64,000 nucleotides of DNA, taken from contig CAMDAD010000003.1 in assembly GCA_945888515.1 (NCBI GenBank), positions 1 through 64,000 on the forward strand, written 5' to 3'. The notes under the pieces are model-generated. The model was not told the origin of the DNA and ran no database searches. It saw only the letters and a program-made list of their open reading frames with translations. Shown one piece after another: positions 1-64,000 of the stretch. Positions within the stretch are counted from its first letter, which is position 1. Each line of letters opens with the position of its first letter. Origin of the DNA: Akkermansia muciniphila. Lineage in GTDB: Bacteria; Verrucomicrobiota; Verrucomicrobiia; Verrucomicrobiales; Akkermansiaceae. A program made the position numbers and the translations under genes.

Positions 1-2
1 GG

Positions 3-119
3 TCCATCACACAAAAACAATGCGAAGAAGTAGCAGAAGCCCTGAACAGTCGCCCGCGCAAACGCTATAAATTTTTAACTCCAAACGAAATCTACGAACA
101 AAAATTACAAAATAATTGA
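3..119 (+). CDS. IS30-family transposase, C-terminal end (5' part outside window)
   Basis: The third forward frame is open from the window edge to a TGA at 117-119. It reads the typical end of an IS30-type DDE transposase: an alpha-helical stretch, then LNSRPRKRYKFLTPNEIY, then a short tail. The 'LN.RPRK...TPNE' block is the family's C-terminal signature. Only 38 residues are visible, so whether the rest is intact cannot be judged. The bases after the stop (about 110-140) should hold the right terminal inverted repeat, but the left end lies outside the window and cannot be compared. The stretch is clearly more AT-rich than the genes from 605 onward, which suits a mobile element. Confidence 0.75.
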   Translation, partial: SITQKQCEEVAEALNSRPRKRYKFLTPNEIYEQKLQNN

Positions 120-183
120 CCCCATTGCATTAGCCGTTAAAATTCGCCCATCTGCCTCATTTTTCTACTATCAGTCGCGTGTT

Positions 184-522
184 ATGCCAGCTAAACGCAC
201 AATCAAACGTTATACCGATCAAGAAAAAAGTGATATTTTCGCTTTCATTGAAAAACACAATGCAGAAAATGGTCGTGGCGGTCAAACCGTAGCTATCAAG
301 AAATTCGGTGTCACCGCAGCCAGCCTCGCTGCATGGAGTAAAAAATCGGGCAAGAAACCCAAAAAGGCTACCAAGACTGCGAAGAAAAATCGCAACCCCA
401 GCAAACTCTGGGATCGCCTCTCCGCAGTGAAATCGGAAATCGCCAAATCGGAAAAACTTCTAGCGAAACTCAATCGTGAAGCCAAGGAATTGCGCAAAGA
501 AATCCGTGCCGCGATTGATTAA
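184..522 (+). CDS. Small Lys-rich putative DNA-binding protein (HTH-like N-terminus, coiled-coil C-terminus)
   Basis: This is a 112-aa protein of unknown function. Residues about 8-52 (from IKRYTDQEKSDIFAFI through FGVTAASLAAWSKK) look like a helix-turn-helix of the kind found in transposase-related or Myb-like proteins. A Lys-rich linker follows (about 53-72). Residues about 73-112 form a charged heptad-like helix (LWDRLSAVKSEIAKSEKLLA), probably a coiled coil that dimerises. The high lysine content suggests nucleic-acid binding. It lies 65 bp after the transposase stop and is as AT-rich, so it may have arrived with the element or be a regulator beside its insertion site. It ends just before a strong terminator. 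No RBS is convincing, and the ATG was chosen because it precedes all the predicted structure. Confidence 0.6.
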   Translation: MPAKRTIKRYTDQEKSDIFAFIEKHNAENGRGGQTVAIKKFGVTAASLAAWSKKSGKKPKKATKTAKKNRNPSKLWDRLSAVKSEIAKSEKLLAKLNREAKELRKEIRAAID

Positions 523-545
523 AATCACATCTAACATCTAACAAT

Positions 546-582
546 AAAAATGCTTCGTATTTATCGATACGAAGCATTTTTT
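546..582. terminator. Bidirectional intrinsic terminator
   Basis: A 15-bp perfect stem (546-560 pairing with 567-581) around a 6-base loop TTATCG is flanked by A-run and T-run on opposite sides. It therefore works as a Rho-independent terminator on both strands. It sits between the convergent 112-aa gene and the KsgA-Nudix gene. It is the clearest intrinsic terminator in the window. Confidence 0.9.
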
Positions 583-604
583 ATATCCATACTGATAGCG
601 ATTC

Positions 605-1945
605 TCATGATGGAAGTCTCGTCTCTTGGAATAGTTTCCAACACTCGATAAAGCCACTGGCGAAGTCACTGGGACGGTTTTGTAGCCATTTTTCGATTTC
701 TAGCATGGGAAACCACTGTATGGCATCGATCTCGGAGCAAGGAAAGCGCAATGGTCCCTGATACTCGACCGCATACAACGTGACGAACTCCCACCCTGTC
801 GTCTTGCACGGTGAGATTTTACCAATTTCGACAAGCTCCTCTTTTTCGACTCCCAACTCCTCTTTCAGTTCGCGGACGGCGCAGGTAAGATAGTCTTCTC
901 CGGCATCCACGTGACCCGCGGCACTGGAATCCCACACACTAGGATGATTGTCTTTCCAGCGTGATCGCAATTGCAACAGCAGATCACGGCGTTTGTTGAA
1001 GACAAAAATATGAACCGCGCGGTGCAGTGTATTCGAGGCATGGATCTCCGCGCGTGTCGATTGACCAACGACGCGGTCGTTCTCGTCCACCACATCAAAA
1101 AGTTCGGAACCTTTCTGGGGGATTTCTTTGAGCGGATGATCATCAAAATGATGAGTGAGCGTAAGCCACTGCTGCAAATTTAGTTCTTCGGCGCGCACTG
1201 TTGCTGGCTTGCCCAGCTTTGCTACCAATGTCGGCCAGTCGTCGCATCGCGGCAATAATTTGTGTAGTTGTTTGCGCCTCTGCCCGAAACCACGTCGCAA
1301 TAATTCATCAAAAAGTCTGCGATCAAAAGCCGGCAAATCAGCACGTGGTAGGAGCACAGCCACACTGGAATCCACCTGAGGAATGGGATAAAATACCTCA
1401 GGCGGTACCTCCATGACCGTCTCCACATGCCATGCGCTCTGTATTCGTAAAGATAGGAGCCCGTAGTCCGATTGCCCAGGCGAGGCACTCAATCGATCAA
1501 TCACTTCTTTTTGTAACATGATCACCGCACGATCAAAGGGATGCGGAACTGACAGGAAGTTTTTCATGATGGCACCGCCGCTCGCATAGGGCAGATTGCC
1601 GATAAATTTTACCGGACGATGCGCAAACAAACTCCGCAGATCAAACTCCACGGCATCCTGATGCACGACCTCAATATCAGTTCGATGGGAAAATTTCTCG
1701 CGCAGTGCCGCAGCGAGCCGGGAATCAAATTCCACGAGTATGACTTTTTTCACACGACCCACTACATGCCCCGTCAGCGCTCCCGTGCCCGGTCCGACCT
1801 CTACCACGGTATCCTCTGGCTGCAGGTCGAGATGATCTACAATGCCTCTCGCGGTATTCGCGTCCGTCAGGAAATTCTGCCCCAATTGCCGACTGGGCAT
1901 CACACCGGTCAGATGAAGCACTTGGCGGATCTCTCGTTCTGTCAT
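605..1945 (-). CDS. rsmA: 16S rRNA dimethyladenosine transferase (KsgA/RsmA) fused to a Nudix hydrolase
   Basis: A 446-aa fusion. Residues 1 to about 268 are a full RsmA, which dimethylates two adjacent adenosines near the 3' end of 16S rRNA using S-adenosylmethionine: GQNFL (22-26), SAM motif EVGPGTG (49-55), catalytic NLPY (117-120) and the helical C-terminal domain. After a short linker, residues about 278-446 form a Nudix domain. Its box is complete (G344 to V366, REL.EELGV pattern), and its start (ELFDVVDENDRVVG) resembles the IPP-isomerase/YfcD-like Nudix subgroup. RsmA alone is normally about 270 aa. The reading frame is continuous with no internal stop, so this is a real fusion. The Nudix substrate cannot be inferred. 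The gene ends at the 546-582 terminator. Confidence 0.93.
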   Translation of the reverse strand: MTEREIRQVLHLTGVMPSRQLGQNFLTDANTARGIVDHLDLQPEDTVVEVGPGTGALTGHVVGRVKKVILVEFDSRLAAALREKFSHRTDIEVVHQDAVEFDLRSLFAHRPVKFIGNLPYASGGAIMKNFLSVPHPFDRAVIMLQKEVIDRLSASPGQSDYGLLSLRIQSAWHVETVMEVPPEVFYPIPQVDSSVAVLLPRADLPAFDRRLFDELLRRGFGQRRKQLHKLLPRCDDWPTLVAKLGKPATVRAEELNLQQWLTLTHHFDDHPLKEIPQKGSELFDVVDENDRVVGQSTRAEIHASNTLHRAVHIFVFNKRRDLLLQLRSRWKDNHPSVWDSSAAGHVDAGEDYLTCAVRELKEELGVEKEELVEIGKISPCKTTGWEFVTLYAVEYQGPLRFPCSEIDAIQWFPMLEIEKWLQNRPSDFASGFIECWKLFQETRLPS

Positions 1946-2110
1946 GCCGATTCATCATGAACAACTTCCCCAAGATTCCAAGCCCCAAAATCCCTCGATC
2001 GCACCATCTCTTGCCTTTCTCATGAGAAAATCGCATCTGGGACATTTCCTCACACCTTTGTACATGATGTGCTTGCATTTTACCTCATGAAATCGTTCTC
2101 TGCGTCCGAC

Positions 2111-3076
2111 ATGTCAAAAGGATTAGCGATCATGACCTCCGGCGGCGATAGCGCCGGAATGAACCCCGCCATCAAGTGCTCTGTGGAATACGCACGCAAA
2201 CAAGGCTACAAGCCCTATCTGGTCTACGATGGTCTGCGTGGATTGATCGACGACAATATCTTCGAGGCGGATCGTGACCGCTGCTCCGGCATCCTGCACC
2301 GTGGGGGCACCGTATTACGCTCTTCACGCTCCAAGCGCTTTTTCGAACTGCAGTATCGCCAACAAGCCTACGAAAACCTGCAACGTCGCGGCATCGGTCA
2401 AATGATCGTAATCGGAGGTGATGGCTCCTTCAACGCGCTTAATCAATTTTACACAGACTTTGGCGTTCCCTTCGCCGGCATACCTGCGACCATCGATAAC
2501 GATATTTCCGGTACGGATTACTGCCTTGGAGTGGATACCGCTCTGAATATCATCCGTCAGTCGGTGGATTCGATCCGCGACACCGCCACTTCGTTTTCAC
2601 GAGCTTTTGTGATCGAAGTCATGGGACGCCACTGCGGTTATTTGGCGATGGTTTCGGCTCTCTCCAGCGGAGCGGAAATTTGCCTGATTCCTGAACTTCC
2701 TTATGATCTCGATTCCATCGGCGCACGCCTCAGTGAGGAGAAAAAAAATAGTCGCACCTACGTGTTGGCGATCGTAGCCGAGGGCACTCGGATGTCAGAG
2801 CACCTGACGCGTTGGCTCACCGACTCACTCAACATGGATGCACGGCTCACGGTGCTCGGTCACGTGCAGCGCGGAGGCTCGCCCACGGTGCACGACCGCA
2901 TCATGGCATACAAATTCGCCGTGGCAGCCGTCGATGCCCTACAAGCAGGCAAGACCAACGCTATCATGACTTACAAAGACGGCTCTTTCGGCACCATTCC
3001 TATCGATCAAGTGGCCGGTTCGCGTTACAAAATCGATCAGGATTTGCTTAAATTGTGCGCACCACTGGCGAGTTGA
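2111..3076 (+). CDS. pfkA: ATP-dependent 6-phosphofructokinase
   Basis: Phosphorylates fructose 6-phosphate to fructose 1,6-bisphosphate, the committed step of glycolysis. The protein has GGDSAGMN at the nucleotide site (about residue 11), GGDGS (about 102-106; Gly rather than Asp at the fourth position indicates ATP, not pyrophosphate) and the catalytic TIDND (about 127-131) followed by GTDYCLGVDTAL. VMGRHCGYLA and the GHVQRGGSPT motif of the second half are also present. The frame is open from an ATG at 2069. I chose 2111 because it gives the family's usual length (321 aa) and starts two residues before the first conserved strand; 2069 or 2087 would add unconserved residues. Pyruvate kinase follows in the same direction. 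Confidence 0.93.
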   Translation: MSKGLAIMTSGGDSAGMNPAIKCSVEYARKQGYKPYLVYDGLRGLIDDNIFEADRDRCSGILHRGGTVLRSSRSKRFFELQYRQQAYENLQRRGIGQMIVIGGDGSFNALNQFYTDFGVPFAGIPATIDNDISGTDYCLGVDTALNIIRQSVDSIRDTATSFSRAFVIEVMGRHCGYLAMVSALSSGAEICLIPELPYDLDSIGARLSEEKKNSRTYVLAIVAEGTRMSEHLTRWLTDSLNMDARLTVLGHVQRGGSPTVHDRIMAYKFAVAAVDALQAGKTNAIMTYKDGSFGTIPIDQVAGSRYKIDQDLLKLCAPLAS

Positions 3077-3166
3077 ATCCCTCCCTCTCCCTCTGAGGTT
3101 TTCACGTAGCCGTTTTCTAACCATTACTTGCCAACTTGGTATAAATCGTGTTTGTTATCGCCAACC

Positions 3167-4573
3167 ATGCGCCCACAACCACGCACTAAATTCATTTGCA
3201 CACTCGGTCCCGCCACGGAAGCAGAGGAAACCATCGGGTCCTTAATCGATATCGGAGCTGATGTGTTTCGCCTCAATATGTCGCATGCCAAACACGAGTG
3301 GGCACGGGAAATGACGCGCCGAGTGCGCAAGCAGGCTAAGGATCGCCATGCTCACATCGCCGTACTCTTCGATCTGACGGGACCATCGATCCGCACCGGT
3401 GATCTGGAAAAGCCCTTCGACTTGCTTGAGGGAGATCTTGTCGAATTTCGCAAGGCAACAACTCCCGCTAGCATCGGACTCTCCACCACCGTGAATTACG
3501 ACGGACTCATGGAAGATGTGAGCGAGGGAAACACCCTTGTCGTGGACAATGGAGCCATGCTGATGCTGATCAAAAGTGTGCGCCCAGACGCGATCACCTG
3601 CGAGGTCAAGACACCTGGAAAATTAGGATCACGACGCCATATCAATCTCCCCGGTGTGCGACTAAATCTTCCCGCCCTCACAGAAAAAGACCACGCGGAT
3701 CTCGCGTTGGCGGTCGAGTGTGATGCCGACTTCGTCGCTGGCTCTTTCGTCCGCGATGCCGCCCACGTCCGAGAACTCCGCAGCGCCATGGAAAAACTTG
3801 AAGGCGTTGCACAGATCGTAGCCAAAATTGAAGACCAAGAGGCCATTCGTAACATCGACTCCATCATCCAGGCCACTGATGTCATCATGATCGCGCGTGG
3901 TGACCTCGGGGTGGAAGTGGAATTCGAAGAACTACCCATCCTCCAGCGCCGCATCGTAAAACGCTGCCATGAACTGGGACGCCGTGTCATTGTCGCCACG
4001 CAATTGTTAGAGTCGATGATCACCAACCCGACTCCTACCCGCGCGGAAGTGACGGATGTTTCGAACGCCACGTTTGAAGAAGCGGATGCCTTGATGCTAT
4101 CGGGAGAAACATCGGTAGGAGCCTACCCTCTTCGTTGCATGGAAGCCTTCGTACGCATCGCCTCTCGTATCGAACGCAGCGGCGGTTTAGGCTTCGCCGA
4201 GCACGCCATCCTGCGCGATGAGCGTCAGAAAACCTGCCGCGCCGCCGTGATTCTCGCCGATTCCCTACCGGGTGCCCGCTTGATTGTCCTCACTCGCCGC
4301 GGTATCGTGGCGAACCACACCGCACTGTTGCGACCTCGCACGCCGCTCTACGCCTTCTCGCCCAAGGAGCGCGTTTGTCGCCAACTCGCCCTGTCACGTG
4401 GCGTGACCGCATTTCAGTTACCTTTCTCCCCCACCATCGACGAGACCATCCAGCACGCTACGGAAATCCTTCGCCAAAACAACCTCGCACAACCCGGCAC
4501 GCCGATCGTGATCGTCTCTGACATGCTCTCCGATCACTTCACCGCCAACTCAATCCTGCTCTATCATGCGTAA
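3167..4573 (+). CDS. pyk: Pyruvate kinase
   Basis: Converts phosphoenolpyruvate and ADP to pyruvate and ATP. It shows RTKFICTLGPAT at the start, FRLNMSHA, VAKIEDQEAI (with the catalytic Lys), MIARGDLGVEV, VATQLLESMI and LMLSGETSVGAYP, then the C-terminal domain. The open frame begins at 3128, but residues before MRPQPRTK have no family counterpart, so 3167 (468 aa, close to the usual 470) is preferred. The loop usually reading LDTKGPEIRTG is FDLTGPSIRTG here (codons around 3371-3394), putting Ser where Glu (K+-dependent) or Lys (K+-independent) normally sits. It follows pfkA by 90 bp without an obvious terminator, so the two are probably co-transcribed. Confidence 0.95.
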   Translation: MRPQPRTKFICTLGPATEAEETIGSLIDIGADVFRLNMSHAKHEWAREMTRRVRKQAKDRHAHIAVLFDLTGPSIRTGDLEKPFDLLEGDLVEFRKATTPASIGLSTTVNYDGLMEDVSEGNTLVVDNGAMLMLIKSVRPDAITCEVKTPGKLGSRRHINLPGVRLNLPALTEKDHADLALAVECDADFVAGSFVRDAAHVRELRSAMEKLEGVAQIVAKIEDQEAIRNIDSIIQATDVIMIARGDLGVEVEFEELPILQRRIVKRCHELGRRVIVATQLLESMITNPTPTRAEVTDVSNATFEEADALMLSGETSVGAYPLRCMEAFVRIASRIERSGGLGFAEHAILRDERQKTCRAAVILADSLPGARLIVLTRRGIVANHTALLRPRTPLYAFSPKERVCRQLALSRGVTAFQLPFSPTIDETIQHATEILRQNNLAQPGTPIVIVSDMLSDHFTANSILLYHA

Positions 4574-4624
4574 AAACTGGTTGATCGAGCTCTACTACCG
4601 TCCTTCGATTTCACTTCCGTCCGC

Positions 4625-4651
4625 AAGAATCAAATCGTAAGATTCTTTTTT
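4625..4651 (+). terminator. Probable intrinsic terminator after pyruvate kinase
   Basis: A 7-bp stem AAGAATC (4625-4631) / GATTCTT (4641-4647) with a 9-base loop runs into a T tract ending at 4651. It lies 51 bp past the pyk stop, in the gap before the convergent ATP-grasp ligase gene. A second inverted pair, GTTAGAA (4654-4660) and TTCTAAC (4673-4679), follows directly. The stem is AT-rich and therefore weak. Confidence 0.55.
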
Positions 4652-4736
4652 CTGTTAGAAGCAGTTTGTTTTTTCTAACCACTCTCCAGAGGGCGAACTG
4701 CCTACATTGAGAGGTGTCCACGACAATCGGTTGGCG

Positions 4737-5723
4737 TCACGCTGATCCCGAAGTTCTCGCCTTTAGAAATTCACGGCTGAAAGCGATGCGATCGGCAGCG
4801 CTTTCTTGTGGTTTTTGTTTGTGGCGTTCCACTACAGGCATCAAGCGCTTCATCAGTCCCACGCCGTTGGCCATCTGGATCGCCAAGCCAGGACGGGCAT
4901 TCACCTCGATCATCAGTGGTCCCTTTTTTTCATCCACCATGACATCCACGCCGAGATAACCGAGCTCAGTCATTTCATGGCATGTCACGGCGATTTCGAG
5001 AATCTTGTCCCAATACGGCATCTGCACGCCGATGAGCGGCGATTTCAAGTCGGGATGATGTGTGATCATGGACCCGTGGTGCACGGCTCGTATCGTTCGA
5101 CCAGTCGCAAGATCGATGCCGATGCCGATAGCGCCTTGGTGAAGATTCGCTCGACCATCCGACTCTTTTGTAGCTGCACGCAACATCGCCATCACCGGGT
5201 AGCCATGAAGCATCACGATGCGTATATCGGGCGCTCCTTGGAAGCTGATCTCGGTGAGTATCTTAGCAGGCGTCACGCGATACTCAATGAGCGCGTGGTC
5301 GCGGTTACCGCCGAGACTGTAGAGACCCGCTAGAATATTTTCCGCGTGGTGTCGAAGCTCGGCACCCGTCAGACGAGAACCGCTAGGCTTCACGTATGTA
5401 TCACCATCGCGCTGGTCGATCACCAACACACCCTTGCCGCCACTGCCGCGCGCTGGTTTCATGACAAAGGCCTCATGCGTCAGCAGCTTTTTTTCCATAA
5501 GTGCGACATCGTGAGGCGAGGTCACCACCAGATAGGTTTGAGGCGCCTCCAGTCCACGCTCCTCGGCCAGTGCCTTAGTCATCAGTTTATTATCGACACG
5601 CTGATACAACCTCCGCGGATTGTTCGGCAAAAGAAACCGCGCATTGCGCATGTTAATGCCCACCACACCCATCGCACGAAGCTCATTGGGGGTGCGAAAC
5701 CAGCGATGCCACCATCGTTTCAT
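4737..5723 (-). CDS. RimK-like alpha-L-glutamate ligase-family protein (ATP-grasp)
   Basis: A 328-aa ATP-grasp enzyme of the group related to RimK, which adds glutamate (or another amino acid) to a protein or peptide. Nucleotide-binding sequence MKPARGSGGKGV lies at about 88-99. The metal-binding end MIEVNARPGLAIQMAN has the Glu and Asn expected for Mg2+ ligands. The N-terminus (NMRNARFLLPNNPRRLY) and length match the family annotated as alpha-L-glutamate ligase-like. It is the last gene of a tight operon, starting 6 bp after the 7TM protein, which itself follows a retropepsin-like protease by 8 bp. That trio is known from other bacteria, mainly Gammaproteobacteria. The acceptor substrate is unknown, and modification of an envelope peptide or protein is inference. 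Confidence 0.85.
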   Translation of the reverse strand: MKRWWHRWFRTPNELRAMGVVGINMRNARFLLPNNPRRLYQRVDNKLMTKALAEERGLEAPQTYLVVTSPHDVALMEKKLLTHEAFVMKPARGSGGKGVLVIDQRDGDTYVKPSGSRLTGAELRHHAENILAGLYSLGGNRDHALIEYRVTPAKILTEISFQGAPDIRIVMLHGYPVMAMLRAATKESDGRANLHQGAIGIGIDLATGRTIRAVHHGSMITHHPDLKSPLIGVQMPYWDKILEIAVTCHEMTELGYLGVDVMVDEKKGPLMIEVNARPGLAIQMANGVGLMKRLMPVVERHKQKPQESAADRIAFSREFLKARTSGSA

Positions 5724-5729
5724 ATCACT

Positions 5730-7280
5730 TCAGGATTCCGAAAAATTGCGAAAGCGATGGAGTTCGCTCAGACGATAGCCCGTGTAGCGACCGATCAACA
5801 AGATCGCTGCGAGGAGAACTAACAACAACTCGGGGAAGTATTGGGCCCAGTATTGGATCTGCGGAACTTTCATCACCAGATAGGCCACCACTGCCACGAA
5901 AACCGAACCACCCACCTGCATGATGGCGTTGCGTTTGCCCTCCTCTTCCCAAATCAGCGACATGCGCTCGATTGTCCAAGCAATGATGATCATCGGAAAC
6001 AAAGTGATCTGCAGCACATCACGCACGCCCAACCGCCAACTAATCAGCGACATCAATAGCATGAGCATCGTCACGATGACGACGCAGGCTGCCACGCGCG
6101 GCACTACGAGCAGATTCATGCTGGAGAGCAGGAAACGGAAATACAGACCCACAGCTACAATCACAGCAAACATCACGATGCCTAAGCCCAAGTCCATTTC
6201 AAGAAAGGCCAGCGCCAAGAGCACGGGCATGAAAGTGCCCAGAGTCGGAATCCCCACGATATTTCGCAAAATCACCACCACAAAAGCACCTAACGGAATC
6301 AGCACCACATAACGGAACACAGCGCGCTCGGAGACTGGCAGTGCGAGAATCGTCGATGCGAGAAATGGCGAATCGCGCAAGCTGTTCATGTGATCTAACG
6401 AAATCATATCTTTCACCACCGTGAAAGTGACTTTCGAGTTTTCCCCACCGATCACATCCAGCAGTGGCACACCGCCGCGGTTCCAGACGAAAATGTTCTC
6501 ACTCCGCAAGCTCACGTTCGGTTGCGCGGGGTTCTTGACCTTCCACGTCGCGCCATCGCAGTATTCAATCAAAGACAAAGCTTGTTGCGCACCGACGTTC
6601 GCATCCAAGCGAACTCCATGCGCTGGGCGTGCGGGGATACCGGCCATTTGCAACAAATCGATGCCCATCACGATCAGCAGATTTTCTTCACTGACCTTCT
6701 CGACGTTTTGGTAATGTCGACGCAGCAATAAAACCTCTTGTGCTGACTTATCTTTGACCAACTGTAAAAAAAGATGAGTAAAAAAAGTATCCGCATCTGC
6801 CGAAACCGAACGGGATTTTTCGATCAATCCTTGCGCCGCTTTTTCCGGTGGACCCGACAAGCCTGGTGAGTGGGCCACGGGGGAAGAACCTTTCACTTCC
6901 TCACCCCCGCGACCGGTTTTAAAACGCTCAGGAAAACGCACACGATAATAGAGCGCGTGAGATCCTTCCGACGGCTGTCGCGCCGACCACACCGCTTTGA
7001 GGCCAGAAAGTCCCGATTCTGTCGTATAGCCAAACCCGAGAGAACCGGCTTCTTGGCCTATGCTTTCGTCCGCTGCTGCAGCAGGCAACGCCAGCTTCAC
7101 GGTTACGGGTGTTGCCTCCTCGTCGTGAAAAAACGAAACCTTCGCTTCCACTAGCCAGGAACTTGCTTTGGTGCCAACCCAAAGCGGCACGCCTAGTGAA
7201 CGATTTTTATAAACTGCCAGCCCCATGCCCAGCACACACAACATCAGCACAGCCAGGATCAATCGCAATTGGGAGGGCAT
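5730..7280 (-). CDS. Inactive transglutaminase-like domain fused to a 7-transmembrane domain
   Basis: A 516-aa inner-membrane protein. One N-terminal TM helix (about 7-24, LILAVLMLCVLGMGLAV) leads into a periplasmic region to about 320. This includes a transglutaminase-like fold (about 175-300: FFTHLFLQLVKDKSAQEVLL, then GIDLLQMAGIPARPAHGV) without a recognisable catalytic Cys-His-Asp triad. From about 325 to the end are seven hydrophobic helices, beginning RYVVLIPLGAFVVVILRNIV. This matches the family of inactive transglutaminases fused to 7 TM helices. Its neighbours are a protease (upstream, 8 bp) and an ATP-grasp ligase (downstream, 6 bp). A plausible role is a membrane sensor or scaffold that binds a peptide substrate for the two enzymes, but this is inference. 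Confidence 0.85.
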   Translation of the reverse strand: MPSQLRLILAVLMLCVLGMGLAVYKNRSLGVPLWVGTKASSWLVEAKVSFFHDEEATPVTVKLALPAAAADESIGQEAGSLGFGYTTESGLSGLKAVWSARQPSEGSHALYYRVRFPERFKTGRGGEEVKGSSPVAHSPGLSGPPEKAAQGLIEKSRSVSADADTFFTHLFLQLVKDKSAQEVLLLRRHYQNVEKVSEENLLIVMGIDLLQMAGIPARPAHGVRLDANVGAQQALSLIEYCDGATWKVKNPAQPNVSLRSENIFVWNRGGVPLLDVIGGENSKVTFTVVKDMISLDHMNSLRDSPFLASTILALPVSERAVFRYVVLIPLGAFVVVILRNIVGIPTLGTFMPVLLALAFLEMDLGLGIVMFAVIVAVGLYFRFLLSSMNLLVVPRVAACVVIVTMLMLLMSLISWRLGVRDVLQITLFPMIIIAWTIERMSLIWEEEGKRNAIMQVGGSVFVAVVAYLVMKVPQIQYWAQYFPELLLVLLAAILLIGRYTGYRLSELHRFRNFSES

Positions 7281-7288
7281 AGATTTTC

Positions 7289-8005
7289 CTAGCGAAAGAT
7301 TTTATCGTCAGCCAAATACGTCCGACTCGGATCCACCCAGCCAAGAACTTGAATCGTGGAACGTCCAATCAATACCGGACAGATCATATTGTGGCGATTG
7401 TTCAGAGTAAATTCAGCTTTAATGCTACGTTCGCCGATCTGGAAATTCAAGCGCACAACGTTGCGACGCTCCGATTGCCCACCCGGTTCCTTGATGAGAA
7501 CAGTCCGCGCAAGAGGAGCCTCGATATCGTAGCGTTTCGCCCCAGCTTGACCAGGATCCGTGAGCACGAATTTCACCCACTTCTTCCCATCACGCTCGAA
7601 CAATTGCTGATTTTCGGCGTGTAACGAGCTCGTTAGAGCGCCCGTGTCCAGCTTTGCTACCATGGTGTCCGTCATTTCTCCCACTGTGACCTTTTCACGC
7701 CATCCGAATACCTGAACGGGATCCGAGCTTACAGGGCGAGCGACCTTGACCGAGTTTTCCGCTTCCTTCTTCTCCGCCGCCACCTCCTCATCCTCCTCCG
7801 GATCAAGATTGGCAGCATCATCGCTAGGTGCGTCCAGCGCTGCCTTCGTTGGCGCTTTGTCGACCTGATCCGATGCCTTAGTCACTGGAGCCGCTGCATT
7901 CGCAGTCGATACACCAGCCTTCTTTTCATCAGCCGCGCAGATCAGAGAAGTCAACAACAAGACGACTGACAGGCCGCGCAGCCATCTGTGAAAGAAAACA
8001 ATCAT
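7289..8005 (-). CDS. Secreted retropepsin-like aspartic protease (Zn_protease/RimB-like family)
   Basis: A 238-aa protein with a signal peptide (residues about 1-25, WLRGLSVVLLLTSLICAA). An acidic Ala/Asp/Glu-rich spacer (about 26-90) precedes a protease domain of about 140 residues starting at VQVFGWREKVTV. The catalytic-type motif KLDTGALTSSLHA (DTGA at 120-123) is followed by ERRNVVRLNFQIG, NNRHNMICPVLIGR and a final VDPSRTYL. Databases often call this family 'ATP-dependent zinc protease', but the DTGA motif is that of pepsin/retropepsin aspartic proteases. It is the first gene of the three-gene operon with the 7TM protein and the ATP-grasp ligase. The signal peptide puts it outside the cytoplasm, the opposite side from the ATP-grasp enzyme. 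Confidence 0.85.
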   Translation of the reverse strand: MIVFFHRWLRGLSVVLLLTSLICAADEKKAGVSTANAAAPVTKASDQVDKAPTKAALDAPSDDAANLDPEEDEEVAAEKKEAENSVKVARPVSSDPVQVFGWREKVTVGEMTDTMVAKLDTGALTSSLHAENQQLFERDGKKWVKFVLTDPGQAGAKRYDIEAPLARTVLIKEPGGQSERRNVVRLNFQIGERSIKAEFTLNNRHNMICPVLIGRSTIQVLGWVDPSRTYLADDKIFR

Positions 8006-8013
8006 GATCAGAA

Positions 8014-8050
8014 TGTGGTTTGAGTCTAAAAAAGATCCATCAAAACCACA
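8014..8050. promoter_or_regulatory. Inverted repeat in the leader of the protease/7TM/ligase operon
   Basis: TGTGGTTT (8014-8021) and AAACCACA (8043-8050) form a perfect 8-bp inverted repeat, 9 to 45 bp upstream of the protease start codon, in the 81-bp gap after coxB. No T tract follows in the direction of coxB transcription, so an operator or leader hairpin is likelier than an intrinsic terminator. Confidence 0.35.
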
Positions 8051-8086
8051 ACGGAAAAATTTTCACAGTTGCATGACAGAACCGTA

Positions 8087-8872
8087 TCAACGAAGAGCCA
8101 CTGGTGCTTTCGGCTGATTCACTTTCAGCGCTGCATCCGATAGACCAGCCGACCACGTGTTAAATTCTGCGGCATCGATCACTTCCATGGATCCGACCAT
8201 GTTACCATGACCTTCCCCGCAAAGCTGACCACAGACCACCGAGGTCTCCAGAGTCTTAATCGGAGTGAACCACATCGGAATCTCCTTGCCTGGGATCGCA
8301 TCCTGCTGGATGCGCATCGGCACTATCGAATAGTTGTGAATCACATCCTTACTGCAAATGTTCAAAATCGCAGGAACACCTTTCGGCAACTTCAAGATCG
8401 GGCTCGTGTAGTCGTCTGCGGCATTCGGATCGGTGTAATCAATGCCCAACTCATTGGTGCTGGACATCGCGAAGGGATCAATGCGTCCAAACTTACCGTC
8501 CGTGCCCGGATAATGATACGTCCAGCCAAACTGCCAGCCCACTACGCGCACGCGGACGTGGTCATTCTGCACAACCAGCTTGAAAGTATCAGTACGTTCG
8601 CGCCACAACGGAATGGCAAATCCTAGCAACAACACCGCTTCGATGATAATCACGGCGATCTCGATGTGCGAGGAGGCATGGTTGGTGACCCCATGGTAGT
8701 CGGCCTTGGGTTTCGCCGATCGACGGAAACGAATCAGAGTCACGGCTATGTAAATGGACCAACCGATGAACAGCACGATCATGAACCAATGCACGACATC
8801 GATCAAGTGATCAACTTGAGGACCGTGGTCGGAATAACTGTCAGGTATGCGTAGAATTTTGGATGGTGACAT
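8087..8872 (-). CDS. coxB: Cytochrome c oxidase subunit II (CuA)
   Basis: A 261-aa membrane-anchored subunit that takes electrons from cytochrome c. Two TM helices (about 27-47 and 70-90) precede the cupredoxin domain. CuA ligands are complete: H179 (DVIHNYSI), C214, C218, H222 and M225 within CGQLCGEGHGNM. The conserved aromatic stretch WQFGWTYHYPG lies at about 113-123. No heme c CXXCH is fused to its C-terminus. It is the last gene of the cox operon (10 bp after the small protein at 8882), whereas coxB is usually first, so the gene order here is I, III, IV, two small proteins, II. Confidence 0.95.
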   Translation of the reverse strand: MSPSKILRIPDSYSDHGPQVDHLIDVVHWFMIVLFIGWSIYIAVTLIRFRRSAKPKADYHGVTNHASSHIEIAVIIIEAVLLLGFAIPLWRERTDTFKLVVQNDHVRVRVVGWQFGWTYHYPGTDGKFGRIDPFAMSSTNELGIDYTDPNAADDYTSPILKLPKGVPAILNICSKDVIHNYSIVPMRIQQDAIPGKEIPMWFTPIKTLETSVVCGQLCGEGHGNMVGSMEVIDAAEFNTWSAGLSDAALKVNQPKAPVALR

Positions 8873-8881
8873 AAGAAAAAA

Positions 8882-9094
8882 TCATTGAGAGACGGAAGAT
8901 TCGGCAAGCAAAGCCGCTTCTTCTTCCATTGCGTATTTTTTCGCCCGCATCGCGAGGCGAACCATAAAAAAGACCACCGTTGCTGCGACGAGAACAATCA
9001 CAATCAACAGAAAAAAGATCGACCAACCGACGGCATCGCTACCGCCTAGGGCGCTATTGGCTTGGCATGTGACACAAGAGAGCATGGTTCCCAT
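8882..9094 (-). CDS. Small single-span membrane protein in the cox operon
   Basis: About 70 aa starting MGTMLSCVTCQANSALGG, with one strong TM helix (VGWSIFFLLIVIVLVAATVV) and a charged, Glu/Ala-rich cytoplasmic tail ending SSVSQ. The frame is open upstream to 9184, but that would overlap the preceding gene. The ATG at 9094 lies just after its stop (9099) and leaves a compact operon; 9085 is an alternative. The CVTC pair near the N-terminus might bind metal or be lipidated, which is speculation. The position between cox subunits suggests an assembly factor or small subunit of the oxidase. No family recognised. Confidence 0.65.
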   Translation of the reverse strand: MGTMLSCVTCQANSALGGSDAVGWSIFFLLIVIVLVAATVVFFMVRLAMRAKKYAMEEEAALLAESSVSQ

Positions 9095-9098
9095 GGAA

Positions 9099-9299
9099 TT
9101 AGAGGATGAGCTTTGCGGATTTTTTCCAGAAATACACGGCGTAGACCGGCACCAACAAAAGTCCGCCGATTCCGCTCCAACCAATCACCTGAGTGGCCAC
9201 CGAAACATCCGCCGCCCAGAGAAACGACCACAATACGAAAAACAAGCTCATCAGGAAGGTGAACGTGACAAAAACGATGTGGAAGGATTTGAGAGACAT
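9099..9299 (-). CDS. Small two-span membrane protein in the cox operon
   Basis: 66 aa, nearly all hydrophobic, with two TM helices (about 6-29, VFVTFTFLMSLFFVLWSFLW, and about 38-58, VIGWSGIGGLLLVPVYAVYF) and a short basic end (WKKSAKLIL). It sits 18 bp after the subunit IV gene and immediately before the 8882 gene. I recognise no family. Size and operon position suggest an accessory subunit of the terminal oxidase. Confidence 0.7.
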   Translation of the reverse strand: MSLKSFHIVFVTFTFLMSLFFVLWSFLWAADVSVATQVIGWSGIGGLLLVPVYAVYFWKKSAKLIL

Positions 9300-9317
9300 G
9301 GCGATGATAGGTTGGGA

Positions 9318-9665
9318 TTAGAATGGCAAGCCGAGATCAAAACCATTGAAGTGAATCGGATCGCTTTTGGCTGACATAATCAGAACAATCATAAACGCGA
9401 AAAACACAAGCGCACCGAAAAAGATCCAGTAAATCGCTTTTTTCTCGTGATTTAAGTGCATGAAAATGTAGCCCACCAAGGTTGCCTTGAAACTGGCGAT
9501 GAGCAGGCCGAGAATCATGTCCCACACATCGAAACCATGAACGCCAATATCCAATGCGGGCACTGTTGCCACAGCGACGGTCACGCCAGTGAAGAGGAAG
9601 AGAACAAGACCGATGATGGTGTAGGTCTTGACCGATTTTTTGATTTGTTCGGGAGAATCAGCCAT
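9318..9665 (-). CDS. Cytochrome c oxidase subunit IV (prokaryotic type)
   Basis: 115 aa with three TM helices (about 14-34, 50-71, 78-98). It matches the CoxD/CyoD-like prokaryotic subunit IV family, which helps assemble and stabilise the catalytic core. Characteristic stretches are LGLLIASFKATLVGYIFMHL, the following NHEKKAIYWIFFGALVFF, and the C-terminal SDPIHFNGFDLG. It is 25 bp after coxC and in the same operon. Confidence 0.85.
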   Translation of the reverse strand: MADSPEQIKKSVKTYTIIGLVLFLFTGVTVAVATVPALDIGVHGFDVWDMILGLLIASFKATLVGYIFMHLNHEKKAIYWIFFGALVFFAFMIVLIMSAKSDPIHFNGFDLGLPF

Positions 9666-9690
9666 AAGAATAAAGATTGAATGGGGAAAA

Positions 9691-11274
9691 TTACATCAAA
9701 TAGAGAATAGGGAAGAGGAAGATCCAAACCAGGTCGACAAAGTGCCAGAACAGGCCGCCGACTTCCACACGATTCGCGAGCCATTCAGGATTGCTCTGAT
9801 ACATCTTTTTGCCACGGAACAAATAGTAACCCAGCACGATCGCTCCACCGATCACGTGCAAGCCGTGAAGGAAGGTCATGGTAAAATAAATCGCATAATA
9901 GGTATTCCACGCGGGGGTGAATTTACCGCTGAGGAAAACCAATTCGCGAGGAATATGCAGGTGTGCGAACGTGTGCTGCGGCTCGCGCAATTCGTAATTC
10001 GGTCCCATGAACTCCTCACTGGTGTGGATTTTCTCTTTTCCTTTGTCCACTCCATCGGCCTTCGCTACGAAGTCCTTCCAGCCGATACGGTAGCGCTCGG
10101 TCAGTGTCGGGACCCGCTTGGGTTGATTATTTTTATCGCGACCATATTTATCAAGCAGGTGTTGCTCCAACTTCGCGGTTTGCGCCTTATTCCACTCCCA
10201 AGCCTCTTTCGCCTCTTTGCTATGCTTGATCAGCCATGTATTTTCGATGGCTTTCACTGGATCGATCCCCTTCTTTTCCGCCTGCATAACCACGTGCCGG
10301 AAATCGATGGCATCGAGATTGTGGAATGCGACCGGACTATCCTGAAGTTTGCCGATGACAGCGGTATCGTCGCGAAGTCGGGATTGCTCAGCTCCTTCTT
10401 TGATGTCGCGGTGCTTGAACCAGAGGTTAGTGGGAGGCGTGACCACAAAGGACACACTTGGAGTCTCGACCATGATCCGAGCTTCGATCTTCGCAGGATT
10501 AATATTGATATTCGGAGCTAACTCCCAGCCTCGCTTGCCAGCATTTTCCGGTTTGGCTTTGGCTGCAACCCACTCACCACGCAGAGCGTCCGTGCGCACA
10601 TCGGAATTGTTAGCGCGGGATGTGAGATGATTTTTTTGAATCGTTTCCAGCAATTCAACGCTCAGTTTGGTGCCTTGAGGAAATTTTTGCCCTTGGAGCG
10701 AAAGTTCTTCGGCCAAGGTGATCGCAGCTTTTCCTGCATCCGCCTGACGGATGATTTCCTCTACCCATGGTTTGTGGAAACGCACGGTGCTGAAGGTCAG
10801 TTTCTCAGCGTTCACGTGAATGACATCAGCCTCATGAGGCTGACCAGCGGCGTCGATCGCCTTGGAATCTTTGTCAAGGTGACCTTCCAAAATCGTGTAA
10901 TCCGTCAGGCGCACCGCTTGGTGATGCCACTTGACGCTATACTCGATGCCTTTCAGTCCCATGAAAATGGCAGCGCAGGCGATGGTAATGCCCATGCATA
11001 TCTGGAAGACTCCCCACTTGCGCAATTTCAAAGCCGCCCAGGCAAACACCACTGTGACAGACGAAAAAATCAGCACGAAAGTATTGATCAAGCCAGGGAG
11101 AACTGGCAGCGCGCGCTCTGGCCATGGGTAATCGGCGCCTAAACGAAGATAAACATAAGAAGAGAAAAAACCGCCGAATAGCATGACCTCTGATGCCAGA
11201 AATAACCAGATGGCGATCTTGGAATTGCACATTCCAGTGTCTTTACGCGGCGTGAAAATGTAGGGAATTTCCAT
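9691..11274 (-). CDS. coxC: Cytochrome c oxidase subunit III with a very large extramembrane insertion
   Basis: The N-terminal part (about 1-112: KIAIWLFLASEVMLFGGFFS, WPERALPVLPGLINTFVLI, ICMGITIACAAIFMGLKGIEY) and the C-terminal part (about 440-527: RELVFLSGKFTPAWNTYYAI, FTMTFLHGLHVIGGAIVL, FWHFVDLVWIFLFPILYLM) together form an ordinary five-helix heme-copper oxidase subunit III. Between helices 3 and 4 lie about 325 mostly charged residues (about 113-440) with no TM segment. This makes a 527-aa protein where about 200 is usual. The frame is continuous and both ends are well conserved, so it is not an assembly artefact or two genes. The insert has no motif I recognise. It should project from one face of the oxidase and could contact an electron donor or supercomplex partner (inference). 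Confidence 0.9.
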   Translation of the reverse strand: MEIPYIFTPRKDTGMCNSKIAIWLFLASEVMLFGGFFSSYVYLRLGADYPWPERALPVLPGLINTFVLIFSSVTVVFAWAALKLRKWGVFQICMGITIACAAIFMGLKGIEYSVKWHHQAVRLTDYTILEGHLDKDSKAIDAAGQPHEADVIHVNAEKLTFSTVRFHKPWVEEIIRQADAGKAAITLAEELSLQGQKFPQGTKLSVELLETIQKNHLTSRANNSDVRTDALRGEWVAAKAKPENAGKRGWELAPNININPAKIEARIMVETPSVSFVVTPPTNLWFKHRDIKEGAEQSRLRDDTAVIGKLQDSPVAFHNLDAIDFRHVVMQAEKKGIDPVKAIENTWLIKHSKEAKEAWEWNKAQTAKLEQHLLDKYGRDKNNQPKRVPTLTERYRIGWKDFVAKADGVDKGKEKIHTSEEFMGPNYELREPQHTFAHLHIPRELVFLSGKFTPAWNTYYAIYFTMTFLHGLHVIGGAIVLGYYLFRGKKMYQSNPEWLANRVEVGGLFWHFVDLVWIFLFPILYLM

Positions 11275-11311
11275 AGTAAATCAGTGAGAGAGTGTGTGTG
11301 CGTGCCGGGGA

Positions 11312-13204
11312 TCAATGATGAGCAGGGGTAGACTGCGGAGCCACCACAGGCACGTCGGTTTTTGGCTTTTCCCACTGCGGAGAATAATCATCAGTGGCAC
11401 CTGGTTGGCTGTATTCGTAGGGCCCGCGATAAACGGCCACGTCGAAGGTGAAATTGCCATGCCCCGGAGGTGTCGGAGTGGCCCACTCCAGAGTCGTCGC
11501 ATTCCATGGGTTATCGCTTTCAATTTTTTTGCCGTGGCGCAGAGAGAGGAAGATATTGATGATGAAAGGCAATTGGAATGCTGCCATGATCCACGCAGCC
11601 CATGACATGGTGATGTTAAGGTCGATGTTTTCAGCAACCGTTTTACCAAAGACGTTGGCAGAATCAGCCGCCTTCGCGAGGTAAGCATCGCCACCGTTAT
11701 ACCAGCGGCGGTGGAAGCCAGCCATTCCTTGAATCAACATGGGGAAGAAGAGAAAATTCATGCACACCAAGGTCGGCCAGAAGTGCAAGTGATTGAGAGT
11801 CTTGCTCAGATAGCGACCAGTGATTTTCGGATACCAGTGATGGACACCAGCGAAAAGACCAAACAAAATACCGGGAGCCACCACATAGTGGAAGTGCCCA
11901 ATCACGTAATAGGTATCATGCAAGTGCAGGTCGACGAGATTGAAAGCCAAGGGCAAGCCAGTAAGACCGCCGATACCGAACATCGGAATGAAAGCACAGG
12001 CCCAAATCATCGCGGGAGTGAAACGGATAGAGCCACCCCACAGCGAAATCATCAAAGCAGTCAAAAGAATGACTGACGGCACAGAAATGAGCACCGTGGT
12101 GATTTGGAACCATGTCGAAATCTTCGGACCCATGCCCGTGAGATACATGTGGTGGGCCCAGACAATGAAAGACAAGAAGCCAAGGACAATCACGCCGTAG
12201 ACCATGGATTTATAACCCCAGATTGGTCGACGGGTGTTGGCGGGGATGATTTCCGCTACGCAAGCGATGGCAGGCAGGAGCAATACATAAACTTCAGGGT
12301 GACCGAGGAACCAGAACAAGTGCTGGAACAACAGAGGGCTTCCGCCACCCGAGAGCTCCACCAGCCCTTCGGACTTCGTGAACAACCCAGAAGGAATAAA
12401 GAAAGATGAGTGAAACACACGGTCCACCAGCTGCATGATGCCTGCCGCTTCCAGTGGTGGGAAGGCAAGCAACAACAGGAAGCCGGTCACTAGCATGGCC
12501 CAGACAAAAAACGGCATACGCATCCACGTCATCCCGCGAGCACGGAGGTTAATGATCGTGGTAATGAAATTGACCGATCCCAACAGCGAGGATGTGATTA
12601 GCATGACCAAGCCCAGTAGCCACTGCGTTTGCCCCGCGAGCCATTGGTTGACAATCTGACCATCCGCGAATCCCGCCAATGGCGAGTAGTTGGTCCAACC
12701 CGATTTCGCCGCTCCAGACTCCATGAAAAACGATGCGCACATGATCAATCCACCCAGCAGATAGATCCAGTATGACATCATGTTGAGTTTCGGGAACGCC
12801 ATGTCGACAGCACCGATTTGCAAAGGGGTCACATAATTGCCGAAGGCCCCGAATCCGAGCGGCACCACGCCCAAGAAAACCATGATCGTTCCGTGCATGG
12901 CTCCGAACATATTGTAAGTGTCACCTGTCACTTTACCGTCCTGTAACCAACGCGCTTTCCACGTGTCAGTAAATACCCAGCTCATCCAGCCAGGCAAGGG
13001 CTCGTGCGGATAGGCGATGGACCAACGCATCACCATCATCAAGTAAAACCCGAACAGCAAAAACAGCATCGCCGTAATGCCGTACTGGATTCCAATAACC
13101 TTGTGGTCGGTCGAAAAAACATACTTCTGCCAAAAGCCCGGTTCGTGATGGTGCCCATGATCGTCATGATGGCTGTGGTCTGCGGTCGCTGCGTGTGCGC
13201 TCAT
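11312..13204 (-). CDS. coxA: Cytochrome c oxidase subunit I (aa3-type, type A)
   Basis: The 630-aa catalytic subunit, which reduces O2 to water and pumps protons. All metal ligands are visible: heme a His104 (MHGTIMVF) and His439, CuB His302 with cross-linked Tyr306 (HPEVY), His351-His352, and heme a3 His437 (GHFHYV). GHPEVYVLLLP marks type A with the Tyr on helix VI, and the D-channel stretch GNYVTPLQIGAVDMAFPKL is present. The N-terminus is His-rich (about residues 10-20), which may bind metal. It is the first gene of the minus-strand oxidase operon, preceded by 192 bp that include a CRP-like palindrome. No heme A synthase or SCO gene is in the window. Confidence 0.97.
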   Translation of the reverse strand: MSAHAATADHSHHDDHGHHHEPGFWQKYVFSTDHKVIGIQYGITAMLFLLFGFYLMMVMRWSIAYPHEPLPGWMSWVFTDTWKARWLQDGKVTGDTYNMFGAMHGTIMVFLGVVPLGFGAFGNYVTPLQIGAVDMAFPKLNMMSYWIYLLGGLIMCASFFMESGAAKSGWTNYSPLAGFADGQIVNQWLAGQTQWLLGLVMLITSSLLGSVNFITTIINLRARGMTWMRMPFFVWAMLVTGFLLLLAFPPLEAAGIMQLVDRVFHSSFFIPSGLFTKSEGLVELSGGGSPLLFQHLFWFLGHPEVYVLLLPAIACVAEIIPANTRRPIWGYKSMVYGVIVLGFLSFIVWAHHMYLTGMGPKISTWFQITTVLISVPSVILLTALMISLWGGSIRFTPAMIWACAFIPMFGIGGLTGLPLAFNLVDLHLHDTYYVIGHFHYVVAPGILFGLFAGVHHWYPKITGRYLSKTLNHLHFWPTLVCMNFLFFPMLIQGMAGFHRRWYNGGDAYLAKAADSANVFGKTVAENIDLNITMSWAAWIMAAFQLPFIINIFLSLRHGKKIESDNPWNATTLEWATPTPPGHGNFTFDVAVYRGPYEYSQPGATDDYSPQWEKPKTDVPVVAPQSTPAHH

Positions 13205-13364
13205 GTAGGTGAAGATTAGTTAGATGAACCAGCAACCCTTTCTCCTGCTTGGTTTTTGTCTGCAATCACTTGCAAATGCGGACCTTGCTTGTCTGGGAAT
13301 TGCTGCGACAACGTGTACCTCAAGATAGCTCTTGTAAAGGAAAAGATGCGATTTTGGGCAACTT

Positions 13365-13380
13365 TGTGAAATTTTTCACA
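13365..13380. promoter_or_regulatory. CRP/FNR-type palindrome upstream of the cox operon
   Basis: TGTGA-N6-TCACA (TGTGAAATTTTTCACA) matches the consensus half-sites of CRP-family regulators exactly. Its centre is about 168 bp upstream of the coxA start and just past the stop of the HNH gene. Alternatively it could be a weak hairpin at the 3' end of the HNH gene, but the stem is AT-rich and no T tract follows on the minus strand. Confidence 0.45.
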
Positions 13381-13396
13381 AGCTCCCTTCCGCAAG

Positions 13397-14005
13397 TCAG
13401 CCAGCCAGTCCGTAACGATCTCGATTTGGCGTCAAAAAAGTCGTCCACGCCTCATCCTGTTGCTGCTCGCGGATGCCGAAATCCGGCTTCCAGCGCGGTG
13501 CGACCGGCTTATTGCGAGGATGCATATTTGCCTCATGCGGCAACTTATTCCCCTTGCGGCTGTTGCATTTCACGCATGATGTCACGATGTTTTCCCAGCT
13601 GGTTTTTCCGCCCTTTTGCCGGGGAATGACGTGGTCGAGATTCAATTCGGATTCGGCGAAAGACTGAAAACAATACTGACACGTGTATTGATCGCGCCAG
13701 AAAACATTGCGACGCGAAAATGTGACGTCCTTGCTCGGGATCTTGTCGTAAAGAGACAACACAATGATTTTTGGGACACGTAAGGCGATGCGGACGGAAT
13801 GAATCATGCAGGCTTGCGGCGCGCGCTGAGAATAATCAAGCCAGGACTCGAAATCATGCGTCTCATACTTTTCCTCCCCCTCCTCTTGCACCACCCGCGC
13901 GTGGCCAATGCTCAGCAAATGCACCGCTCGACGCGCCGTGCACGTTTGTACCGCCTGCCAATTCCGATTCAGCACCAATACTGATTTGTGCAAGACTTGT
14001 TCCAT
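13397..14005 (-). CDS. HNH endonuclease family protein
   Basis: 202 aa. The C-terminal half carries a complete zinc-stabilised HNH nuclease motif: CQYC (109-112), LDHVIPRQKGG with Asp124-His125, Asn139 in SWENI, and CVKC (144-147). The N-terminal part (VLVLNRNWQAVQTCTARRAV and following) is typical of the stand-alone HNH family widespread in Planctomycetes/Verrucomicrobia and cyanobacteria, whose biological role is unknown. No phage or intron genes surround it, so a homing function is not supported here. It lies 92 bp downstream of the SanA-like gene, on the same strand. Confidence 0.88.
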   Translation of the reverse strand: MEQVLHKSVLVLNRNWQAVQTCTARRAVHLLSIGHARVVQEEGEEKYETHDFESWLDYSQRAPQACMIHSVRIALRVPKIIVLSLYDKIPSKDVTFSRRNVFWRDQYTCQYCFQSFAESELNLDHVIPRQKGGKTSWENIVTSCVKCNSRKGNKLPHEANMHPRNKPVAPRWKPDFGIREQQQDEAWTTFLTPNRDRYGLAG

Positions 14006-14097
14006 GACTACTCATGGGCATTAGCGCAAAATCCCCCACCACGCAAGCAGGAAAGGGAAAAAGATCGCGTATTCAGAGCGCATCGTCATCGAATCTA

Positions 14098-14781
14098 CTA
14101 TATCGGTAGTAGTTCTCGCGGACCGCCGTGCCTTGGCTTGGTATCGAGTACGTGCACGTCCAGCCACATCATCAACCGCGCGGCGAACTCTCGCCACTTG
14201 GTTTTGCGACCACCCGCACCGCTGACATCCTTGGCATTGAAACCGATCACATCCATGCCGTGGGCTTCTGCAATGTAAATGGCCCGTTCATTCTGAAAAC
14301 GCTGAGAAATGAACAGGCACTGATTCGCGCCGAAGACCGCTTGGCAGCGCAACACCGAATCGAGTGTGCGCAGGCCGGCGTAATCGCAGACGATTTTTTC
14401 CGCGGGCACTCCACGCTCGATCAACGCGTTTTTCATCTTGCGAGGCTCGTTGTATTGAGCACTACGGTTATCGCCTGAGACGATCAGGCACCGCAACTTT
14501 CCCTGATGCCAGAGAGCTGCAGCCGCGTCCATCCGATACATAAAATACAAGTTTTCGCGATTCTGGAACCGATCGTCGCAACCAAACACCAGTCCCACGT
14601 GCTGACCGGAAATCCGCATGGGGTCCTCATAGGTCTTGCCGCGCGCGCACTGCACCACGGCATGCTGAATCACCAAAACCGTGATGCAGCCAAGAATCGC
14701 TAGCAAGGCCGCACTTTTGCCGAGCTTTCGCAGGCTAAAACGCCAGCCTCGCCCCAGGGAAATGGTCGATACGTTGCTCAT
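14098..14781 (-). CDS. sanA: SanA-like membrane protein (DUF218/YdcF superfamily)
   Basis: 227 aa with one N-terminal TM helix (about 23-43) and a periplasmic DUF218 domain. The pattern matches E. coli SanA closely: an opening VFGCDDR in place of VLG, then YRMDAAAALWHQGK, CLIVSGDNRSAQYNEP, VCDYAGLRTLDSVLR and ISQRFQNERAIYIAE. SanA affects envelope permeability (vancomycin sensitivity at high temperature), and its chemistry is not settled. The start at 14781 is chosen because its ATG overlaps the stop of the lipid-kinase gene (ATGA), a classic coupling signal; a longer frame from 14817 is unlikely. It forms an operon with the lipid kinase. Confidence 0.85.
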   Translation of the reverse strand: MSNVSTISLGRGWRFSLRKLGKSAALLAILGCITVLVIQHAVVQCARGKTYEDPMRISGQHVGLVFGCDDRFQNRENLYFMYRMDAAAALWHQGKLRCLIVSGDNRSAQYNEPRKMKNALIERGVPAEKIVCDYAGLRTLDSVLRCQAVFGANQCLFISQRFQNERAIYIAEAHGMDVIGFNAKDVSGAGGRKTKWREFAARLMMWLDVHVLDTKPRHGGPRELLPI

Positions 14782-15737
14782 CACTCCACGCCTTGCATTT
14801 TCCGTGTCCAACCCCACAACGCTTTCATCGCTTCACCGAAACGACTCACCATCGGCTGCTCTGGGGCCAAGACGCGCAGGCGACGCTCCATCGAACGAAA
14901 ATACGCTTCGTGATCACGCCCTAACAATTCTCCATCTACTTGAATTGGGAAATCGACGTCGCACCGCACCGTGAAACACCCAGCCTGCAAGTGGGTCACC
15001 GAATCCGATAGATCGACGCCTCCCCTCGCTAAGTTGGCAAAAGAGTCGAGGACGAGTCGGTAACCTGACTCCTTAAAAACCAGAATGTCTAACATTTCAT
15101 CTTGATTGTCAGCCTTGCGGAACAGTGGCAACTGCCCGCCATAGAGGGTTCCGTTTCCCGCCAGCACAGCCACGCCCTCCTCGCGCCGACCATCGGCCGT
15201 GATCACTTCCATCATCGGCGGCTTCTCCCCGAGCACTTTGACCGCTGCGAGCAGATAGGCCAGCGGCCCTAACATTTTTTTGCTCTCCCAGGTCGTTTCC
15301 TCAATCACCGAGGCATCGAATCCCAGACCCGCCATTTGCACGAAAGGTGAGCCATTCACCGCAAAAAGATCGATTTCGCGGATGTAACCCTGCTCGATGA
15401 CTTCGAAGGCTTTGTCGAGATTTCCGTAGGGGATACCCAGTTCACGCGCAAAGACATTCATGGTGCCCGCTGGAATCACGCCCAGCGCCGTGACCGAGCC
15501 CGCCAATCCCTGCAATACCGCATTCAGCGTGCCGTCGCCCCCAGCAGCTACCACCACCGGTTCGCCTTCCGCCGCAAACTTCGCGGCGAGATCACGCGCC
15601 TCTTCCGGCGAGCTCGTCGCATACAGTGCGAAGCGAGTCGCACGCTCCATGATAAAACTCGCAGCACGCTGAGCGCGTTGGCTGCGGGCCTTCGGATTGA
15701 AGAGCAATGGGTATCGCGGCGCTTGCGTCACAGCCAT
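14781..15737 (-). CDS. Diacylglycerol kinase-family lipid kinase (YegS-like)
   Basis: 318 aa. Soluble lipid kinase fold with NPKA (14-17), the nucleotide-binding GGDGTLN (66-72), IPAGTMNVFARELGIP and MAGLGFDASV. The C-terminal domain has the product-site residues DGELLGRDH. Members phosphorylate diacylglycerol or a related lipid for phospholipid recycling. The stop overlaps the start of the SanA-like gene, so an envelope-related operon is likely. The exact lipid is unknown. Confidence 0.9.
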   Translation of the reverse strand: MAVTQAPRYPLLFNPKARSQRAQRAASFIMERATRFALYATSSPEEARDLAAKFAAEGEPVVVAAGGDGTLNAVLQGLAGSVTALGVIPAGTMNVFARELGIPYGNLDKAFEVIEQGYIREIDLFAVNGSPFVQMAGLGFDASVIEETTWESKKMLGPLAYLLAAVKVLGEKPPMMEVITADGRREEGVAVLAGNGTLYGGQLPLFRKADNQDEMLDILVFKESGYRLVLDSFANLARGGVDLSDSVTHLQAGCFTVRCDVDFPIQVDGELLGRDHEAYFRSMERRLRVLAPEQPMVSRFGEAMKALWGWTRKMQGVE

Positions 15738-15774
15738 GAGATAACAAAACCACGCAAGATCGCCAGCGCGAATT

Positions 15775-16050
15775 TTATTTCATTTTATCGCGCTCCTCTC
15801 GAATTGCCGCCATGGCATCATACAGCGAAAAAAGCAATACGACCAAAGTCCAACAAGCCAATCCCAGCCACCACAGGGTAAACCTGACCGCTGACTGCGC
15901 CAACCAACCCTCAATACCCCACAATCCTAGCGCAAAGAAGCCTAGCATCAGAAAAGCCGATGTTCCTAGCCACTTGCGGCGGGTGCTGCGGTCATGCAAA
16001 ATCGCCCGCGTCAGCATCAACACCATTCCCAGCCAAGATGAATCAGACAT
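15775..16050 (-). CDS. Small two-span membrane protein
   Basis: 91 aa with two TM helices (about 27-50, WLGTSAFLMLGFFALGLWGI, and about 56-77, FTLWWLGLACWTLVVLLFSL). A basic N-terminal segment and a charged C-terminal helix (AIREERDKMK) flank them. No family recognised. It begins 7 bp after the SDR gene and ends 37 bp before the lipid kinase, so it is part of the same transcription unit. Confidence 0.7.
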   Translation of the reverse strand: MSDSSWLGMVLMLTRAILHDRSTRRKWLGTSAFLMLGFFALGLWGIEGWLAQSAVRFTLWWLGLACWTLVVLLFSLYDAMAAIREERDKMK

Positions 16051-16057
16051 ACCTCAA

Positions 16058-16834
16058 TCAGTGCATGGTGCGGCCACCGTTGACGACTAGCGTCTGTCCC
16101 GTCAAGAATCCCGATTGCGGACTGGCAAACCATGCCACCGCCCATGCCACATCCAGCGGAGTTCCCCAGTGTCCCACGGGAATGGTTTTGACGTAAGCAT
16201 CTTTCGCATCCTGAGGAACCGACTCGTGCCGCTCCACCGGTATCCAGCCAGGAGCCACGCAATTCACCGTGATGCCCTCCGCCGCCAGTTCGTTTGCCAT
16301 CGAGCGCGACCATCCCACCTGAGCACCCTTCGCAGCGACATATGCCGAGAATTCCGGCACTCCCTCGTGAAAAACCTCACTAGTGATTTGCACGATACGG
16401 CCCCAGCGGCTCGCTTTCATTCCTGGCAAAAGACGTTGCGCTAGCAAAAAAGGGCTTTTCACGAAGGCTTCATACATAGACTGATACTCTGACCAGTCGT
16501 AATCGGCGATCCATTTCATAGGCTGTGGCGGCGTAGCATTGGTCACCAGAACATCCACTCCGCCCCAGTGCTCTTCAATTTCTTGCGCCATGCGCTGGAC
16601 TTCCTCGGCATCCATGACATCACCCGCTACCAAGATCGCCTCCCCCCCAAAGGACCGGATCTCATCTACCACCGCATGACCCAAAACGAGGTTGGAATAA
16701 CAATTCACCACCACCTTGGCTCCGAGTTGAGCTAGCAACACCGCGATGGCCTTGCCCAGCCCGCGACTGCTTCCTGTCACCCAAGCCACTTTCCCGTCCA
16801 ATCGTAACCCTACCAAAGAATGTGTCCCATGCAT
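16058..16834 (-). CDS. SDR-family oxidoreductase (FabG-like)
   Basis: 258 aa classical short-chain dehydrogenase/reductase with a Rossmann fold: TGSSRGLG cofactor loop (20-27), catalytic Ser in QITSE and Tyr-Lys in YVAAK, VNCVAPGWI after the active site, and LTGQTLVVNGG at the end. The common NNAG motif is TNATPP here. A gene of this shape could act in fatty-acid synthesis or sugar/alcohol oxidation, and nothing here decides between them. It is the first gene of an operon with the small membrane protein, lipid kinase and SanA-like gene. ATG at 16834 is followed by an extra seven residues before the conserved core. Confidence 0.88.
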   Translation of the reverse strand: MHGTHSLVGLRLDGKVAWVTGSSRGLGKAIAVLLAQLGAKVVVNCYSNLVLGHAVVDEIRSFGGEAILVAGDVMDAEEVQRMAQEIEEHWGGVDVLVTNATPPQPMKWIADYDWSEYQSMYEAFVKSPFLLAQRLLPGMKASRWGRIVQITSEVFHEGVPEFSAYVAAKGAQVGWSRSMANELAAEGITVNCVAPGWIPVERHESVPQDAKDAYVKTIPVGHWGTPLDVAWAVAWFASPQSGFLTGQTLVVNGGRTMH

Positions 16835-17012
16835 GACTCATGCCTAAATCAAGCTGACATCTGCGTCAAGACCAGTCGTGCGGCATCGCACTCCGATCCA
16901 CCAGGCATGGCTCGCATCGGGACGAAATGCCATTTTCCCCAGAACGATGCGCTTGGCTTAGACGACATCTTTTCTTTACCATCATTCCGCTATCCCCTAC
17001 CTTATCCAGCAT

Positions 17013-18302
17013 ATGAACGTATTTCCGCTATTATTCTTCGCATTGTCATGCGTGATGTCCACAGCGGCACACAAGCCGAACGTCCTGCTGATTCTCGCGG
17101 ATGATCTGGGCGTGGAATGCCTCTCCTCCTACGGTGGCACCTCTCACAAAACGCCAAGCATCGACCGCCTAGCACAAGAGGGCATGCGCTTCTCGCGCTG
17201 TTTCTCCAATCCCTACTGCTCCCCCTCGCGCGGGTCGCTGCTGACCGGTCGCTATCCCTTCCAAAACGGCCTGAAAGTTGTCCTTCACAGTAAGAACCAA
17301 GAGAACATTTTCCTGAAACCCTCCCAGCCGAGCTTTCCACGCCAACTCAAGCAGCACGGCTACTCAACACAGATTGTGGGAAAATGGCACGTATCCCTGG
17401 AGCACAGACACAACACGATCCGCGAATTCGGATTCGATCACTACCAGACTTGGTGCATCTTCGATGAGAAAGGTGAGAAAACCACCCGCTTTTGGCAGCC
17501 CTATTTGATGCGTGACGATCGTATCATTGCCGATGAAATCAAAGACCGCTACGGCCCTGACGTGGACCTCGAAGTCTATCTCGACTTCATCAAGAGCAAC
17601 GCGAAAAAACAGCAACCTTTCTTCGCCTACTACTCGACCTACCTGCCGCATTTCCCTTGGGAGCCTACGCCGGAAAGCAAAGAAAAAACGTATCGAGCAC
17701 CAAGCGCCAGCCACAAAGGCGATCCGAAGTATTTCCCCGAGATGCTTGCCTACCTCGACAAACAAATCGGCATCATGCTTCAGACCCTCGATGATCTCGG
17801 CATCGCGGAGAACACCATCATCATCTTCCTTGCGGACAACGGCACCGATACCGGTCTCGTTCATGCTTGGGGAGACGGGAAATCCATCGCTGGCGGCAAA
17901 GGCACCATGACAGACCGAGGCACCCATGTCCCACTACTCGTGCGCTGGCCGGGGACCATCAAAGCGGGAAGCGTCTGCGAGGATCTCGTCGATCTCACCG
18001 ACCTCTTCCCCACGATCTGCGAGCTCACGGGGGCTGGGCTTCCTCCGCATTCCATCCACGGTCGCTCCTTCGCGCCACAACTCACCGGTAAGCCTGGCCA
18101 GCCCCGCGAGTGGATTCACATCCAACATGAGAACCATCGACAGATCAGAAATAACGATTTTATGTTAGACAATAAGAATCAGCTCCGTCGTGTTGTTCCA
18201 CTATGGGAAGCCCACGCCAAGGCCAACGAAGACCGCTTTCCCTCAAAAGAGGCTGCGGCGCGAAAATCGCTACAAGCCGTTTTTGATGCGTTAGGAAAAT
18301 GA
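17013..18302 (+). CDS. Secreted sulfatase
   Basis: 429 aa, type I formylglycine sulfatase. The signal peptide spans about 1-19. PNVLLILADD (metal-binding Asp pair) and the formylglycine motif YCSPSRGSLLTGR (Cys69 modified) follow. KWHVS and the second metal site FLADNGTDTG are present. Such enzymes remove sulfate from polysaccharides. Conversion of the Cys needs an anaerobic sulfatase-maturating enzyme or an FGE; none is in the window. The protein is short for the family, with a reduced C-terminal subdomain. It stands alone, transcribed divergently from the SDR operon, and is one of two sulfatases here. Confidence 0.92.
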   Translation: MNVFPLLFFALSCVMSTAAHKPNVLLILADDLGVECLSSYGGTSHKTPSIDRLAQEGMRFSRCFSNPYCSPSRGSLLTGRYPFQNGLKVVLHSKNQENIFLKPSQPSFPRQLKQHGYSTQIVGKWHVSLEHRHNTIREFGFDHYQTWCIFDEKGEKTTRFWQPYLMRDDRIIADEIKDRYGPDVDLEVYLDFIKSNAKKQQPFFAYYSTYLPHFPWEPTPESKEKTYRAPSASHKGDPKYFPEMLAYLDKQIGIMLQTLDDLGIAENTIIIFLADNGTDTGLVHAWGDGKSIAGGKGTMTDRGTHVPLLVRWPGTIKAGSVCEDLVDLTDLFPTICELTGAGLPPHSIHGRSFAPQLTGKPGQPREWIHIQHENHRQIRNNDFMLDNKNQLRRVVPLWEAHAKANEDRFPSKEAAARKSLQAVFDALGK

Positions 18303-18486
18303 TCTGAGAACGCGCGCGATTGATGGATCGCAGTCTCGGCCCAGCATTCCTAATCCTCGTTTGATGGGTGATGTATGCATCCGTATCGCTATCAAATCCA
18401 TGGATCGTCATACCTCCGCGCTCAAGGTAGTTGCACCTAACAATGTCAGATGGAACGAAACTTCTGCAGGCGTGTGACGGCGTGGC

Positions 18487-20046
18487 TCAGGAAATGCAGG
18501 GCGAAGCGACGGCGTTGCCCAGGCCCGAGCTGACATCGCGGTCGACGAGCGGACGCGCGAGCATTTCTTCATACATGGCGATGTATTGCTCGGCGACTTC
18601 CTCGTGATTGAAACGCAACTGGGACTCGCGCATGATGCGACGCAGATGAGCTTCTTTCACCTCTTGCGGTTGTCGATAAAATTCCATCGCCTGATCGGTA
18701 GCCCAACGCAAGGATGCGGAGCTGTAGTGATCGAAACGAAAACCATTGCCCGTGCCGGCATGAGTGTCGAGATGGTTGATCGTGTCGTATAGTCCGCCCG
18801 TGGCATGGACGATGGGTAGCGATCCGTAGATGGGAGCTGTCATTTGCGGTAATCCGCAGGGTTCGAACAACGAAGGCATGAGCATGAAATCCGATCCAGC
18901 GTATCCCATACGAGACAATCGCTCATCAAAATCGACGACCGCCACACGCCCGTGTAGACCGAAGGTGCGAACAATTTGATGGAAGTATTTCTGATGCGGT
19001 CCGTTTGCGATGATTGCGACCTGGAGGTTCTCATGCCAATAATCCGAAACCAGTTTGTGCAGGATGTCTGAGAGCAATTGCGGACCTTTCTGCACTGGGT
19101 CGAGGCGAGAGGGCCAGAAGAACAAGGGCGCGTTCGGGTTTTCTTCGAGATGTAATTCGCGCTGGAGAGCCAGTTTGTTATTTCGTTTGCCCTCGGTGAC
19201 ATCGATGAAATGGAAAGGATGTGGGATGAAAGGATCGGTCTCCGGATCATAGGAAACGTCTGGGGCATTGAGGATGCCCTTGGCACAGCCCGCCCAAGCT
19301 TTTTGCCGCAGTTCCTGTCGCACAGATTCTGGGACCATTAGGTGCCAGCCCTCGACAATCTCCCACAGGAAACGAGGGCTCACGGTGTTGATGAAATGCG
19401 CGGCAAAAATCCCACTGGTCAATAGATCGACAGGGTGGTAGTGGCGAGCCTGCTCGTAATTATGGGGCATGCCGTCGTAATAAAGATTTGCCCAGAATTC
19501 TGCGGCATCAATGCCGTTGTCCTCGATTTGCGGCAACCACACACGCTGGGTGTGGATGTTATGAACCGTAAATAGGCTCTTGATCCCGCGTCGCCGTGCC
19601 ATGCCAGGAATCAAGCCGGTCATCCAGTCGTTGCAGTGGATCAGATCCGGCCGGGCATTCGGGATAATGTGGTTAATGACCTCGCGCTGGAAGACCATGG
19701 CGATTTTCATCGATTCATCCTGATAGCCACTGTAGACTTGTTCTCGATAGTAAAAGATCCTGTCCTCGGCGAGGTGGATGTGTGCATCCGGAAGCACTTC
19801 GTAATACATGCGCAGTTGTTTCTCGTGCAAACTGAACACATCGCCCTGGAACATGCGTCGGTAATTGGGCAGCGCCACATGAACATCGGCCCCGAGCTCG
19901 AACAGCGCAGAAATCAGTGATGCCGAAACATCTGCTAGTCCTCCGGCTTTGGCCGACATCCGTTGCGCGTAGTTCCCCATACCCGAGGGCAAATAAGTGA
20001 TTTCCGGAGTAACGATCAGAATACGGGGTCGTGAGCTGCTTGGCAT
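18487..20046 (-). CDS. glgA: Glycogen/starch synthase (GT5)
   Basis: 519 aa. Transfers glucose from ADP-glucose to a growing alpha-1,4-glucan. It has the N-terminal substrate motif KAGGLADV (33-40), LIHCNDWMTGLIP, LFTVHNIHTQ and the C-terminal nucleotide-sugar motif FEPCGLPQM. The N-terminus carries a short extra loop (about 20-32) before KAGGL. No branching enzyme or glgC is adjacent. It lies 128 bp from the pyrophosphatase gene, on the same strand. Expected role is storage-glycogen synthesis from sugar surplus. Confidence 0.92.
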   Translation of the reverse strand: MPSSSRPRILIVTPEITYLPSGMGNYAQRMSAKAGGLADVSASLISALFELGADVHVALPNYRRMFQGDVFSLHEKQLRMYYEVLPDAHIHLAEDRIFYYREQVYSGYQDESMKIAMVFQREVINHIIPNARPDLIHCNDWMTGLIPGMARRRGIKSLFTVHNIHTQRVWLPQIEDNGIDAAEFWANLYYDGMPHNYEQARHYHPVDLLTSGIFAAHFINTVSPRFLWEIVEGWHLMVPESVRQELRQKAWAGCAKGILNAPDVSYDPETDPFIPHPFHFIDVTEGKRNNKLALQRELHLEENPNAPLFFWPSRLDPVQKGPQLLSDILHKLVSDYWHENLQVAIIANGPHQKYFHQIVRTFGLHGRVAVVDFDERLSRMGYAGSDFMLMPSLFEPCGLPQMTAPIYGSLPIVHATGGLYDTINHLDTHAGTGNGFRFDHYSSASLRWATDQAMEFYRQPQEVKEAHLRRIMRESQLRFNHEEVAEQYIAMYEEMLARPLVDRDVSSGLGNAVASPCIS

Positions 20047-20174
20047 GAGTATGAGTAGGTTAGAATGTTTCGTGCCAAAATTGCCCAGATTGTGACTTTT
20101 TATGCGCGCCGCAATGCTAATGCGCGTTTTTTTGAGCCGATTTTACGATCGTGCCGAATTTGTCACTGCGCCCA

Positions 20175-21869
20175 TCAACGACGGGCTACGCGAATCGCCT
20201 GACAGACCGAGGGAAATATCTGCTTTTTACGACTGACCACGCCAGGTGCGGAAAATGAATGCTCGCTGATTCGCTGGTAAGGGAGTGAAGCAAGCAGCGC
20301 ATCATTGCCCATGGCAAGGATGTGACTGAAGTGCTCGGTCACGTCGGTGATCACGAGACAAATCAGATCAAGATGTTCTTTGGCAACCAAGTGAGTCAGA
20401 TGCTGAATCAGTTCCGCTTCGCGCGCGGCGAGAGCTTCCATGCCAAGCTCCTCGACCTGGGCAATGGAAATTTTCAAACCCTCATCCATAAATTCCTTGC
20501 GGTCGGCATTGACGATGTCGTCCACACTGCCATTCGCAAGCAGGGAGCCGATGGCGAAAAACTTGCGCGTGAAGTTGGCGGCGTCCACGCCGGCGATGCT
20601 GGCGAGCCACGCAAGCATTTCACGATCCAGGTCTGTGGTTGTGGGCGATGTCAGATTGAGCGTGTCCGAGACGATGCCAGCCAAAAGACAGAGAGAAACT
20701 CCTGGCTCGGGAGTGAGGTCACGGTGCGCAAACTTTCTCGCTACAAGCGTAGAAGTAGAACCAACTGGCTCATTGAGATAGCGAATCGGTTCGCGAGACA
20801 CCAAATTTCCAGCGAGTCGATGGTGATCGATCACCTCAACGATTTCCGCCTCCTCTACGCCGCGCACCGCCTGGGCGTATTCGTTGTGATCGACGAGAGC
20901 CAAGCGAAGGCGTGGTGGATCCACAAGGTCAGACTTAGACACAACGCCGAGAAGGTGCTGGTCATCGGGCGATACTACCGGGAAAAGTTCCTGTGTCGTC
21001 GAAGAAACGCGTTTTTTCAATACCGAAACAGGCTCATGTGACGATACGGTGATAAATCCACTGTCTAACACATTACGCACCGTGCGCGAGCAACGGATCA
21101 GCGTGGTGCAGGAAGCTGTGTCCTGTTTGGCGAGTAGTAGGCAGATGTTTTTTTCTCGCGCGCGTTCCTCTAGCGCGGAATCGATCTGATAACCGCCGGT
21201 GATCAAGAGCGCGCGAACCCCGAATTCGATCGCCAACTTGTGGACGTGAGGTCGGTCACCACAGATCACTAAAAAACGATCAATCTTCCCCTCCTCCTTG
21301 GCTTGAAGCAGGCGTTTTTCCACGGTATCCTGTGAGGAGGCCCCGACAAGGATGATGAGATTTTCCTCGTCCTCAGCCACAGGACAAGGTGCCCCTGCGA
21401 TCTCGGCATTGAGCGTAGCTGCCATGTTTTTGAGAGCGACCAACACCGTTCTCACGGCGATGCCCTGGGTCTCGGCGGGCACCAGCAACTCTAACAAATC
21501 GAGATAGCGGAGTATGCCCATGACTTGACCGCTTTCGTCGACCACTGGCACGGCTCTAACGCCAGCGGAGAGCATTTTATGGTAGGCGATGAGAAACGTA
21601 TCGTTAGGCGAAAGTTTCACGACTTTCCGCCGGCACATCATCCCAGCGGTGGTGCGGACGTCATCGATCAATACTGGTGACTCGATCCCCGCTTCCTGCA
21701 ACACCCATGCGGTGCGTTGGGTGATTTCTCCGCAACGGGCCGCCGTGGCCGTTGGTTCGCCGGTAAGGCGCAGCAAGGCCGCATGGCCAATCGCCGAGCA
21801 GATCGCATCGGTATCGGGATTGCGATGTCCGATCACATAAAACGGCAGTTCGCTTTTCCAGGATTCCAT
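20175..21869 (-). CDS. ppaC: Manganese-dependent inorganic pyrophosphatase, DHH family, with CBS and DRTGG domains
   Basis: 564 aa. The family II pyrophosphatase core is split by a regulatory insert. The N-terminal DHH part has GHRNPDTD (about 14-21) and continues after the insert with LVDHNE and VIDHHRL, then the DHHA2 domain. The insert (about 65-300) holds two CBS domains (SAGVRAVPVVDESGQVMGIL) and a DRTGG domain (VICGDRPHVHKLAIEFGVRA). CBS pyrophosphatases are regulated by adenine nucleotides in other bacteria. The gene ends a minus-strand run, 29 bp after ilvN, and would pull biosynthetic reactions by hydrolysing pyrophosphate. Gene symbol by analogy. Confidence 0.9.
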   Translation of the reverse strand: MESWKSELPFYVIGHRNPDTDAICSAIGHAALLRLTGEPTATAARCGEITQRTAWVLQEAGIESPVLIDDVRTTAGMMCRRKVVKLSPNDTFLIAYHKMLSAGVRAVPVVDESGQVMGILRYLDLLELLVPAETQGIAVRTVLVALKNMAATLNAEIAGAPCPVAEDEENLIILVGASSQDTVEKRLLQAKEEGKIDRFLVICGDRPHVHKLAIEFGVRALLITGGYQIDSALEERAREKNICLLLAKQDTASCTTLIRCSRTVRNVLDSGFITVSSHEPVSVLKKRVSSTTQELFPVVSPDDQHLLGVVSKSDLVDPPRLRLALVDHNEYAQAVRGVEEAEIVEVIDHHRLAGNLVSREPIRYLNEPVGSTSTLVARKFAHRDLTPEPGVSLCLLAGIVSDTLNLTSPTTTDLDREMLAWLASIAGVDAANFTRKFFAIGSLLANGSVDDIVNADRKEFMDEGLKISIAQVEELGMEALAAREAELIQHLTHLVAKEHLDLICLVITDVTEHFSHILAMGNDALLASLPYQRISEHSFSAPGVVSRKKQIFPSVCQAIRVARR

Positions 21870-21898
21870 AATGCGGATGGGGAACGAGGTCGAAAAAA

Positions 21899-22435
21899 TT
21901 ACGTCGGCTGCTCGCCGCGCGCCATCACCACCTTGCCCGTACGCACGGTTTCGATGATGTCGAACTGCGAGAACATCGTGATCGCGGCATCAGCCTTGGT
22001 GCTTTCTCCTGTGATCATGACGATGATGCTGGTAGGTGTCAGGTCGATGGTTTTTCCATTAAAGTGCTCGCAAATCTGCAGCACTTGTGCGCGCTCGGCG
22101 GGAGAACAAGCAATCTTGATCATCAGCAATTCACGTACTACCGAATCATCGCTGGTGTGCTCGTAGCAATGAATGACGTCGATGAGCTTGTGCACTTGTT
22201 TGATGATTTGCTCCAGCCCGTTCGGATCACCGACGATGCCGATGGTCATGCGGGAAAAGCGTGCGTCACGGCCTTGGGAGACCACGAGGCTATCGATGTT
22301 GAAACCGCGCCGCGCGAAGACTTGGCAAATGCGCATCAGCACGCCGGGGCGGTTATTGACGAGAACCGAGAGCGTATGCACTGTTTGATTGAGCGAGGGT
22401 GCGACAGGTGTATCGGTGGTGACAATCGTTTGCAT
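21899..22435 (-). CDS. ilvN: Acetolactate synthase small (regulatory) subunit
   Basis: 178 aa. Two ACT domains: residues about 19-90 (LSVLVNNRPGVLMRICQVFA, RRGFNIDSLVVS) and about 95-175 (ELLMIKIACSPAERAQVLQI, then VMITGESTKADA). It regulates the catalytic subunit and confers feedback control by branched-chain amino acids. It lies 51 bp downstream of ilvB and 29 bp upstream of the pyrophosphatase. Symbol ilvN or ilvH would be equally suitable. Confidence 0.93.
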   Translation of the reverse strand: MQTIVTTDTPVAPSLNQTVHTLSVLVNNRPGVLMRICQVFARRGFNIDSLVVSQGRDARFSRMTIGIVGDPNGLEQIIKQVHKLIDVIHCYEHTSDDSVVRELLMIKIACSPAERAQVLQICEHFNGKTIDLTPTSIIVMITGESTKADAAITMFSQFDIIETVRTGKVVMARGEQPT

Positions 22436-22486
22436 AAAAGTATGATGGGAAAGATGGAGTGAAAAAAATGTGGTATCGCTGGCTGA

Positions 22487-24217
22487 TCACGTGGAACCGG
22501 TGGGCTTGGCCATTTTGTATTTCGGTGGCTCGATGAGCATATCCTCCAGCGCCGCACCCGCTGGAATCATCGGGAACACGTTGTCGGTCTTGATGCACTC
22601 GGCATGGATCAGGATGGGGCCGTCATTGTAAGCAAGCGCCTTTTTAATCATGCGCGTAACGTCAGCTGGGCGTTTGATGTTGACGCTGGGGATACCGTAG
22701 GCAGCGGCCAGCTTGCAGAAATCTGGATTGCCGATGAGGTCAACGCCGCTGAGGCGGTCATCGAAGAACAGCTCCTGCCACTGCCTCACCATGCCGAGGT
22801 AATGGTTGTTCAGCACCACGATTTTAAGTGGCAACTTATGAATCGCAGCGGTAGCCAGCTCGAACAAAGTCATCTGGAAACCACCATCGCCCGAGATCGA
22901 AATCACGGTTTTCTCTGGGCAAGCGAACTGCGCACCGATGGCGGCGGGGAAGCCGAAGCCCATCGTGCCAGCACCGCCGGAGGACAACCATTCGTAGGGA
23001 CGATCGTTGAGGAAGAACTGTGCAGCCCACATCTGGTGCTGGCCGACGTCCGTGGAGACGATGGCCTTACCTTTGGTCTGTTTGTAAAGCTCCTGAATGA
23101 CCTGTTGCATGCGCAGGCCACCTTGCTTCTTATAATTAAGAGGATACTTCTTTTTATAACCATCAAGATGAGCATTCCACTCAGTGGTTTCCAGTCGGGA
23201 AATGCGCTTGTTCAGCTCGCCCAGCGCCGCCTTGGCGTCACCTACGATCTGCACGTCCGGGCGGATCATTTTGTTCATCTCCGCGTTGTCGATATCAATA
23301 TGGATGATTTTCGCATTGCGTCCGAACATGTGCGGTTTGCCGATGATGCGGTCATCGAAGCGCGAGCCGACGTTGAAAATCAGATCCGCCTCGCAGATGG
23401 CTTTGTTTGCGTATGCGGTGCCGTGCATGCCGATCATACCCAGTGAGAGCTTGTGGGTCTCGGGGAAAATTCCTTTACCCAGAAGCGTCGTGGTAACAGG
23501 GCAATTCAGTGTTTCCGCGAAGTGAATCAGCTGCTCTCCCGCGCGGGAGATCATGGCACCTTGACCGGCGAGAATGACCGGTCGCTTGGAGTGAGCAATG
23601 ATTTGCAAGGCCTCATCGATGGCTGTGGGGCAGATTTTGTAGGCTTCCTCGGGGTGATAGCCGGGCAGATCGATCTCTGGCTCCATGTCGCCGGTGAAGG
23701 GAGATTGAGAGACGTCCTTCGGAACATCGATCAACACCGGACCGGGGCGACCCGTGGTAGCGATGTGATAGGCCTCGCGCGCCACTTTGGGCAGGTCGTT
23801 GGTGTTTTTGACCAAAAAGTTGTGTTTCACCACGGGCATCGTGATCCCAAAAATATCCGCCTCTTGGAAGGCATCTTTGCCGAGCATCCAAGTCACCTGC
23901 TGACCACAAAGCACGATCATCGGAACTGAGTCCATCTGCGCGGTCATGAGTCCAGTCACCGTATTTCCAGCACCCGGTCCAGAGGTGACGAGCACGCAGG
24001 CGGGTTTGCCAGTGGCACGGGCATAACCATCGGCCATGTGAACGGCTCCTTGCTCGTGACGCACCAGAACAAACTTCATGTTCGTCTTCACTGTCTCAAG
24101 CGCGTCAAAGATGGGAAGCGCAGCCCCACCAGAGTATCCGAAAACATACTCGATCCCTAATTCGTCGAGTGTTTTGATGAGCGCTTGTGCGCCGTCCATT
24201 TGTTCTTTACTTGTCAT
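22487..24217 (-). CDS. ilvB: Acetolactate synthase large subunit
   Basis: 576 aa thiamine-diphosphate enzyme for the first common step of valine/leucine (and isoleucine) synthesis. The catalytic Glu lies in [18 protein letters not shown], followed by TSGPGAGN. The ThDP/Mg2+ motif GDGGFQM and [16 protein letters not shown] are present at the C-terminus. The length is standard. It is the first gene of an ilvB-ilvN-ppaC unit. Upstream (24218-24791) there is no obvious leader peptide rich in branched-chain codons on the minus strand, so classical attenuation is not supported. Confidence 0.95.
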
Positions 24218-24791
24218 GCTGTTGGTGAAAATTGGGGTTGGGCGGCAGAAGTTGGCAGATTTACGATACTAGCGCAACTCAAAATTGTGATTTTATCGAC
24301 AAATGAGCTTTTTTTCTGATTGTTCGATACTGAAAATGAGCTTCTCCCAAACAAACGCCATCATTCGCCATGAGACAGCCGCAGAAAACAACGAATTTTC
24401 ACGCATCGGATATTTATCCAGGCATTTTGCAACCTAGAGGCACTCGCGTGGTGTTTCTTTGGATTTTCGCGATCACAAAGACCTACGGCAGACAGAATTC
24501 GCGAAATGATACAAAAGGAATGAGACGAGGGCGCGCGTGCTACCCTCGCTAGATCTCGCTGATCTTCTCGATCAAAAAAAGAGATTGCCATCGGAGGAAT
24601 CGTGAGTCATAGTCGTTTCGTCAGCCCGCAAGAATGGCCACTCTCACTCGAGTCGCACTTGCGTCCGCTCTCTCCGTTCCGTGGTTTTTTGCCGCATTTT
24701 ATCAGATCGGGAAGCACACACCTGATGATCGTCACGCTCGCCTTTCTGTGGCTCGATCCTATGCAAACACCCTTCTTTTATTTCATTCTTC
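24218..24791. other. 574-bp divergent intergenic region (ilvB / yebC)
   Basis: This must hold the promoters for ilvB (minus) and yebC-rho (plus). No hairpin with a T tract and no riboswitch-like structure was recognised. A GTG at 24602 preceded by a good Shine-Dalgarno (GGAGG, 24594-24598) opens a 67-codon frame that runs 14 bp into yebC. Its product (SHSRFVSPQEWPLSLESHLR and on) has no recognisable fold. It may be a translated leader coupled to yebC or an accidental frame. Confidence 0.4.
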
Positions 24792-25556
24792 ATGGCCGGT
24801 CATAACAAATGGTCTAAGGTCAAGCACATCAAAGCCAAGGTCGACGCTGTCAAAGGTCGCATCTTTTCCAAATGTGCCCACGAGATCGCTCTCGCCGCGC
24901 GCGCCGGCGGTGCCGACGCGTCAGGAAATGCGAGATTGCGCACGGCCATCGATAACGCAAAGGCCGTTTCTATGCCGAGGGAAAACATCGAGCGCGCTAT
25001 CAAAAAAGGAACAGGAGAGCTGGGCGGAGCCGCCATTCAGGAAGTGACCTACGAGGGCTATGGCCCCTCCGGCACGGCATTCTTGATCGAGATCGCTACG
25101 GACAACCTCAATCGCTCGGCACAGGACATCCGCACGATTTTTTCGAAAAACAATGGCGCGGTCGCCACGCCCGGCTCCGTCGCCTATCAATTCGACCGCA
25201 AGGGCGAAATCGTGCTGCCCGCCCATGCCGCAAGCGAGGATGGCATTCTCGAACTCGCCGTCATGGCCGGGGCTGATGATGTGTATTCAGATGAGTCAGA
25301 ACACGTGATTCAGACTCAACCGACCATGCTCGCCACAGTCGCACAGGAATTGCGAGCACAAGGTCTCGCACTGCAATCAGAAAAATTCACCTCCATCCCA
25401 CAAACGCCTGTTGTCATCGATGATCCCACTACGGCTCGCCAAGCACTGAAGCTTTACGATCTGTTAGATTCTTATGACGACACACGCAATGTATTTACTA
25501 ACTTTGAGCTATCGGACTCGGTCCTAGCACAACTTGACTCTTCACCCATTCATTGA
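24792..25556 (+). CDS. yebC: YebC/PmpR-family protein
   Basis: 254 aa. Canonical N-terminus MAGHNKWSKVKHIKAKVDA fixes the start. YEGYGPSGTAFLIEIATDN and FSKNNGAVATPGSVAYQF follow. The family is described as DNA-binding transcriptional regulators, and recent work links members to relief of ribosome stalling, so the exact role is open. The last third is less conserved. It is followed 9 bp later by rho, and the two are likely co-transcribed. Confidence 0.93.
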   Translation: MAGHNKWSKVKHIKAKVDAVKGRIFSKCAHEIALAARAGGADASGNARLRTAIDNAKAVSMPRENIERAIKKGTGELGGAAIQEVTYEGYGPSGTAFLIEIATDNLNRSAQDIRTIFSKNNGAVATPGSVAYQFDRKGEIVLPAHAASEDGILELAVMAGADDVYSDESEHVIQTQPTMLATVAQELRAQGLALQSEKFTSIPQTPVVIDDPTTARQALKLYDLLDSYDDTRNVFTNFELSDSVLAQLDSSPIH

Positions 25557-25565
25557 TTTTACCGC

Positions 25566-27269
25566 ATGAGCGATTCTCTCCCATCCCGATCTGATTCCAC
25601 GCCACCCAAAAAGCGCGCGGCGAAAAAAGCTGCCGTGAAAAAAGTGGCTGCTACGGCAGAAGCCCCTGCACCTGCTGCAAAAAAGGCCGCCAAGAAAGCG
25701 ACAAGCAAAGCAGCGAAAAAAGCTGTCGCCGCCAGTCCCATTGAGGTACCCGCTCCCGCCGCTCCCAAAAAACGCGCTGCGAAAAAAGCCGCCGCTGTCA
25801 CAGCACCCGAGCCTGTCTCGGAAAAAGTCAAAGTCACAAGGCCGAAAAAAGCCGCCGCCGAGACAGCACCGACCTCCGTCGCCAGTGTCGTGGTAGCCGC
25901 ACCCGCACCCGTTGCGATGCCGGTTCCGCCACCAGCACCCGTAGCTGCCCCCGCGCCTTTCCCTCATCCACGACCACAGCAGCATCCAACCCAACAGCAG
26001 CGGCAGCACCCGAACGACTTTAAGAAAAATAAGTTCGGCAAAAACAAGAAGAACGGCTTCGACCGACACCCGAAACAGAACAACAAAAATTTCGGTCATT
26101 CTCAGGGACCGCAAAAGTTTGACCCAGACGCCGAGCGCAACCAGGCCATATTAGAAGGCCCAAAGACGGAGGTCGAAGGCCTGCTTGAGCTCACGCCCAA
26201 AGGAAGTGGCTTTTTGCGCAGCCTAAAGAAGAGTTTTGAAATGGCAAAAGACGATGCCTTCGTGGGAACCACACTCATCAACAAATGGGGTCTGCGTTCT
26301 GGCGCCGTGATCAAGGCGCTCACGCAGGTGGGACCGCGTGGTCCACAAGTGGTCGAGGTGATCGCGGTGAACGACAGCCCGCCCGAGGAGGCGCGCCGTT
26401 TGCCACACTTTGATGAACTCACCGCCGTCAATCCCTCGAAGCGCATCCCTTTCGAAAACGATCAAAACCGTTTCACCACCCGCGTGCTCGATATCATCGC
26501 GCCCGTCGGTCGTGGTCAGCGCGGCTTGATCGTCTCGCCGCCGCGCTCGGGCAAAACCACGCTCATGCTGCACATCGCGGAGTCGGTGCGCCAGCGCGAG
26601 GATGACAGTTTGCATTTAATCATCCTGTTGGTCGATGAGCGGCCCGAAGAAGTCACGGAGTTTCGACGCGCTTTGCCGGGCGTAGAAATTTTCGCCAGCT
26701 CCAATGACGAGCACCCGCGCAATCACTGCCGCATCGCCGAGCTCACCATCGAGCGCGCGAAGCGTCTGGTCGAGGCCGGCAAGCATGTCTTTCTGCTGAT
26801 GGATTCGATCACGCGACTGGCCCGCGCCTATAACAATACGGGCTCAACGCAGGGACGCGGCATCGGTTCCGGCGGCGTCACCGTCGGCGCCTTGGAAGCG
26901 CCGCGCCGATTGTTCGCCGCCGCGCGCAACACCCGCGGTGCCGGCTCTCTCACGATTTTAGCCACCGCGCTGATTCAGACAAACTCGCGCGCGGACGAGG
27001 CGATTTTCCAAGAATTCAAGGGCACGGGCAACATGGAGATCGTCTTGGATCGCAAGATTGCGGAAAACTACATCTATCCGGCGGTCGATATTTTCAAGTC
27101 CGGCACCCGCCGCGAGGAGCTGCTACTGCCTGAGCACATGCTGCACAAGATCCACCTGATCCGCCGCGGCCTCTCGGGACACAAACCGCTGGAGGCGATG
27201 GAGCGACTGACGTATTTCCTCAAAAAATTCCCGTCGAACGCGCAGATGTTGTTAGAGATCAAGGGCTGA
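25566..27269 (+). CDS. rho: Transcription termination factor Rho with long disordered N-terminal extension
   Basis: 567 aa hexameric RNA helicase that ends transcription. The conserved core starts at about residue 198: cold-shock-type RNA-binding domain (LLELTPKGSGFLRSL), Walker A VSPPRSGKTT (about 324-333), Walker B FLLMDSITRLARA, Q-loop RGIGSGG and the arginine-containing end RRGLSGHKPLEAME. Before it, residues 1-195 are low-complexity: first Ala/Lys repeats (RAAKKAAVKK, AAKKATSKAAKK), then Pro/Ala, then a Gln/Asn/Lys-rich basic part (NDFKKNKFGKNKKNG). Rho usually has about 420 residues. The basic tail probably binds RNA. It comes 9 bp after yebC. Confidence 0.95.
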   Translation: MSDSLPSRSDSTPPKKRAAKKAAVKKVAATAEAPAPAAKKAAKKATSKAAKKAVAASPIEVPAPAAPKKRAAKKAAAVTAPEPVSEKVKVTRPKKAAAETAPTSVASVVVAAPAPVAMPVPPPAPVAAPAPFPHPRPQQHPTQQQRQHPNDFKKNKFGKNKKNGFDRHPKQNNKNFGHSQGPQKFDPDAERNQAILEGPKTEVEGLLELTPKGSGFLRSLKKSFEMAKDDAFVGTTLINKWGLRSGAVIKALTQVGPRGPQVVEVIAVNDSPPEEARRLPHFDELTAVNPSKRIPFENDQNRFTTRVLDIIAPVGRGQRGLIVSPPRSGKTTLMLHIAESVRQREDDSLHLIILLVDERPEEVTEFRRALPGVEIFASSNDEHPRNHCRIAELTIERAKRLVEAGKHVFLLMDSITRLARAYNNTGSTQGRGIGSGGVTVGALEAPRRLFAAARNTRGAGSLTILATALIQTNSRADEAIFQEFKGTGNMEIVLDRKIAENYIYPAVDIFKSGTRREELLLPEHMLHKIHLIRRGLSGHKPLEAMERLTYFLKKFPSNAQMLLEIKG

Positions 27270-27474
27270 GTCACCAGAGAAACGTGAAACAATCCCAGTT
27301 CCCGTAGATACTTTCTTATCAATTTTCCCGTTAGAAAAAGGACCTACGCATGCGTCCATGGGGGCGCTGGATTTGAAAAGGCTCGTCTAGGCCCTATCGC
27401 CTTGCTAAGGAAGCACAGCGAAGGAGAACAGCCTCTTCGCATGGCAAATGATGAACACACCAAACGACTAAGGC

Positions 27475-28647
27475 ATGCGCAATGTTCTCCAAAGTGATTT
27501 TTTGATTGGCGACGATGGGGGAAATCCGTTTCATCGGGGCATGGAGATCATTCATGGTAGCGCGAGTTTTTTTGTCAGCACCCCAGAGGTGGATTTTGCC
27601 GTGACCGAACAAGGCGGTCATCTGGCACCGGTGGATTTTTATTTTGAGGACTACGCGGTTTCGCCGTATGCGCTGGCGCCGTGGGAGCCGAAGCAAGTGG
27701 ATGCCTCATTGCCCCACTTGCTCACGGAGCTGCGCGGGGATTTTTTCTGTTTGCCCTTTGCGGGTCAGGCGGGTGGTCCACCGCATGGTGATACGGCGAA
27801 TGCGAAGTGGAGCTTGGTCGAGCAGGACGAACGCTCACTTGTGTTAGAGATGAAGCAGACCGATAGCGGCGCGGCGGTGGTAAAGACCATCACGGTGCGC
27901 CAGGGGCAGCAGGCGCTGTATGTGGAGCATGTGATCACGGGATTGGTGGGAGACTGGAATTACGGCAATCATCCCATTCTCGATTTTTCCGATCTTGCCG
28001 AGGGAAAGGGGAGACTGGCGGTGAGTCCGTTCCGCTGGGCTTCGGTCTACGATGGCGTTTTTGCGAATCCCGAGGCTGGGGAAACGGGGCGACTGCAGGA
28101 AAGCGTCTTGTTTGCCTCGCTAGATGCAGTGCCGTGCAAGGATGGCACCACGCTGGATCTCACCCATTATCCAACGACTCCAGGCCATGAGGATCTGCTG
28201 ATGATGGTCAATGAAGCGCCCACCAGCGAGCAGCCCTTTGCGTGGTCAGCGGCGACCTTCGATGACTATGTGTGGTTTTCGCTGAAAAATGCCTCTGATT
28301 TTCCCGCAACCTTGTTCTGGATCTCGAACGGTGGCCGCAGCGCGCATCCGTGGGAGAATCGACATCTCGGCAGAATCGGCATCGAGGAAGTCTGCTCGCA
28401 TTTTTGCAATGGCGTCGAAGCCTCGCGGGAGAATCGACTCGCCGCACACGGCATTCCCACCGTGCGGAAATTCGTGGCGGGAGAAACCGTGCGACTTCCC
28501 ATCATACAAGGGGTAGCCCTAGTTGAGCCGGGCTTCGGACAGGTCACGGCCATCGTTCCGCTGGACGACCACACTATCGCGATCAAGGGCGAACATGGCG
28601 CGGAGGTGCATGCGAAGATCGATTGGAGGGAGTTTTTGCTGGGCTAA
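27475..28647 (+). CDS. Galactose mutarotase-like (aldose-epimerase fold) protein
   Basis: 390 aa if started at 27475; an ATG at 27541 gives 368 aa and sits right before the first predicted strand (IIHGSASFFVSTPEVDFAVT), so the shorter form is equally plausible. The sequence is beta-rich throughout with an acidic-aromatic character (GDFFCLPFAGQAGG, DWNYGNHPILDFSD, VSPFRWASVYDGVF, HPWENRHLGRIGIEEVCSHF). This resembles carbohydrate-binding mutarotase-superfamily proteins. No signal peptide is seen. Substrate and activity cannot be stated. It lies 205 bp after rho on the same strand, and a decayed gene pair follows it. Confidence 0.6.
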   Translation: MRNVLQSDFLIGDDGGNPFHRGMEIIHGSASFFVSTPEVDFAVTEQGGHLAPVDFYFEDYAVSPYALAPWEPKQVDASLPHLLTELRGDFFCLPFAGQAGGPPHGDTANAKWSLVEQDERSLVLEMKQTDSGAAVVKTITVRQGQQALYVEHVITGLVGDWNYGNHPILDFSDLAEGKGRLAVSPFRWASVYDGVFANPEAGETGRLQESVLFASLDAVPCKDGTTLDLTHYPTTPGHEDLLMMVNEAPTSEQPFAWSAATFDDYVWFSLKNASDFPATLFWISNGGRSAHPWENRHLGRIGIEEVCSHFCNGVEASRENRLAAHGIPTVRKFVAGETVRLPIIQGVALVEPGFGQVTAIVPLDDHTIAIKGEHGAEVHAKIDWREFLLG

Positions 28648-28699
28648 CCAGACGAAAGGGTCATTTTGCTATTTGGCGGCAAAGTGGAATTTATGGTAG

Positions 28700-28933
28700 A
28701 ACATTTTCGTACCTGAACAATCGACAGATCAACCTCAACGCGAGTGGACGGCCGTTCGCTGTGCGAATTTCGATCAGATGCGCACCCAAAATATTCTTTT
28801 CTGGCAGGCACAGGGGGGCTCTGCCATTCGCCAAGCTGCCTGGGACATCGTTCTAGACTACTGGAAAGCTAACAATGTTAATCCTGATGAACTCCGATTT
28901 TGTCGATCTACTGCGTCTGTTCGCCGCACATGA
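28700..28933 (+). pseudogene. Remnant of a small protein paired with the nucleotidyltransferase
   Basis: A frame opened by the TAG at 28697 and closed at 28931-28933 reads a protein-like C-terminus: REWTAVRCANFDQMRTQNIL, then FWQAQGGSAIRQAAWDIVLD, then YWKANNVNPDELRFCRST. There is no start codon before the conserved-looking part, so the 5' end is lost. The stop overlaps the start of the next remnant, as expected for a two-gene module. It resembles the short helical proteins often encoded directly before stand-alone nucleotidyltransferases. Confidence 0.5.
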
Positions 28934-29292
28934 GGTGCGTTACTTGATTGTCGGCGGGTATGCGGCAATGCGCTACTCTCAGCCTCAATTCACAAAAGAT
29001 CTTGACGTATGGATTGAGCCAAGTGCGGAGAACTCGTCGGCTGATGGTGGCGTTTCGTGAATTCGGTATGCCCATTCTGTTTGATTTCTTAACATCTTTG
29101 CCGCAGATGAATTTCGCTCAATGCTGGGAGTGAAAGACAACGGAGCAAGAGGCAGGATTTGCGATTCATTATCTTGGTGTCGATGACCTGATTCAGGCGA
29201 AAATGGTTGCCAACAGGCCGCAGGACTTGATGGATATTTCGGAAATCAAACGTGCGCAGGAGAGGAAATTGCCCCCCGACAGTTCAGTTTGA
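28875..29292 (+). pseudogene. Decayed nucleotidyltransferase-fold protein (AbiEii/DUF6036-like)
   Basis: The first part (start at 28875 or 28887) reads NSDFVDLLRLFAAHEVRYLI, VGGYAAMRYSQPQFTKDLDV and W, that is the GG...DxD signature of small nucleotidyltransferases of the AbiEii/DUF6036 type. Near 29034 the frame shifts, and the reading continues as RRLMVAFREFGMPILFDFLT, SLPQMNFAQCWE, with several tens of residues missing compared with relatives. An in-frame TGA follows at 29131-29133. The same frame then resumes with FAIHYLGVDDLIQAKMVANR, PQDLMDISEIKRAQE and stops at 29290-29292. A frameshift, a deletion and a nonsense codon show it is dead. Such proteins act as antitoxin or toxin partners in two-gene modules. 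Confidence 0.8.
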
Positions 29293-29383
29293 GATTCTGC
29301 TCGTTCCTCCCGAGATGAACAAAACACGTCTTGCGCGGTGATGGGGAATCTGCTTACCTGCGTGCCCCGCAACTTCACACTTT

Positions 29384-30970
29384 ATGGCAGACAAAACTCA
29401 TACCGATCCGCAGCGCATGGAAAAAATCGTTTCGCTGTGCAAGCGCCGTGGCTTCATTTTCCAAGCTGGTGAGTTGTATGGAGGACTCAACGGTTGCTGG
29501 GATTACGGTCCGCTGGGTGCCGAGCTGAAGCGCAATCTTAAGGACTACTGGTGGCGCAGCACCGTGCAGGAGCGCGATGACGTAGTCGGCATGGATGGTG
29601 CGATTTTAACAATGCAACAGGTGCTCGTAGCGTCGGGTCACGTCGGTGGATTCTCCGATCCGATGAGTGAGTGCCCTCTGACAAAAGCCCGCTTGCGCGC
29701 GGACCAGATTCCTGCGGCCGATGCGGGCATCGAATATACCTTTCTGGGAGCCAAGGATGCCGTATCCGGCAAGACTACCGACAAAACCATCACGGTGCTC
29801 GTGGCGAACGAGAAGCAAGAAAAGTTCCGTTCGGCGGAAAAAATCGCAATGAAATTTTACGCCGAGATTTTTGGCAAGAACGCGAAGCCGGAATCGTTGG
29901 AAAATGGCTGGACCGAGCAACCGGGACCGCGCGAGAATGGATTATACAATCCGGACAATGGCGTGCTGATGTCAGAGCCACGCATGTTTAGTCTAATGTT
30001 CCAAACGAAAATGGGAGCTAATGCGGATGATAACGATCCTAGTGCGGTGGCCTATCTCCGCCCCGAGACGGCGCAGTCGATTTTCGTGCAATACAAAAAC
30101 GTGCTCGATTCCTCGCGCGTGAAGCTCCCTTTCGGCATTGCGCAGGTCGGCAAGTCGTTCCGCAACGAGATCAATCCACGCAACTATACTTTCCGCTCGC
30201 GCGAGTTCGAGCAAATGGAAATCGAGTATTTCTGCCACCCGAAAGACGGCATGCGCCTCACCGACGAATGGCTGGAAACGCGCCTGAAGTTTTACGAGGA
30301 AATCGGCATCCCGCGCACGAAGCTGCACATCCTCGATGTGCCCGATGGCGAGCGGGCGTTTTATTCGCAGAAGACTTACGACATCGAATATGAGTTCCCC
30401 TTCGGTGTGCAGGAACTCGAAGGCGTAGCGTATCGCACGGACTACGATCTCGGCGTGCACCAGAAAGGCTCGGGGCGTCCTTTGGAATACTTCGATGAAG
30501 AGACTAAGGAAAAATTCCTGCCGCATGTGGTGGAGCCGTCCGCCGGTTGTGACCGCACGATTCTGGCATTGATCTGCGAGGCTTTTGCTGAAGAGACGCT
30601 GACCGATGACAAAGGCAAGGACGATGTCCGCACCGTGATGCGTTTTACGCCACGCATGGCACCGATTAAAGTGGGCATTTTTCCGTTGTTGAAAAAGAAC
30701 GAGGAGCAGGTGCGCATCGCCAAGGAGATCCAGAAGAAGCTGCAACCGTGGATGAATGTGTTCTACGATGACAGTGGTGCGGTCGGTCGTCGTTACCGTC
30801 GTCAGGATGAAGTGGGAACACCGTACTGCGTGACCATCGACTTCGAAACGCTGGGCGAAAGCGGCGAGGAACTCAAAAATACCGTGACACTGCGTCATCG
30901 CGATTCCATGGAACAGGAGCGCATCTCGATTGATGCCTTGCTGCCGTGGTTGCTGGGGCGCGTGCGCTGA
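29384..30970 (+). CDS. glyS: Glycyl-tRNA synthetase (homodimeric type)
   Basis: 528 aa class II aminoacyl-tRNA synthetase that charges tRNA-Gly. FIFQAGELYGGLNGCWDYGP marks the glycine site. Motif 2 FRNEINPRNYTFRSREFEQM, AYLRPETAQSIFVQY and motif 3 GCDRTILALICEAF are present, followed by the anticodon-binding domain (APIKVGIFPLLKKNEEQ). This is the archaeal/eukaryal-like alpha2 form, not the alpha2beta2 GlyQ/GlyS. The region after SDPMSEC has fewer Cys than relatives that bind zinc there. rlmH follows after 9 bp. Confidence 0.95.
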   Translation: MADKTHTDPQRMEKIVSLCKRRGFIFQAGELYGGLNGCWDYGPLGAELKRNLKDYWWRSTVQERDDVVGMDGAILTMQQVLVASGHVGGFSDPMSECPLTKARLRADQIPAADAGIEYTFLGAKDAVSGKTTDKTITVLVANEKQEKFRSAEKIAMKFYAEIFGKNAKPESLENGWTEQPGPRENGLYNPDNGVLMSEPRMFSLMFQTKMGANADDNDPSAVAYLRPETAQSIFVQYKNVLDSSRVKLPFGIAQVGKSFRNEINPRNYTFRSREFEQMEIEYFCHPKDGMRLTDEWLETRLKFYEEIGIPRTKLHILDVPDGERAFYSQKTYDIEYEFPFGVQELEGVAYRTDYDLGVHQKGSGRPLEYFDEETKEKFLPHVVEPSAGCDRTILALICEAFAEETLTDDKGKDDVRTVMRFTPRMAPIKVGIFPLLKKNEEQVRIAKEIQKKLQPWMNVFYDDSGAVGRRYRRQDEVGTPYCVTIDFETLGESGEELKNTVTLRHRDSMEQERISIDALLPWLLGRVR

Positions 30971-30979
30971 TCCACTGCC

Positions 30980-31423
30980 ATGCGCTGGCAAATCATCGTA
31001 GCAGGAAAACCGGCCTTGGCCTATGCCAAGTCGGGAGTGGATGAGTATCTGCAACGGCTGCGGCGTTATCTCGATTGCGAACTGTTGATGGTGAAGGCGG
31101 GCAACTCGCACGAGGTGTCGCAGCGGTTGTTGGAAAAATCGCAGGGAGCGTATCGCATCGTGCTCGATGAGCGCGGCGAGCGCCCGACCACTCGACAGCT
31201 CAGCGAAAAGGTAACGGCGTTAGAAATGCGCGGTGATGTGAAATGCGTGGCCTTTCTCATCGGCGCGTCCGATGGGCACACAGAAGAGATGAGGCGCTCG
31301 GCGGATTTGCTGTTATCGTTATCATCCATGACGCTGCAGCACGAATTGGCATTGGTTGTCTTGTTAGAGCAGATCTATCGGATCGCAAACCTGCGCAAGG
31401 GCGAGCCCTATCATCGCGATTGA
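30980..31423 (+). CDS. rlmH: 23S rRNA pseudouridine-1915 N3-methyltransferase
   Basis: 147 aa SPOUT-fold methyltransferase with the knot-forming motifs VAFLIGASDGH and the C-terminal LVVLLEQIYRIANLRKGEPY ending in HRD. It methylates pseudouridine in helix 69 of 23S rRNA. Length and C-terminus match the RlmH/YbeA family exactly. It lies 9 bp after the glycyl-tRNA synthetase, forming a translation-related operon with the HAD gene behind it. Confidence 0.93.
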   Translation: MRWQIIVAGKPALAYAKSGVDEYLQRLRRYLDCELLMVKAGNSHEVSQRLLEKSQGAYRIVLDERGERPTTRQLSEKVTALEMRGDVKCVAFLIGASDGHTEEMRRSADLLLSLSSMTLQHELALVVLLEQIYRIANLRKGEPYHRD

Positions 31424-31437
31424 GTCTGGGAGGGATT

Positions 31438-32142
31438 TTGATTGCCATCGTGCATGCAAGTTGGCACAAGGCGCTGGTGAACGATTGTCGCGTGGTGTTG
31501 TTTGATTTCGATGGCATTCTGGTCGATACCGAGTGGGCGATCTATCAAGCGTGGTGCCGTTGTTTTGAGGCGGAGGGATGTGAGTTACCCTTATCGCTCT
31601 ATACGCGCTGCATCGGTAGCGACTTCGCCACTTGGTCGCCAAAATCGTATCTGGAAGAGTTGACCGGAAAATCGTATGACTGGACTGTCCTCGATGCCGA
31701 ACGGCAAAACGAGATCGTGCATGAGCTTTCCGATGAAGGAGTGATGGATGGCGTGCATGAATTGATCGATACCCTGCGCAGCCAAGATCTTTCGTTAGGA
31801 GTGGTATCGAGTAGTTCACATCACTGGGTCGATCGCTGGTTAGCTCAATTGCAAATAGACAGGCATTTTGCCCACGTGGTGTGTCGGGGGGACGCGCCAC
31901 GCATCAAGCCATCGCCGGATTTGTGGCTAGAAGCGGCGAGACGTTTCGCGATGCCAACAACTCACTGCCTTGCGATCGAGGATTCGCACAATGGTCTGAT
32001 CAGCGCGCAGGAAGCTGGTATGCCTGTGTGGGTAGTGCCGAATCGAGTAACCTCATGCCTCGATTTCTCCGCGGCTCAGGCGCGGTTTGATTCCCTGCAC
32101 GGGATTGCCGAGCGCTTCAAAGCCCTGGCGGGTGGCGCATGA
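31438..32142 (+). CDS. HAD-family phosphatase (beta-phosphoglucomutase-like)
   Basis: About 234 aa. Motif I DFDGILVDTE, motif II SSSSHHW, motif III Lys in RIKPSPDLW and motif IV EDSHNGLISAQEAGMP identify a subfamily I HAD hydrolase with a helical cap. Substrates are usually sugar phosphates. The frame extends upstream to 31243, but that would overlap rlmH. A TTG at 31438 with a Shine-Dalgarno GGGAGG at 31428-31433 is the best start; a GTG at 31450 is an alternative. It ends inside the 3' end of the convergent NlpC/P60 gene (26-bp overlap). Confidence 0.85.
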   Translation: MIAIVHASWHKALVNDCRVVLFDFDGILVDTEWAIYQAWCRCFEAEGCELPLSLYTRCIGSDFATWSPKSYLEELTGKSYDWTVLDAERQNEIVHELSDEGVMDGVHELIDTLRSQDLSLGVVSSSSHHWVDRWLAQLQIDRHFAHVVCRGDAPRIKPSPDLWLEAARRFAMPTTHCLAIEDSHNGLISAQEAGMPVWVVPNRVTSCLDFSAAQARFDSLHGIAERFKALAGGA

Positions 32143-32629
32143 TGTAGCCCGATGCTCCGCGTCTCCATGGTTTCCATTTCGGCCCCGAGCGTTGCCCATC
32201 GCCACCGGTATCGAGACGCAGACCGGCGACCGTTACGAATACATGTCCGTTGCGCGAGTATATGGTGATCCACTTGCCTTCGCCGCGTCTTCCGTAACTG
32301 AGATACGCCTTGGACGGCATGCTGCCCTTGATGATACCAGCTTCACGAAGAACGTAGGAAACAGTGCCAGAGCAGTCGTAACCGCTATCATTATGAATGG
32401 CATGACCGCCGCCCCACTTGTAGGGTTTCCCCTGCAGGCGATTGCCAGCTGCGATGGCGGCAATGACTTGTTTCGGTGCTTTTTTAGGTGCATAGGCGTA
32501 TCCATCCTTCAACAGCGCGGTGCGACCGGGTTCGAACTGATAGACCACAGGGTGCTTCGCCTTGACCTGAAAGCAGGACGTTTGCAACAGGCTGACCGAT
32601 AACAGGAGAAAAAGAAAAAAGAAACGCAT
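32117..32629 (-). CDS. NlpC/P60-type cysteine peptidase, probable lipoprotein
   Basis: 170 aa. A hydrophobic leader MRFFFLFLLLSVSLLQTSC ends in a Cys that may be lipidated, though the lipobox is atypical. The catalytic domain has YKWGGGHAIHNDSGYDCSGT (nucleophile Cys in DCSG) and the His in SRNGHVFVTV. The family cleaves peptidoglycan stem peptides. The long open frame upstream (to 33199) is an artefact that overlaps rdgB. The real ATG at 32629 is 4 bp after the rdgB stop, so the two form an operon. Confidence 0.85.
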   Translation of the reverse strand: MRFFFLFLLLSVSLLQTSCFQVKAKHPVVYQFEPGRTALLKDGYAYAPKKAPKQVIAAIAAGNRLQGKPYKWGGGHAIHNDSGYDCSGTVSYVLREAGIIKGSMPSKAYLSYGRRGEGKWITIYSRNGHVFVTVAGLRLDTGGDGQRSGPKWKPWRRGASGYIMRHPPGL

Positions 32630-32633
32630 GAGA

Positions 32634-33233
32634 TCAACCAGCGTGATTGTTGAGCCATTCAAGTGCTGCGGATAAGGCGCGCGCGCGGTGGCTGAGTTGA
32701 TTTTTAATTTCCGCGCCGAGCTCAGCAAAAGATACCTCATAACCGATGGGTGCGAACAACGGGTCGTAGCCAAAACCTTCCTCGCCGCTGGGAGCCAACA
32801 AAATGCGCCCCTCGACAGAACCGCGAAAGTGCGCGCGCGCTTTTCCTTTACAAGCAACGACCATAACACAAACGAAGCGCGCGCTCCGCCTATCCTGCGG
32901 CACTTGACGCATGTCATCAAGCAACCGATGATTATTGCGTGTGTGGTTGCCTTCCTCACCACCGAAACTGGAAGACCATACGCCAGGCGCGCCGTCAAGA
33001 GCATCCACCTCCAAACCTGAGTCGTCCGATAGCACGAATCCATCGACACATGAGCTAATCGCTTCGGCCTTGAGAGTGGCGTTTTGCAGAAACGTCGTTC
33101 CTGTTTCCTCCACTTGCGGGAAGTCATGGAAATCATTAGCGTCACGCACGAGATAGGAGTCACCCGCCATCTGACGGATCTCCTTTGTCTTGTGCGCATT
33201 CCTTGTCGCGATGATCAATGTCGTCTGCGGCAT
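32634..33233 (-). CDS. rdgB: XTP/dITP pyrophosphatase (RdgB/HAM1)
   Basis: 199 aa house-cleaning enzyme that hydrolyses non-canonical purine nucleoside triphosphates. IATRNAHKTKEIRQM at the start, ETGTTFLQNATLKAEA, the metal site SDDSGLEVDALDGAPGVWSS, GEEGFGYDPLF and the C-terminal NQLSHRARAL are all present. It is transcribed with the NlpC/P60 gene and divergent from the thioredoxin-like gene. Confidence 0.94.
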   Translation of the reverse strand: MPQTTLIIATRNAHKTKEIRQMAGDSYLVRDANDFHDFPQVEETGTTFLQNATLKAEAISSCVDGFVLSDDSGLEVDALDGAPGVWSSSFGGEEGNHTRNNHRLLDDMRQVPQDRRSARFVCVMVVACKGKARAHFRGSVEGRILLAPSGEEGFGYDPLFAPIGYEVSFAELGAEIKNQLSHRARALSAALEWLNNHAG

Positions 33234-33312
33234 GGAAAAACGATGTCAGCCGACCAAGCAAAAAGCGAACGTTTTTTGAACAAAAATCAAGTAGAGAAAC
33301 GCTGCAGTATCG

Positions 33313-33768
33313 ATGAGAATTTTTCACAAAATCATATCGGCATGGATTGTCGGAGTTGCCATGATCGGCGTAAGCTTCGCTGAGCTGGAAGGCTGGAGTA
33401 CCGATCTGGAAAAAGCTCTGGAGCAAGCGAAAAAAGAGAAAAAAGCCGTGTTGGTCGAATTCACTGGCAGCGACTGGTGCCCGCCCTGCATCGCCATGCG
33501 TAAGAATGTTTTTTCCCAAAAGGAATTCGTTAAGGCAGCCTCAAAAGATTTCATCCTGGTCGAACTGGATTTCCCCAAAGGCGATCCAGAGCTGAAGAAA
33601 AAAAACGACCCACTCGCCAAGAAGTATAAGATCGATGGCTTCCCCACGGTGATCCTACTCGATCATGAGGGCAAGGAGTTCAGCCGCTTCTTCGCCTCGG
33701 AGCACGCTACCACCGAGAAATTTCTCGCTCACCTGACTGCATCGCTGGAAAAAAAGGATCTCGACTGA
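33313..33768 (+). CDS. Secreted thioredoxin-like protein
   Basis: 151 aa with a signal peptide (about 1-23). The thioredoxin fold carries the active site GSDWCPPCIAMRKNVF (CPPC) and cis-Pro GFPTVIL. The pattern belongs to the thioredoxin_7/DsbD-C-like group common in Planctomycetes and Verrucomicrobia. Probable role is disulfide reduction or exchange outside the cytoplasm. It is very Lys-rich in its helices. Confidence 0.88.
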   Translation: MRIFHKIISAWIVGVAMIGVSFAELEGWSTDLEKALEQAKKEKKAVLVEFTGSDWCPPCIAMRKNVFSQKEFVKAASKDFILVELDFPKGDPELKKKNDPLAKKYKIDGFPTVILLDHEGKEFSRFFASEHATTEKFLAHLTASLEKKDLD

Positions 33769-33772
33769 GTTC

Positions 33773-33958
33773 CTAGCGACACGCGACCAGAATCTGCCAT
33801 GCCGTCTGGGTCTGCGTGCGCTCATCTGAACTCACGTGCCAGGTGAAACGCGACTGCGAGGATACCGCCAGAATTTCCGAGCGTCCACCCACTCGAAGGA
33901 CACAAGGAATCAGTGCCGCCTTGATAAGGGAGGAAAAAAATGTAAGCACCGCATGCAC
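33773..33958 (-). pseudogene. Fragment of a GH78 alpha-L-rhamnosidase N-terminus
   Basis: The minus strand reads CVLRVGGRSEILAVSSQS, then RFTWHVSSDERTQTQTAWQI, LVACR and a stop. This is the start of the N-terminal domain of family 78 rhamnosidases (usual form: NPLGID..QPRFSW.L.SD.RGQ.QTAYQVLVAS). The intact GH78 at 37519 has the equivalent PRISWRLQQADRFVKPTSYQ, then ILVATS. The rest of the gene is missing, because the thioredoxin-like gene ends 4 bp away. Probably a remnant of a second rhamnosidase gene. Confidence 0.55.
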
Positions 33959-34064
33959 AAGACTAGATTCCGATTCCCCTTTGAGGTAAGTATCATGTCA
34001 GGGCGATAGCAAGTGCGGACCCATTGACAAGCCGGAATACGTCACAGGCCAATCATTTCGAGCA

Positions 34065-35561
34065 TCAAGAATCAACCTTGGCTTTTTTGCGCTGCTTTTG
34101 TTTTGGCGTAGCAGGTGAGTTCTGATTCGTCGGTTCTCCGCCGAATTGCTTCCAATACAAAACTTTCATGGGGTTCTGCTTCGGGCCATCGATCGCTTCA
34201 TTCACCAGCAACGGTTGCACATCCAACCACCATTGTTCGTAGGCAGCGCGCAATTGTGCGGCAATCTCGGGATGCTTTCCGATGACGTTAGTTTTCTCGC
34301 CTGGGTCCGCCTTGATGTCGAAAAGTTCCTGATTGTTGACCAGCGTGAATCGCGAATTCTGGATCGACATTTTCTGGTATTTGCCTTTCTCCGCCTGTCC
34401 ACGCTCCCATCGTCCCACGTGATGCACGAGCGTGCGTTCCGGCCAGTGGCTGGCGGGATTTTTCAACAATGACAGCAAGCTCTTGCCCTCGACTTGATTT
34501 TTCGCCGACTCAGGCACCGTGCCGCCGGTGATCTCGGCAAGTGTCGGAAAAAGATCTAGATGAGCGGCCAGCGCCGAGCACTCGCCACCCGCAGGAATCC
34601 CTCCCGCAGGCCAGCGGAAAAAACACGGAACACGTGTGCCGCCTTGGTAAGATGTGCCCTTGGAGCCGCGCATGCCCGCATCGAACAACTTGATTCCTGC
34701 AGTGCCTCCATTGTCGCTGCCGAGATAGATCACCAATGTATTTTCCTCCATCTTCCATTCCTTGAGCTTTTGCAGCACTTTGCCGAAGTTGGTGTCGACA
34801 TTTTCGATCATACCAAAAAATTTAGCCATCGCCTCATCCACCCCTGGCTTGCCCAGATAATGTTGGTAATACTCTCTCGGCAACACATGCGGCGTATGCG
34901 CGGCGTTTAAGGAAATAAAAGCAAAAAAAGGCTGCTCGCTCTTGCGTTGCTCGTCCATCCAACTCAGAGCCTGAGAGAAAAACAAGTCGGTGCAGTAGCC
35001 GGTGGTTTTTTCGAACTTGCCATTGTGCCAGATCGCGGGATTGATGTTGGTATTTCCCGGAGCATCGCCGCAGGAGCCGGGATAGCTTTGACCAATGCCG
35101 CCTGCACCATGGGTGTAGACTTCATCGAACCCGCGGTTCTCGGGTCGGTAGGCTTCTTCGTCGCCCAAGTGCCACTTTCCGAAAATACCGCTGGTGTAGC
35201 CTGCGGTCTTCAGCATTTGGGGCAGGGTCCAGGTTTTCAGACTCATCCGCTCGCGTTCGAAGATCGTGTGTGTGACCCCATTTTTGAATTCATGCCGACC
35301 ACTCATCAGAGCCGATCGTGTGGGCGCGCAGGTGGGACTCACATGAAACTGAGTAAAGAGCAGACTTTGTTTGCGAAATGCATTCACCGCAGGCGTGCGC
35401 ATGACGGGATTTCCCAGGCACGCGTAATCCCCGAAGCCGACATCATCGGGCATTACCAGAATGATATTGGGCTTGGTGGCGGCATTCGAATGCGTCACCA
35501 GAACAAGGAAGGCTACGAACAACAGTATCGCCTTTTGTGTGAACATCTTTTTGCTGATCAT
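34065..35561 (-). CDS. Secreted sulfatase (arylsulfatase A-like)
   Basis: 498 aa. Signal peptide about 6-27. Metal-binding PNIILVMPDDVGFGDYACLG, formylglycine motif TCAPTRSALMSGR (Cys78), GIFGKWHLGD and SDNGG are complete. The C-terminus (about 475-498) is a basic Lys/Gln-rich tail, which is unusual. Target is probably a sulfated polysaccharide. It lies 57 bp after the FAD oxidoreductase gene on the same strand, next to the GH78 locus, so a role in desulfating a rhamnose-containing glycan is inferred. If 35561 is not used, ATG at 35546 is the next start. Confidence 0.93.
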   Translation of the reverse strand: MISKKMFTQKAILLFVAFLVLVTHSNAATKPNIILVMPDDVGFGDYACLGNPVMRTPAVNAFRKQSLLFTQFHVSPTCAPTRSALMSGRHEFKNGVTHTIFERERMSLKTWTLPQMLKTAGYTSGIFGKWHLGDEEAYRPENRGFDEVYTHGAGGIGQSYPGSCGDAPGNTNINPAIWHNGKFEKTTGYCTDLFFSQALSWMDEQRKSEQPFFAFISLNAAHTPHVLPREYYQHYLGKPGVDEAMAKFFGMIENVDTNFGKVLQKLKEWKMEENTLVIYLGSDNGGTAGIKLFDAGMRGSKGTSYQGGTRVPCFFRWPAGGIPAGGECSALAAHLDLFPTLAEITGGTVPESAKNQVEGKSLLSLLKNPASHWPERTLVHHVGRWERGQAEKGKYQKMSIQNSRFTLVNNQELFDIKADPGEKTNVIGKHPEIAAQLRAAYEQWWLDVQPLLVNEAIDGPKQNPMKVLYWKQFGGEPTNQNSPATPKQKQRKKAKVDS

Positions 35562-35618
35562 GATGACTAGAATACGGGATCATCCGAGCGATCATTACAA
35601 GTATTGAAACGCGCTACC

Positions 35619-37268
35619 TTATTTGGATAGCTCCAACTTCTGTCCATCGGCAAGCAAGCGCGGCTTCAAGTCTTGGTATTTCACATCTTGAATCGGAATG
35701 CCCTGATCCATCGCGATCACTCCCGCAGTGACAGCGCTTTGTGCAAGACACATGAATACGGGTTCCATGCGAATCGAACCAAACGCGATATGCGATGCCG
35801 AAACGCAAAATGTCACATACAAATTCTCGCAATCCTGTTTGCGCGGCACGACCGCGCCGTAGTCAATGCGATACGGGCCGCGAATGCGCGACTGCACATC
35901 GCCTTCGTTCTGCACGTCGCCTTGATCCGTGACGTAGCGTTGCACATGGTGCGAGTCCATCGTGTAAGCACCCATGCCGATCGAGCGCTCCACAGCTTTT
36001 TTGTTAGATACATCATCCTGCGTCACCACATAGTCACCAATCATACGCCGAGCTTCTCTCACATACAGCGCATGGGCCCAGTGATCATTTTTCACAAATT
36101 CATCCTTCGGCAATCCCCACGGTTCATGCGCTTTACGAATGGCTTCCGGCACGCGCGGATGATGCTGCAAGGTCCACAGCAATCCCAGCTGCCACTTCTT
36201 GTGCGCGGCGGCGATTTTTTCTCGTGTCGCGTAGTCGGCTTCTGGATAACGGTAATTTTCTCCGATGAAATCGGTGGAAGCGCCCGAGTCGTTGTTCGAG
36301 TCCGTCTTGCGATTCGGCAGCATGCTGAATTTCATGAAACGATTTTTCTGTCCTGCCTCGATCGCGCGAAAGACGATCTCATAGGCTTTCTCATCATACC
36401 CTTCCGGCTTAGTGATCGCGATGCGGTTCTCCGGGTGATTCGTCAAACACATGCGATAGCAATAAGCTTGGAGTTTTTTGTCACCGTCACCCTTGGCACC
36501 TCCAGCATCGGTATTGACTCCGGGCAGCAACCCGCTCGCGGGATGCTTCGGCACCAGATAGGGATCAATCCCGCGGGGCAATTGATTGCCGGGATGCCCG
36601 GGCTGGATGCCGTTTTCCGACTCGCCATATTGCGAAGCCGGCTCGCGACCCATCGCGTATGGCACGCCAGCCGCCGCCATCAAGTCGCCCTCGTAAGTGG
36701 CATCCATGAAAACTCTCGCCTCGATGACGTGCCCTTCCATGGTGCGCATCGATACCAGCGATGCTCCCTGCTTCACCACACCCTGCTTGCTGCGATCCAG
36801 TTTGCCATAAATCACGCGAATGTCATGCTCGCGGATCCATTGCTCAAATAGGGTGAATGCCACCGATGGCTCGAAAATCGACATGGTTTTTTGCTTGTGA
36901 TTCATTGCCGGTCCGCCCTGGCCTTTGTTCGCAAACGTATTCTTTTCCTGCCATTTCCATGCCTCGTCTTTTTGATAATGCTGATAGATTTTTTGAAAAA
37001 ACTCAGCGCTCAAGCCTCCGAGAATGCGCTCATCGCCGATATCTGTGAACCCCAAGCCACCGCTGGTCATGCCGCCCAAAAAACGATCGGGCGATACGAT
37101 GACGACCGTGCGTTTCATCCGCTTGGCCTGCACCGCTGCCGCCACTGCACCAGAAGTTCCACCATAAATGCAGAAATCCACTCTAGTCGACTCCGCAGCC
37201 GAGAGCGGCAAAGCACTGGCAAATACTTGAAAAAGGCTTTTCCTAACAAATCGAAAAAATGGGTTCAT
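35619..37268 (-). CDS. Exported FAD-dependent oxidoreductase
   Basis: 549 aa. A hydrophobic leader (FVRKSLFQVFASALPLSAA) precedes the dinucleotide-binding fold DFCIYGGTSGAVAAAVQAKR. GGMTSGGLGFTDIG, MDATYEGDLMAAAGVPYAMG and the C-terminal SIRMEPVFMCLAQSAVTAGV identify the FAD-dependent oxidoreductase family found in planctomycete/verrucomicrobial polysaccharide loci. Substrate unknown. A paralogue with the same motifs lies at 44606-46270. The frame opens at 37283, and the ATG at 37268 is preferred because it starts the leader. The sulfatase gene follows, and the GH78 gene is divergent. Confidence 0.88.
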   Translation of the reverse strand: MNPFFRFVRKSLFQVFASALPLSAAESTRVDFCIYGGTSGAVAAAVQAKRMKRTVVIVSPDRFLGGMTSGGLGFTDIGDERILGGLSAEFFQKIYQHYQKDEAWKWQEKNTFANKGQGGPAMNHKQKTMSIFEPSVAFTLFEQWIREHDIRVIYGKLDRSKQGVVKQGASLVSMRTMEGHVIEARVFMDATYEGDLMAAAGVPYAMGREPASQYGESENGIQPGHPGNQLPRGIDPYLVPKHPASGLLPGVNTDAGGAKGDGDKKLQAYCYRMCLTNHPENRIAITKPEGYDEKAYEIVFRAIEAGQKNRFMKFSMLPNRKTDSNNDSGASTDFIGENYRYPEADYATREKIAAAHKKWQLGLLWTLQHHPRVPEAIRKAHEPWGLPKDEFVKNDHWAHALYVREARRMIGDYVVTQDDVSNKKAVERSIGMGAYTMDSHHVQRYVTDQGDVQNEGDVQSRIRGPYRIDYGAVVPRKQDCENLYVTFCVSASHIAFGSIRMEPVFMCLAQSAVTAGVIAMDQGIPIQDVKYQDLKPRLLADGQKLELSK

Positions 37269-37518
37269 AAGAAACTCGGGCAAGGTTTATTGCAGAAATC
37301 AATCTGCACTCTACGCGACGCTGGGCTAGAGACTTTCGCTGATTTTTCTCGGTTCTCTGCAGCGGGAGCCAGTGCGTGCCGTTTTTTCGTGAAATAGCCA
37401 TTGCAATGACTTTTTGATTTGGCAAGAATACGCGCGAAAAAGAACCCATTCTTATTCGATGACTGACTCATAATGGAGGAAACCGCTTCACCATGATCGA
37501 ATAGTAACCTGACACCGT

Positions 37519-40350
37519 ATGAAATACCTCATCACTCTCATCACTACCCTCATCATTCCGCCACTGTGCGCACTGACGTTGGTCCCACACAAGGCATATC
37601 CGCCCGTCGGCATTAACATTGCCCATCAAGTTTCACCACAGGGCATCGATGACGCGCAACCACGCATTTCATGGCGGTTACAGCAGGCTGATCGTTTTGT
37701 AAAACCAACTTCCTATCAGATCCTGGTAGCCACCAGCCAAGATAAGCTCGAGCCCGGTAAGGCAGACCTCTGGGACAGCGGAAAGGTCTTATCTCAGGAT
37801 TCCCACGCCATGTATGCGGGGAAACCTCTCCCCTCTTCGACGCGCATCCATGTAAAAATCCGAGAAGAAACTAATGGTGTCGATTCCGATTGGTCTGAAC
37901 CCACTTCTTTCCTCACCGCCCTCATCGGTAAACAACCTACCCAACCCTTCATCTCCTACAAAGACAACACCGCCTTCCACAAAGAGCGCAACAAACTCCA
38001 CCTCCCGCCCGCCCGCTACTACCGCAGCACTTTCACACCAGAGAAAAAAATCGTCAGCGCTATCGCGCACGCCACGGCGCTCGGCATCTACGAACTGCAT
38101 ATTAACGGTAAGCGCGTGGGTGATGCCTACTTCGCACCCGGCTGGACCGATTACCGCCAACGCGCCTACTACAACACCTACGATATCACTTCTTATCTCA
38201 CCGATAAACAAAACGCCATTGGCGCCATTGTCGCCGATGGTTGGTATGCGGGCTACGTCGGCTACGGCAAACTCGTAGGCTACGGCCCGCATCAAACAGG
38301 TCGCAACATCTACGGCAAAACTCCCTCGCTGATGGTGGAGATTCACCTGAAGTACGATGATGGTAGTAGTGAAATCATCGGTACTGATCCCACTTGGAAA
38401 ACCGCCACCGGTCCCGAACTGGAAGCCGATTTCCTCATGGGCGAAGCCTACGATGCTCGCAAGGAAATGCCCGGCTGGGCAACCGCATCCTTCGATGACT
38501 CACAATGGGAAAACGCGATCTTTGCCAAAGCCAACGGCTCCCACATCGAACCGTTCTCCGATGCCTTCATCAAAAACGAAAAGCGCGAATTCGGTTTCGT
38601 GCGCCCGCCGGTCTTCGAAGCTTATCCCGCTCAGCCCGTTCGTATCATCGAAGAGCTACAAGCCAAGTCCGTAAAACAAATCAAACCCAACACCTGGATC
38701 TTCGATCTCGGCCAAAACTTCGCGGGCAACATCCGCCTTATGGTCAAGGCCAAGGCGGGAGAAACCTTCGTCATGCGCTACGCCGAGATGCTCCATCCCG
38801 ATGGTCGCATCATGACCGAAAACCTCCGCCAAGCCCGCGCCACCGATACCTACATCGCCAAGGGCGACCCCAATGGCGAAATGTGGACGCCACGCTTCAC
38901 CTTCCACGGCTTCCAATACGTGGAAATCACCGGCTTCGCCCATGAGCCATCGCTCGATACTGTGACTGGTCTCGTCATGCATAGCGACACCAAACTCGCC
39001 TCCGGCTTCGAGTGCAATGATCCCATTGTGAACAAAGTGTTTCAAAACGCCGTCTGGACTCAGCGTGCGAACTGGATCGAACTCCCCACCGACTGCCCGC
39101 AGCGCGATGAACGACTCGGCTGGACAGGCGACGCGCAGATCTACGCCGCCTCCGCCGCCATCCATGCCGACGTTGCCGCCTTTTTCCGCAAGTGGCTGCG
39201 AGAGCTAAACGAAGCCGTCACCAAGGAAGGCTTCTACCCATCTTACGCTCCCTATTGTTTCGGCCATGGTGGAGGCATCCACGGCACTGCATGGTCGGAT
39301 GCCGGAATCATCGTCCCACACGCCCTATGGAAGGCCACGGGAGATACCTCGTTTTTCACTGCTCATTGGAAAAAAATGACGCGTTTTATGAACGCTCGCA
39401 AAGCCCACGATCCCGAACTGAAAGGCAAAGCCTTCGGCGCTCCTTGGGGCGACTGGCTCAATCTCAACGACCCCACGCCACACGCATATGTCGAGCTCGC
39501 TTACTTCGCCAAAACGGCGCAAATGATGGCGGAAATGGCCGATGCCCAAGGCTTAGCCGATGAGGCGAAAACATACCGCACCTGGACGGACACCATGCGC
39601 AACAGCTTCCGTTCGCAATTTCTCCAGCCCGATGCCACCATCAAACCCTCCTCCCAATCCGCCTACGTTCTTGCGCTCGATTGCGGCCTGCTCAACGATC
39701 CCGCCGAGCGCAAAAAAGCTGGCGCCCACCTCGCCGCGCTGATCCGTTCCAAAGCGAATGCCAAAAACACCGGCATGACCACCGGCTTCCTCGGCACCAA
39801 GCCCTTACTGCCCGTGCTCACCGATACCGGAAACCTCGACCTCGCCGTGTCCATGCTGCAATCGCGCCAGTATCCCTCCTGGGGCTACGAAGTAAAAAAC
39901 GGTGCCACCACCATCTGGGAGCGTTGGAATTCCTACACCGAGGAACACGGCTTCGGCGGTGCCGATGGCAAAATGAATGCCGCTATGAATTCGTTTTCCC
40001 ACTATGCCTTCGGTGCCGTCACCGAATGGATGATGACAACCTTGGCTGGCATCGCACCGCTCGATCCAGGCTACACCACAATCAAACTCCACCCGCATTT
40101 CCCCTCAGCGAATGCCACCAAAGAAACCGAGACCATCTCTTGGATCAAAGCTCACCACGATTCCCCGCATGGCCGCATTTCCATCCACTGGAAACGTCAG
40201 GACGACGGATCCCTACTCTACGAAGCCACCATCCCGCCGAATACCAGCGCCGAGCTAACTCTCCCCAAAACCTCCCCCTGGGGCAAAGGCGACACTTCCC
40301 CCATCACGCAAACTCTCAAGCCCGGTGCGCATAAGATCATCGTGAAATGA
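37519..40350 (+). CDS. Alpha-L-rhamnosidase (GH78)
   Basis: 943 aa secreted glycosidase. Signal peptide about 1-18. N-terminal Fn3-like domain (DAQPRISWRLQ, SYQILVATS), then Bac_rhamnosid_N (about 165-340, ALGIYELHINGKRVGDAYFA). Concanavalin-like domain about 350-490. The (alpha/alpha)6 barrel has DCPQRDERLGWTGDAQ (about 525-540, with the expected acidic residues) and TTIWERWNSYTEEHGFGG (about 798-815), plus a C-terminal beta domain. It cleaves terminal alpha-L-rhamnose from polysaccharides or glycosides. Neighbouring sulfatase and oxidoreductase suggest a sulfated rhamnose-rich polymer such as ulvan-type material, which is inference. Confidence 0.95.
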   Translation: MKYLITLITTLIIPPLCALTLVPHKAYPPVGINIAHQVSPQGIDDAQPRISWRLQQADRFVKPTSYQILVATSQDKLEPGKADLWDSGKVLSQDSHAMYAGKPLPSSTRIHVKIREETNGVDSDWSEPTSFLTALIGKQPTQPFISYKDNTAFHKERNKLHLPPARYYRSTFTPEKKIVSAIAHATALGIYELHINGKRVGDAYFAPGWTDYRQRAYYNTYDITSYLTDKQNAIGAIVADGWYAGYVGYGKLVGYGPHQTGRNIYGKTPSLMVEIHLKYDDGSSEIIGTDPTWKTATGPELEADFLMGEAYDARKEMPGWATASFDDSQWENAIFAKANGSHIEPFSDAFIKNEKREFGFVRPPVFEAYPAQPVRIIEELQAKSVKQIKPNTWIFDLGQNFAGNIRLMVKAKAGETFVMRYAEMLHPDGRIMTENLRQARATDTYIAKGDPNGEMWTPRFTFHGFQYVEITGFAHEPSLDTVTGLVMHSDTKLASGFECNDPIVNKVFQNAVWTQRANWIELPTDCPQRDERLGWTGDAQIYAASAAIHADVAAFFRKWLRELNEAVTKEGFYPSYAPYCFGHGGGIHGTAWSDAGIIVPHALWKATGDTSFFTAHWKKMTRFMNARKAHDPELKGKAFGAPWGDWLNLNDPTPHAYVELAYFAKTAQMMAEMADAQGLADEAKTYRTWTDTMRNSFRSQFLQPDATIKPSSQSAYVLALDCGLLNDPAERKKAGAHLAALIRSKANAKNTGMTTGFLGTKPLLPVLTDTGNLDLAVSMLQSRQYPSWGYEVKNGATTIWERWNSYTEEHGFGGADGKMNAAMNSFSHYAFGAVTEWMMTTLAGIAPLDPGYTTIKLHPHFPSANATKETETISWIKAHHDSPHGRISIHWKRQDDGSLLYEATIPPNTSAELTLPKTSPWGKGDTSPITQTLKPGAHKIIVK

Positions 40351-40354
40351 TCCG

Positions 40355-40744
40355 TTAGATCTCCTCACTCTCCCTCCACAAAACTCCCAGTTCCTCCGCT
40401 GCCGCGGCGAGTCGCTTGTCGCGCGTCCACAGTGCCGTCTTGCTGATTTTCGCTGCGGCGAGGAGCTGCATGTCATTCCATTGCAGTCCGCGACCATGAA
40501 GCTGTCGGCTTTCCACCATCCCCAGCACAGAAGTTAGATCCGCTTCTTTGGCGAGCGGTAGCGATAGGAAAAACTCACGCACCATCGCACGATCGCGCAC
40601 GGCCCCGACCATCACCTCACCCACCACGCACGAATGCGTGACCACTCGCTGCCGCTTGATGAGCATCCGCAATTCCGGCAGCGGTGCGCGCAAAAAGTCG
40701 ATCCACACGTTTGTATCCACCAATATGCGAACGTCATCACTCAT
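40355..40744 (-). CDS. vapC: PIN-domain toxin (VapC)
   Basis: 129 aa ribonuclease toxin. PIN acidic residues are in ILVDTNVWIDFL, in SCVVGEVMVG and in LQWNDMQLLAAAKIS...TRDKRLA. The start at 40744 overlaps the antitoxin stop by 8 bp, so translation is coupled; 40753 would be the next start upstream. Its stop is 4 bp from the stop of the convergent GH78 gene. Confidence 0.9.
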   Translation of the reverse strand: MSDDVRILVDTNVWIDFLRAPLPELRMLIKRQRVVTHSCVVGEVMVGAVRDRAMVREFFLSLPLAKEADLTSVLGMVESRQLHGRGLQWNDMQLLAAAKISKTALWTRDKRLAAAAEELGVLWRESEEI

Positions 40745-40973
40745 GGCCTTCATTTACTCGCGCGATGGGAATGACTTCTCTGCCATAGCGAAATCCTCGC
40801 GAGGCATAGTCGAGATCGGGCATCGTTCCCTCCAAGGCCAAAAACCGCTCCGCCCGCTCGCGATGGATCAATTCCCGCAAGGCGTGATTGACTAACCGGG
40901 ATTTCTCCTCAATGCCCGTGCAACCAATGGCCTCAGCCAATAATTCATCGTCTAATGTAATGGTCGTTCTCAC
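40737..40973 (-). CDS. vapB: Antitoxin (VapB)
   Basis: 78 aa. The N-terminus RTTITLDDELLAEAIGCTGI is the ribbon-helix-helix DNA-binding part of the VapB family, and EKSRLVNHALRELI its second helix. The C-terminal 30 residues (PDLDYASRGFRYGREVIPIA) would wrap the toxin. The start codon is GTG (40971-40973). An in-frame TGA seven bases upstream rules out a longer product. Repeats of GCATCA directly upstream are a likely autoregulatory operator. Confidence 0.88.
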   Translation of the reverse strand: MRTTITLDDELLAEAIGCTGIEEKSRLVNHALRELIHRERAERFLALEGTMPDLDYASRGFRYGREVIPIARVNEGHE

Positions 40974-40999
40974 GCATCAATTCTAGCATCATTTGATGC
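40974..40999. promoter_or_regulatory. Probable VapB operator
   Basis: GCATCA occurs at 40974-40979 and 40986-40991, and its inverse TGATGC at 40994-40999. The latter two form a perfect inverted repeat with a 2-bp spacer, immediately 5' of the vapB start. RHH antitoxins normally bind such short repeats to repress their own operon. Confidence 0.5.
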
Positions 41000-41089
41000 G
41001 CATACAAATCATTTTTTCGTTCAGTAAAAAAATGTGGCAATGAAAACTATTCACTTGAACACCTAAAGAAAATTTGCTCTCTTGCTCCC

Positions 41090-43288
41090 ATGATCCACGA
41101 CAGCAAGCTCCCCGCCCTACTCAAGACCCACTTCGGCTATGATGCCTTTCGCCCCTTGCAACGGGAAATCATGGAGGCCGTCCTAGCGAATCGCGATGTG
41201 CTCGCCATCCTGCCGACGGGTGCTGGGAAAAGTCTTTGCTACCAACTCCCCGCCCTTGCCCGCGAGGGCGTGACGCTCGTCGTTTCCCCGCTGATCGCCT
41301 TGATGAAAGACCAAGTGGACCAACTCACCGCCTCCGGAATCTCCGCCACGTTTCTTAACTCTACGCTCGACCCGCAGGAAAACCGCAGCCGTCTCGATGC
41401 CATCCGCAGCGGCGCCGTGAAGCTCGTCTATCTCGCACCGGAGCGACTGATGTCCGGCGATTTTCTCTCCATCGTCAAGAGCTGGAATGTCACCGCGCTC
41501 GCCGTGGATGAGGCGCACTGCATCAGCGAGTGGGGGCACGATTTCCGTCCGGAATACCGCCGCCTGCGCGAGCTACGCACAGCCTTGCCGCAGGTGCCCG
41601 CCATTGCCCTTACTGCCACCGCCACACCGCGAGTGCGCGAGGATATCGTCACCCAACTCGCCTTGCGCACCCCAGCCGTGTTTGTCGCGAGTTTCAATCG
41701 ACCGAACCTCAACTACCACGTCGAGCCAAAACAAGATGCCACCTCCCGCATCATACAATACATCCGCAGCCGCGGCCAAGAATCCGGCATCGTCTATGCC
41801 CAATCGCGCAAACGCAGCGAGGAGCTCGCCGCCGCCTTACGAAATGACGGCATCTCCGCCGTGTGCTACCACGCCGGTCTGGAAAGCACCGCGCGCGCGC
41901 GCAATCAGGAAGCCTTCTTGCGCGATGAAGTGCGCGTCGTCTGCGCCACCGTCGCCTTCGGCATGGGAATCAATAAGCCCGATGTCCGCTTTGTCATCCA
42001 TGCCGATTTACCGAAAAACATCGAGGGCTACTATCAGGAAACCGGTCGCGCCGGTCGCGATGGACTGCCTGCCGATTGCTTGCTGCTCTTTTCCCGTGGC
42101 GATGTTTCTAAGCTCCTGCGTTTCCTCGATGAAATGCCCGACGGTGAAGCCCGCGATCACACCGGCCTCCAGCTCGATCAGATGGCGGACTTTGCCGAGA
42201 GCGATGCCTGCCGCCGCGTAAATCTGTTAGGCTACTTCGGTGAGCAATGGCCGGAGGAAAACTGCGGCGGCTGCGATAACTGTCTCGCCCCGCGTGAAAC
42301 ATGGGACGCCACCACCGAAACGCTGAAATTTCTCAGCTGCATCCTGCGCGTCAAACAAAGCGGCAGCCCGCCCGTGGGCATCCGTACCCTCGCCGAGATC
42401 CTCACCGGCTCGCGTGCCGAAAAATTGCTCGCCCGCCGCCATGACCAACTCAGCACCTACGGCATCGGCAAGGAACACACCGTCGCCCACTGGACGGAGA
42501 TCGCCCGACAGCTCGCGCGCAAGGGCTGGCTTGCCATCGATAGTGGCACCTATGCCACCGTCACCCTGACCGCCGAGGGCATGGTCATCCTGCGCGAGCG
42601 CCGCCCCGTTTTCCTCACTCGCCTCATGGCAAACGATAGCCCCGCCGCCCGTCCACGCGTCGGCGATATCGAGTGCGATCAGGAACTTTTCGAAATCCTC
42701 CGCAGCCACCGCAAACAAGTCGCCGATGCCGCCAGTGTTCCGCCCTACGTTGTCTTTTCCGATGTATCACTGCGCCACATGGCACGCAGTTATCCCACGG
42801 CAGATGACGCCTTTCTCGCCACCCCCGGCGTGGGTGAGCGCAAGCTCATCGAATACGGCCCCGGCTTCATGAACGCGATCCGCGATTACTTGCAAACTAA
42901 CGAGCGCATAACCTTCGCCCCGCTGAGCCTCTCCAGCGCGCCCCTGCCCAAGCCACCCAAGCCCATCGTCAACCAAACCGCCCACGTCACCTTGGAACTC
43001 TGGCGCACGGGCAAATCCGTGGAAGAGATCGCCGCCGAGCGAAAACTCACCAGTTCTACCATCGAGGGCCACCTCGCCACTGCGATCGCTAACGGCGAAG
43101 CGCTCGATCCGCGAGCCTTTTACACTCTTGCCGAAGAAAAGGAAATCCGCGCTGCGCTCGCTGGCTACACCGAAGAGTCCCTCAAGCCCATCTACGATCA
43201 CCTGGAGGGCCGCATCAGCTACGGACAGCTCAAAATTTTCCGCTCCTTCGAACTGCGGGAGTCACACACAAATCTATCTCCCGCTTAG
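41090..43288 (+). CDS. recQ: ATP-dependent DNA helicase RecQ
   Basis: 732 aa 3'-5' helicase. Walker A LPTGAGKSLCY (41-51), DEAH box (140-143), ARATP-type motif VGFGMG-like ATVAFGMGINKPDVRFVIH, and motif VI YYQETGRAGRDG. The zinc-binding RQC part has Cys in DACRRVNLLGYFGEQW and ENCGGCDNC. The HRDC domain (about 555-600) is followed by a C-terminal HTH_40-type helix-turn-helix region (about 630-730). Role is replication-fork and recombination repair. The stop is 8 bp from that of the convergent esterase gene. Upstream lies the vapBC promoter region, divergent. Confidence 0.96.
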   Translation: MIHDSKLPALLKTHFGYDAFRPLQREIMEAVLANRDVLAILPTGAGKSLCYQLPALAREGVTLVVSPLIALMKDQVDQLTASGISATFLNSTLDPQENRSRLDAIRSGAVKLVYLAPERLMSGDFLSIVKSWNVTALAVDEAHCISEWGHDFRPEYRRLRELRTALPQVPAIALTATATPRVREDIVTQLALRTPAVFVASFNRPNLNYHVEPKQDATSRIIQYIRSRGQESGIVYAQSRKRSEELAAALRNDGISAVCYHAGLESTARARNQEAFLRDEVRVVCATVAFGMGINKPDVRFVIHADLPKNIEGYYQETGRAGRDGLPADCLLLFSRGDVSKLLRFLDEMPDGEARDHTGLQLDQMADFAESDACRRVNLLGYFGEQWPEENCGGCDNCLAPRETWDATTETLKFLSCILRVKQSGSPPVGIRTLAEILTGSRAEKLLARRHDQLSTYGIGKEHTVAHWTEIARQLARKGWLAIDSGTYATVTLTAEGMVILRERRPVFLTRLMANDSPAARPRVGDIECDQELFEILRSHRKQVADAASVPPYVVFSDVSLRHMARSYPTADDAFLATPGVGERKLIEYGPGFMNAIRDYLQTNERITFAPLSLSSAPLPKPPKPIVNQTAHVTLELWRTGKSVEEIAAERKLTSSTIEGHLATAIANGEALDPRAFYTLAEEKEIRAALAGYTEESLKPIYDHLEGRISYGQLKIFRSFELRESHTNLSPA

Positions 43289-43296
43289 TCCAGTCC

Positions 43297-44511
43297 TCAC
43301 TCACTTGCACCGAGCAACTCAACCATCGCCTTGCCCATTCCTTCTCCTACGTTCATGTAGGTCTCGGGATTGCCACCATAATGACTGCCGCTGCTTCCGC
43401 CGTTGGCGACAGGTTGGGTAAAGAACACGGCCGCCTTACCTTTGAATTCCGGGCTTTCCGCAAAGGCGAACATTTTTTTCGTTAGGGGCGCATTCATGTC
43501 GTGTTCCCCCAGTGTGGCGCACACAAACTTGGCATTGGGTGAATTGAAGTCTTTTTTCAGATCATTGAAGAGATGAGCCAGGTTCTTATCGTAATTCTCG
43601 ATGCTTCCCTTGCCAGCCTCGGCATTTCCCTGCCACCAGAAAAATCCGGCCACTTCAAATTTCGTCGCACTAGGATAATAGGTGGCCAATTCCTTGAGTG
43701 CATTTTGCGCTGCACCTACGTCTTGGTCATACTGGAGGCCTGCATACCAACCACTTTTTGCTTTGACGGCTTCACTGACTTTCCGATTCGAGCTCTCCGA
43801 GTCCCCTTCGTAGGATTTGCCGTCTTTTCCCGTGCCCACCGCACTGGGCGGCAACAAGTCCCAGCCGAGCGCACGATTGCCCACGCACGATTTCAGCAAC
43901 ATGACAGGAGCGTCAATGGTGTGCCCGAGATAATTCCCGATGCCGATTTCCGGGCCAAATTTCCCGCTGCCATTCCCATTTGCTGCTGTTAACCAATCAT
44001 TGTATTTCAGCTGGGCCATGCAGAAAAAGACATTGCGCACATCCTTCCGCACATTCCAGTTTCCTGCATCATCGACCAAATAAGGATATGTTTGAGCAGC
44101 ACCCCCCTTCAGCGGTCCCGGATTTCCGAAGCCCAGCATGTTGGACTGCCCCATCATAATGAACACCTGCACCGGCTTGCTCATATCGGCCTCTTTGCCA
44201 TCGGGATCCGGCAACACGTCGGGAAGAGCCTTGACGTTGATGGCACCTGCCGCTTTGTCGGCGGAGACCTTGCCCTGCTCTTTGAGAAAAGCGATGTCGG
44301 CCGCAGAAAGCTTGTCCTCGGTAAAGCTTAAGCTCTTGCCACTTGCCAAAATCACAGTCAGCGCGCCTTTTTCAGGTACATATGTTTTCAGCTCCACTTC
44401 AAAGGTGCGCACGCCATCGGAACTGGTCCAGGTGCGGGCTTGTGCTGTGACATTGCCAAAAAATAAAAAGGCAACTGCGGTGGCAGTGAATGGCAGACGA
44501 TTGTTTTTCAT
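43297..44511 (-). CDS. Secreted SASA-type carbohydrate esterase with SHD1-like N-terminal domain
   Basis: 404 aa. Signal peptide about 1-25 of MKNNRLPFTATAVAFLFFGN. Residues about 26-80 (RTWTSSDGVRTFEVELKTYV ... KLSAADIAFLKEQ) resemble the SHD1 domain often attached to planctomycete/verrucomicrobial exported enzymes. The catalytic domain has the SGNH/SASA nucleophile motif VFIMMGQSNMLGFG, the Gly-Asn elements GFFWWQGNAEAG and a C-terminal GSSGSHYGGNPETYMNVG holding the His. These enzymes remove acetyl groups from glycans. The open frame to 44571 is not needed, since the signal peptide fixes the start at 44511. Confidence 0.87.
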   Translation of the reverse strand: MKNNRLPFTATAVAFLFFGNVTAQARTWTSSDGVRTFEVELKTYVPEKGALTVILASGKSLSFTEDKLSAADIAFLKEQGKVSADKAAGAINVKALPDVLPDPDGKEADMSKPVQVFIMMGQSNMLGFGNPGPLKGGAAQTYPYLVDDAGNWNVRKDVRNVFFCMAQLKYNDWLTAANGNGSGKFGPEIGIGNYLGHTIDAPVMLLKSCVGNRALGWDLLPPSAVGTGKDGKSYEGDSESSNRKVSEAVKAKSGWYAGLQYDQDVGAAQNALKELATYYPSATKFEVAGFFWWQGNAEAGKGSIENYDKNLAHLFNDLKKDFNSPNAKFVCATLGEHDMNAPLTKKMFAFAESPEFKGKAAVFFTQPVANGGSSGSHYGGNPETYMNVGEGMGKAMVELLGASE

Positions 44512-44605
44512 GGTGCTGAGGATGGGAATGATGGCAAAATACGATTCGTTAGGAAAGGTTCTATCTGCCATTTTGTATGAAGCGAACTAAAGTCCACGCT
44601 CCCTG

Positions 44606-46270
44606 TTACTGCTTTTTGGGGGCGGGGCGCGGAATTTGGGAGAGCTCCACAATCTGTTTGGCGGCGATGAGTTTTTCTTTCAGTGCAGCATAGTCTACTT
44701 TTTGCACGGAAACGTTTTTTTCGATGGCTAGGCTGGCGGCGATGGCAGCGCTTTGCGACAGAGCCATAAATACCGGTTCCATGCGGATCGAGCCGTGGGC
44801 GACGTGGGAGGTGGACAAGGTGATCGGAGCAAAAAGGTTTTCGCATTCGCTCTCTTTCGGCATGATGGAACGAAAGGAAATGCCATAAGGTTTCGGTGGC
44901 ACGCGCCAGATGACGCCCTCATTTTGCACCTTGCCTTCGTCGGTCACGATGTGCTGGACACAGTGCGAGTCCATGCCGAAGGAGCCGAGCGCGACAGGAT
45001 CGGGCGCGGATTTTTTGCCTTCGCAATCGTGCTGGGTCATGACGTAGTCGCTGACCATGCGGCGTGCCTCGCGAATATAAATCATCCACGGCCAACCACC
45101 ATTGTCGGTGAATTCATCTTTGGCCAAACCATACGCGGCACTTTTTTTGCGGATTTCTTCCGGCACGCGTGGGCTGTGCGCCATGGTCCAGAGGAAGCCG
45201 CGGATGTAGATTTGATGCTGTTTTTCTATTTCACGGCGGCGTTCGTAGGAAGCCTCGGGATATTCGTAATTGGCACCCGGATGGTCGGAGCCGACGGCGT
45301 GCATGTTATTCCAATCTACTTTGGAGCCAGCGCCTTCGAGTGGTTCGATGAGAGCCGGCATACGCTTGTCCCCTGCTTCGAAGTTGCGCAGAAGAAGCTC
45401 GTGATCGATCTCTTCGTAGCCCTCGGGCTTTTCGATGGGGATGTGCAGCTTCGGATCGGTGGTGAGGCAGACGCGGTAGTTGAATGCCTGGATTTTTTTA
45501 TCGCCTTGCCCGTTGGTGAGTCCATCGATTTTCACGACATACGGCAACAAGCCGCTCTTTGGGTCGCCCGGCTTGATGTAGGGATCCACGTCTTTAGTGA
45601 AGTGGTCCTTGTCCTTTTGAGTGTAGTGAACGCGCGGGTCGGTATCGCCACGTCGCACACCGGCGATGCTTTCCCCATACTGGCTCTCCGCTTCTCGCCC
45701 GACGGTGTAGGTGACGCCTGCCGCGGCCATCAGATCGCCAACATAGGTAGCATCGATGAACATTTTGCCGCGGTAAGTTTTGCCGCTGAGGGTGGTGATG
45801 GACTCGATGCGTTTGCCGTTCATCTTCACACCCTTTTCACGATCCAACAATTCATTGTAGGCGACGGTGACTCCGGCATCGGCGATCATTTTCTGGAATA
45901 CTTTATAGCCAACGTGAGGCTCGAAGCTACGGACAAAATCTTTGCCATAGGCCGCCGCAACACCGTCATAAAATTCCGAGGCGACACCACCGAAGGTATT
46001 GCGTCTGCCGAGGAAATCCGTAGCTCCCAGACCGCTGGCACTCATGCCGCCGGGGAAAGCGACGGGATTGACGAGGATCACTGAGTGACCACGGCGTTTT
46101 GCATCGATGGCAGCAGTGACCGCACCGGAGGAATCGCCATAGACGACGATATCGTAGAGCGTGTCAGCATACGCTTGAGCGAAAACAAACGCCGACAGAG
46201 TGCTGACGATCCAGCGTGAGAGCTGTGAAGATACAGCACTGGTTCGCATGTGATTTTTTATGGCAAACAT
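44606..46270 (-). CDS. Exported FAD-dependent oxidoreductase (paralogue)
   Basis: 554 aa. Signal peptide (RWIVSTLSAFVFAQAYA), then YDIVVYGDSSGAVTAAIDAK. FPGGMSASGLGATDFLGR, FIDATYVGDLMAAAGVTYTV and GSIRMEPVFMALSQSAAIAA are in the same order as in the protein at 35619, including QYGES and a shared KLQAYCYR/KIQAFNYR segment. The two are clearly paralogues. The N-terminus could also start at 46249. Substrate unknown. It is upstream of the esterase gene on the same strand, gap 94 bp. Confidence 0.88.
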   Translation of the reverse strand: MFAIKNHMRTSAVSSQLSRWIVSTLSAFVFAQAYADTLYDIVVYGDSSGAVTAAIDAKRRGHSVILVNPVAFPGGMSASGLGATDFLGRRNTFGGVASEFYDGVAAAYGKDFVRSFEPHVGYKVFQKMIADAGVTVAYNELLDREKGVKMNGKRIESITTLSGKTYRGKMFIDATYVGDLMAAAGVTYTVGREAESQYGESIAGVRRGDTDPRVHYTQKDKDHFTKDVDPYIKPGDPKSGLLPYVVKIDGLTNGQGDKKIQAFNYRVCLTTDPKLHIPIEKPEGYEEIDHELLLRNFEAGDKRMPALIEPLEGAGSKVDWNNMHAVGSDHPGANYEYPEASYERRREIEKQHQIYIRGFLWTMAHSPRVPEEIRKKSAAYGLAKDEFTDNGGWPWMIYIREARRMVSDYVMTQHDCEGKKSAPDPVALGSFGMDSHCVQHIVTDEGKVQNEGVIWRVPPKPYGISFRSIMPKESECENLFAPITLSTSHVAHGSIRMEPVFMALSQSAAIAASLAIEKNVSVQKVDYAALKEKLIAAKQIVELSQIPRPAPKKQ

Positions 46271-46481
46271 TACTTGCGTAGTTTGGATGGTGTCATCTTT
46301 CCGTCAAGAAAATGCTGCGATCAATGGCACCGTGCCTGATGTGCTAATGTCGACAATTTCTTGACTCCTTCGAGGATCATGCGGAATGTCTCTCTGACTA
46401 AATTTTACTGACTTTTTCTGACCATTCTCACTGTAACCCATAGGTGCCCCATCAAATAGGCCTGCTATTTCGATCTGAATC

Positions 46482-49400
46482 ATGAAGTACTGCCTTTCTC
46501 CATCCATTCGAAATGAAACCGTTTGCGCATTGCTGGCGGCGCTGTCGATGATGTTCCAGGTGGAGGCCGCGACCCGCTACTGGAGTGCGAATGGCAGTAC
46601 TGCCGGCGGAGATGGAACATGGAATACCACCACCGTAAACCGCTGGGCGACCAATGCCGCTGGCCCTTGGTCTCTTGCTTGGAACAATACGACCAACGAC
46701 ATTGCCGAAAACAGTTCAGCCACGGCTAACATCACCCTCGGCTCGAATATTACTCTCGGCGGATTCACCCAGAAAGCGGGAGGAGGCAGCACTTCCAATT
46801 CCATCGAGCAAGGGAGCGGGCCTTTCACACTGACCTTAGGAGTAACCGGTGCTAACACGTTTCTTGCTGCTGCCAATAACACCACGGGGCGATCTCTCAT
46901 CATCAACGCCACCATCGCAGGAGGAACGGGAAAAAATCTCGTGCTCGCTGGTCCTGGCACGTCTGGCACGGGCAATATCACCTTGGGGCGCGCCAATACT
47001 TTCAGCGGCACCACTAGCTTCAGCGCGGGAGCTACGGGAGGAGCCAACGTCATTCTCAAACATCAACACGCGCTGCGAAACAGCACCGTCACCTTGAGCT
47101 CCGATGCCAGTTTGACTTTTGACAGCAGCGTTGCGGTGAATGCTTTCACTTTCGGTGGGCTCTCTGCCAGCAGTGCGGGCACCGGCTTTAATCTCGCTCT
47201 GCGCAACAACGCCAGTGCTCCCATCGCTCTGACGGTGGGGGGAAACAACAGCAGCACCAGCTACGGAGGGGTGCTCAGCGGAAGCGGATCACTGATCAAA
47301 AACGGCACCGGCACATTGACTCTCACGGCGGCAAATACGTTTACCGGAACCACCACGGTCAGCGCGGGGACTTTGCAAATGGATGGCAGCAGCACCAGCC
47401 CGACCACCATACAAAACGGCGCAACTCTCACCGGCCGTGGGGCCGTGAATGCAAGCGTCACCGTGGCGGCTGGCGGCAAGGTGACGCCCAGCGCCGGCAA
47501 TCTGACCGTTTCTCACCTGACATTCCAAGGCACGGCGACGGTTACCATTGGCAGTCTGTCCAGTTTCACGAGTGTCGCGGCCGTCAAGGTCACAAACACT
47601 TTGAGCACCAGCGCTAGCGTAGGAGCGGTGAAGATCAATCTGCCAACCACGCTCGGCTTCAATGGCACGTATCGTTTGATCGAATTCGGCAGCGGACCGG
47701 CGAATGCGAACGGCTTCTCGCTCGGCACAGTGCCCACGCTCGCCTGGAACCAAGTGGGCACACTACAGATCAACGGGAAGTTTTTGAACTACGTGATCAG
47801 CGGTGCGGGCGATACCAATCCACCCACCTTGAGCCAAACCTCACCCGCGAACAATGCCACCGGGGTGGCCGCAGGCGCGAACCTGGTCGCGACCTTCCAC
47901 GAGACCATCGTCGCGGGCACAGGGACTATCGAATTGCGACGGAGCAGCAATGGAACCTTGGTGGAATCGTTTAACGTAGCCTCGTCCACTCGATTGGCTT
48001 TCAGCGCAGCGCAGTTGACCATTGATCCGACCAATGCCCTGCCCACGGGGCAAAGTTATTACATACTGATCCCTGCTGGCGCCCTCCAGGATACCTCGGG
48101 CAATCACTATGCTGGCATCACCACCAACACCGGTTGGAAATTTACCGTGCCGGCGCCGACAGTGCTTTTCACGGATACGGGAAGCCCCGCGAACCCGCTA
48201 TGGAACACCATTTTGCCGACCTTGAACGATGGCTCCAATGATCCTGGTCCGGTGAATGGATCGGTCATCAATGTCAACAATACCGCCGTTGAGCTGGGGC
48301 TCTATGGCAATCGTCCGATTATAGTCCCCAATCTACGACTCCATGTGGCTTGTCACACATCCACGTCGAACGTCGATGATTTCACTCGTTGGTTTCAGAT
48401 CGATGGCAATACGCACATGCTGCGTGTCTTTGTGAACGATGAAAATACAGCAACCGCGCGCGCAGGGACGTCTTCGCACACCGAGGCATTCATGGCCGGG
48501 GGGTGGAATTACACCGATAACATGACTTATGAATGGACGGCCCGCTATACCATTGCCCGTCTCGAGCAGGGGTATTGCTGCTTCCAACTGAAAAATATTG
48601 ATGATGACTGGGCAGTTCAGCTCAGTATCGGGGCAAATGGTTCGCTGACCGTAAACAATCGCACTGGCAGTGATACGGTCGTCACAAATCCCGATGGCAG
48701 TGCGAAAAATTTCACCGGTGGCGGGTTTGATGTGCGCGTGCTCGACGATGGACTCAACTACAAGTTGTGGATCGATGGCGTATTGTATGCGTCCAGCAGC
48801 TACACCCGACTGACCAGCGATACAACCTTCCGGTGGGGTATGTATTTTGGTTCGAACAATCTCAATCCCCCTGCCACCTACAATGTCCTTCTGGTGAGTG
48901 GTGCCCAAGTAAAATCGTGGCCAGGTCGACTGACCACCGCCACCACGACACGCACAAAAGACAACAACAGCACGTTCCTGAACAACCCGCAGAGCTGGGT
49001 GGGCGATGTGGCTCCGGGCATTCACAATCAGGCGCTGTGGAACAGTACGGTCACCACCACCAACTCGACCACCCTTGCCGCCGATCAACAATGGGCGGGC
49101 CTGAGGATCGTTAATCCGGGCGGAGCCGTCACCATCAATGGCACCTCGCTTCTCACTCTCGATGACGCTGGCTTGGACATGACCACAGCCACACAAAACC
49201 TCACGGTAAACTGTCCCCTGCAGATGACGGTTCCCAGCTCTTGGACTGTGAATAGTGGCCGCACAGCAACCTTCAATGAAACCATCAGTGGCTATCCGGG
49301 ACTAACGATCGATGGCGGTGGAACCGTGCAGTTGAATGTCGCAAACAGCTATGGCGGAGATACTACAGTTGTCGGCGGCACCGTGCGAGCCAACGAGGAT

Positions 49401-51023
49401 GCGGCATTAAGCAACGGCGTTCTCATCTTGGACGGCGGAAATTTATCGAACACCGTAAGCGCGACCTTGGATAACGACGTGATACTGAGTGCGAACGCAA
49501 TCGTCACCACAACACAAACGCTCACCTTAACGGGCTCCATCACGGGCACCGGCTCGCTGACAAAAAACAGCTCTGGCACGCTCGTTTTAGCGGGCGTAAA
49601 TACGTTCACAAGTCCCACCCTCGTCAATGCGGGCACGCTGACCATCAGTCATCCCCTCTCCCTTTTGACCACGTCGGGCATCATCTTGGCGAACGGAACG
49701 ATATTGCAACCGAGTATCGATGGCATCGTCCTCACCGCACCCATCACAGTGGCCAGCAGTGGAAACATCAGCACCATCAGCGCCCCTACGAACGCCCCCG
49801 GCATCGGAGTCGTCTCCACGCTCACGCTCAGAAGTGTGCTGTCTGGCAGTGGCGATGTCACATTTACCAGCAGCGTTGATCAGAACGCCTTGTCCACCGT
49901 TTTCCTCGGTGCAAAAAATACCTACACGGGAAATACCTTGCTCGACACATCGGGAACCAATGCCACACAAATCATCCTCAAACTTGGCACCAACAACGCT
50001 TTGCCCGTCACCACCGTTCTGACCATCGATGGGCAAGTCGGAGCAGGTACAGGACGTTTTTCGGAGCTGAATCTCAACGGCTTCCACCAACAACTCGCTG
50101 GCTTGACAAACACCACCCGCAACCTGCGAATGCAACGCATCGTCAACAGCAACATCTCCGCACCCGCCACACTGACGATCAACAATAGCAGCAACCATAC
50201 CTTTTCCGGTATCCTTGGTGGGAGTGCCAGTGGCTCGGTATCAGCGGCCGCCATGCCGGGATCAACAAACGGAAATAACTTCGGACTCACCAAGAGCGGC
50301 GCGGGCACTTTCACCCTCACGGAAACAAACAGCTATTCGGGCCATACGACTGTCAGCGGCGGCACTCTCAGCTTGGGCGCGAATAATACCGACAACGACA
50401 ACTCCACCGTCACCATCGCCGCTTCCGGTGCATTGTTGAAACTCAATTTCACAGGCACCGATACCGTGGCGAAACTGTATATCGGCACCTCCCAAAAGCC
50501 TGCGGGAGTCTATGGTCACAGCACTACGGGCGCCCCCAATGGCGGTCTGGGCGTCGGAGCGATGAATGCCTACTTCGCCAGCGGCACCGGCACTCTCACC
50601 GTCACGGACTCCCCGGCCGCCTATGCCATGTGGGTCACAGCAAACGCCCCCGTGACGGGAAATGACCCAGCGGACGATGAAGACGGTGATGGAGTCGCCA
50701 ATGTGATCGAGTTCGTCCTCAGCGGCAGCAGCTCCACCAACGATGCCGCCAAGCTACCGAAAGCTACGCAATCAAACGGCACTGTCGTCTTCAGCTTCAC
50801 GCGCGACCAGGTGTCCATCGATGGCTCCACGATCGTGGAAATCGAAGTCAGTCCCGATCTAACCGACTGGACCACCAGCTACCCGGTTCCCGCCGCAGCC
50901 ACGAATAATCCGAGCGGTGTGAGCGTGCAAAAAAACACCCCCTCCGCAGGGAAAGACACGATCACACTGACTCTACCCGCCGCTAATCATAGTCGTTTCG
51001 CGCGACTCAAGGTAACGCGCTGA
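46482..51023 (+). CDS. Large secreted protein with autotransporter-associated beta-strand (PATR) repeats
   Basis: 1513 aa. Signal peptide about 1-29. Recurrent PATR units: about 150-185, 266-302 (SLIKNGTGTLTLTAANTFTG), 936-971, 1021-1059 (SLTKNSSGTLVLAGVNTFTS) and 1266-1298 (GLTKSGAGTFTLTETNSYSG). An SbsA-like Ig domain lies at about 445-560 (SPANNATGVAAGANLVATFH). About 570-830 looks like a jelly-roll/LamG-type domain. A DxDGDG calcium-type turn occurs at about 1395-1412. The protein ends with a short beta domain (RFARLKVTR). No autotransporter barrel or PEP-CTERM is seen, so how it is held at the surface is unclear. Possible adhesin or S-layer-like protein. Confidence 0.85.
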   Translation: MKYCLSPSIRNETVCALLAALSMMFQVEAATRYWSANGSTAGGDGTWNTTTVNRWATNAAGPWSLAWNNTTNDIAENSSATANITLGSNITLGGFTQKAGGGSTSNSIEQGSGPFTLTLGVTGANTFLAAANNTTGRSLIINATIAGGTGKNLVLAGPGTSGTGNITLGRANTFSGTTSFSAGATGGANVILKHQHALRNSTVTLSSDASLTFDSSVAVNAFTFGGLSASSAGTGFNLALRNNASAPIALTVGGNNSSTSYGGVLSGSGSLIKNGTGTLTLTAANTFTGTTTVSAGTLQMDGSSTSPTTIQNGATLTGRGAVNASVTVAAGGKVTPSAGNLTVSHLTFQGTATVTIGSLSSFTSVAAVKVTNTLSTSASVGAVKINLPTTLGFNGTYRLIEFGSGPANANGFSLGTVPTLAWNQVGTLQINGKFLNYVISGAGDTNPPTLSQTSPANNATGVAAGANLVATFHETIVAGTGTIELRRSSNGTLVESFNVASSTRLAFSAAQLTIDPTNALPTGQSYYILIPAGALQDTSGNHYAGITTNTGWKFTVPAPTVLFTDTGSPANPLWNTILPTLNDGSNDPGPVNGSVINVNNTAVELGLYGNRPIIVPNLRLHVACHTSTSNVDDFTRWFQIDGNTHMLRVFVNDENTATARAGTSSHTEAFMAGGWNYTDNMTYEWTARYTIARLEQGYCCFQLKNIDDDWAVQLSIGANGSLTVNNRTGSDTVVTNPDGSAKNFTGGGFDVRVLDDGLNYKLWIDGVLYASSSYTRLTSDTTFRWGMYFGSNNLNPPATYNVLLVSGAQVKSWPGRLTTATTTRTKDNNSTFLNNPQSWVGDVAPGIHNQALWNSTVTTTNSTTLAADQQWAGLRIVNPGGAVTINGTSLLTLDDAGLDMTTATQNLTVNCPLQMTVPSSWTVNSGRTATFNETISGYPGLTIDGGGTVQLNVANSYGGDTTVVGGTVRANEDAALSNGVLILDGGNLSNTVSATLDNDVILSANAIVTTTQTLTLTGSITGTGSLTKNSSGTLVLAGVNTFTSPTLVNAGTLTISHPLSLLTTSGIILANGTILQPSIDGIVLTAPITVASSGNISTISAPTNAPGIGVVSTLTLRSVLSGSGDVTFTSSVDQNALSTVFLGAKNTYTGNTLLDTSGTNATQIILKLGTNNALPVTTVLTIDGQVGAGTGRFSELNLNGFHQQLAGLTNTTRNLRMQRIVNSNISAPATLTINNSSNHTFSGILGGSASGSVSAAAMPGSTNGNNFGLTKSGAGTFTLTETNSYSGHTTVSGGTLSLGANNTDNDNSTVTIAASGALLKLNFTGTDTVAKLYIGTSQKPAGVYGHSTTGAPNGGLGVGAMNAYFASGTGTLTVTDSPAAYAMWVTANAPVTGNDPADDEDGDGVANVIEFVLSGSSSTNDAAKLPKATQSNGTVVFSFTRDQVSIDGSTIVEIEVSPDLTDWTTSYPVPAAATNNPSGVSVQKNTPSAGKDTITLTLPAANHSRFARLKVTR

Positions 51024-51051
51024 CGCGACACGGCAACATTTCCGTTTTCCG

Positions 51052-52464
51052 TTAGGCCAGAAACTCCTTGATCGGCCCTGTCTGATCGCCCTTGAGGCCG
51101 GGATCGAGATCGCCGAAGTGTTTGATCGGATTGCCGTAGGCGTTAAGGATGGTGGTATAGAAGTTGCCGAGAGTCTTGTGACCTTCCTTGCCCCAATGCG
51201 GCAGTCGTATGTAGCGATTGCCTAGATTCATCTTGGTATTGGCACCAGCCATAATCACAAAAGGGAACTCCGTGCCGTGACTGTGGTGCGTTTCTCCGGA
51301 ATCGGGGAAATAGAAAATCATCGTATTGTCAAACATCGTGCCATTGCCCTCGGGCACGCTCTTGAGGCGGGTCACGATGCGATTGACCAGCTCCATGTGG
51401 TGGTGCTCGGTGCGTTTGCGAACTTCCTCCGCAGCGAGATTTTTCACGGGCTTGCCGTGGCCGATGTCGTGCATGTTGACTTTTTCCCCCTCGATGCCCG
51501 GAATGCCAGTATAGTCGTGACCGAGCTCATCGACAGTGAACGCGACAACATGGGTCAGGCCGGAAATGAGCGAGGACAGCAGCACCTCAGTATGACCGAT
51601 CTGACGCGTGTAGGTGTTCATATCATTTGAGAGATACTTGCTTTCGAGCTGGGGCACGTGTTTACGAACGGCATCAGCCATCATGTCGACCTTGCGATCG
51701 CGCTCACGGATGTCCTCGATCGAGCTGGCGTAGTTGCCGACTTTCTTTTTCTCAAAGCCAGCAAGATGTCGGGCGAGTTCCGTTTGATTACCCGCAGCAA
51801 ACTCCAGCACCTTGCGTTCGAGTTGATAGCGAATTTGATCGTTTTTATCAGAGGAAACGGATTTGAAAATCTCATCGACCGCAATGCCCGGGCCGCCGAA
51901 AGCGTAGTTCGGTTGCTGCGGACCGCGTGCGGAGAAACCCTTGGCGATGCCATCGAGACCACCACGCGCATTGCCGCCACCCGTGGGGAAACAAGCGAGC
52001 TCGATATGCTCCATCGGCGAAGGAAAAAGTTTCGCCAACTCGAAATCGACGGTCGCCCATTTGATCGAGCTGAGACGCTCATTTGCTTTATAGACACCGA
52101 GCGATGAGCACCACGAGTGGTGGCCGGTGGTGCACATTTTCCCAGAGAGTCCCTGAAGAATCGTGAGGTTCGCTTTGTGCTCTTCTAGCGGGCTCATCCA
52201 TTCCGGCAGGGTGTGCGGGGAGAGATCCACCTCGTAGGGAAGATTCTGCTTTTCCTTGTCCATCTCCTCCTTACCAAAGGAAGGTGGCACCATCACTTTG
52301 GGAAACAAGCCGTTCCCACGATGCATAAAAATGAAACGCATCGGTGGACGACTCACCGTGCCACCGATGAGGGGAGTCGCAGAAATACGCGGCATCACGC
52401 CAGGAAGCGACAGCCCGCCCATAGCAAGAAAGGCATTGCGAATGAATTCACGTCGGTTGTTCAT
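51052..52464 (-). CDS. DUF1552 domain protein with Tat-like leader
   Basis: 470 aa. The N-terminus MNNRREFIRNAFLAMGGLSL has a twin-arginine (RREF) export signal. The body matches the DUF1552 family of planctomycete/verrucomicrobial proteins: MRFIFMHRGNGLFPKVM, LTILQGLSGKM, GHHSWCSSLG, HDIGHGKP and YFPDSGETHHSHGTEFPFVI. Several His/Asp residues are arranged as in metal-dependent hydrolases (alkaline phosphatase-like fold), but activity is unproven. It is always paired with a DUF1592-type cytochrome protein, as here (66 bp downstream of it). Confidence 0.9.
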   Translation of the reverse strand: MNNRREFIRNAFLAMGGLSLPGVMPRISATPLIGGTVSRPPMRFIFMHRGNGLFPKVMVPPSFGKEEMDKEKQNLPYEVDLSPHTLPEWMSPLEEHKANLTILQGLSGKMCTTGHHSWCSSLGVYKANERLSSIKWATVDFELAKLFPSPMEHIELACFPTGGGNARGGLDGIAKGFSARGPQQPNYAFGGPGIAVDEIFKSVSSDKNDQIRYQLERKVLEFAAGNQTELARHLAGFEKKKVGNYASSIEDIRERDRKVDMMADAVRKHVPQLESKYLSNDMNTYTRQIGHTEVLLSSLISGLTHVVAFTVDELGHDYTGIPGIEGEKVNMHDIGHGKPVKNLAAEEVRKRTEHHHMELVNRIVTRLKSVPEGNGTMFDNTMIFYFPDSGETHHSHGTEFPFVIMAGANTKMNLGNRYIRLPHWGKEGHKTLGNFYTTILNAYGNPIKHFGDLDPGLKGDQTGPIKEFLA

Positions 52465-52530
52465 GGTCGATTGTAGTTACGGTAGTAGATACGATTTTAT
52501 ATACAAGTTTTATCGATTCTGGCGGTCTAT

Positions 52531-54996
52531 TCATTTGCGATACAGAAACGAATCAGAAGTAAGCAAAGAAACCACTACCGCACGGAAGCTGCCGTTGCTT
52601 TTGACGTAGGCATGATCAGCATCGATGAGAGTCTGCGAATCGCTGAGCATTTCGTTTCGGCCCATGTAGAAGCGGAAGGCGTGGCGGATGATGGACTGGC
52701 GGGTGCGCGGGGCTTTGGCGAGTCGATCAATCATGTCGAGAGCATCACTGACTTCACCGTCCAGCGCGGGATTGCCGGTGCTGTCAAGCGCGCCCCGGGT
52801 ATCAATGGGCAGGCTCTTGTATTTATTCCAGCGGCCATCCTTACCAATGAGATGCTCGGGATGCTGCAGGACTTCCTCTTTGCGGAAACGGCCGAAGTCA
52901 TCATACATCTCGAAGGGCAAACCTAACGGATTCATATACTCGTGGCACTTCCAGCATTCCTGTTTCAGCGTTACACCGTCGAGTCGGGTGCGCAGGGTTT
53001 TGTGATGATCTTCCGGGATGACGGCATCGACAGTGATGGGAACATCCGGCACGCGACCGGCTAACAATTTTTCGCGCACCCAGCGACCGCGACGGACAGG
53101 ATCGGTCTCGGTATTTTGTGAGTGAGCAATCAGCCAAGCCGGGTGCGTGAGGATGCCCTTACGATGGGCGATGCGGAATGGTTGCTGGATCGGAAAATCT
53201 AGTGGCGGGTCATTGTATTGACCGCCTCTACCCGATGGTTCGGGAAGATTGTAAATCGGCGAGTGCCAATAGGTATTGCCATGGGCCCAAGGCAGGGTGA
53301 CGAACGGGGTGACTCCCTTGCCAAATGTGGCCTCGAAATGCTTCATGCAGCGCGTCAGCGTATTGGTATGGTTCGCGGGTTTGTTTTCGAAACCCGGGAC
53401 GATGCCGAGAGAACTCTTGAGCATTTCCTGATGAGCAAGCACGACTTTTTCCGGGTCAGTTTTCCACTCGCTGTCCTTGAGCTTTTCCCACACGCCGCGC
53501 CATTTTTCGATGGTGGCCGGCGCTTTCACGCTCTCGGCATTGTGAAAAAGGAAATACTGCTCGGTAGTGAGCAAGGTCTCAAAAACGTCTTGGTCTTTTT
53601 CCACGCACCAGGCGACAATCTTATCGGCCTCATCGACAAGGAACCCGGAGGTGCCGAGCGTCCCGCGATCTGCATTGGCGTAGACTCCTTGGCTGCGCTC
53701 GATGTCCTTGAACACTTTCGGCGCGTTCGGATAACCGAAAAATTCGCGAAAGAAACGCATCATGCGTGGGTGAGTGACGGGGTGAGATACCACCTTACTG
53801 GTATTCGAAGTGGGATCGATGCTGCCGAAGTAGTAGGTCTTGTCATCGAGCAAGCGATTGACTTCGCGATAAAAATCCTCGCGGGTGCTGAGTCGGCCCT
53901 GAGCGGCGGCTTCGAGCAGTTTGGCATCGGGTCCTTTGTCACCCATGGCATAAGAAATGGCATAGGCTGCCTCGCGCGGAGACAGCATTTTACGTCCCAG
54001 TTGGTCGGGCTCGCCAGCACCCCATTCCTGACGATAGAGAAACTCCGATTCTAACAAAACAGCTTTCAGCATCTGTCGGACTCCCTCGGAATTTCCCGCA
54101 AGTTCGATGGCGGATTGGGTCAGTTCGAAGTAGTTCGATGCCTCGATTTCCGTCGGTGGACGACGCAGGACAAGAGCAAATTGTTTGACGATGGCGGCTC
54201 TTATTTCTTCATCCGTAGGAGGATTTTTTTTGACGATGATGTTCTCGAATTCCGGCGGCGAGAAGCGCGGCGACCAGCGTTCTTTCGGGTCAGGAAAATC
54301 ATTGGCACCGATCTCGCCAGCTTTCACGCGGGCGGGGCGGATTTGTTTGGTGGAAATCCACTCGGCATTTGAGAGCATGACGAGCAAGCTGCCGCCATCG
54401 AGCAGGCCGATATCGTAATCGCGTACGCCAGAGTTGTCGGGCAAGATGAACGGATTCGTGACACCCGCCAATGGCATGTTGCGCTCCCTTCCTTCGAGAG
54501 AAAAAACGTCCCGCACGCGTTCATCGAAAATCATCGGGCTGACAAGCCAGCGCCGGGCGGGAGTGAAGGCGGCTTCCTTGCTTTTACCATTGAAAATTTT
54601 CTCGTGATCGACGTAGTTGCCATACGATGGATAACGCATTTTTTCTTCGAGCTTTGAGGCGTTGTGCGTATGTAATTCCTTCCAAATCCAGCCGCCGAGT
54701 TCATTGCGCTCATCCTCCGAGGGCTGTTCCTTTTTCTTGGGTGGCATCTGTTTCAGATAGATCTGCTCGAGGGCCCGATTCATCAAATCAAGCCGCGCCT
54801 GCAGCGGGATCGCGGCAAGATTGTCGAGACGGATGTCGCCCTTCTCCGTGCCCTCCTCGTGGCAATCCTGACAATACTCACGCATCAGAGCCGCATGCTG
54901 AGCAGGGACCTCAAACGATGGCTCCGCTGCCGAGACAGTCGACAATAGGGCTAGGCAAGGTAGGAAGTTCGAACGACGCATGTGATGAGAATTCAA
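52531..54996 (-). CDS. DUF1592/1588/1585-type protein with planctomycete cytochrome C domain
   Basis: 821 aa. Signal peptide about 10-27. An N-terminal heme-type motif CQDCH (HAALMREYCQDCHEEGTEKG) lies in the planctomycete cytochrome C domain. Next come DUF1587/1595/1592 segments (VFSLEGRERNMPLAGVTNPF, RQEWGAGEPDQLGRKMLSPR) and DUF1588, which has a second CXXCH-like motif ECWKCHEYMNPLGLPFE. The C-terminal DUF1585 stretch RQSIIRHAFRFYMGRNEMLS completes it. Two heme c sites suggest periplasmic electron transfer. It precedes the DUF1552 gene in an operon. ATG at 54996, or 54981. Confidence 0.9.
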   Translation of the reverse strand: MNSHHMRRSNFLPCLALLSTVSAAEPSFEVPAQHAALMREYCQDCHEEGTEKGDIRLDNLAAIPLQARLDLMNRALEQIYLKQMPPKKKEQPSEDERNELGGWIWKELHTHNASKLEEKMRYPSYGNYVDHEKIFNGKSKEAAFTPARRWLVSPMIFDERVRDVFSLEGRERNMPLAGVTNPFILPDNSGVRDYDIGLLDGGSLLVMLSNAEWISTKQIRPARVKAGEIGANDFPDPKERWSPRFSPPEFENIIVKKNPPTDEEIRAAIVKQFALVLRRPPTEIEASNYFELTQSAIELAGNSEGVRQMLKAVLLESEFLYRQEWGAGEPDQLGRKMLSPREAAYAISYAMGDKGPDAKLLEAAAQGRLSTREDFYREVNRLLDDKTYYFGSIDPTSNTSKVVSHPVTHPRMMRFFREFFGYPNAPKVFKDIERSQGVYANADRGTLGTSGFLVDEADKIVAWCVEKDQDVFETLLTTEQYFLFHNAESVKAPATIEKWRGVWEKLKDSEWKTDPEKVVLAHQEMLKSSLGIVPGFENKPANHTNTLTRCMKHFEATFGKGVTPFVTLPWAHGNTYWHSPIYNLPEPSGRGGQYNDPPLDFPIQQPFRIAHRKGILTHPAWLIAHSQNTETDPVRRGRWVREKLLAGRVPDVPITVDAVIPEDHHKTLRTRLDGVTLKQECWKCHEYMNPLGLPFEMYDDFGRFRKEEVLQHPEHLIGKDGRWNKYKSLPIDTRGALDSTGNPALDGEVSDALDMIDRLAKAPRTRQSIIRHAFRFYMGRNEMLSDSQTLIDADHAYVKSNGSFRAVVVSLLTSDSFLYRK

Positions 54997-55040
54997 ATGG
55001 TCACATCACGATAGTGTCGCAACAGACCGTTAACAAGTAG

Positions 55041-55055
55041 TTCGTATCATACGAA
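55041..55055. promoter_or_regulatory. Palindrome upstream of the DUF1592/DUF1552 operon
   Basis: TTCGTAT-C-ATACGAA is a perfect 7-bp inverted repeat around one base, 45-59 bp upstream of the DUF1592 start codon. Size and position are those of an operator. The same half-sites TTCGTAT and ATACGAA occur in the stem of the terminator at 546-582, presumably by chance. Confidence 0.4.
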
Positions 55056-55288
55056 ATTCTCAGACAAAAATCGCAAAAAATTCGGAAATATTTCCTGATT
55101 AACCTACCCATTTCCGGGCAGGAAAGAAAACGCTAGTATCATGTGGCAACTTCATCATCCCTATGATGGAGGAACACAGGCACGATTCAAATGATCAACT
55201 CCAGACTGTGGCAGATGATGAATGCCCAAACCTCCATGCCATGAGGTATGAGTGCCTAGAACTATAGCATTGACTTGAGGAAAGCCGA

Positions 55289-56851
55289 ATGAGCAGCATG
55301 ATTCACATGAGTCATGTGCATGATGCTTCCAGCTGCAAAGAACCACCGCAAACTGTAAGCGGAATCCTCCGTCAGCTCGGGCCCGGTCTGATCATCGCTG
55401 GCTCGATCGTGGGTTCGGGTGAACTGATTGCCACCACTGCCCTGGGCGCGGAGGCGGGGTTTGTGTTTCTCTGGCTCATCATCATCGGCTGCCTGATCAA
55501 AGTGTTCGTGCAGATCGAGTTCGGCCGCTTCAGCATCACCACGGGGCGCACAACTCTCGAAGGTCTCAACGAAGTGCCGGGCCCGCGCAAACGCGTGAAC
55601 TGGATTTGCTGGTTCTGGCTGGTGTTCACTGTGGTCGCGCTGATCCAACTCGGCGGCATCATCGGTGGTGTCGGGCAGGCGCTGACCATCCAGCAGCCAC
55701 TGACCACAGCCGGAGCCGAAATGAATGCCAGACAAGACGCTCAGATCCGGTTGCAGGTCGCAGAAAGCATCCGTGATCGATTCACTGACACGGAAATGAT
55801 CGAGCAGAAACGTTACGACATCGAGCGTGAATATGCCGACGCCGCGATTCAGGCGCAGATCCATCAGGAAACCGACGAGAAAAGTTGCGCCGATGCCCTG
55901 ATCTGGGCCGCGATCGTGACGATCATTTCCATCCTTCTGTTAGTCACAGGCGGCTATCGCATGGTTCAGAATATCTCCACTTTTTTAGTGGCGATTTTTA
56001 CGTTTGTAACGATTTATACGGTACTATTTATGCAACTCCTCCCTGAGTGGCACGTCACATGGGCGGAGCTGATCGATGGCATGAGTTTTCGCATTCCCGA
56101 GGGCAAAGGACTGACCATCGCTCTGGCCGCGTTTGGAATCATCGGCGTAGGAGCCACCGAGTTGATCCAATATCCCTACTGGTGCTTGGAAAAAGGCTAC
56201 GCCAAATGGACTGGATCCCGCGATGACAGCGCAGCGTGGGAACATCGCGCCAAAGGCTGGATCCGCGTGTTGCAGTGGGATGCCTGGTGTTCGATGGTGG
56301 TCTATACCTTCGCCACTGTGGCATTTTATCTGTTAGGAGCGGCGATCCTCGGCCGCACCGGACTCGATCCCGATGGCGATCAGATGATACGCACGCTATG
56401 CCAAATGTATGTGCCAGTCTTCGGTGAATCGGCCAAGGCGGTTTTTTTGTTCGGCGCCTTCGCGGTTCTCTACTCAACTTTTTTTGTATCGACCGCCAGT
56501 CACTCTCTGGTCTGCGCCGACGCGTTGCGCGTGTTCGGTTTGATCGATGACAAAGAATCCACACGTCAGCGCTGGGTTCGTCTTTTCTGCATCGGTCTGC
56601 CGTTTTTGTTTTTGGGGAGCTTCGCTTATTTCCAAGCCCCCAAGCAATTGGTCCTCGCCGGTGGTTTTATGGGAGCACTCATGCTTCCATTGCTGGGCAC
56701 GGCTGCGCTTTTTTTCCGCTACCGTCGTTGCGATACCCGACTCACTCCTGGACGCATTTGGGATGCGGGGCTCTGGATCAGTTGCGCCGGACTTTATGTT
56801 GCGGGTGGCTATGCCTTTTACACTAAGGTAATCGAAGAAGTGATGAAATGA
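55289..56851 (+). CDS. Divergent Nramp-family transporter
   Basis: 520 aa with about 11 TM helices, beginning RQLGPGLIIAGSIVGSGELI. The fold and the flanking TTALGAEAGFVFLWLIIIGC are Nramp-like. The metal-binding motif DPGN in TM1 is replaced by GSGEL, and the TM6 MPHN-type motif by GATELIQYPYWC, so the transported ion is uncertain. A soluble helical insert (about 143-205) separates TM3 and TM4. The N-terminus is His-rich (MSSMIHMSHVHDASSC). The start has GAGG at 55276-55279. The gene is convergent with the amidohydrolase gene, 9 bp apart. Confidence 0.85.
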   Translation: MSSMIHMSHVHDASSCKEPPQTVSGILRQLGPGLIIAGSIVGSGELIATTALGAEAGFVFLWLIIIGCLIKVFVQIEFGRFSITTGRTTLEGLNEVPGPRKRVNWICWFWLVFTVVALIQLGGIIGGVGQALTIQQPLTTAGAEMNARQDAQIRLQVAESIRDRFTDTEMIEQKRYDIEREYADAAIQAQIHQETDEKSCADALIWAAIVTIISILLLVTGGYRMVQNISTFLVAIFTFVTIYTVLFMQLLPEWHVTWAELIDGMSFRIPEGKGLTIALAAFGIIGVGATELIQYPYWCLEKGYAKWTGSRDDSAAWEHRAKGWIRVLQWDAWCSMVVYTFATVAFYLLGAAILGRTGLDPDGDQMIRTLCQMYVPVFGESAKAVFLFGAFAVLYSTFFVSTASHSLVCADALRVFGLIDDKESTRQRWVRLFCIGLPFLFLGSFAYFQAPKQLVLAGGFMGALMLPLLGTAALFFRYRRCDTRLTPGRIWDAGLWISCAGLYVAGGYAFYTKVIEEVMK

Positions 56852-56860
56852 CAGAGATTC

Positions 56861-57802
56861 CTAACGAAGAGGCGGGATCGCGTAACACTTCATCGCATTA
56901 CGATGAAACACCTTATCCATCACGTCAGCTCCTTTTTCGAGGAAATAGGAACGAGTGAGACGCAACAAAGCCGAGTAGTCAGCCGTCGATTCACTCACCG
57001 GCCAATCACTACCAAAAATCAGGCGATCCTCGCCGAAACAGTGAAGAGAGAGATCCAGGATGGGGCGATAGACCGCCAACTCACGAGGGGCGGGTTGCTC
57101 AGCGAAACGGCCATACAGGGCACTCACCTTGCAGTAGACATTGGTATGCTTGGCAACGGCTCGGTAGTCGGCAATCCACTGGGCTGGCAGTGCCTTTCCA
57201 TCGAGCCGAACATTTCCACAATGATCAAGAATGATGCGCAGCTGCGGCAACCTCCGCGCGATGACATCCACATCTTTCAGCGAGTAGGCACCGACAAGGA
57301 AATCCACACTTTTGCCCATGTCCGCGGTAAGTGCGAGGTCACGAAAAAACGCCGGCGTCATTTCTGTTTGATATCGACCCGATAACCGATAACCCAAGTA
57401 GCGGGAATTCTTGGAAAGTTCGCGCAGAAGTGGCGCGAACTTTTCTGTCCCGATCACTTCCGAGAGATTGCCCACCACGCCACGATACATCCGCGGATTC
57501 CCTGAAGTAATTTCCAGGTTCCATGCATTATCTTGCAAACTTTGGCCTGCTTGCACAACGATCACTCCCGTGACCCCATTCGCCTTGACCACGGATTCGT
57601 GAGTCTCAGGAAGAAAGTCCTTTGTTAGCACAGTATCGTTTTTTTTGATCCAAGATAACCCACTTGGTCGCTGATGCGTCCACAAATGTACATGGCAGTC
57701 GATGAGCGCTTCCTCGGCATTGGATAGCCGCGGCAACGCGAATAACAGACAGCACAAGAGGGAGAGAAAACGGGAGAACATTCTTGGGGTAGTACATGGC
57801 AT
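56861..57802 (-). CDS. Exported amidohydrolase-2 family protein
   Basis: 313 aa from ATG 57802 (or 306 from 57781, which begins the signal peptide MFSRFLSLLCCLLFALPRLS). LIDCHVHLW is the metal-binding HxH. ILDHCGNVRL and IFGSDWPVSE provide the further His and Asp. This is the TIM-barrel amidohydrolase-2 family, which includes sugar lactonases such as L-fucono-lactonase. The signal peptide is unusual for that family. A longer frame to 58024 overlaps the glutaminyl-tRNA synthetase and is not used. Confidence 0.85.
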   Translation of the reverse strand: MPCTTPRMFSRFLSLLCCLLFALPRLSNAEEALIDCHVHLWTHQRPSGLSWIKKNDTVLTKDFLPETHESVVKANGVTGVIVVQAGQSLQDNAWNLEITSGNPRMYRGVVGNLSEVIGTEKFAPLLRELSKNSRYLGYRLSGRYQTEMTPAFFRDLALTADMGKSVDFLVGAYSLKDVDVIARRLPQLRIILDHCGNVRLDGKALPAQWIADYRAVAKHTNVYCKVSALYGRFAEQPAPRELAVYRPILDLSLHCFGEDRLIFGSDWPVSESTADYSALLRLTRSYFLEKGADVMDKVFHRNAMKCYAIPPLR

Positions 57803-57935
57803 GGGGTTAACATAGATCGTCAGAGCAGACCTGTCTCTGTCACAGTGCGATTCCGCCGCCGGCGCGGGTTTATGCTTTGCAAGCGGTGACCCGAGGTTTA
57901 TCTTCCGGCCGCGCCACATTGCTGGCCAAAACGTT

Positions 57936-59621
<1,686 letters not shown>

Positions 59622-59671
59622 TGCGAATCGTCACAGGCGCAAATCTCCCAAAAATTTCCCTGCTTTTCTGA

Positions 59672-59701
59672 TTGACAAATCCCCGACGCTGGGGCTACGT
59701 T
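59672..59701 (+). promoter_or_regulatory. Putative sigma70-type promoter of tRNA-Cys
   Basis: TTGACA (59672-59677) and TACGTT (59696-59701) with an 18-bp spacer lie 55 bp upstream of the tRNA. The -35 is a perfect match and the -10 is weak (TATAAT matched at T, A and the last T). Confidence 0.4.
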
Positions 59702-59755
59702 CTCTTCTCGCGACGCACAGCATCGCCACAGATTGTTCCCGAAATTGCCGGTAAC

Positions 59756-59830
59756 GGCGGAGTAGCCAAGTGGGAAGGCATTGGTCTGCAAAACCGACAT
59801 GAATGGGTTCGACTCCCATCTCCGCCTCCA
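59756..59830 (+). tRNA. tRNA-Cys (GCA), CCA encoded
   Basis: Acceptor stem GGCGGAG (59756-59762) pairs with CTCCGCC (59820-59826), followed by the discriminator T and an encoded CCA. The anticodon stem TTGGT/ACCGA surrounds the loop CTGCAAA, giving anticodon GCA. The T arm is ATGGG-TTCGACT-CCCAT. The D loop has AGCCAAG...GGGAAGGC. All arms are present, so a functional gene is likely. It lies between glnS and purN. Confidence 0.97.
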
Positions 59831-59877
59831 GCAGCAAATGCTGTTGATTCTCTCGCGCTCGTCTCATAGGATCGCGC

Positions 59878-60465
59878 ATGCGAACCATTCGTCTCGGCGT
59901 GCTCGGCTCTGGCACGGGATCCAATTTTCAAGCCCTGCTGGATGCGATCCAAGCGGGCGAACTGCATGCGGAAATCGTCCTGGTGATGAGCGATGTGCCG
60001 AACGCCCGCATCCTCGAACGAGCCCGCGGCGTCGGCATTCCGGCATCGGTCATCGACTGCCGCGGGTATGCGACAAAATTTCCCGAAGAGGCGCAACACG
60101 ATGTGGCGGCGGCGATGCGGGACGCGGGGGCGGATCTGATTTGCCTCGCGGGATTCATGCGCCTGATCAAGGCTCCGCTGCTCGCCGTTTTTCCGCAGCG
60201 CGTGATCAACATTCACCCCTCCCTGCTGCCCGCGTTTCCGGGTCTGGAGGCGTGGAAACAAGCGCTGGATGCGGGAGTTTCAGAAGCGGGCTGCACGGTG
60301 CACTATGTTGATGCCGGAATGGACACCGGCCCACACATCTTGCAGGCGAAAGTTCCGGTCTATCCCGATGACACCTACGCCACGTTGCACGCGCGCATTC
60401 AGGCGGAGGAGCATCGCATTTACCCAGAGGCCGTGCGCCACATCGCACCGGCGCTGCTCGATTGA
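59878..60465 (+). CDS. purN: Phosphoribosylglycinamide formyltransferase (GART)
   Basis: 195 aa. Purine synthesis step that formylates GAR with 10-formyl-THF. Start VLGSGTGSNFQALLDA; catalytic residues Asn111 and His113 in INIHPSLLPAFPG, and Asp149 in VDAGMDTGP, correspond to the classical N-H-D triad. Length is typical. It follows the tRNA by 47 bp, and its stop directly abuts that of the convergent trpD. Confidence 0.95.
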   Translation: MRTIRLGVLGSGTGSNFQALLDAIQAGELHAEIVLVMSDVPNARILERARGVGIPASVIDCRGYATKFPEEAQHDVAAAMRDAGADLICLAGFMRLIKAPLLAVFPQRVINIHPSLLPAFPGLEAWKQALDAGVSEAGCTVHYVDAGMDTGPHILQAKVPVYPDDTYATLHARIQAEEHRIYPEAVRHIAPALLD

Positions 60466-61509
60466 TCATTTTGCGAAGCGCTGCAACAGGCGGAGCTTCT
60501 CCCGCGCCGAGCCATCGAGTATCGTCTCGCGCGCGATTTCGATGCCATCGCTGATGTGATCCGCCAGGCCCGCGCAGGCCAGAGCGGCACCGGCGTTGAG
60601 TAGTACCATGTCACGCTTCGGACCGGTTTCCTCGCCGCTGAGAATCGCTTCGAGAATCACGGCGTTTTCCCTCGCATCGCCGCCTTGCAGGGCATCGACC
60701 GAAGCGCATTTCAGCCCAAAGTCCTGCGGCGTGATTTCCTCATCTTCCAGATCCTGATAGGCGCCCGCTTTGCAAATCCACGTTGGCCCCATCAGACTGA
60801 CCTCATCCACGGCCGCGCCAGACTGCGTGCTGCCGTGCACCGCCCAAGCACTATCACGACCGAGCCGTTGCAAAATTTCCGCAAACACCGGACAAAGTCC
60901 GCGATCGTAGACTCCCACCAGCTGGCACTCGGGCCGCGCCGGATTGAGCAATGGGCCGATCAGGTTGAAGATCGTGCGCACTTTTTTCGCACCGAGAATT
61001 TTCCGCGCCTCTACCACCGCCTTGAACGCTGGATGATAATTCGGCGCGAAGAGAAAACCGAGCCCAGCTTTATCAAGACAGTGACGGAATTCCTCCGTAT
61101 TCAGGTCGAGTCGCACGCCCAGCGCCTCCAACACATCCGCGCCGCCGGACTTCGATGTGATGCCGCGGTTGCCGTGTTTCACCACGATCGCACCTGCGGC
61201 AGCCGCGATAAACATCGTAGTGGTCGAGACATTAAACAAATGCAACTGATCGCCGCCCGTACCACAGAGATCCAGCGTCGGGCCGGGCAGATCGAGCAAC
61301 TGGATGTGCGGATTGACCGCATGCTGGAGAAACGTTTCCACGAATCCCGCGATCTCGGCGGGCGTCTCGCCCTTTTGCGAGAGGGCTTCCAGAAGATGGG
61401 CTTTTTTCTCAGAAGAAGCCGAGCCATCTAACAAAAACTCCGCCGCGCTTTCGATTTCCCGCGGTGAGAGCTCCTGCTTTGCTTCCAGTTGGTGAATAAG
61501 ATAGTCCAT
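60466..61509 (-). CDS. trpD: Anthranilate phosphoribosyltransferase
   Basis: 347 aa. Second step of tryptophan synthesis, joining anthranilate and PRPP. DLCGTGGDQLHLFNVST (PRPP loop), VVKHGNRGITSKSGGADVLE and NPARPECQLVGVYD are all present. No other trp gene is in the window, so it is an isolated trp gene. It converges on purN with 0 bp between stops. Confidence 0.94.
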   Translation of the reverse strand: MDYLIHQLEAKQELSPREIESAAEFLLDGSASSEKKAHLLEALSQKGETPAEIAGFVETFLQHAVNPHIQLLDLPGPTLDLCGTGGDQLHLFNVSTTTMFIAAAAGAIVVKHGNRGITSKSGGADVLEALGVRLDLNTEEFRHCLDKAGLGFLFAPNYHPAFKAVVEARKILGAKKVRTIFNLIGPLLNPARPECQLVGVYDRGLCPVFAEILQRLGRDSAWAVHGSTQSGAAVDEVSLMGPTWICKAGAYQDLEDEEITPQDFGLKCASVDALQGGDARENAVILEAILSGEETGPKRDMVLLNAGAALACAGLADHISDGIEIARETILDGSAREKLRLLQRFAK

Positions 61510-61649
61510 AGCAACAAGCGATGTTTAGCAGAATCCCACGCGCCTGAACAGCAGATGACGAGGATATTTTCACGCTCGCTCCCCTTCTCGCGGAAAAAAC
61601 TCTTTTCCCTAGCCCAGCTTCGTGGCTGAATGCGTTCGCAGATTTTTTT

Positions 61650-62036
61650 ATGTCCGACGAATCCACTGTTATCGCCGAGATTGGCAAACCCGGCATCGCG
61701 GCGATGGTCGCAGCGTTTTATCGACTCGTGCGCCACGATGACCTTATCGGCCCGATGTATCCCGATGACGACTGGGAAGGCAGCGAGGAGCGGTTACGCG
61801 AGTTCCTGTGGTTTCGCATCGCGCAGGATCCGACCTACGTTCTCAAACGCGGCCACCCCCGCCTGCGCATGCGGCACATGCCGTTTCGCATCGATGCCGC
61901 CGCGCGCGATCGCTGGCTAGTGCTGATGGCGCAGGCCATGGACGAGACGGGAGTCAGCGGCAGTTCCCGCGAGTGGCTCGACAACTTTTTTTTCCAAATT
62001 GCTGATTTCATGCGGAACCAGCCGGAATCCCCATAA
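61650..62036 (+). CDS. Group II truncated hemoglobin
   Basis: 128 aa globin of the 2-on-2 type. MVAAFYRLVRHDDLIGPMYP covers helices A-B, and GHPRLRMRHMPFRID holds the proximal His76 (F8). FFFQIADF lies at the C-terminal helix. Typical functions are oxygen or NO handling. The gene is short-spaced from trpD (divergent) and precedes an exported protein. Confidence 0.88.
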   Translation: MSDESTVIAEIGKPGIAAMVAAFYRLVRHDDLIGPMYPDDDWEGSEERLREFLWFRIAQDPTYVLKRGHPRLRMRHMPFRIDAAARDRWLVLMAQAMDETGVSGSSREWLDNFFFQIADFMRNQPESP

Positions 62037-62150
62037 GAAACTTGAACGAAAACAAAACCATCATTCGCTCACCACTGGTAATCTGTGATTGCCAGAGGAG
62101 CCTGATGGCTCTAGTGTGAGCATTGATCGCAATCATCACCGCTTCTCTCC

Positions 62151-63128
62151 ATGACACGCACCCTACTTCCACTGGTTTTGCTAACATCGGCAATGGCGCA
62201 GGATTTGCCGAGAAGGCAAGATGATCAGATCCCCGCCCAAGTGGAGCAAATGTATGAGCGGGGTCTGCGCTTTCTGGCAACCAAACAAACAAAAGAGGGC
62301 TGCTGGGAAGACTCGCAGGGGAATGAACCGGGTGTCGTCGGGCTGGCGACGATTGCCTTTCTGGCCCACGGCGAAGATCCAAACCATGGGCCCTACGCAA
62401 AGAACATCGAGCGCGGTATCAACTACATTTTGTCCCAACAAAACTCCACCAACGGCTACATCGGTACTAGTATGTATAGCCATGGATTCGCCACCTTGGC
62501 ACTGTGCGAGGCCTACGGCATGATCGACCATCCAAAGCTGGCCCCTGCGCTGAAAAAAGCTGTCGACCTGATCCTCTCAGCACAGAAACGCAATCGCTTC
62601 AAGGCGTGGCGCTACACACCCGATGCTTCCGATGCTGATACCACCGTGTCCGGTTGTCAGATCGTGGCATTGCTCGCAGCGCGCAATGCTGGCATCTCCG
62701 TGCCTGACGAAGCGATCAAGAATTCCCTCACCTACATGGAACGCTGCCGCAGCACGGATGGAAGCTATGGTTATACTTCTGCGGGCGGTGGTAAGCCCAC
62801 TCTGACTGCCATTGGTTCGTTATGCCTATCTCTCGCCAAGAAAAAAGAAGGAAAAGGTTACGCCGCCAGTCTCTCTTATCTGAAAAATCATATCAACTAT
62901 CGCGAACCTTATTATCCGTTTTACTTCGAGTATTACATGTCGCAAGCACTTTTCCATGCCGACCAAAAAACCTGGGAAGAGTGGAATGCCAAAAACATCA
63001 AATTGATGGCCACCTTGCAATCGCCCGATGGCTCCTGGCCCGGCCGCATGGGATACGCCTTCAATACGTCTGGCGCTCTTCTGTCTATGGCTCTCAATTA
63101 CCGTTTCCTGCCCATTTACGAAAAATAA
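62151..63128 (+). CDS. Secreted alpha/alpha-toroid protein (prenyltransferase/squalene-oxidase repeat)
   Basis: 325 aa with a signal peptide (about 1-16, TLLPLVLLTSAMAQ). Tandem helical hairpins with a QxxxGxW-like pattern (FLATKQTKEGCWEDSQG, ILSQQNSTNGYIG, SLTYMERCRSTDGSYGY, KLMATLQSPDGSWPG) describe an alpha/alpha6 toroid. Terpene cyclase catalytic motifs (DDxD, QW) are not visible, so enzymatic activity is doubtful. Relatives in Planctomycetes/Verrucomicrobia are hypothetical. A second secreted protein starts 18 bp after its stop. Confidence 0.8.
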   Translation: MTRTLLPLVLLTSAMAQDLPRRQDDQIPAQVEQMYERGLRFLATKQTKEGCWEDSQGNEPGVVGLATIAFLAHGEDPNHGPYAKNIERGINYILSQQNSTNGYIGTSMYSHGFATLALCEAYGMIDHPKLAPALKKAVDLILSAQKRNRFKAWRYTPDASDADTTVSGCQIVALLAARNAGISVPDEAIKNSLTYMERCRSTDGSYGYTSAGGGKPTLTAIGSLCLSLAKKKEGKGYAASLSYLKNHINYREPYYPFYFEYYMSQALFHADQKTWEEWNAKNIKLMATLQSPDGSWPGRMGYAFNTSGALLSMALNYRFLPIYEK

Positions 63129-63145
63129 CACACACGATCTTTCCC

Positions 63146-64000
63146 ATGAACCGCTCCCTCGTATCTCTTTTCGCGCTCTCCACAGTTGCGTTCGCGGCGA
63201 CTGATGACATCTTGCGATTCACCAATGGCGACCAACTTCACGGTCACTTCCAGGGCATCGGCGAGGGCAGCGTCATTTTGTGGTCGCGCGATGACCTAAA
63301 TGCTCCATTGACGCTGAAATCAGAAAACGTGCGCCATGTCATTCTGAGAGGTGCGCATCCTCAGACCGACCCGAGCTCATACGCCTACATCACCCTCCTG
63401 AATGGAGATCAAATCCCCGGCGAAGTGCTGAGCTTCGACTCGAAAAACACCCGAATCCGCAGCCATGCTGTTGGGGAAGTCACACTGCCGTCGGAAAGCA
63501 TTGCCGCCATCAATCCCAATCCCTTTAGTGGAAAACTCCAGTATGCCGGACCTTTCTCGCCGGATGGATGGGAAATTCTTCGTTTTGAAGACAAAAATGC
63601 TAGCGGTGGGGTCCGTGTGGAAGTGAAAAAAGCCGACGACAAACCAGAGGACGAAAAAAAGGACATAGCAGAAGATGAGAAAAAAGAACCATCAGCGTGG
63701 CAACACGCGGGCAGTGCGTGGTATCACCTCAAAGGCATGCAACCGCTCGCCCGCAAGAACTGCTTTGGTGAGAGTTCACTGCTGCGCTTCCGCATGGCTT
63801 GGCGTGAGCGGCTGAATGCGAACATCGCCTTGCATGCCGACTTCATGCCGCCACCGGAGCCAAAAGAAGGCGATGAAAAGGAAGAAAAAAAAGCCGGCAA
63901 CAACGGACGCCAGCCGATGGTTTTTTTCAACGGCATGCCGCAAAATCAGGCGGCCACCTTTGGGAACGCCTTGGTATTGAATATTTATCAAACCTACTTC
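63146..64000 (+). CDS. Secreted protein of unknown function (3' end outside window)
   Basis: An ATG at 63146 opens a frame that runs to the window edge (285 codons visible). Signal peptide MNRSLVSLFALSTVAFAA, then repeated strand units ILRFTNGDQLHGHFQGIGEG and YITLLNGDQIPGEVLSFDSK (about 21-100). This 'NGD.L.G' pattern recurs in exported proteins of Planctomycetes/Verrucomicrobia. A Lys/Glu/Asp-rich stretch lies at about 151-177, and another near 240. It probably forms an operon with the toroid protein. No family named with confidence. Confidence 0.75.
   Translation, partial: MNRSLVSLFALSTVAFAATDDILRFTNGDQLHGHFQGIGEGSVILWSRDDLNAPLTLKSENVRHVILRGAHPQTDPSSYAYITLLNGDQIPGEVLSFDSKNTRIRSHAVGEVTLPSESIAAINPNPFSGKLQYAGPFSPDGWEILRFEDKNASGGVRVEVKKADDKPEDEKKDIAEDEKKEPSAWQHAGSAWYHLKGMQPLARKNCFGESSLLRFRMAWRERLNANIALHADFMPPPEPKEGDEKEEKKAGNNGRQPMVFFNGMPQNQAATFGNALVLNIYQTYF

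Follow-up and report, generated by a model that had tools for sequence, protein, structure and literature searches.

Identity of a three-gene operon in the window

Three closely spaced genes in a 64,000-nucleotide stretch of Akkermansia muciniphila DNA (hereafter the window) raise the question of what a protease placed outside the inner membrane and a ligase placed inside it could have in common, and what the membrane protein encoded between them contributes. All three open reading frames were found on the minus strand, with gaps of 8 bp between the protease and membrane protein genes and 6 bp between the membrane protein and ligase genes, just as the original prediction had described. The first gene starts 81 bp downstream of a gene for cytochrome c oxidase subunit II (8087..8872, minus strand; PF00116, 33.9 bits with a cut-off of 22), which is context outside the system under study. 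This junction recurred in two loci of the same genus, L058 and L059, but in 0 of the other 119 stretches, whose flank lengths vary.

The protein encoded at 7289..8005 (238 aa) is a retropepsin-like aspartic protease matching PF05618 with 129 bits (cut-off 27). The gene at 5730..7280 encodes a transglutaminase-fold and multi-TM protein matching PF14402 (297 bits) and PF14400 (94 bits; cut-offs 25), and that at 4737..5723 a 328-aa ATP-grasp, alpha-L-glutamate-ligase-like protein matching PF14397 (277.7 bits, cut-off 31.4) and TIGR02291, a 'hypothetical equivalog' model (384.7 bits, cut-off 314.2). The families proposed at the outset, a protease with a DTGA motif, a dead-transglutaminase/7TM protein and a RimK-like ligase, are thus borne out, as is their placement outside, across and inside the membrane. 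The three genes are almost certainly a verrucomicrobial rloABC operon. Since the set already has this name and dedicated NCBIfam models, the description of it as an under-described system has to be withdrawn. The models for RloA and RloB are narrow, and the window proteins score below their equivalog or exception cut-offs: 127.5 bits against 210 for RloA3 (the best RloA model), 78.3 against 250 for RloA2, 69.3 against 280 for RloA1, and 307.7 against the 900-bit 'exception' cut-off for RloB. For this reason we regard the genes as an rlo-type operon of another lineage, whose functional equivalence to the Pseudomonas set is putative.

The rloABC genes of P. aeruginosa were characterised in 2025, and that study (PMC12239564) provides the functional frame. 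There, RloA cuts polyglutamate (polyE) of 8 or 10 residues and spares chains of 6 or fewer, and two polyE-binding arginines matter both in vitro and in vivo. Loss of rloA1-3 is lethal in low salt and is rescued by deletion of rloB or rloC, while single rloB or rloC deletions give mild defects; phenotypes extend to low-salt survival, beta-lactam sensitivity, cell shape and biofilm. For P. aeruginosa, these data support the original guess of glutamate chemistry and envelope stress. The window operon resembles this system in its three families, their order, a signal-bearing protease and the polyE-binding residues, and its genome likewise has an extra, unlinked secreted RloA-like gene (the third RloA-like gene of the genome) and a separate rimB-rimK pair (L164). 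It differs in its scores under the strict NCBI cut-offs, a longer RloA linker and its position behind a cox cluster. Because the genome has its own rimB-rimK pair, the rlo genes are distinct from it. A search of the same genome for PF14401 gave no match, and its control was silent as well.

The protease keeps the polyglutamate-binding residues

Inspection by eye suggested that the RloA-like protein starts with a hydrophobic, signal-like segment, which is followed by a long acidic, Ala-rich linker. Its relatives in the PDB are 2pma, 9g58 and 9g59. Mapped through 9g58, window residues K118, R167, R181 and R204 align with the P. aeruginosa polyE-binding residues K46, R92, R114 and R137, and D120 aligns with the catalytic D48; the K-L-D-T-G-A motif occupies residues 118-123, with DTGA at 120-123. 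Among 119 RloA proteins from both surveys described below, the catalytic aspartate was present in all, residue 118 was K or R in 116, residue 167 was R in 98 and K in 9 more, and arginine was found at 181 in 117 and at 204 in 115. Cleavage of polyE by the window protease is predicted from these retained residues. One feature lowers its likeness to the Pseudomonas RloA proteins, namely the lack of their two disulfide cysteines: the only cysteines are C23, within the signal-like part, and C209, so that the window protein can have no intrachain disulfide.

The ligase is related to RimK but has a short N-terminus

No signal sequence was seen in the RloC-like protein, and RimK (5zct, 4iwx) provides its nearest solved structures. 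Residues K46, K89, D260, E273 and N275 are kept in all 119 RloC proteins and in the genome's own RimK. A study on RimK (PMC11957791) describes this enzyme as forming poly-alpha-L-glutamate with as many as 28-36 units and as adding glutamate to RpsF, from which RimB takes it off. RimB-RimK pairs a homologous protease with an ATP-grasp ligase, with catalytic residues in common with the rlo proteins; the differences are that RloB stands between protease and ligase in the window, and that RloC has 45 residues before the first shared lysine whereas RimK has ∼98. Since most of the RimK N-terminal region is missing, the acceptor of RloC may be different. An apparent giant RloC fusion in locus L046 was an artefact of a stretch reading N.

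RloB and RloC form the constant part of the operon

A survey of 387 Verrucomicrobiota genomes yielded RloB in 42, and RloC followed it in all 42 loci. RloA lay upstream of RloB, giving the A-B-C order, in 39 of the 42 (window included), with two others cut by contig ends. A second survey covered 80 named loci picked for their closeness to the window; here both the A-B-C order and RloC following RloB were found in 79, the one locus in which RloC was missed being at a contig end. The arrangement hence recurs in the Verrucomicrobiota and, as had been proposed, in other phyla, P. aeruginosa included (PMC12239564). Separation of the genes in relatives, named at the outset as grounds for rejecting the proposal, is for the most part not seen: RloB and RloC stay together, but RloA does not always stay with them. 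In L042 a weakly matching C25-family protease takes the place of RloA, in L169 RloA is non-adjacent, and no RloA is visible beside rloBC in G118, which is cut by a contig end, and G390. The invariable pairing in 42 of 42 genomes, together with the replacement of the protease in one, suggests that RloBC is the core of the system and that the task of the protease is to limit its product.

Horizontal transfer was considered with a FastTree of 122 RloB sequences, which is midpoint-rooted with an arbitrary root and includes the 80 named loci selected for closeness to the window. In it the window protein fell in an own-family clade of 22 (support 1.0), and proteobacterial RloB proteins lay within the wider spread.

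The RloB membrane domain weakly matches transport-type proteins

The RloB-like protein consists of an N-terminal helix, a periplasmic transglutaminase-fold domain (residues ∼40-300) and a C-terminal multi-TM domain (∼304-516), and its AlphaFold2 model has a pLDDT of 85.7. The modelled periplasmic part resembles 3isr (Z 13.7, rmsd 4.0, 223 aligned residues). Because the Pfam search gave no PF01841 match, and because no catalytic cysteine was visible by eye when the protein was aligned with the PF01841-matching homologues L041 and L042, we take this domain to be inactive. Conservation in RloB is especially high in, among other parts, its C-terminal tail, Y-x-G-Y-R-L-x-E-L, as would be expected of a docking site.

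Sequence searches of the PDB gave no match for RloB or for its membrane domain. When this domain was modelled alone, its six best structural matches were chains of Rnf, Nqr and Mtr, from 9eri_A (Z 8.2, rmsd 3.3, 128 aligned) down to 8q3v_c (Z 5.9), and the others followed at 4.8. For helical bundles the tool advises caution under a Z of ∼13, which none of these scores reaches, and Foldseek gave an E of 1.5 for the match to Rnf/Nqr. When RloB was modelled at full length, the same region matched AcrB-type chains (Z 7.2-5.6), which rank above a single Rnf chain (Z 6.5). The resemblance to Rnf/Nqr subunits and Mtr is accordingly a weak, model-derived lead, and sequence comparison did not support it: profile comparisons with 10 Rnf/Nqr sequences in three sets scored 11.4, 12.7 and 15.3, with one-side-reversed decoys at 12.4-15.3. 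The positive control of this test, RsxA/NqrE against RsxE/NqrD, reached 99.1%.

The PgsB-PgsC-PgsA (CapBCA) system combines a ligase, a membrane subunit and an exported depolymerase for poly-gamma-glutamate; PgsB is not known as an ATP-grasp enzyme, and the product is gamma-linked. A look-alike motif noticed by eye in RloB and PgsC (GIPTLGTFMPVLLAL versus GIAAGGLVVPGYLAL), the two forms of which line up with each other in the top-scoring local alignment of the profiles, prompted a comparison of the two. Homology was not supported, as the scores were no better than those of reversed decoys. With hhalign, 121 RloB sequences scored 13.0 against 5 classic PgsC (one-side-reversed decoys 14.1 and 13.5) and 14.4 against 9 mixed PgsC (decoys 16.0 and 16.7); a local alignment of 42 RloB with 5 mixed PgsC-type sequences, run without decoys, scored 16.9 with a probability of 0.6%. 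The likeness to PgsB-PgsC-PgsA is taken as one of working only. PF14102 was absent from an hmmscan of the window RloB at E 1, a weak match to it in L175 was in an ORF that reads by eye as an ABC transporter, and PgsC found no match in a PDB sequence search. Viral contigs contained neither RloB nor PgsC, and a fold search against viral proteins gave no match under E 0.001.

A model for polyglutamate synthesis, export and trimming

The reading that we favour, with a probability of roughly 45%, is that alpha-polyglutamate is produced by RloC, crosses the inner membrane by way of RloB and is trimmed outside by RloA. In the cytosol, RloC would join glutamates through alpha linkages at the expense of ATP, in a RimK-like manner, the growing chain being either free or attached to a small acceptor. 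RloB would be the conduit, its multi-TM domain moving the chain across the membrane and its dead-transglutaminase domain binding the chain as it emerges, and RloA would set the chain length by cutting chains of ∼8 or more glutamates. If RloA were lost, uncut polyanion could accumulate in the periplasm or jam RloB, harming wall growth and causing death in low salt; removal of RloB or RloC would abolish the polymer and with it the harm. Synthesis by RloC and transport by RloB are both inferred, as is the extension of the scheme to the Verrucomicrobiota. The mild defects of single rloB or rloC deletions in P. aeruginosa, on the other hand, indicate a useful product and not just a poison.

This model is favoured by family membership and gene order, the retained polyE-binding residues of RloA and ATP-grasp residues of RloC, the relation of RloC to a poly-alpha-L-glutamate maker, the RloB/RloC pairing, the conserved RloB tail, the C25-family protease in L042, the Rnf/Nqr/Mtr matches, and the P. 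aeruginosa genetics and assays. Against it count the short N-terminus of RloC, which leaves room for a different acceptor, the weakness of the Rnf/Nqr lead, the loci G118 and G390 that show no RloA, and a literature in which we found no proof of polyglutamate synthesis by RloC.

A less likely alternative is that RloC glutamylates a specific acceptor, such as a protein or peptidoglycan precursor, which is then exported or flipped, with RloB as scaffold or recognition factor and RloA deglutamylating outside. The reversible glutamylation of RpsF by RimK and RimB (PMC11957791) would be a precedent, the wall-type phenotypes of P. aeruginosa (PMC12239564) are in agreement with it, and the different N-terminus of RloC suggests a different acceptor. 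However, when the genes flanking 121 loci were clustered (crude gene calls, ∼3-6 kb flanks), the 22 largest clusters contained no widely shared fourth gene that could encode this acceptor, which may be unlinked, and the P. aeruginosa study reports that no genome-encoded polyE substrate was found (PMC12239564).

We consider it doubtful that RloB is a sensor, whose dead-transglutaminase domain would bind periplasmic glutamate chains or wall peptides and whose membrane domain would turn RloC on, RloA resetting the system by destroying the ligand. A dead enzyme fold would suit a binding domain and the conserved, charged C-terminal tail could touch RloC, but the membrane domain finds its best, albeit weak, structural matches among transport-type proteins (Rnf/Nqr, AcrB) and not among receptors. 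Rescue of RloA loss by RloB deletion, as by RloC deletion, is in keeping with an activating sensor and not with an inhibiting one (PMC12239564). Finally, regulated proteolysis, in which RloA would cleave RloB or another envelope protein and the glutamate chemistry would be incidental, is suggested by the adjacency of the genes and by the pairing of a secreted protease with a membrane protein whose periplasmic domain is large, but is very improbable given that P. aeruginosa RloA needs polyE of at least 8 residues and that two of its binding arginines matter for its action (PMC12239564). These arginines are kept in the window RloA, and a glutamate run of this kind is absent from the window RloB.

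The synthesis-and-export model can be taken further, albeit speculatively and with little confidence: rloBC might be a second, independent polyglutamate synthase-exporter, in which an ATP-grasp ligase supplies alpha-polyglutamate to a membrane conduit of Rnf/Nqr-like type, possibly ion-driven and PgsC-like, that is capped by a dead-transglutaminase binding domain, and an exchangeable exported protease (RloA or C25-family) trims the periplasmic polyanion and thereby adjusts envelope osmotic balance. The transport-type fold weakly indicated for the membrane domain of RloB makes transport a concrete hypothesis. Finding the known rlo set in this bacterium, with variants among its relatives, offers hints on the working of rlo systems.

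Genomic neighbourhood of the rlo loci

Beyond RloA, RloB and RloC, the 22 largest neighbour clusters shown include antisense ORFs and lineage-bound neighbours. Among the latter are what we take to be CmoA/CmoB-like proteins in 22 Vibrio/Shewanella-type loci. At the level of superfamilies, ABC transporters neighboured 11 rlo loci and response-regulator/GGDEF proteins 12.

Relation of the window operon to the rlo system

The three-gene operon on the minus strand of the window belongs to the already known rlo system, which a June 2025 paper on P. aeruginosa described as rloA-rloB-rloC (PMC12239564). The rloA-like gene (8005-7289, minus strand) encodes a protein of 238 aa that has a PF05618 domain containing DTGA, and a long acidic linker after its signal-like start. 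The gene is followed after 8 bp by the rloB-like gene (7280-5730, minus strand; 516 aa, PF14400 and PF14402) and, after a further gap of 6 bp, by the rloC-like gene (5723-4737, minus strand; 328 aa), which matches TIGR02291 at 384.7 bits (cut-off 314.2) and PF14397 at 277.7 bits. The top NCBIfam names were RloA3 for the protease (127.5 bits, under the strict cut-off of 210) and RloB for the membrane protein (307.7 bits, under the strict cut-off of 900). The window genome matches P. aeruginosa in combining rim and rlo genes with a spare RloA, as it also carries a rimB-rimK pair with a 4 bp overlap (locus L164) and an unlinked third RloA-like gene (L165), whose 176-aa product contains DTGA and begins in a signal-like way.

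Spread and gene order of rlo loci

Within the window's phylum, 42 of 387 genomes contained PF14402, 14 of them from the window's own family, and Proteobacteria are reported as the source of 96% of RloB hits (PMC12239564). Our literature search, of limited depth, found no published account of rlo in Verrucomicrobiota, nor did we meet in print its spread there or the C25 replacement and Rnf/Nqr-like lead described below. The closest named relatives among the matches listed (Verrucomicrobiaceae, Haloferula, Prosthecobacter and Akkermansiaceae) showed 56-58% identity, and on this basis the phylum is taken as Verrucomicrobiota.

RloC came next after RloB in all 42 phylum-survey loci, the RloC of L046 being readable in its first part only. 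RloA lay upstream of RloB in 39 of the 42, namely the window, 36 loci identified via BLAST, plus L048 and L050, where the upstream ORF scores 69.2 and 66.3 bits, respectively, against PF05618; the remaining three are L041 and L061, both truncated by a contig end, and L042, which has a different gene. A search of named genomes yielded at least 577 relatives, and the best 80, picked for similarity to the window, had an upstream RloA in 80/80 and a downstream RloC in 79/80 cases, the lone miss being L082, where the contig ends. In L096, RloC is split over two ORFs. These 80 loci are mostly from Proteobacteria and Verrucomicrobiota, with two of Campylobacterota type, one from Nitrospirales and two from Phycisphaerae MAGs.

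Variant loci

The gene in the RloA position of L042 (1546-3891, genome G185) encodes a secreted-looking protein of 781 aa that matches Peptidase_C25 at 26.2 bits (cut-off 23) and overlaps rloB by 4 bp. PF05618 was not found in G185, which is 86% complete. Judged from sequence, a C25-family protease might replace RloA here; the family assignment is weak because a genome-wide PF01364 search of G185 did not return this gene. The transglutaminase domains of L041 and L042 retain a PF01841 match, and the two loci cluster together in an RloB tree built without L169. In L169 (genome G390), rloBC (5321-8319) has no adjacent RloA and is bordered by a tRNA-Arg and by an ORF that looks integrase-like by eye, which suggests a mobile-element junction. 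G390 and G118 each carry one PF05618 gene at another location, and a PF05618 search of G358, the genome of L061, found none. Between its rloA and rloB, L045 has an ORF of 206 aa that matched no Pfam family.

By eye, the RloA start looks lipoprotein-like in family f40 (L045:4854-6001; L047, L048, L050). In L119, titled an Arcobacter MAG, a second RloA-like gene (7470-8027) lies directly past rloC.

Active-site residues of RloA and RloC

Crystals of RloA-type proteins are reported as retropepsin-like dimers, and RloA as cleaving polyglutamate of 8 or 10 residues while leaving that of 6 or fewer uncut (PMC12239564). Counted along the alignment, PDB chain 9g58 has arginines 44, 66 and 89 residues past the catalytic Asp, a spacing equal to that of the published R92, R114 and R137 relative to D48; the window RloA has R167, R181 and R204 at the aligned positions. 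Its K118 sits two residues ahead of the catalytic Asp. Among 119 RloA sequences (39 from the phylum survey and 80 named), the catalytic Asp was present in all, position 118 was K or R in 116, position 167 was R in 98 and K in 9 more, and positions 181 and 204 were R in 117 and 115, respectively.

RloC residues K46, K89, D260, E273 and N275, which we take to have the catalytic roles known from the ATP-grasp family, were kept in 119/119 sequences (L046, L082 and L096 excluded) and also occur in the window genome's own RimK. RloC is built like RimK but has a short N-terminus and RloC-only invariants (e.g. R26, N27, R37, H223-D225, R277).

Predicted structure of RloB

A full-length RloB model (44 sequences, pLDDT 85.7, pTM 0.80) has a periplasmic domain resembling 3isr (Z 13.7, 4.0 A, 223 aligned). 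For its membrane region (about 345-450), a second look listed AcrB-type chains (Z 7.2 to 5.6) alongside a single Rnf chain (Z 6.5). Modelled alone (pLDDT 78.2), the membrane domain contains short helices at 47-57 and 118-122 that may be re-entrant, and the six top rows after re-ranking of 86 Foldseek chains, at Z 8.2 to 5.9, all came from Rnf, Nqr or Mtr (next 4.8). We treat this modelled Rnf/Nqr likeness as a lead only, because it comes from re-ranked chains with a top Foldseek E of 1.5 and sequence profiles gave no support for kinship with Rnf/Nqr. Nor did they support kinship with PgsC.

Single proteins with two tandem PF14102 (CapC) domains and a long C-terminal part are encoded in L073/L077 (G040) and L074/L076 (G052).

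A possible division of labour

P. aeruginosa lacking its three RloA paralogues reportedly fails to grow in low salt and is sensitised to some beta-lactams, and deletion of rloB or rloC rescues low-salt growth fully and the remaining defects partly (PMC12239564). This epistasis implies that the target of RloA depends on RloB and RloC, which either make or expose it, and the retained polyglutamate site of RloA points to a glutamate-rich target. RimK is described as producing poly-alpha-glutamate (PMC11957791). Given the epistasis, the retained site and the RimK-like RloC, the best reading by analogy is that RloC would make a glutamate polymer, RloB would move it and RloA would trim it; a modification cycle or a sensor are the rival readings. 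In a P. aeruginosa flagellar-mutant suppressor screen, 2, 4, 1 and 1 hits are tabulated for PA1766, PA1767, PA1768 and PA1769, respectively (PMC7314104).

Genomic neighbourhood

The start of rloA lies 81 bp past coxII, and a consensus promoter scan ahead of rloA gave no promoter-like site, with counts at chance level. Among 121 other stretches, whose flank lengths vary, cox genes occurred at the rlo locus only in two from the window's own genus; a general link of rlo to the oxidase is unlikely.

GGDEF or response-regulator-type genes lie just 3' of rloC in Endozoicomonas and Nitrosomonas loci (L145:7712-10087, the one ORF for which PF00990 was tested; similar ORFs in L094, L122, L133-L136, L140, L141 and L143). 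A cyclic-di-GMP link, if true, would parallel rimA of the rim locus; these being large families, the proximity may be due to chance. Within the window, a cytochrome oxidase subunit III ORF (9691-11274, minus strand; 527 aa, PF00510) has a long hydrophilic insertion and is kept in the same-genus loci L058 and L059 at 84% and 75% identity, and in a single 446-aa ORF (605-1945, minus strand) an rRNA adenine dimethylase domain (PF00398) is fused to a NUDIX domain (PF00293).
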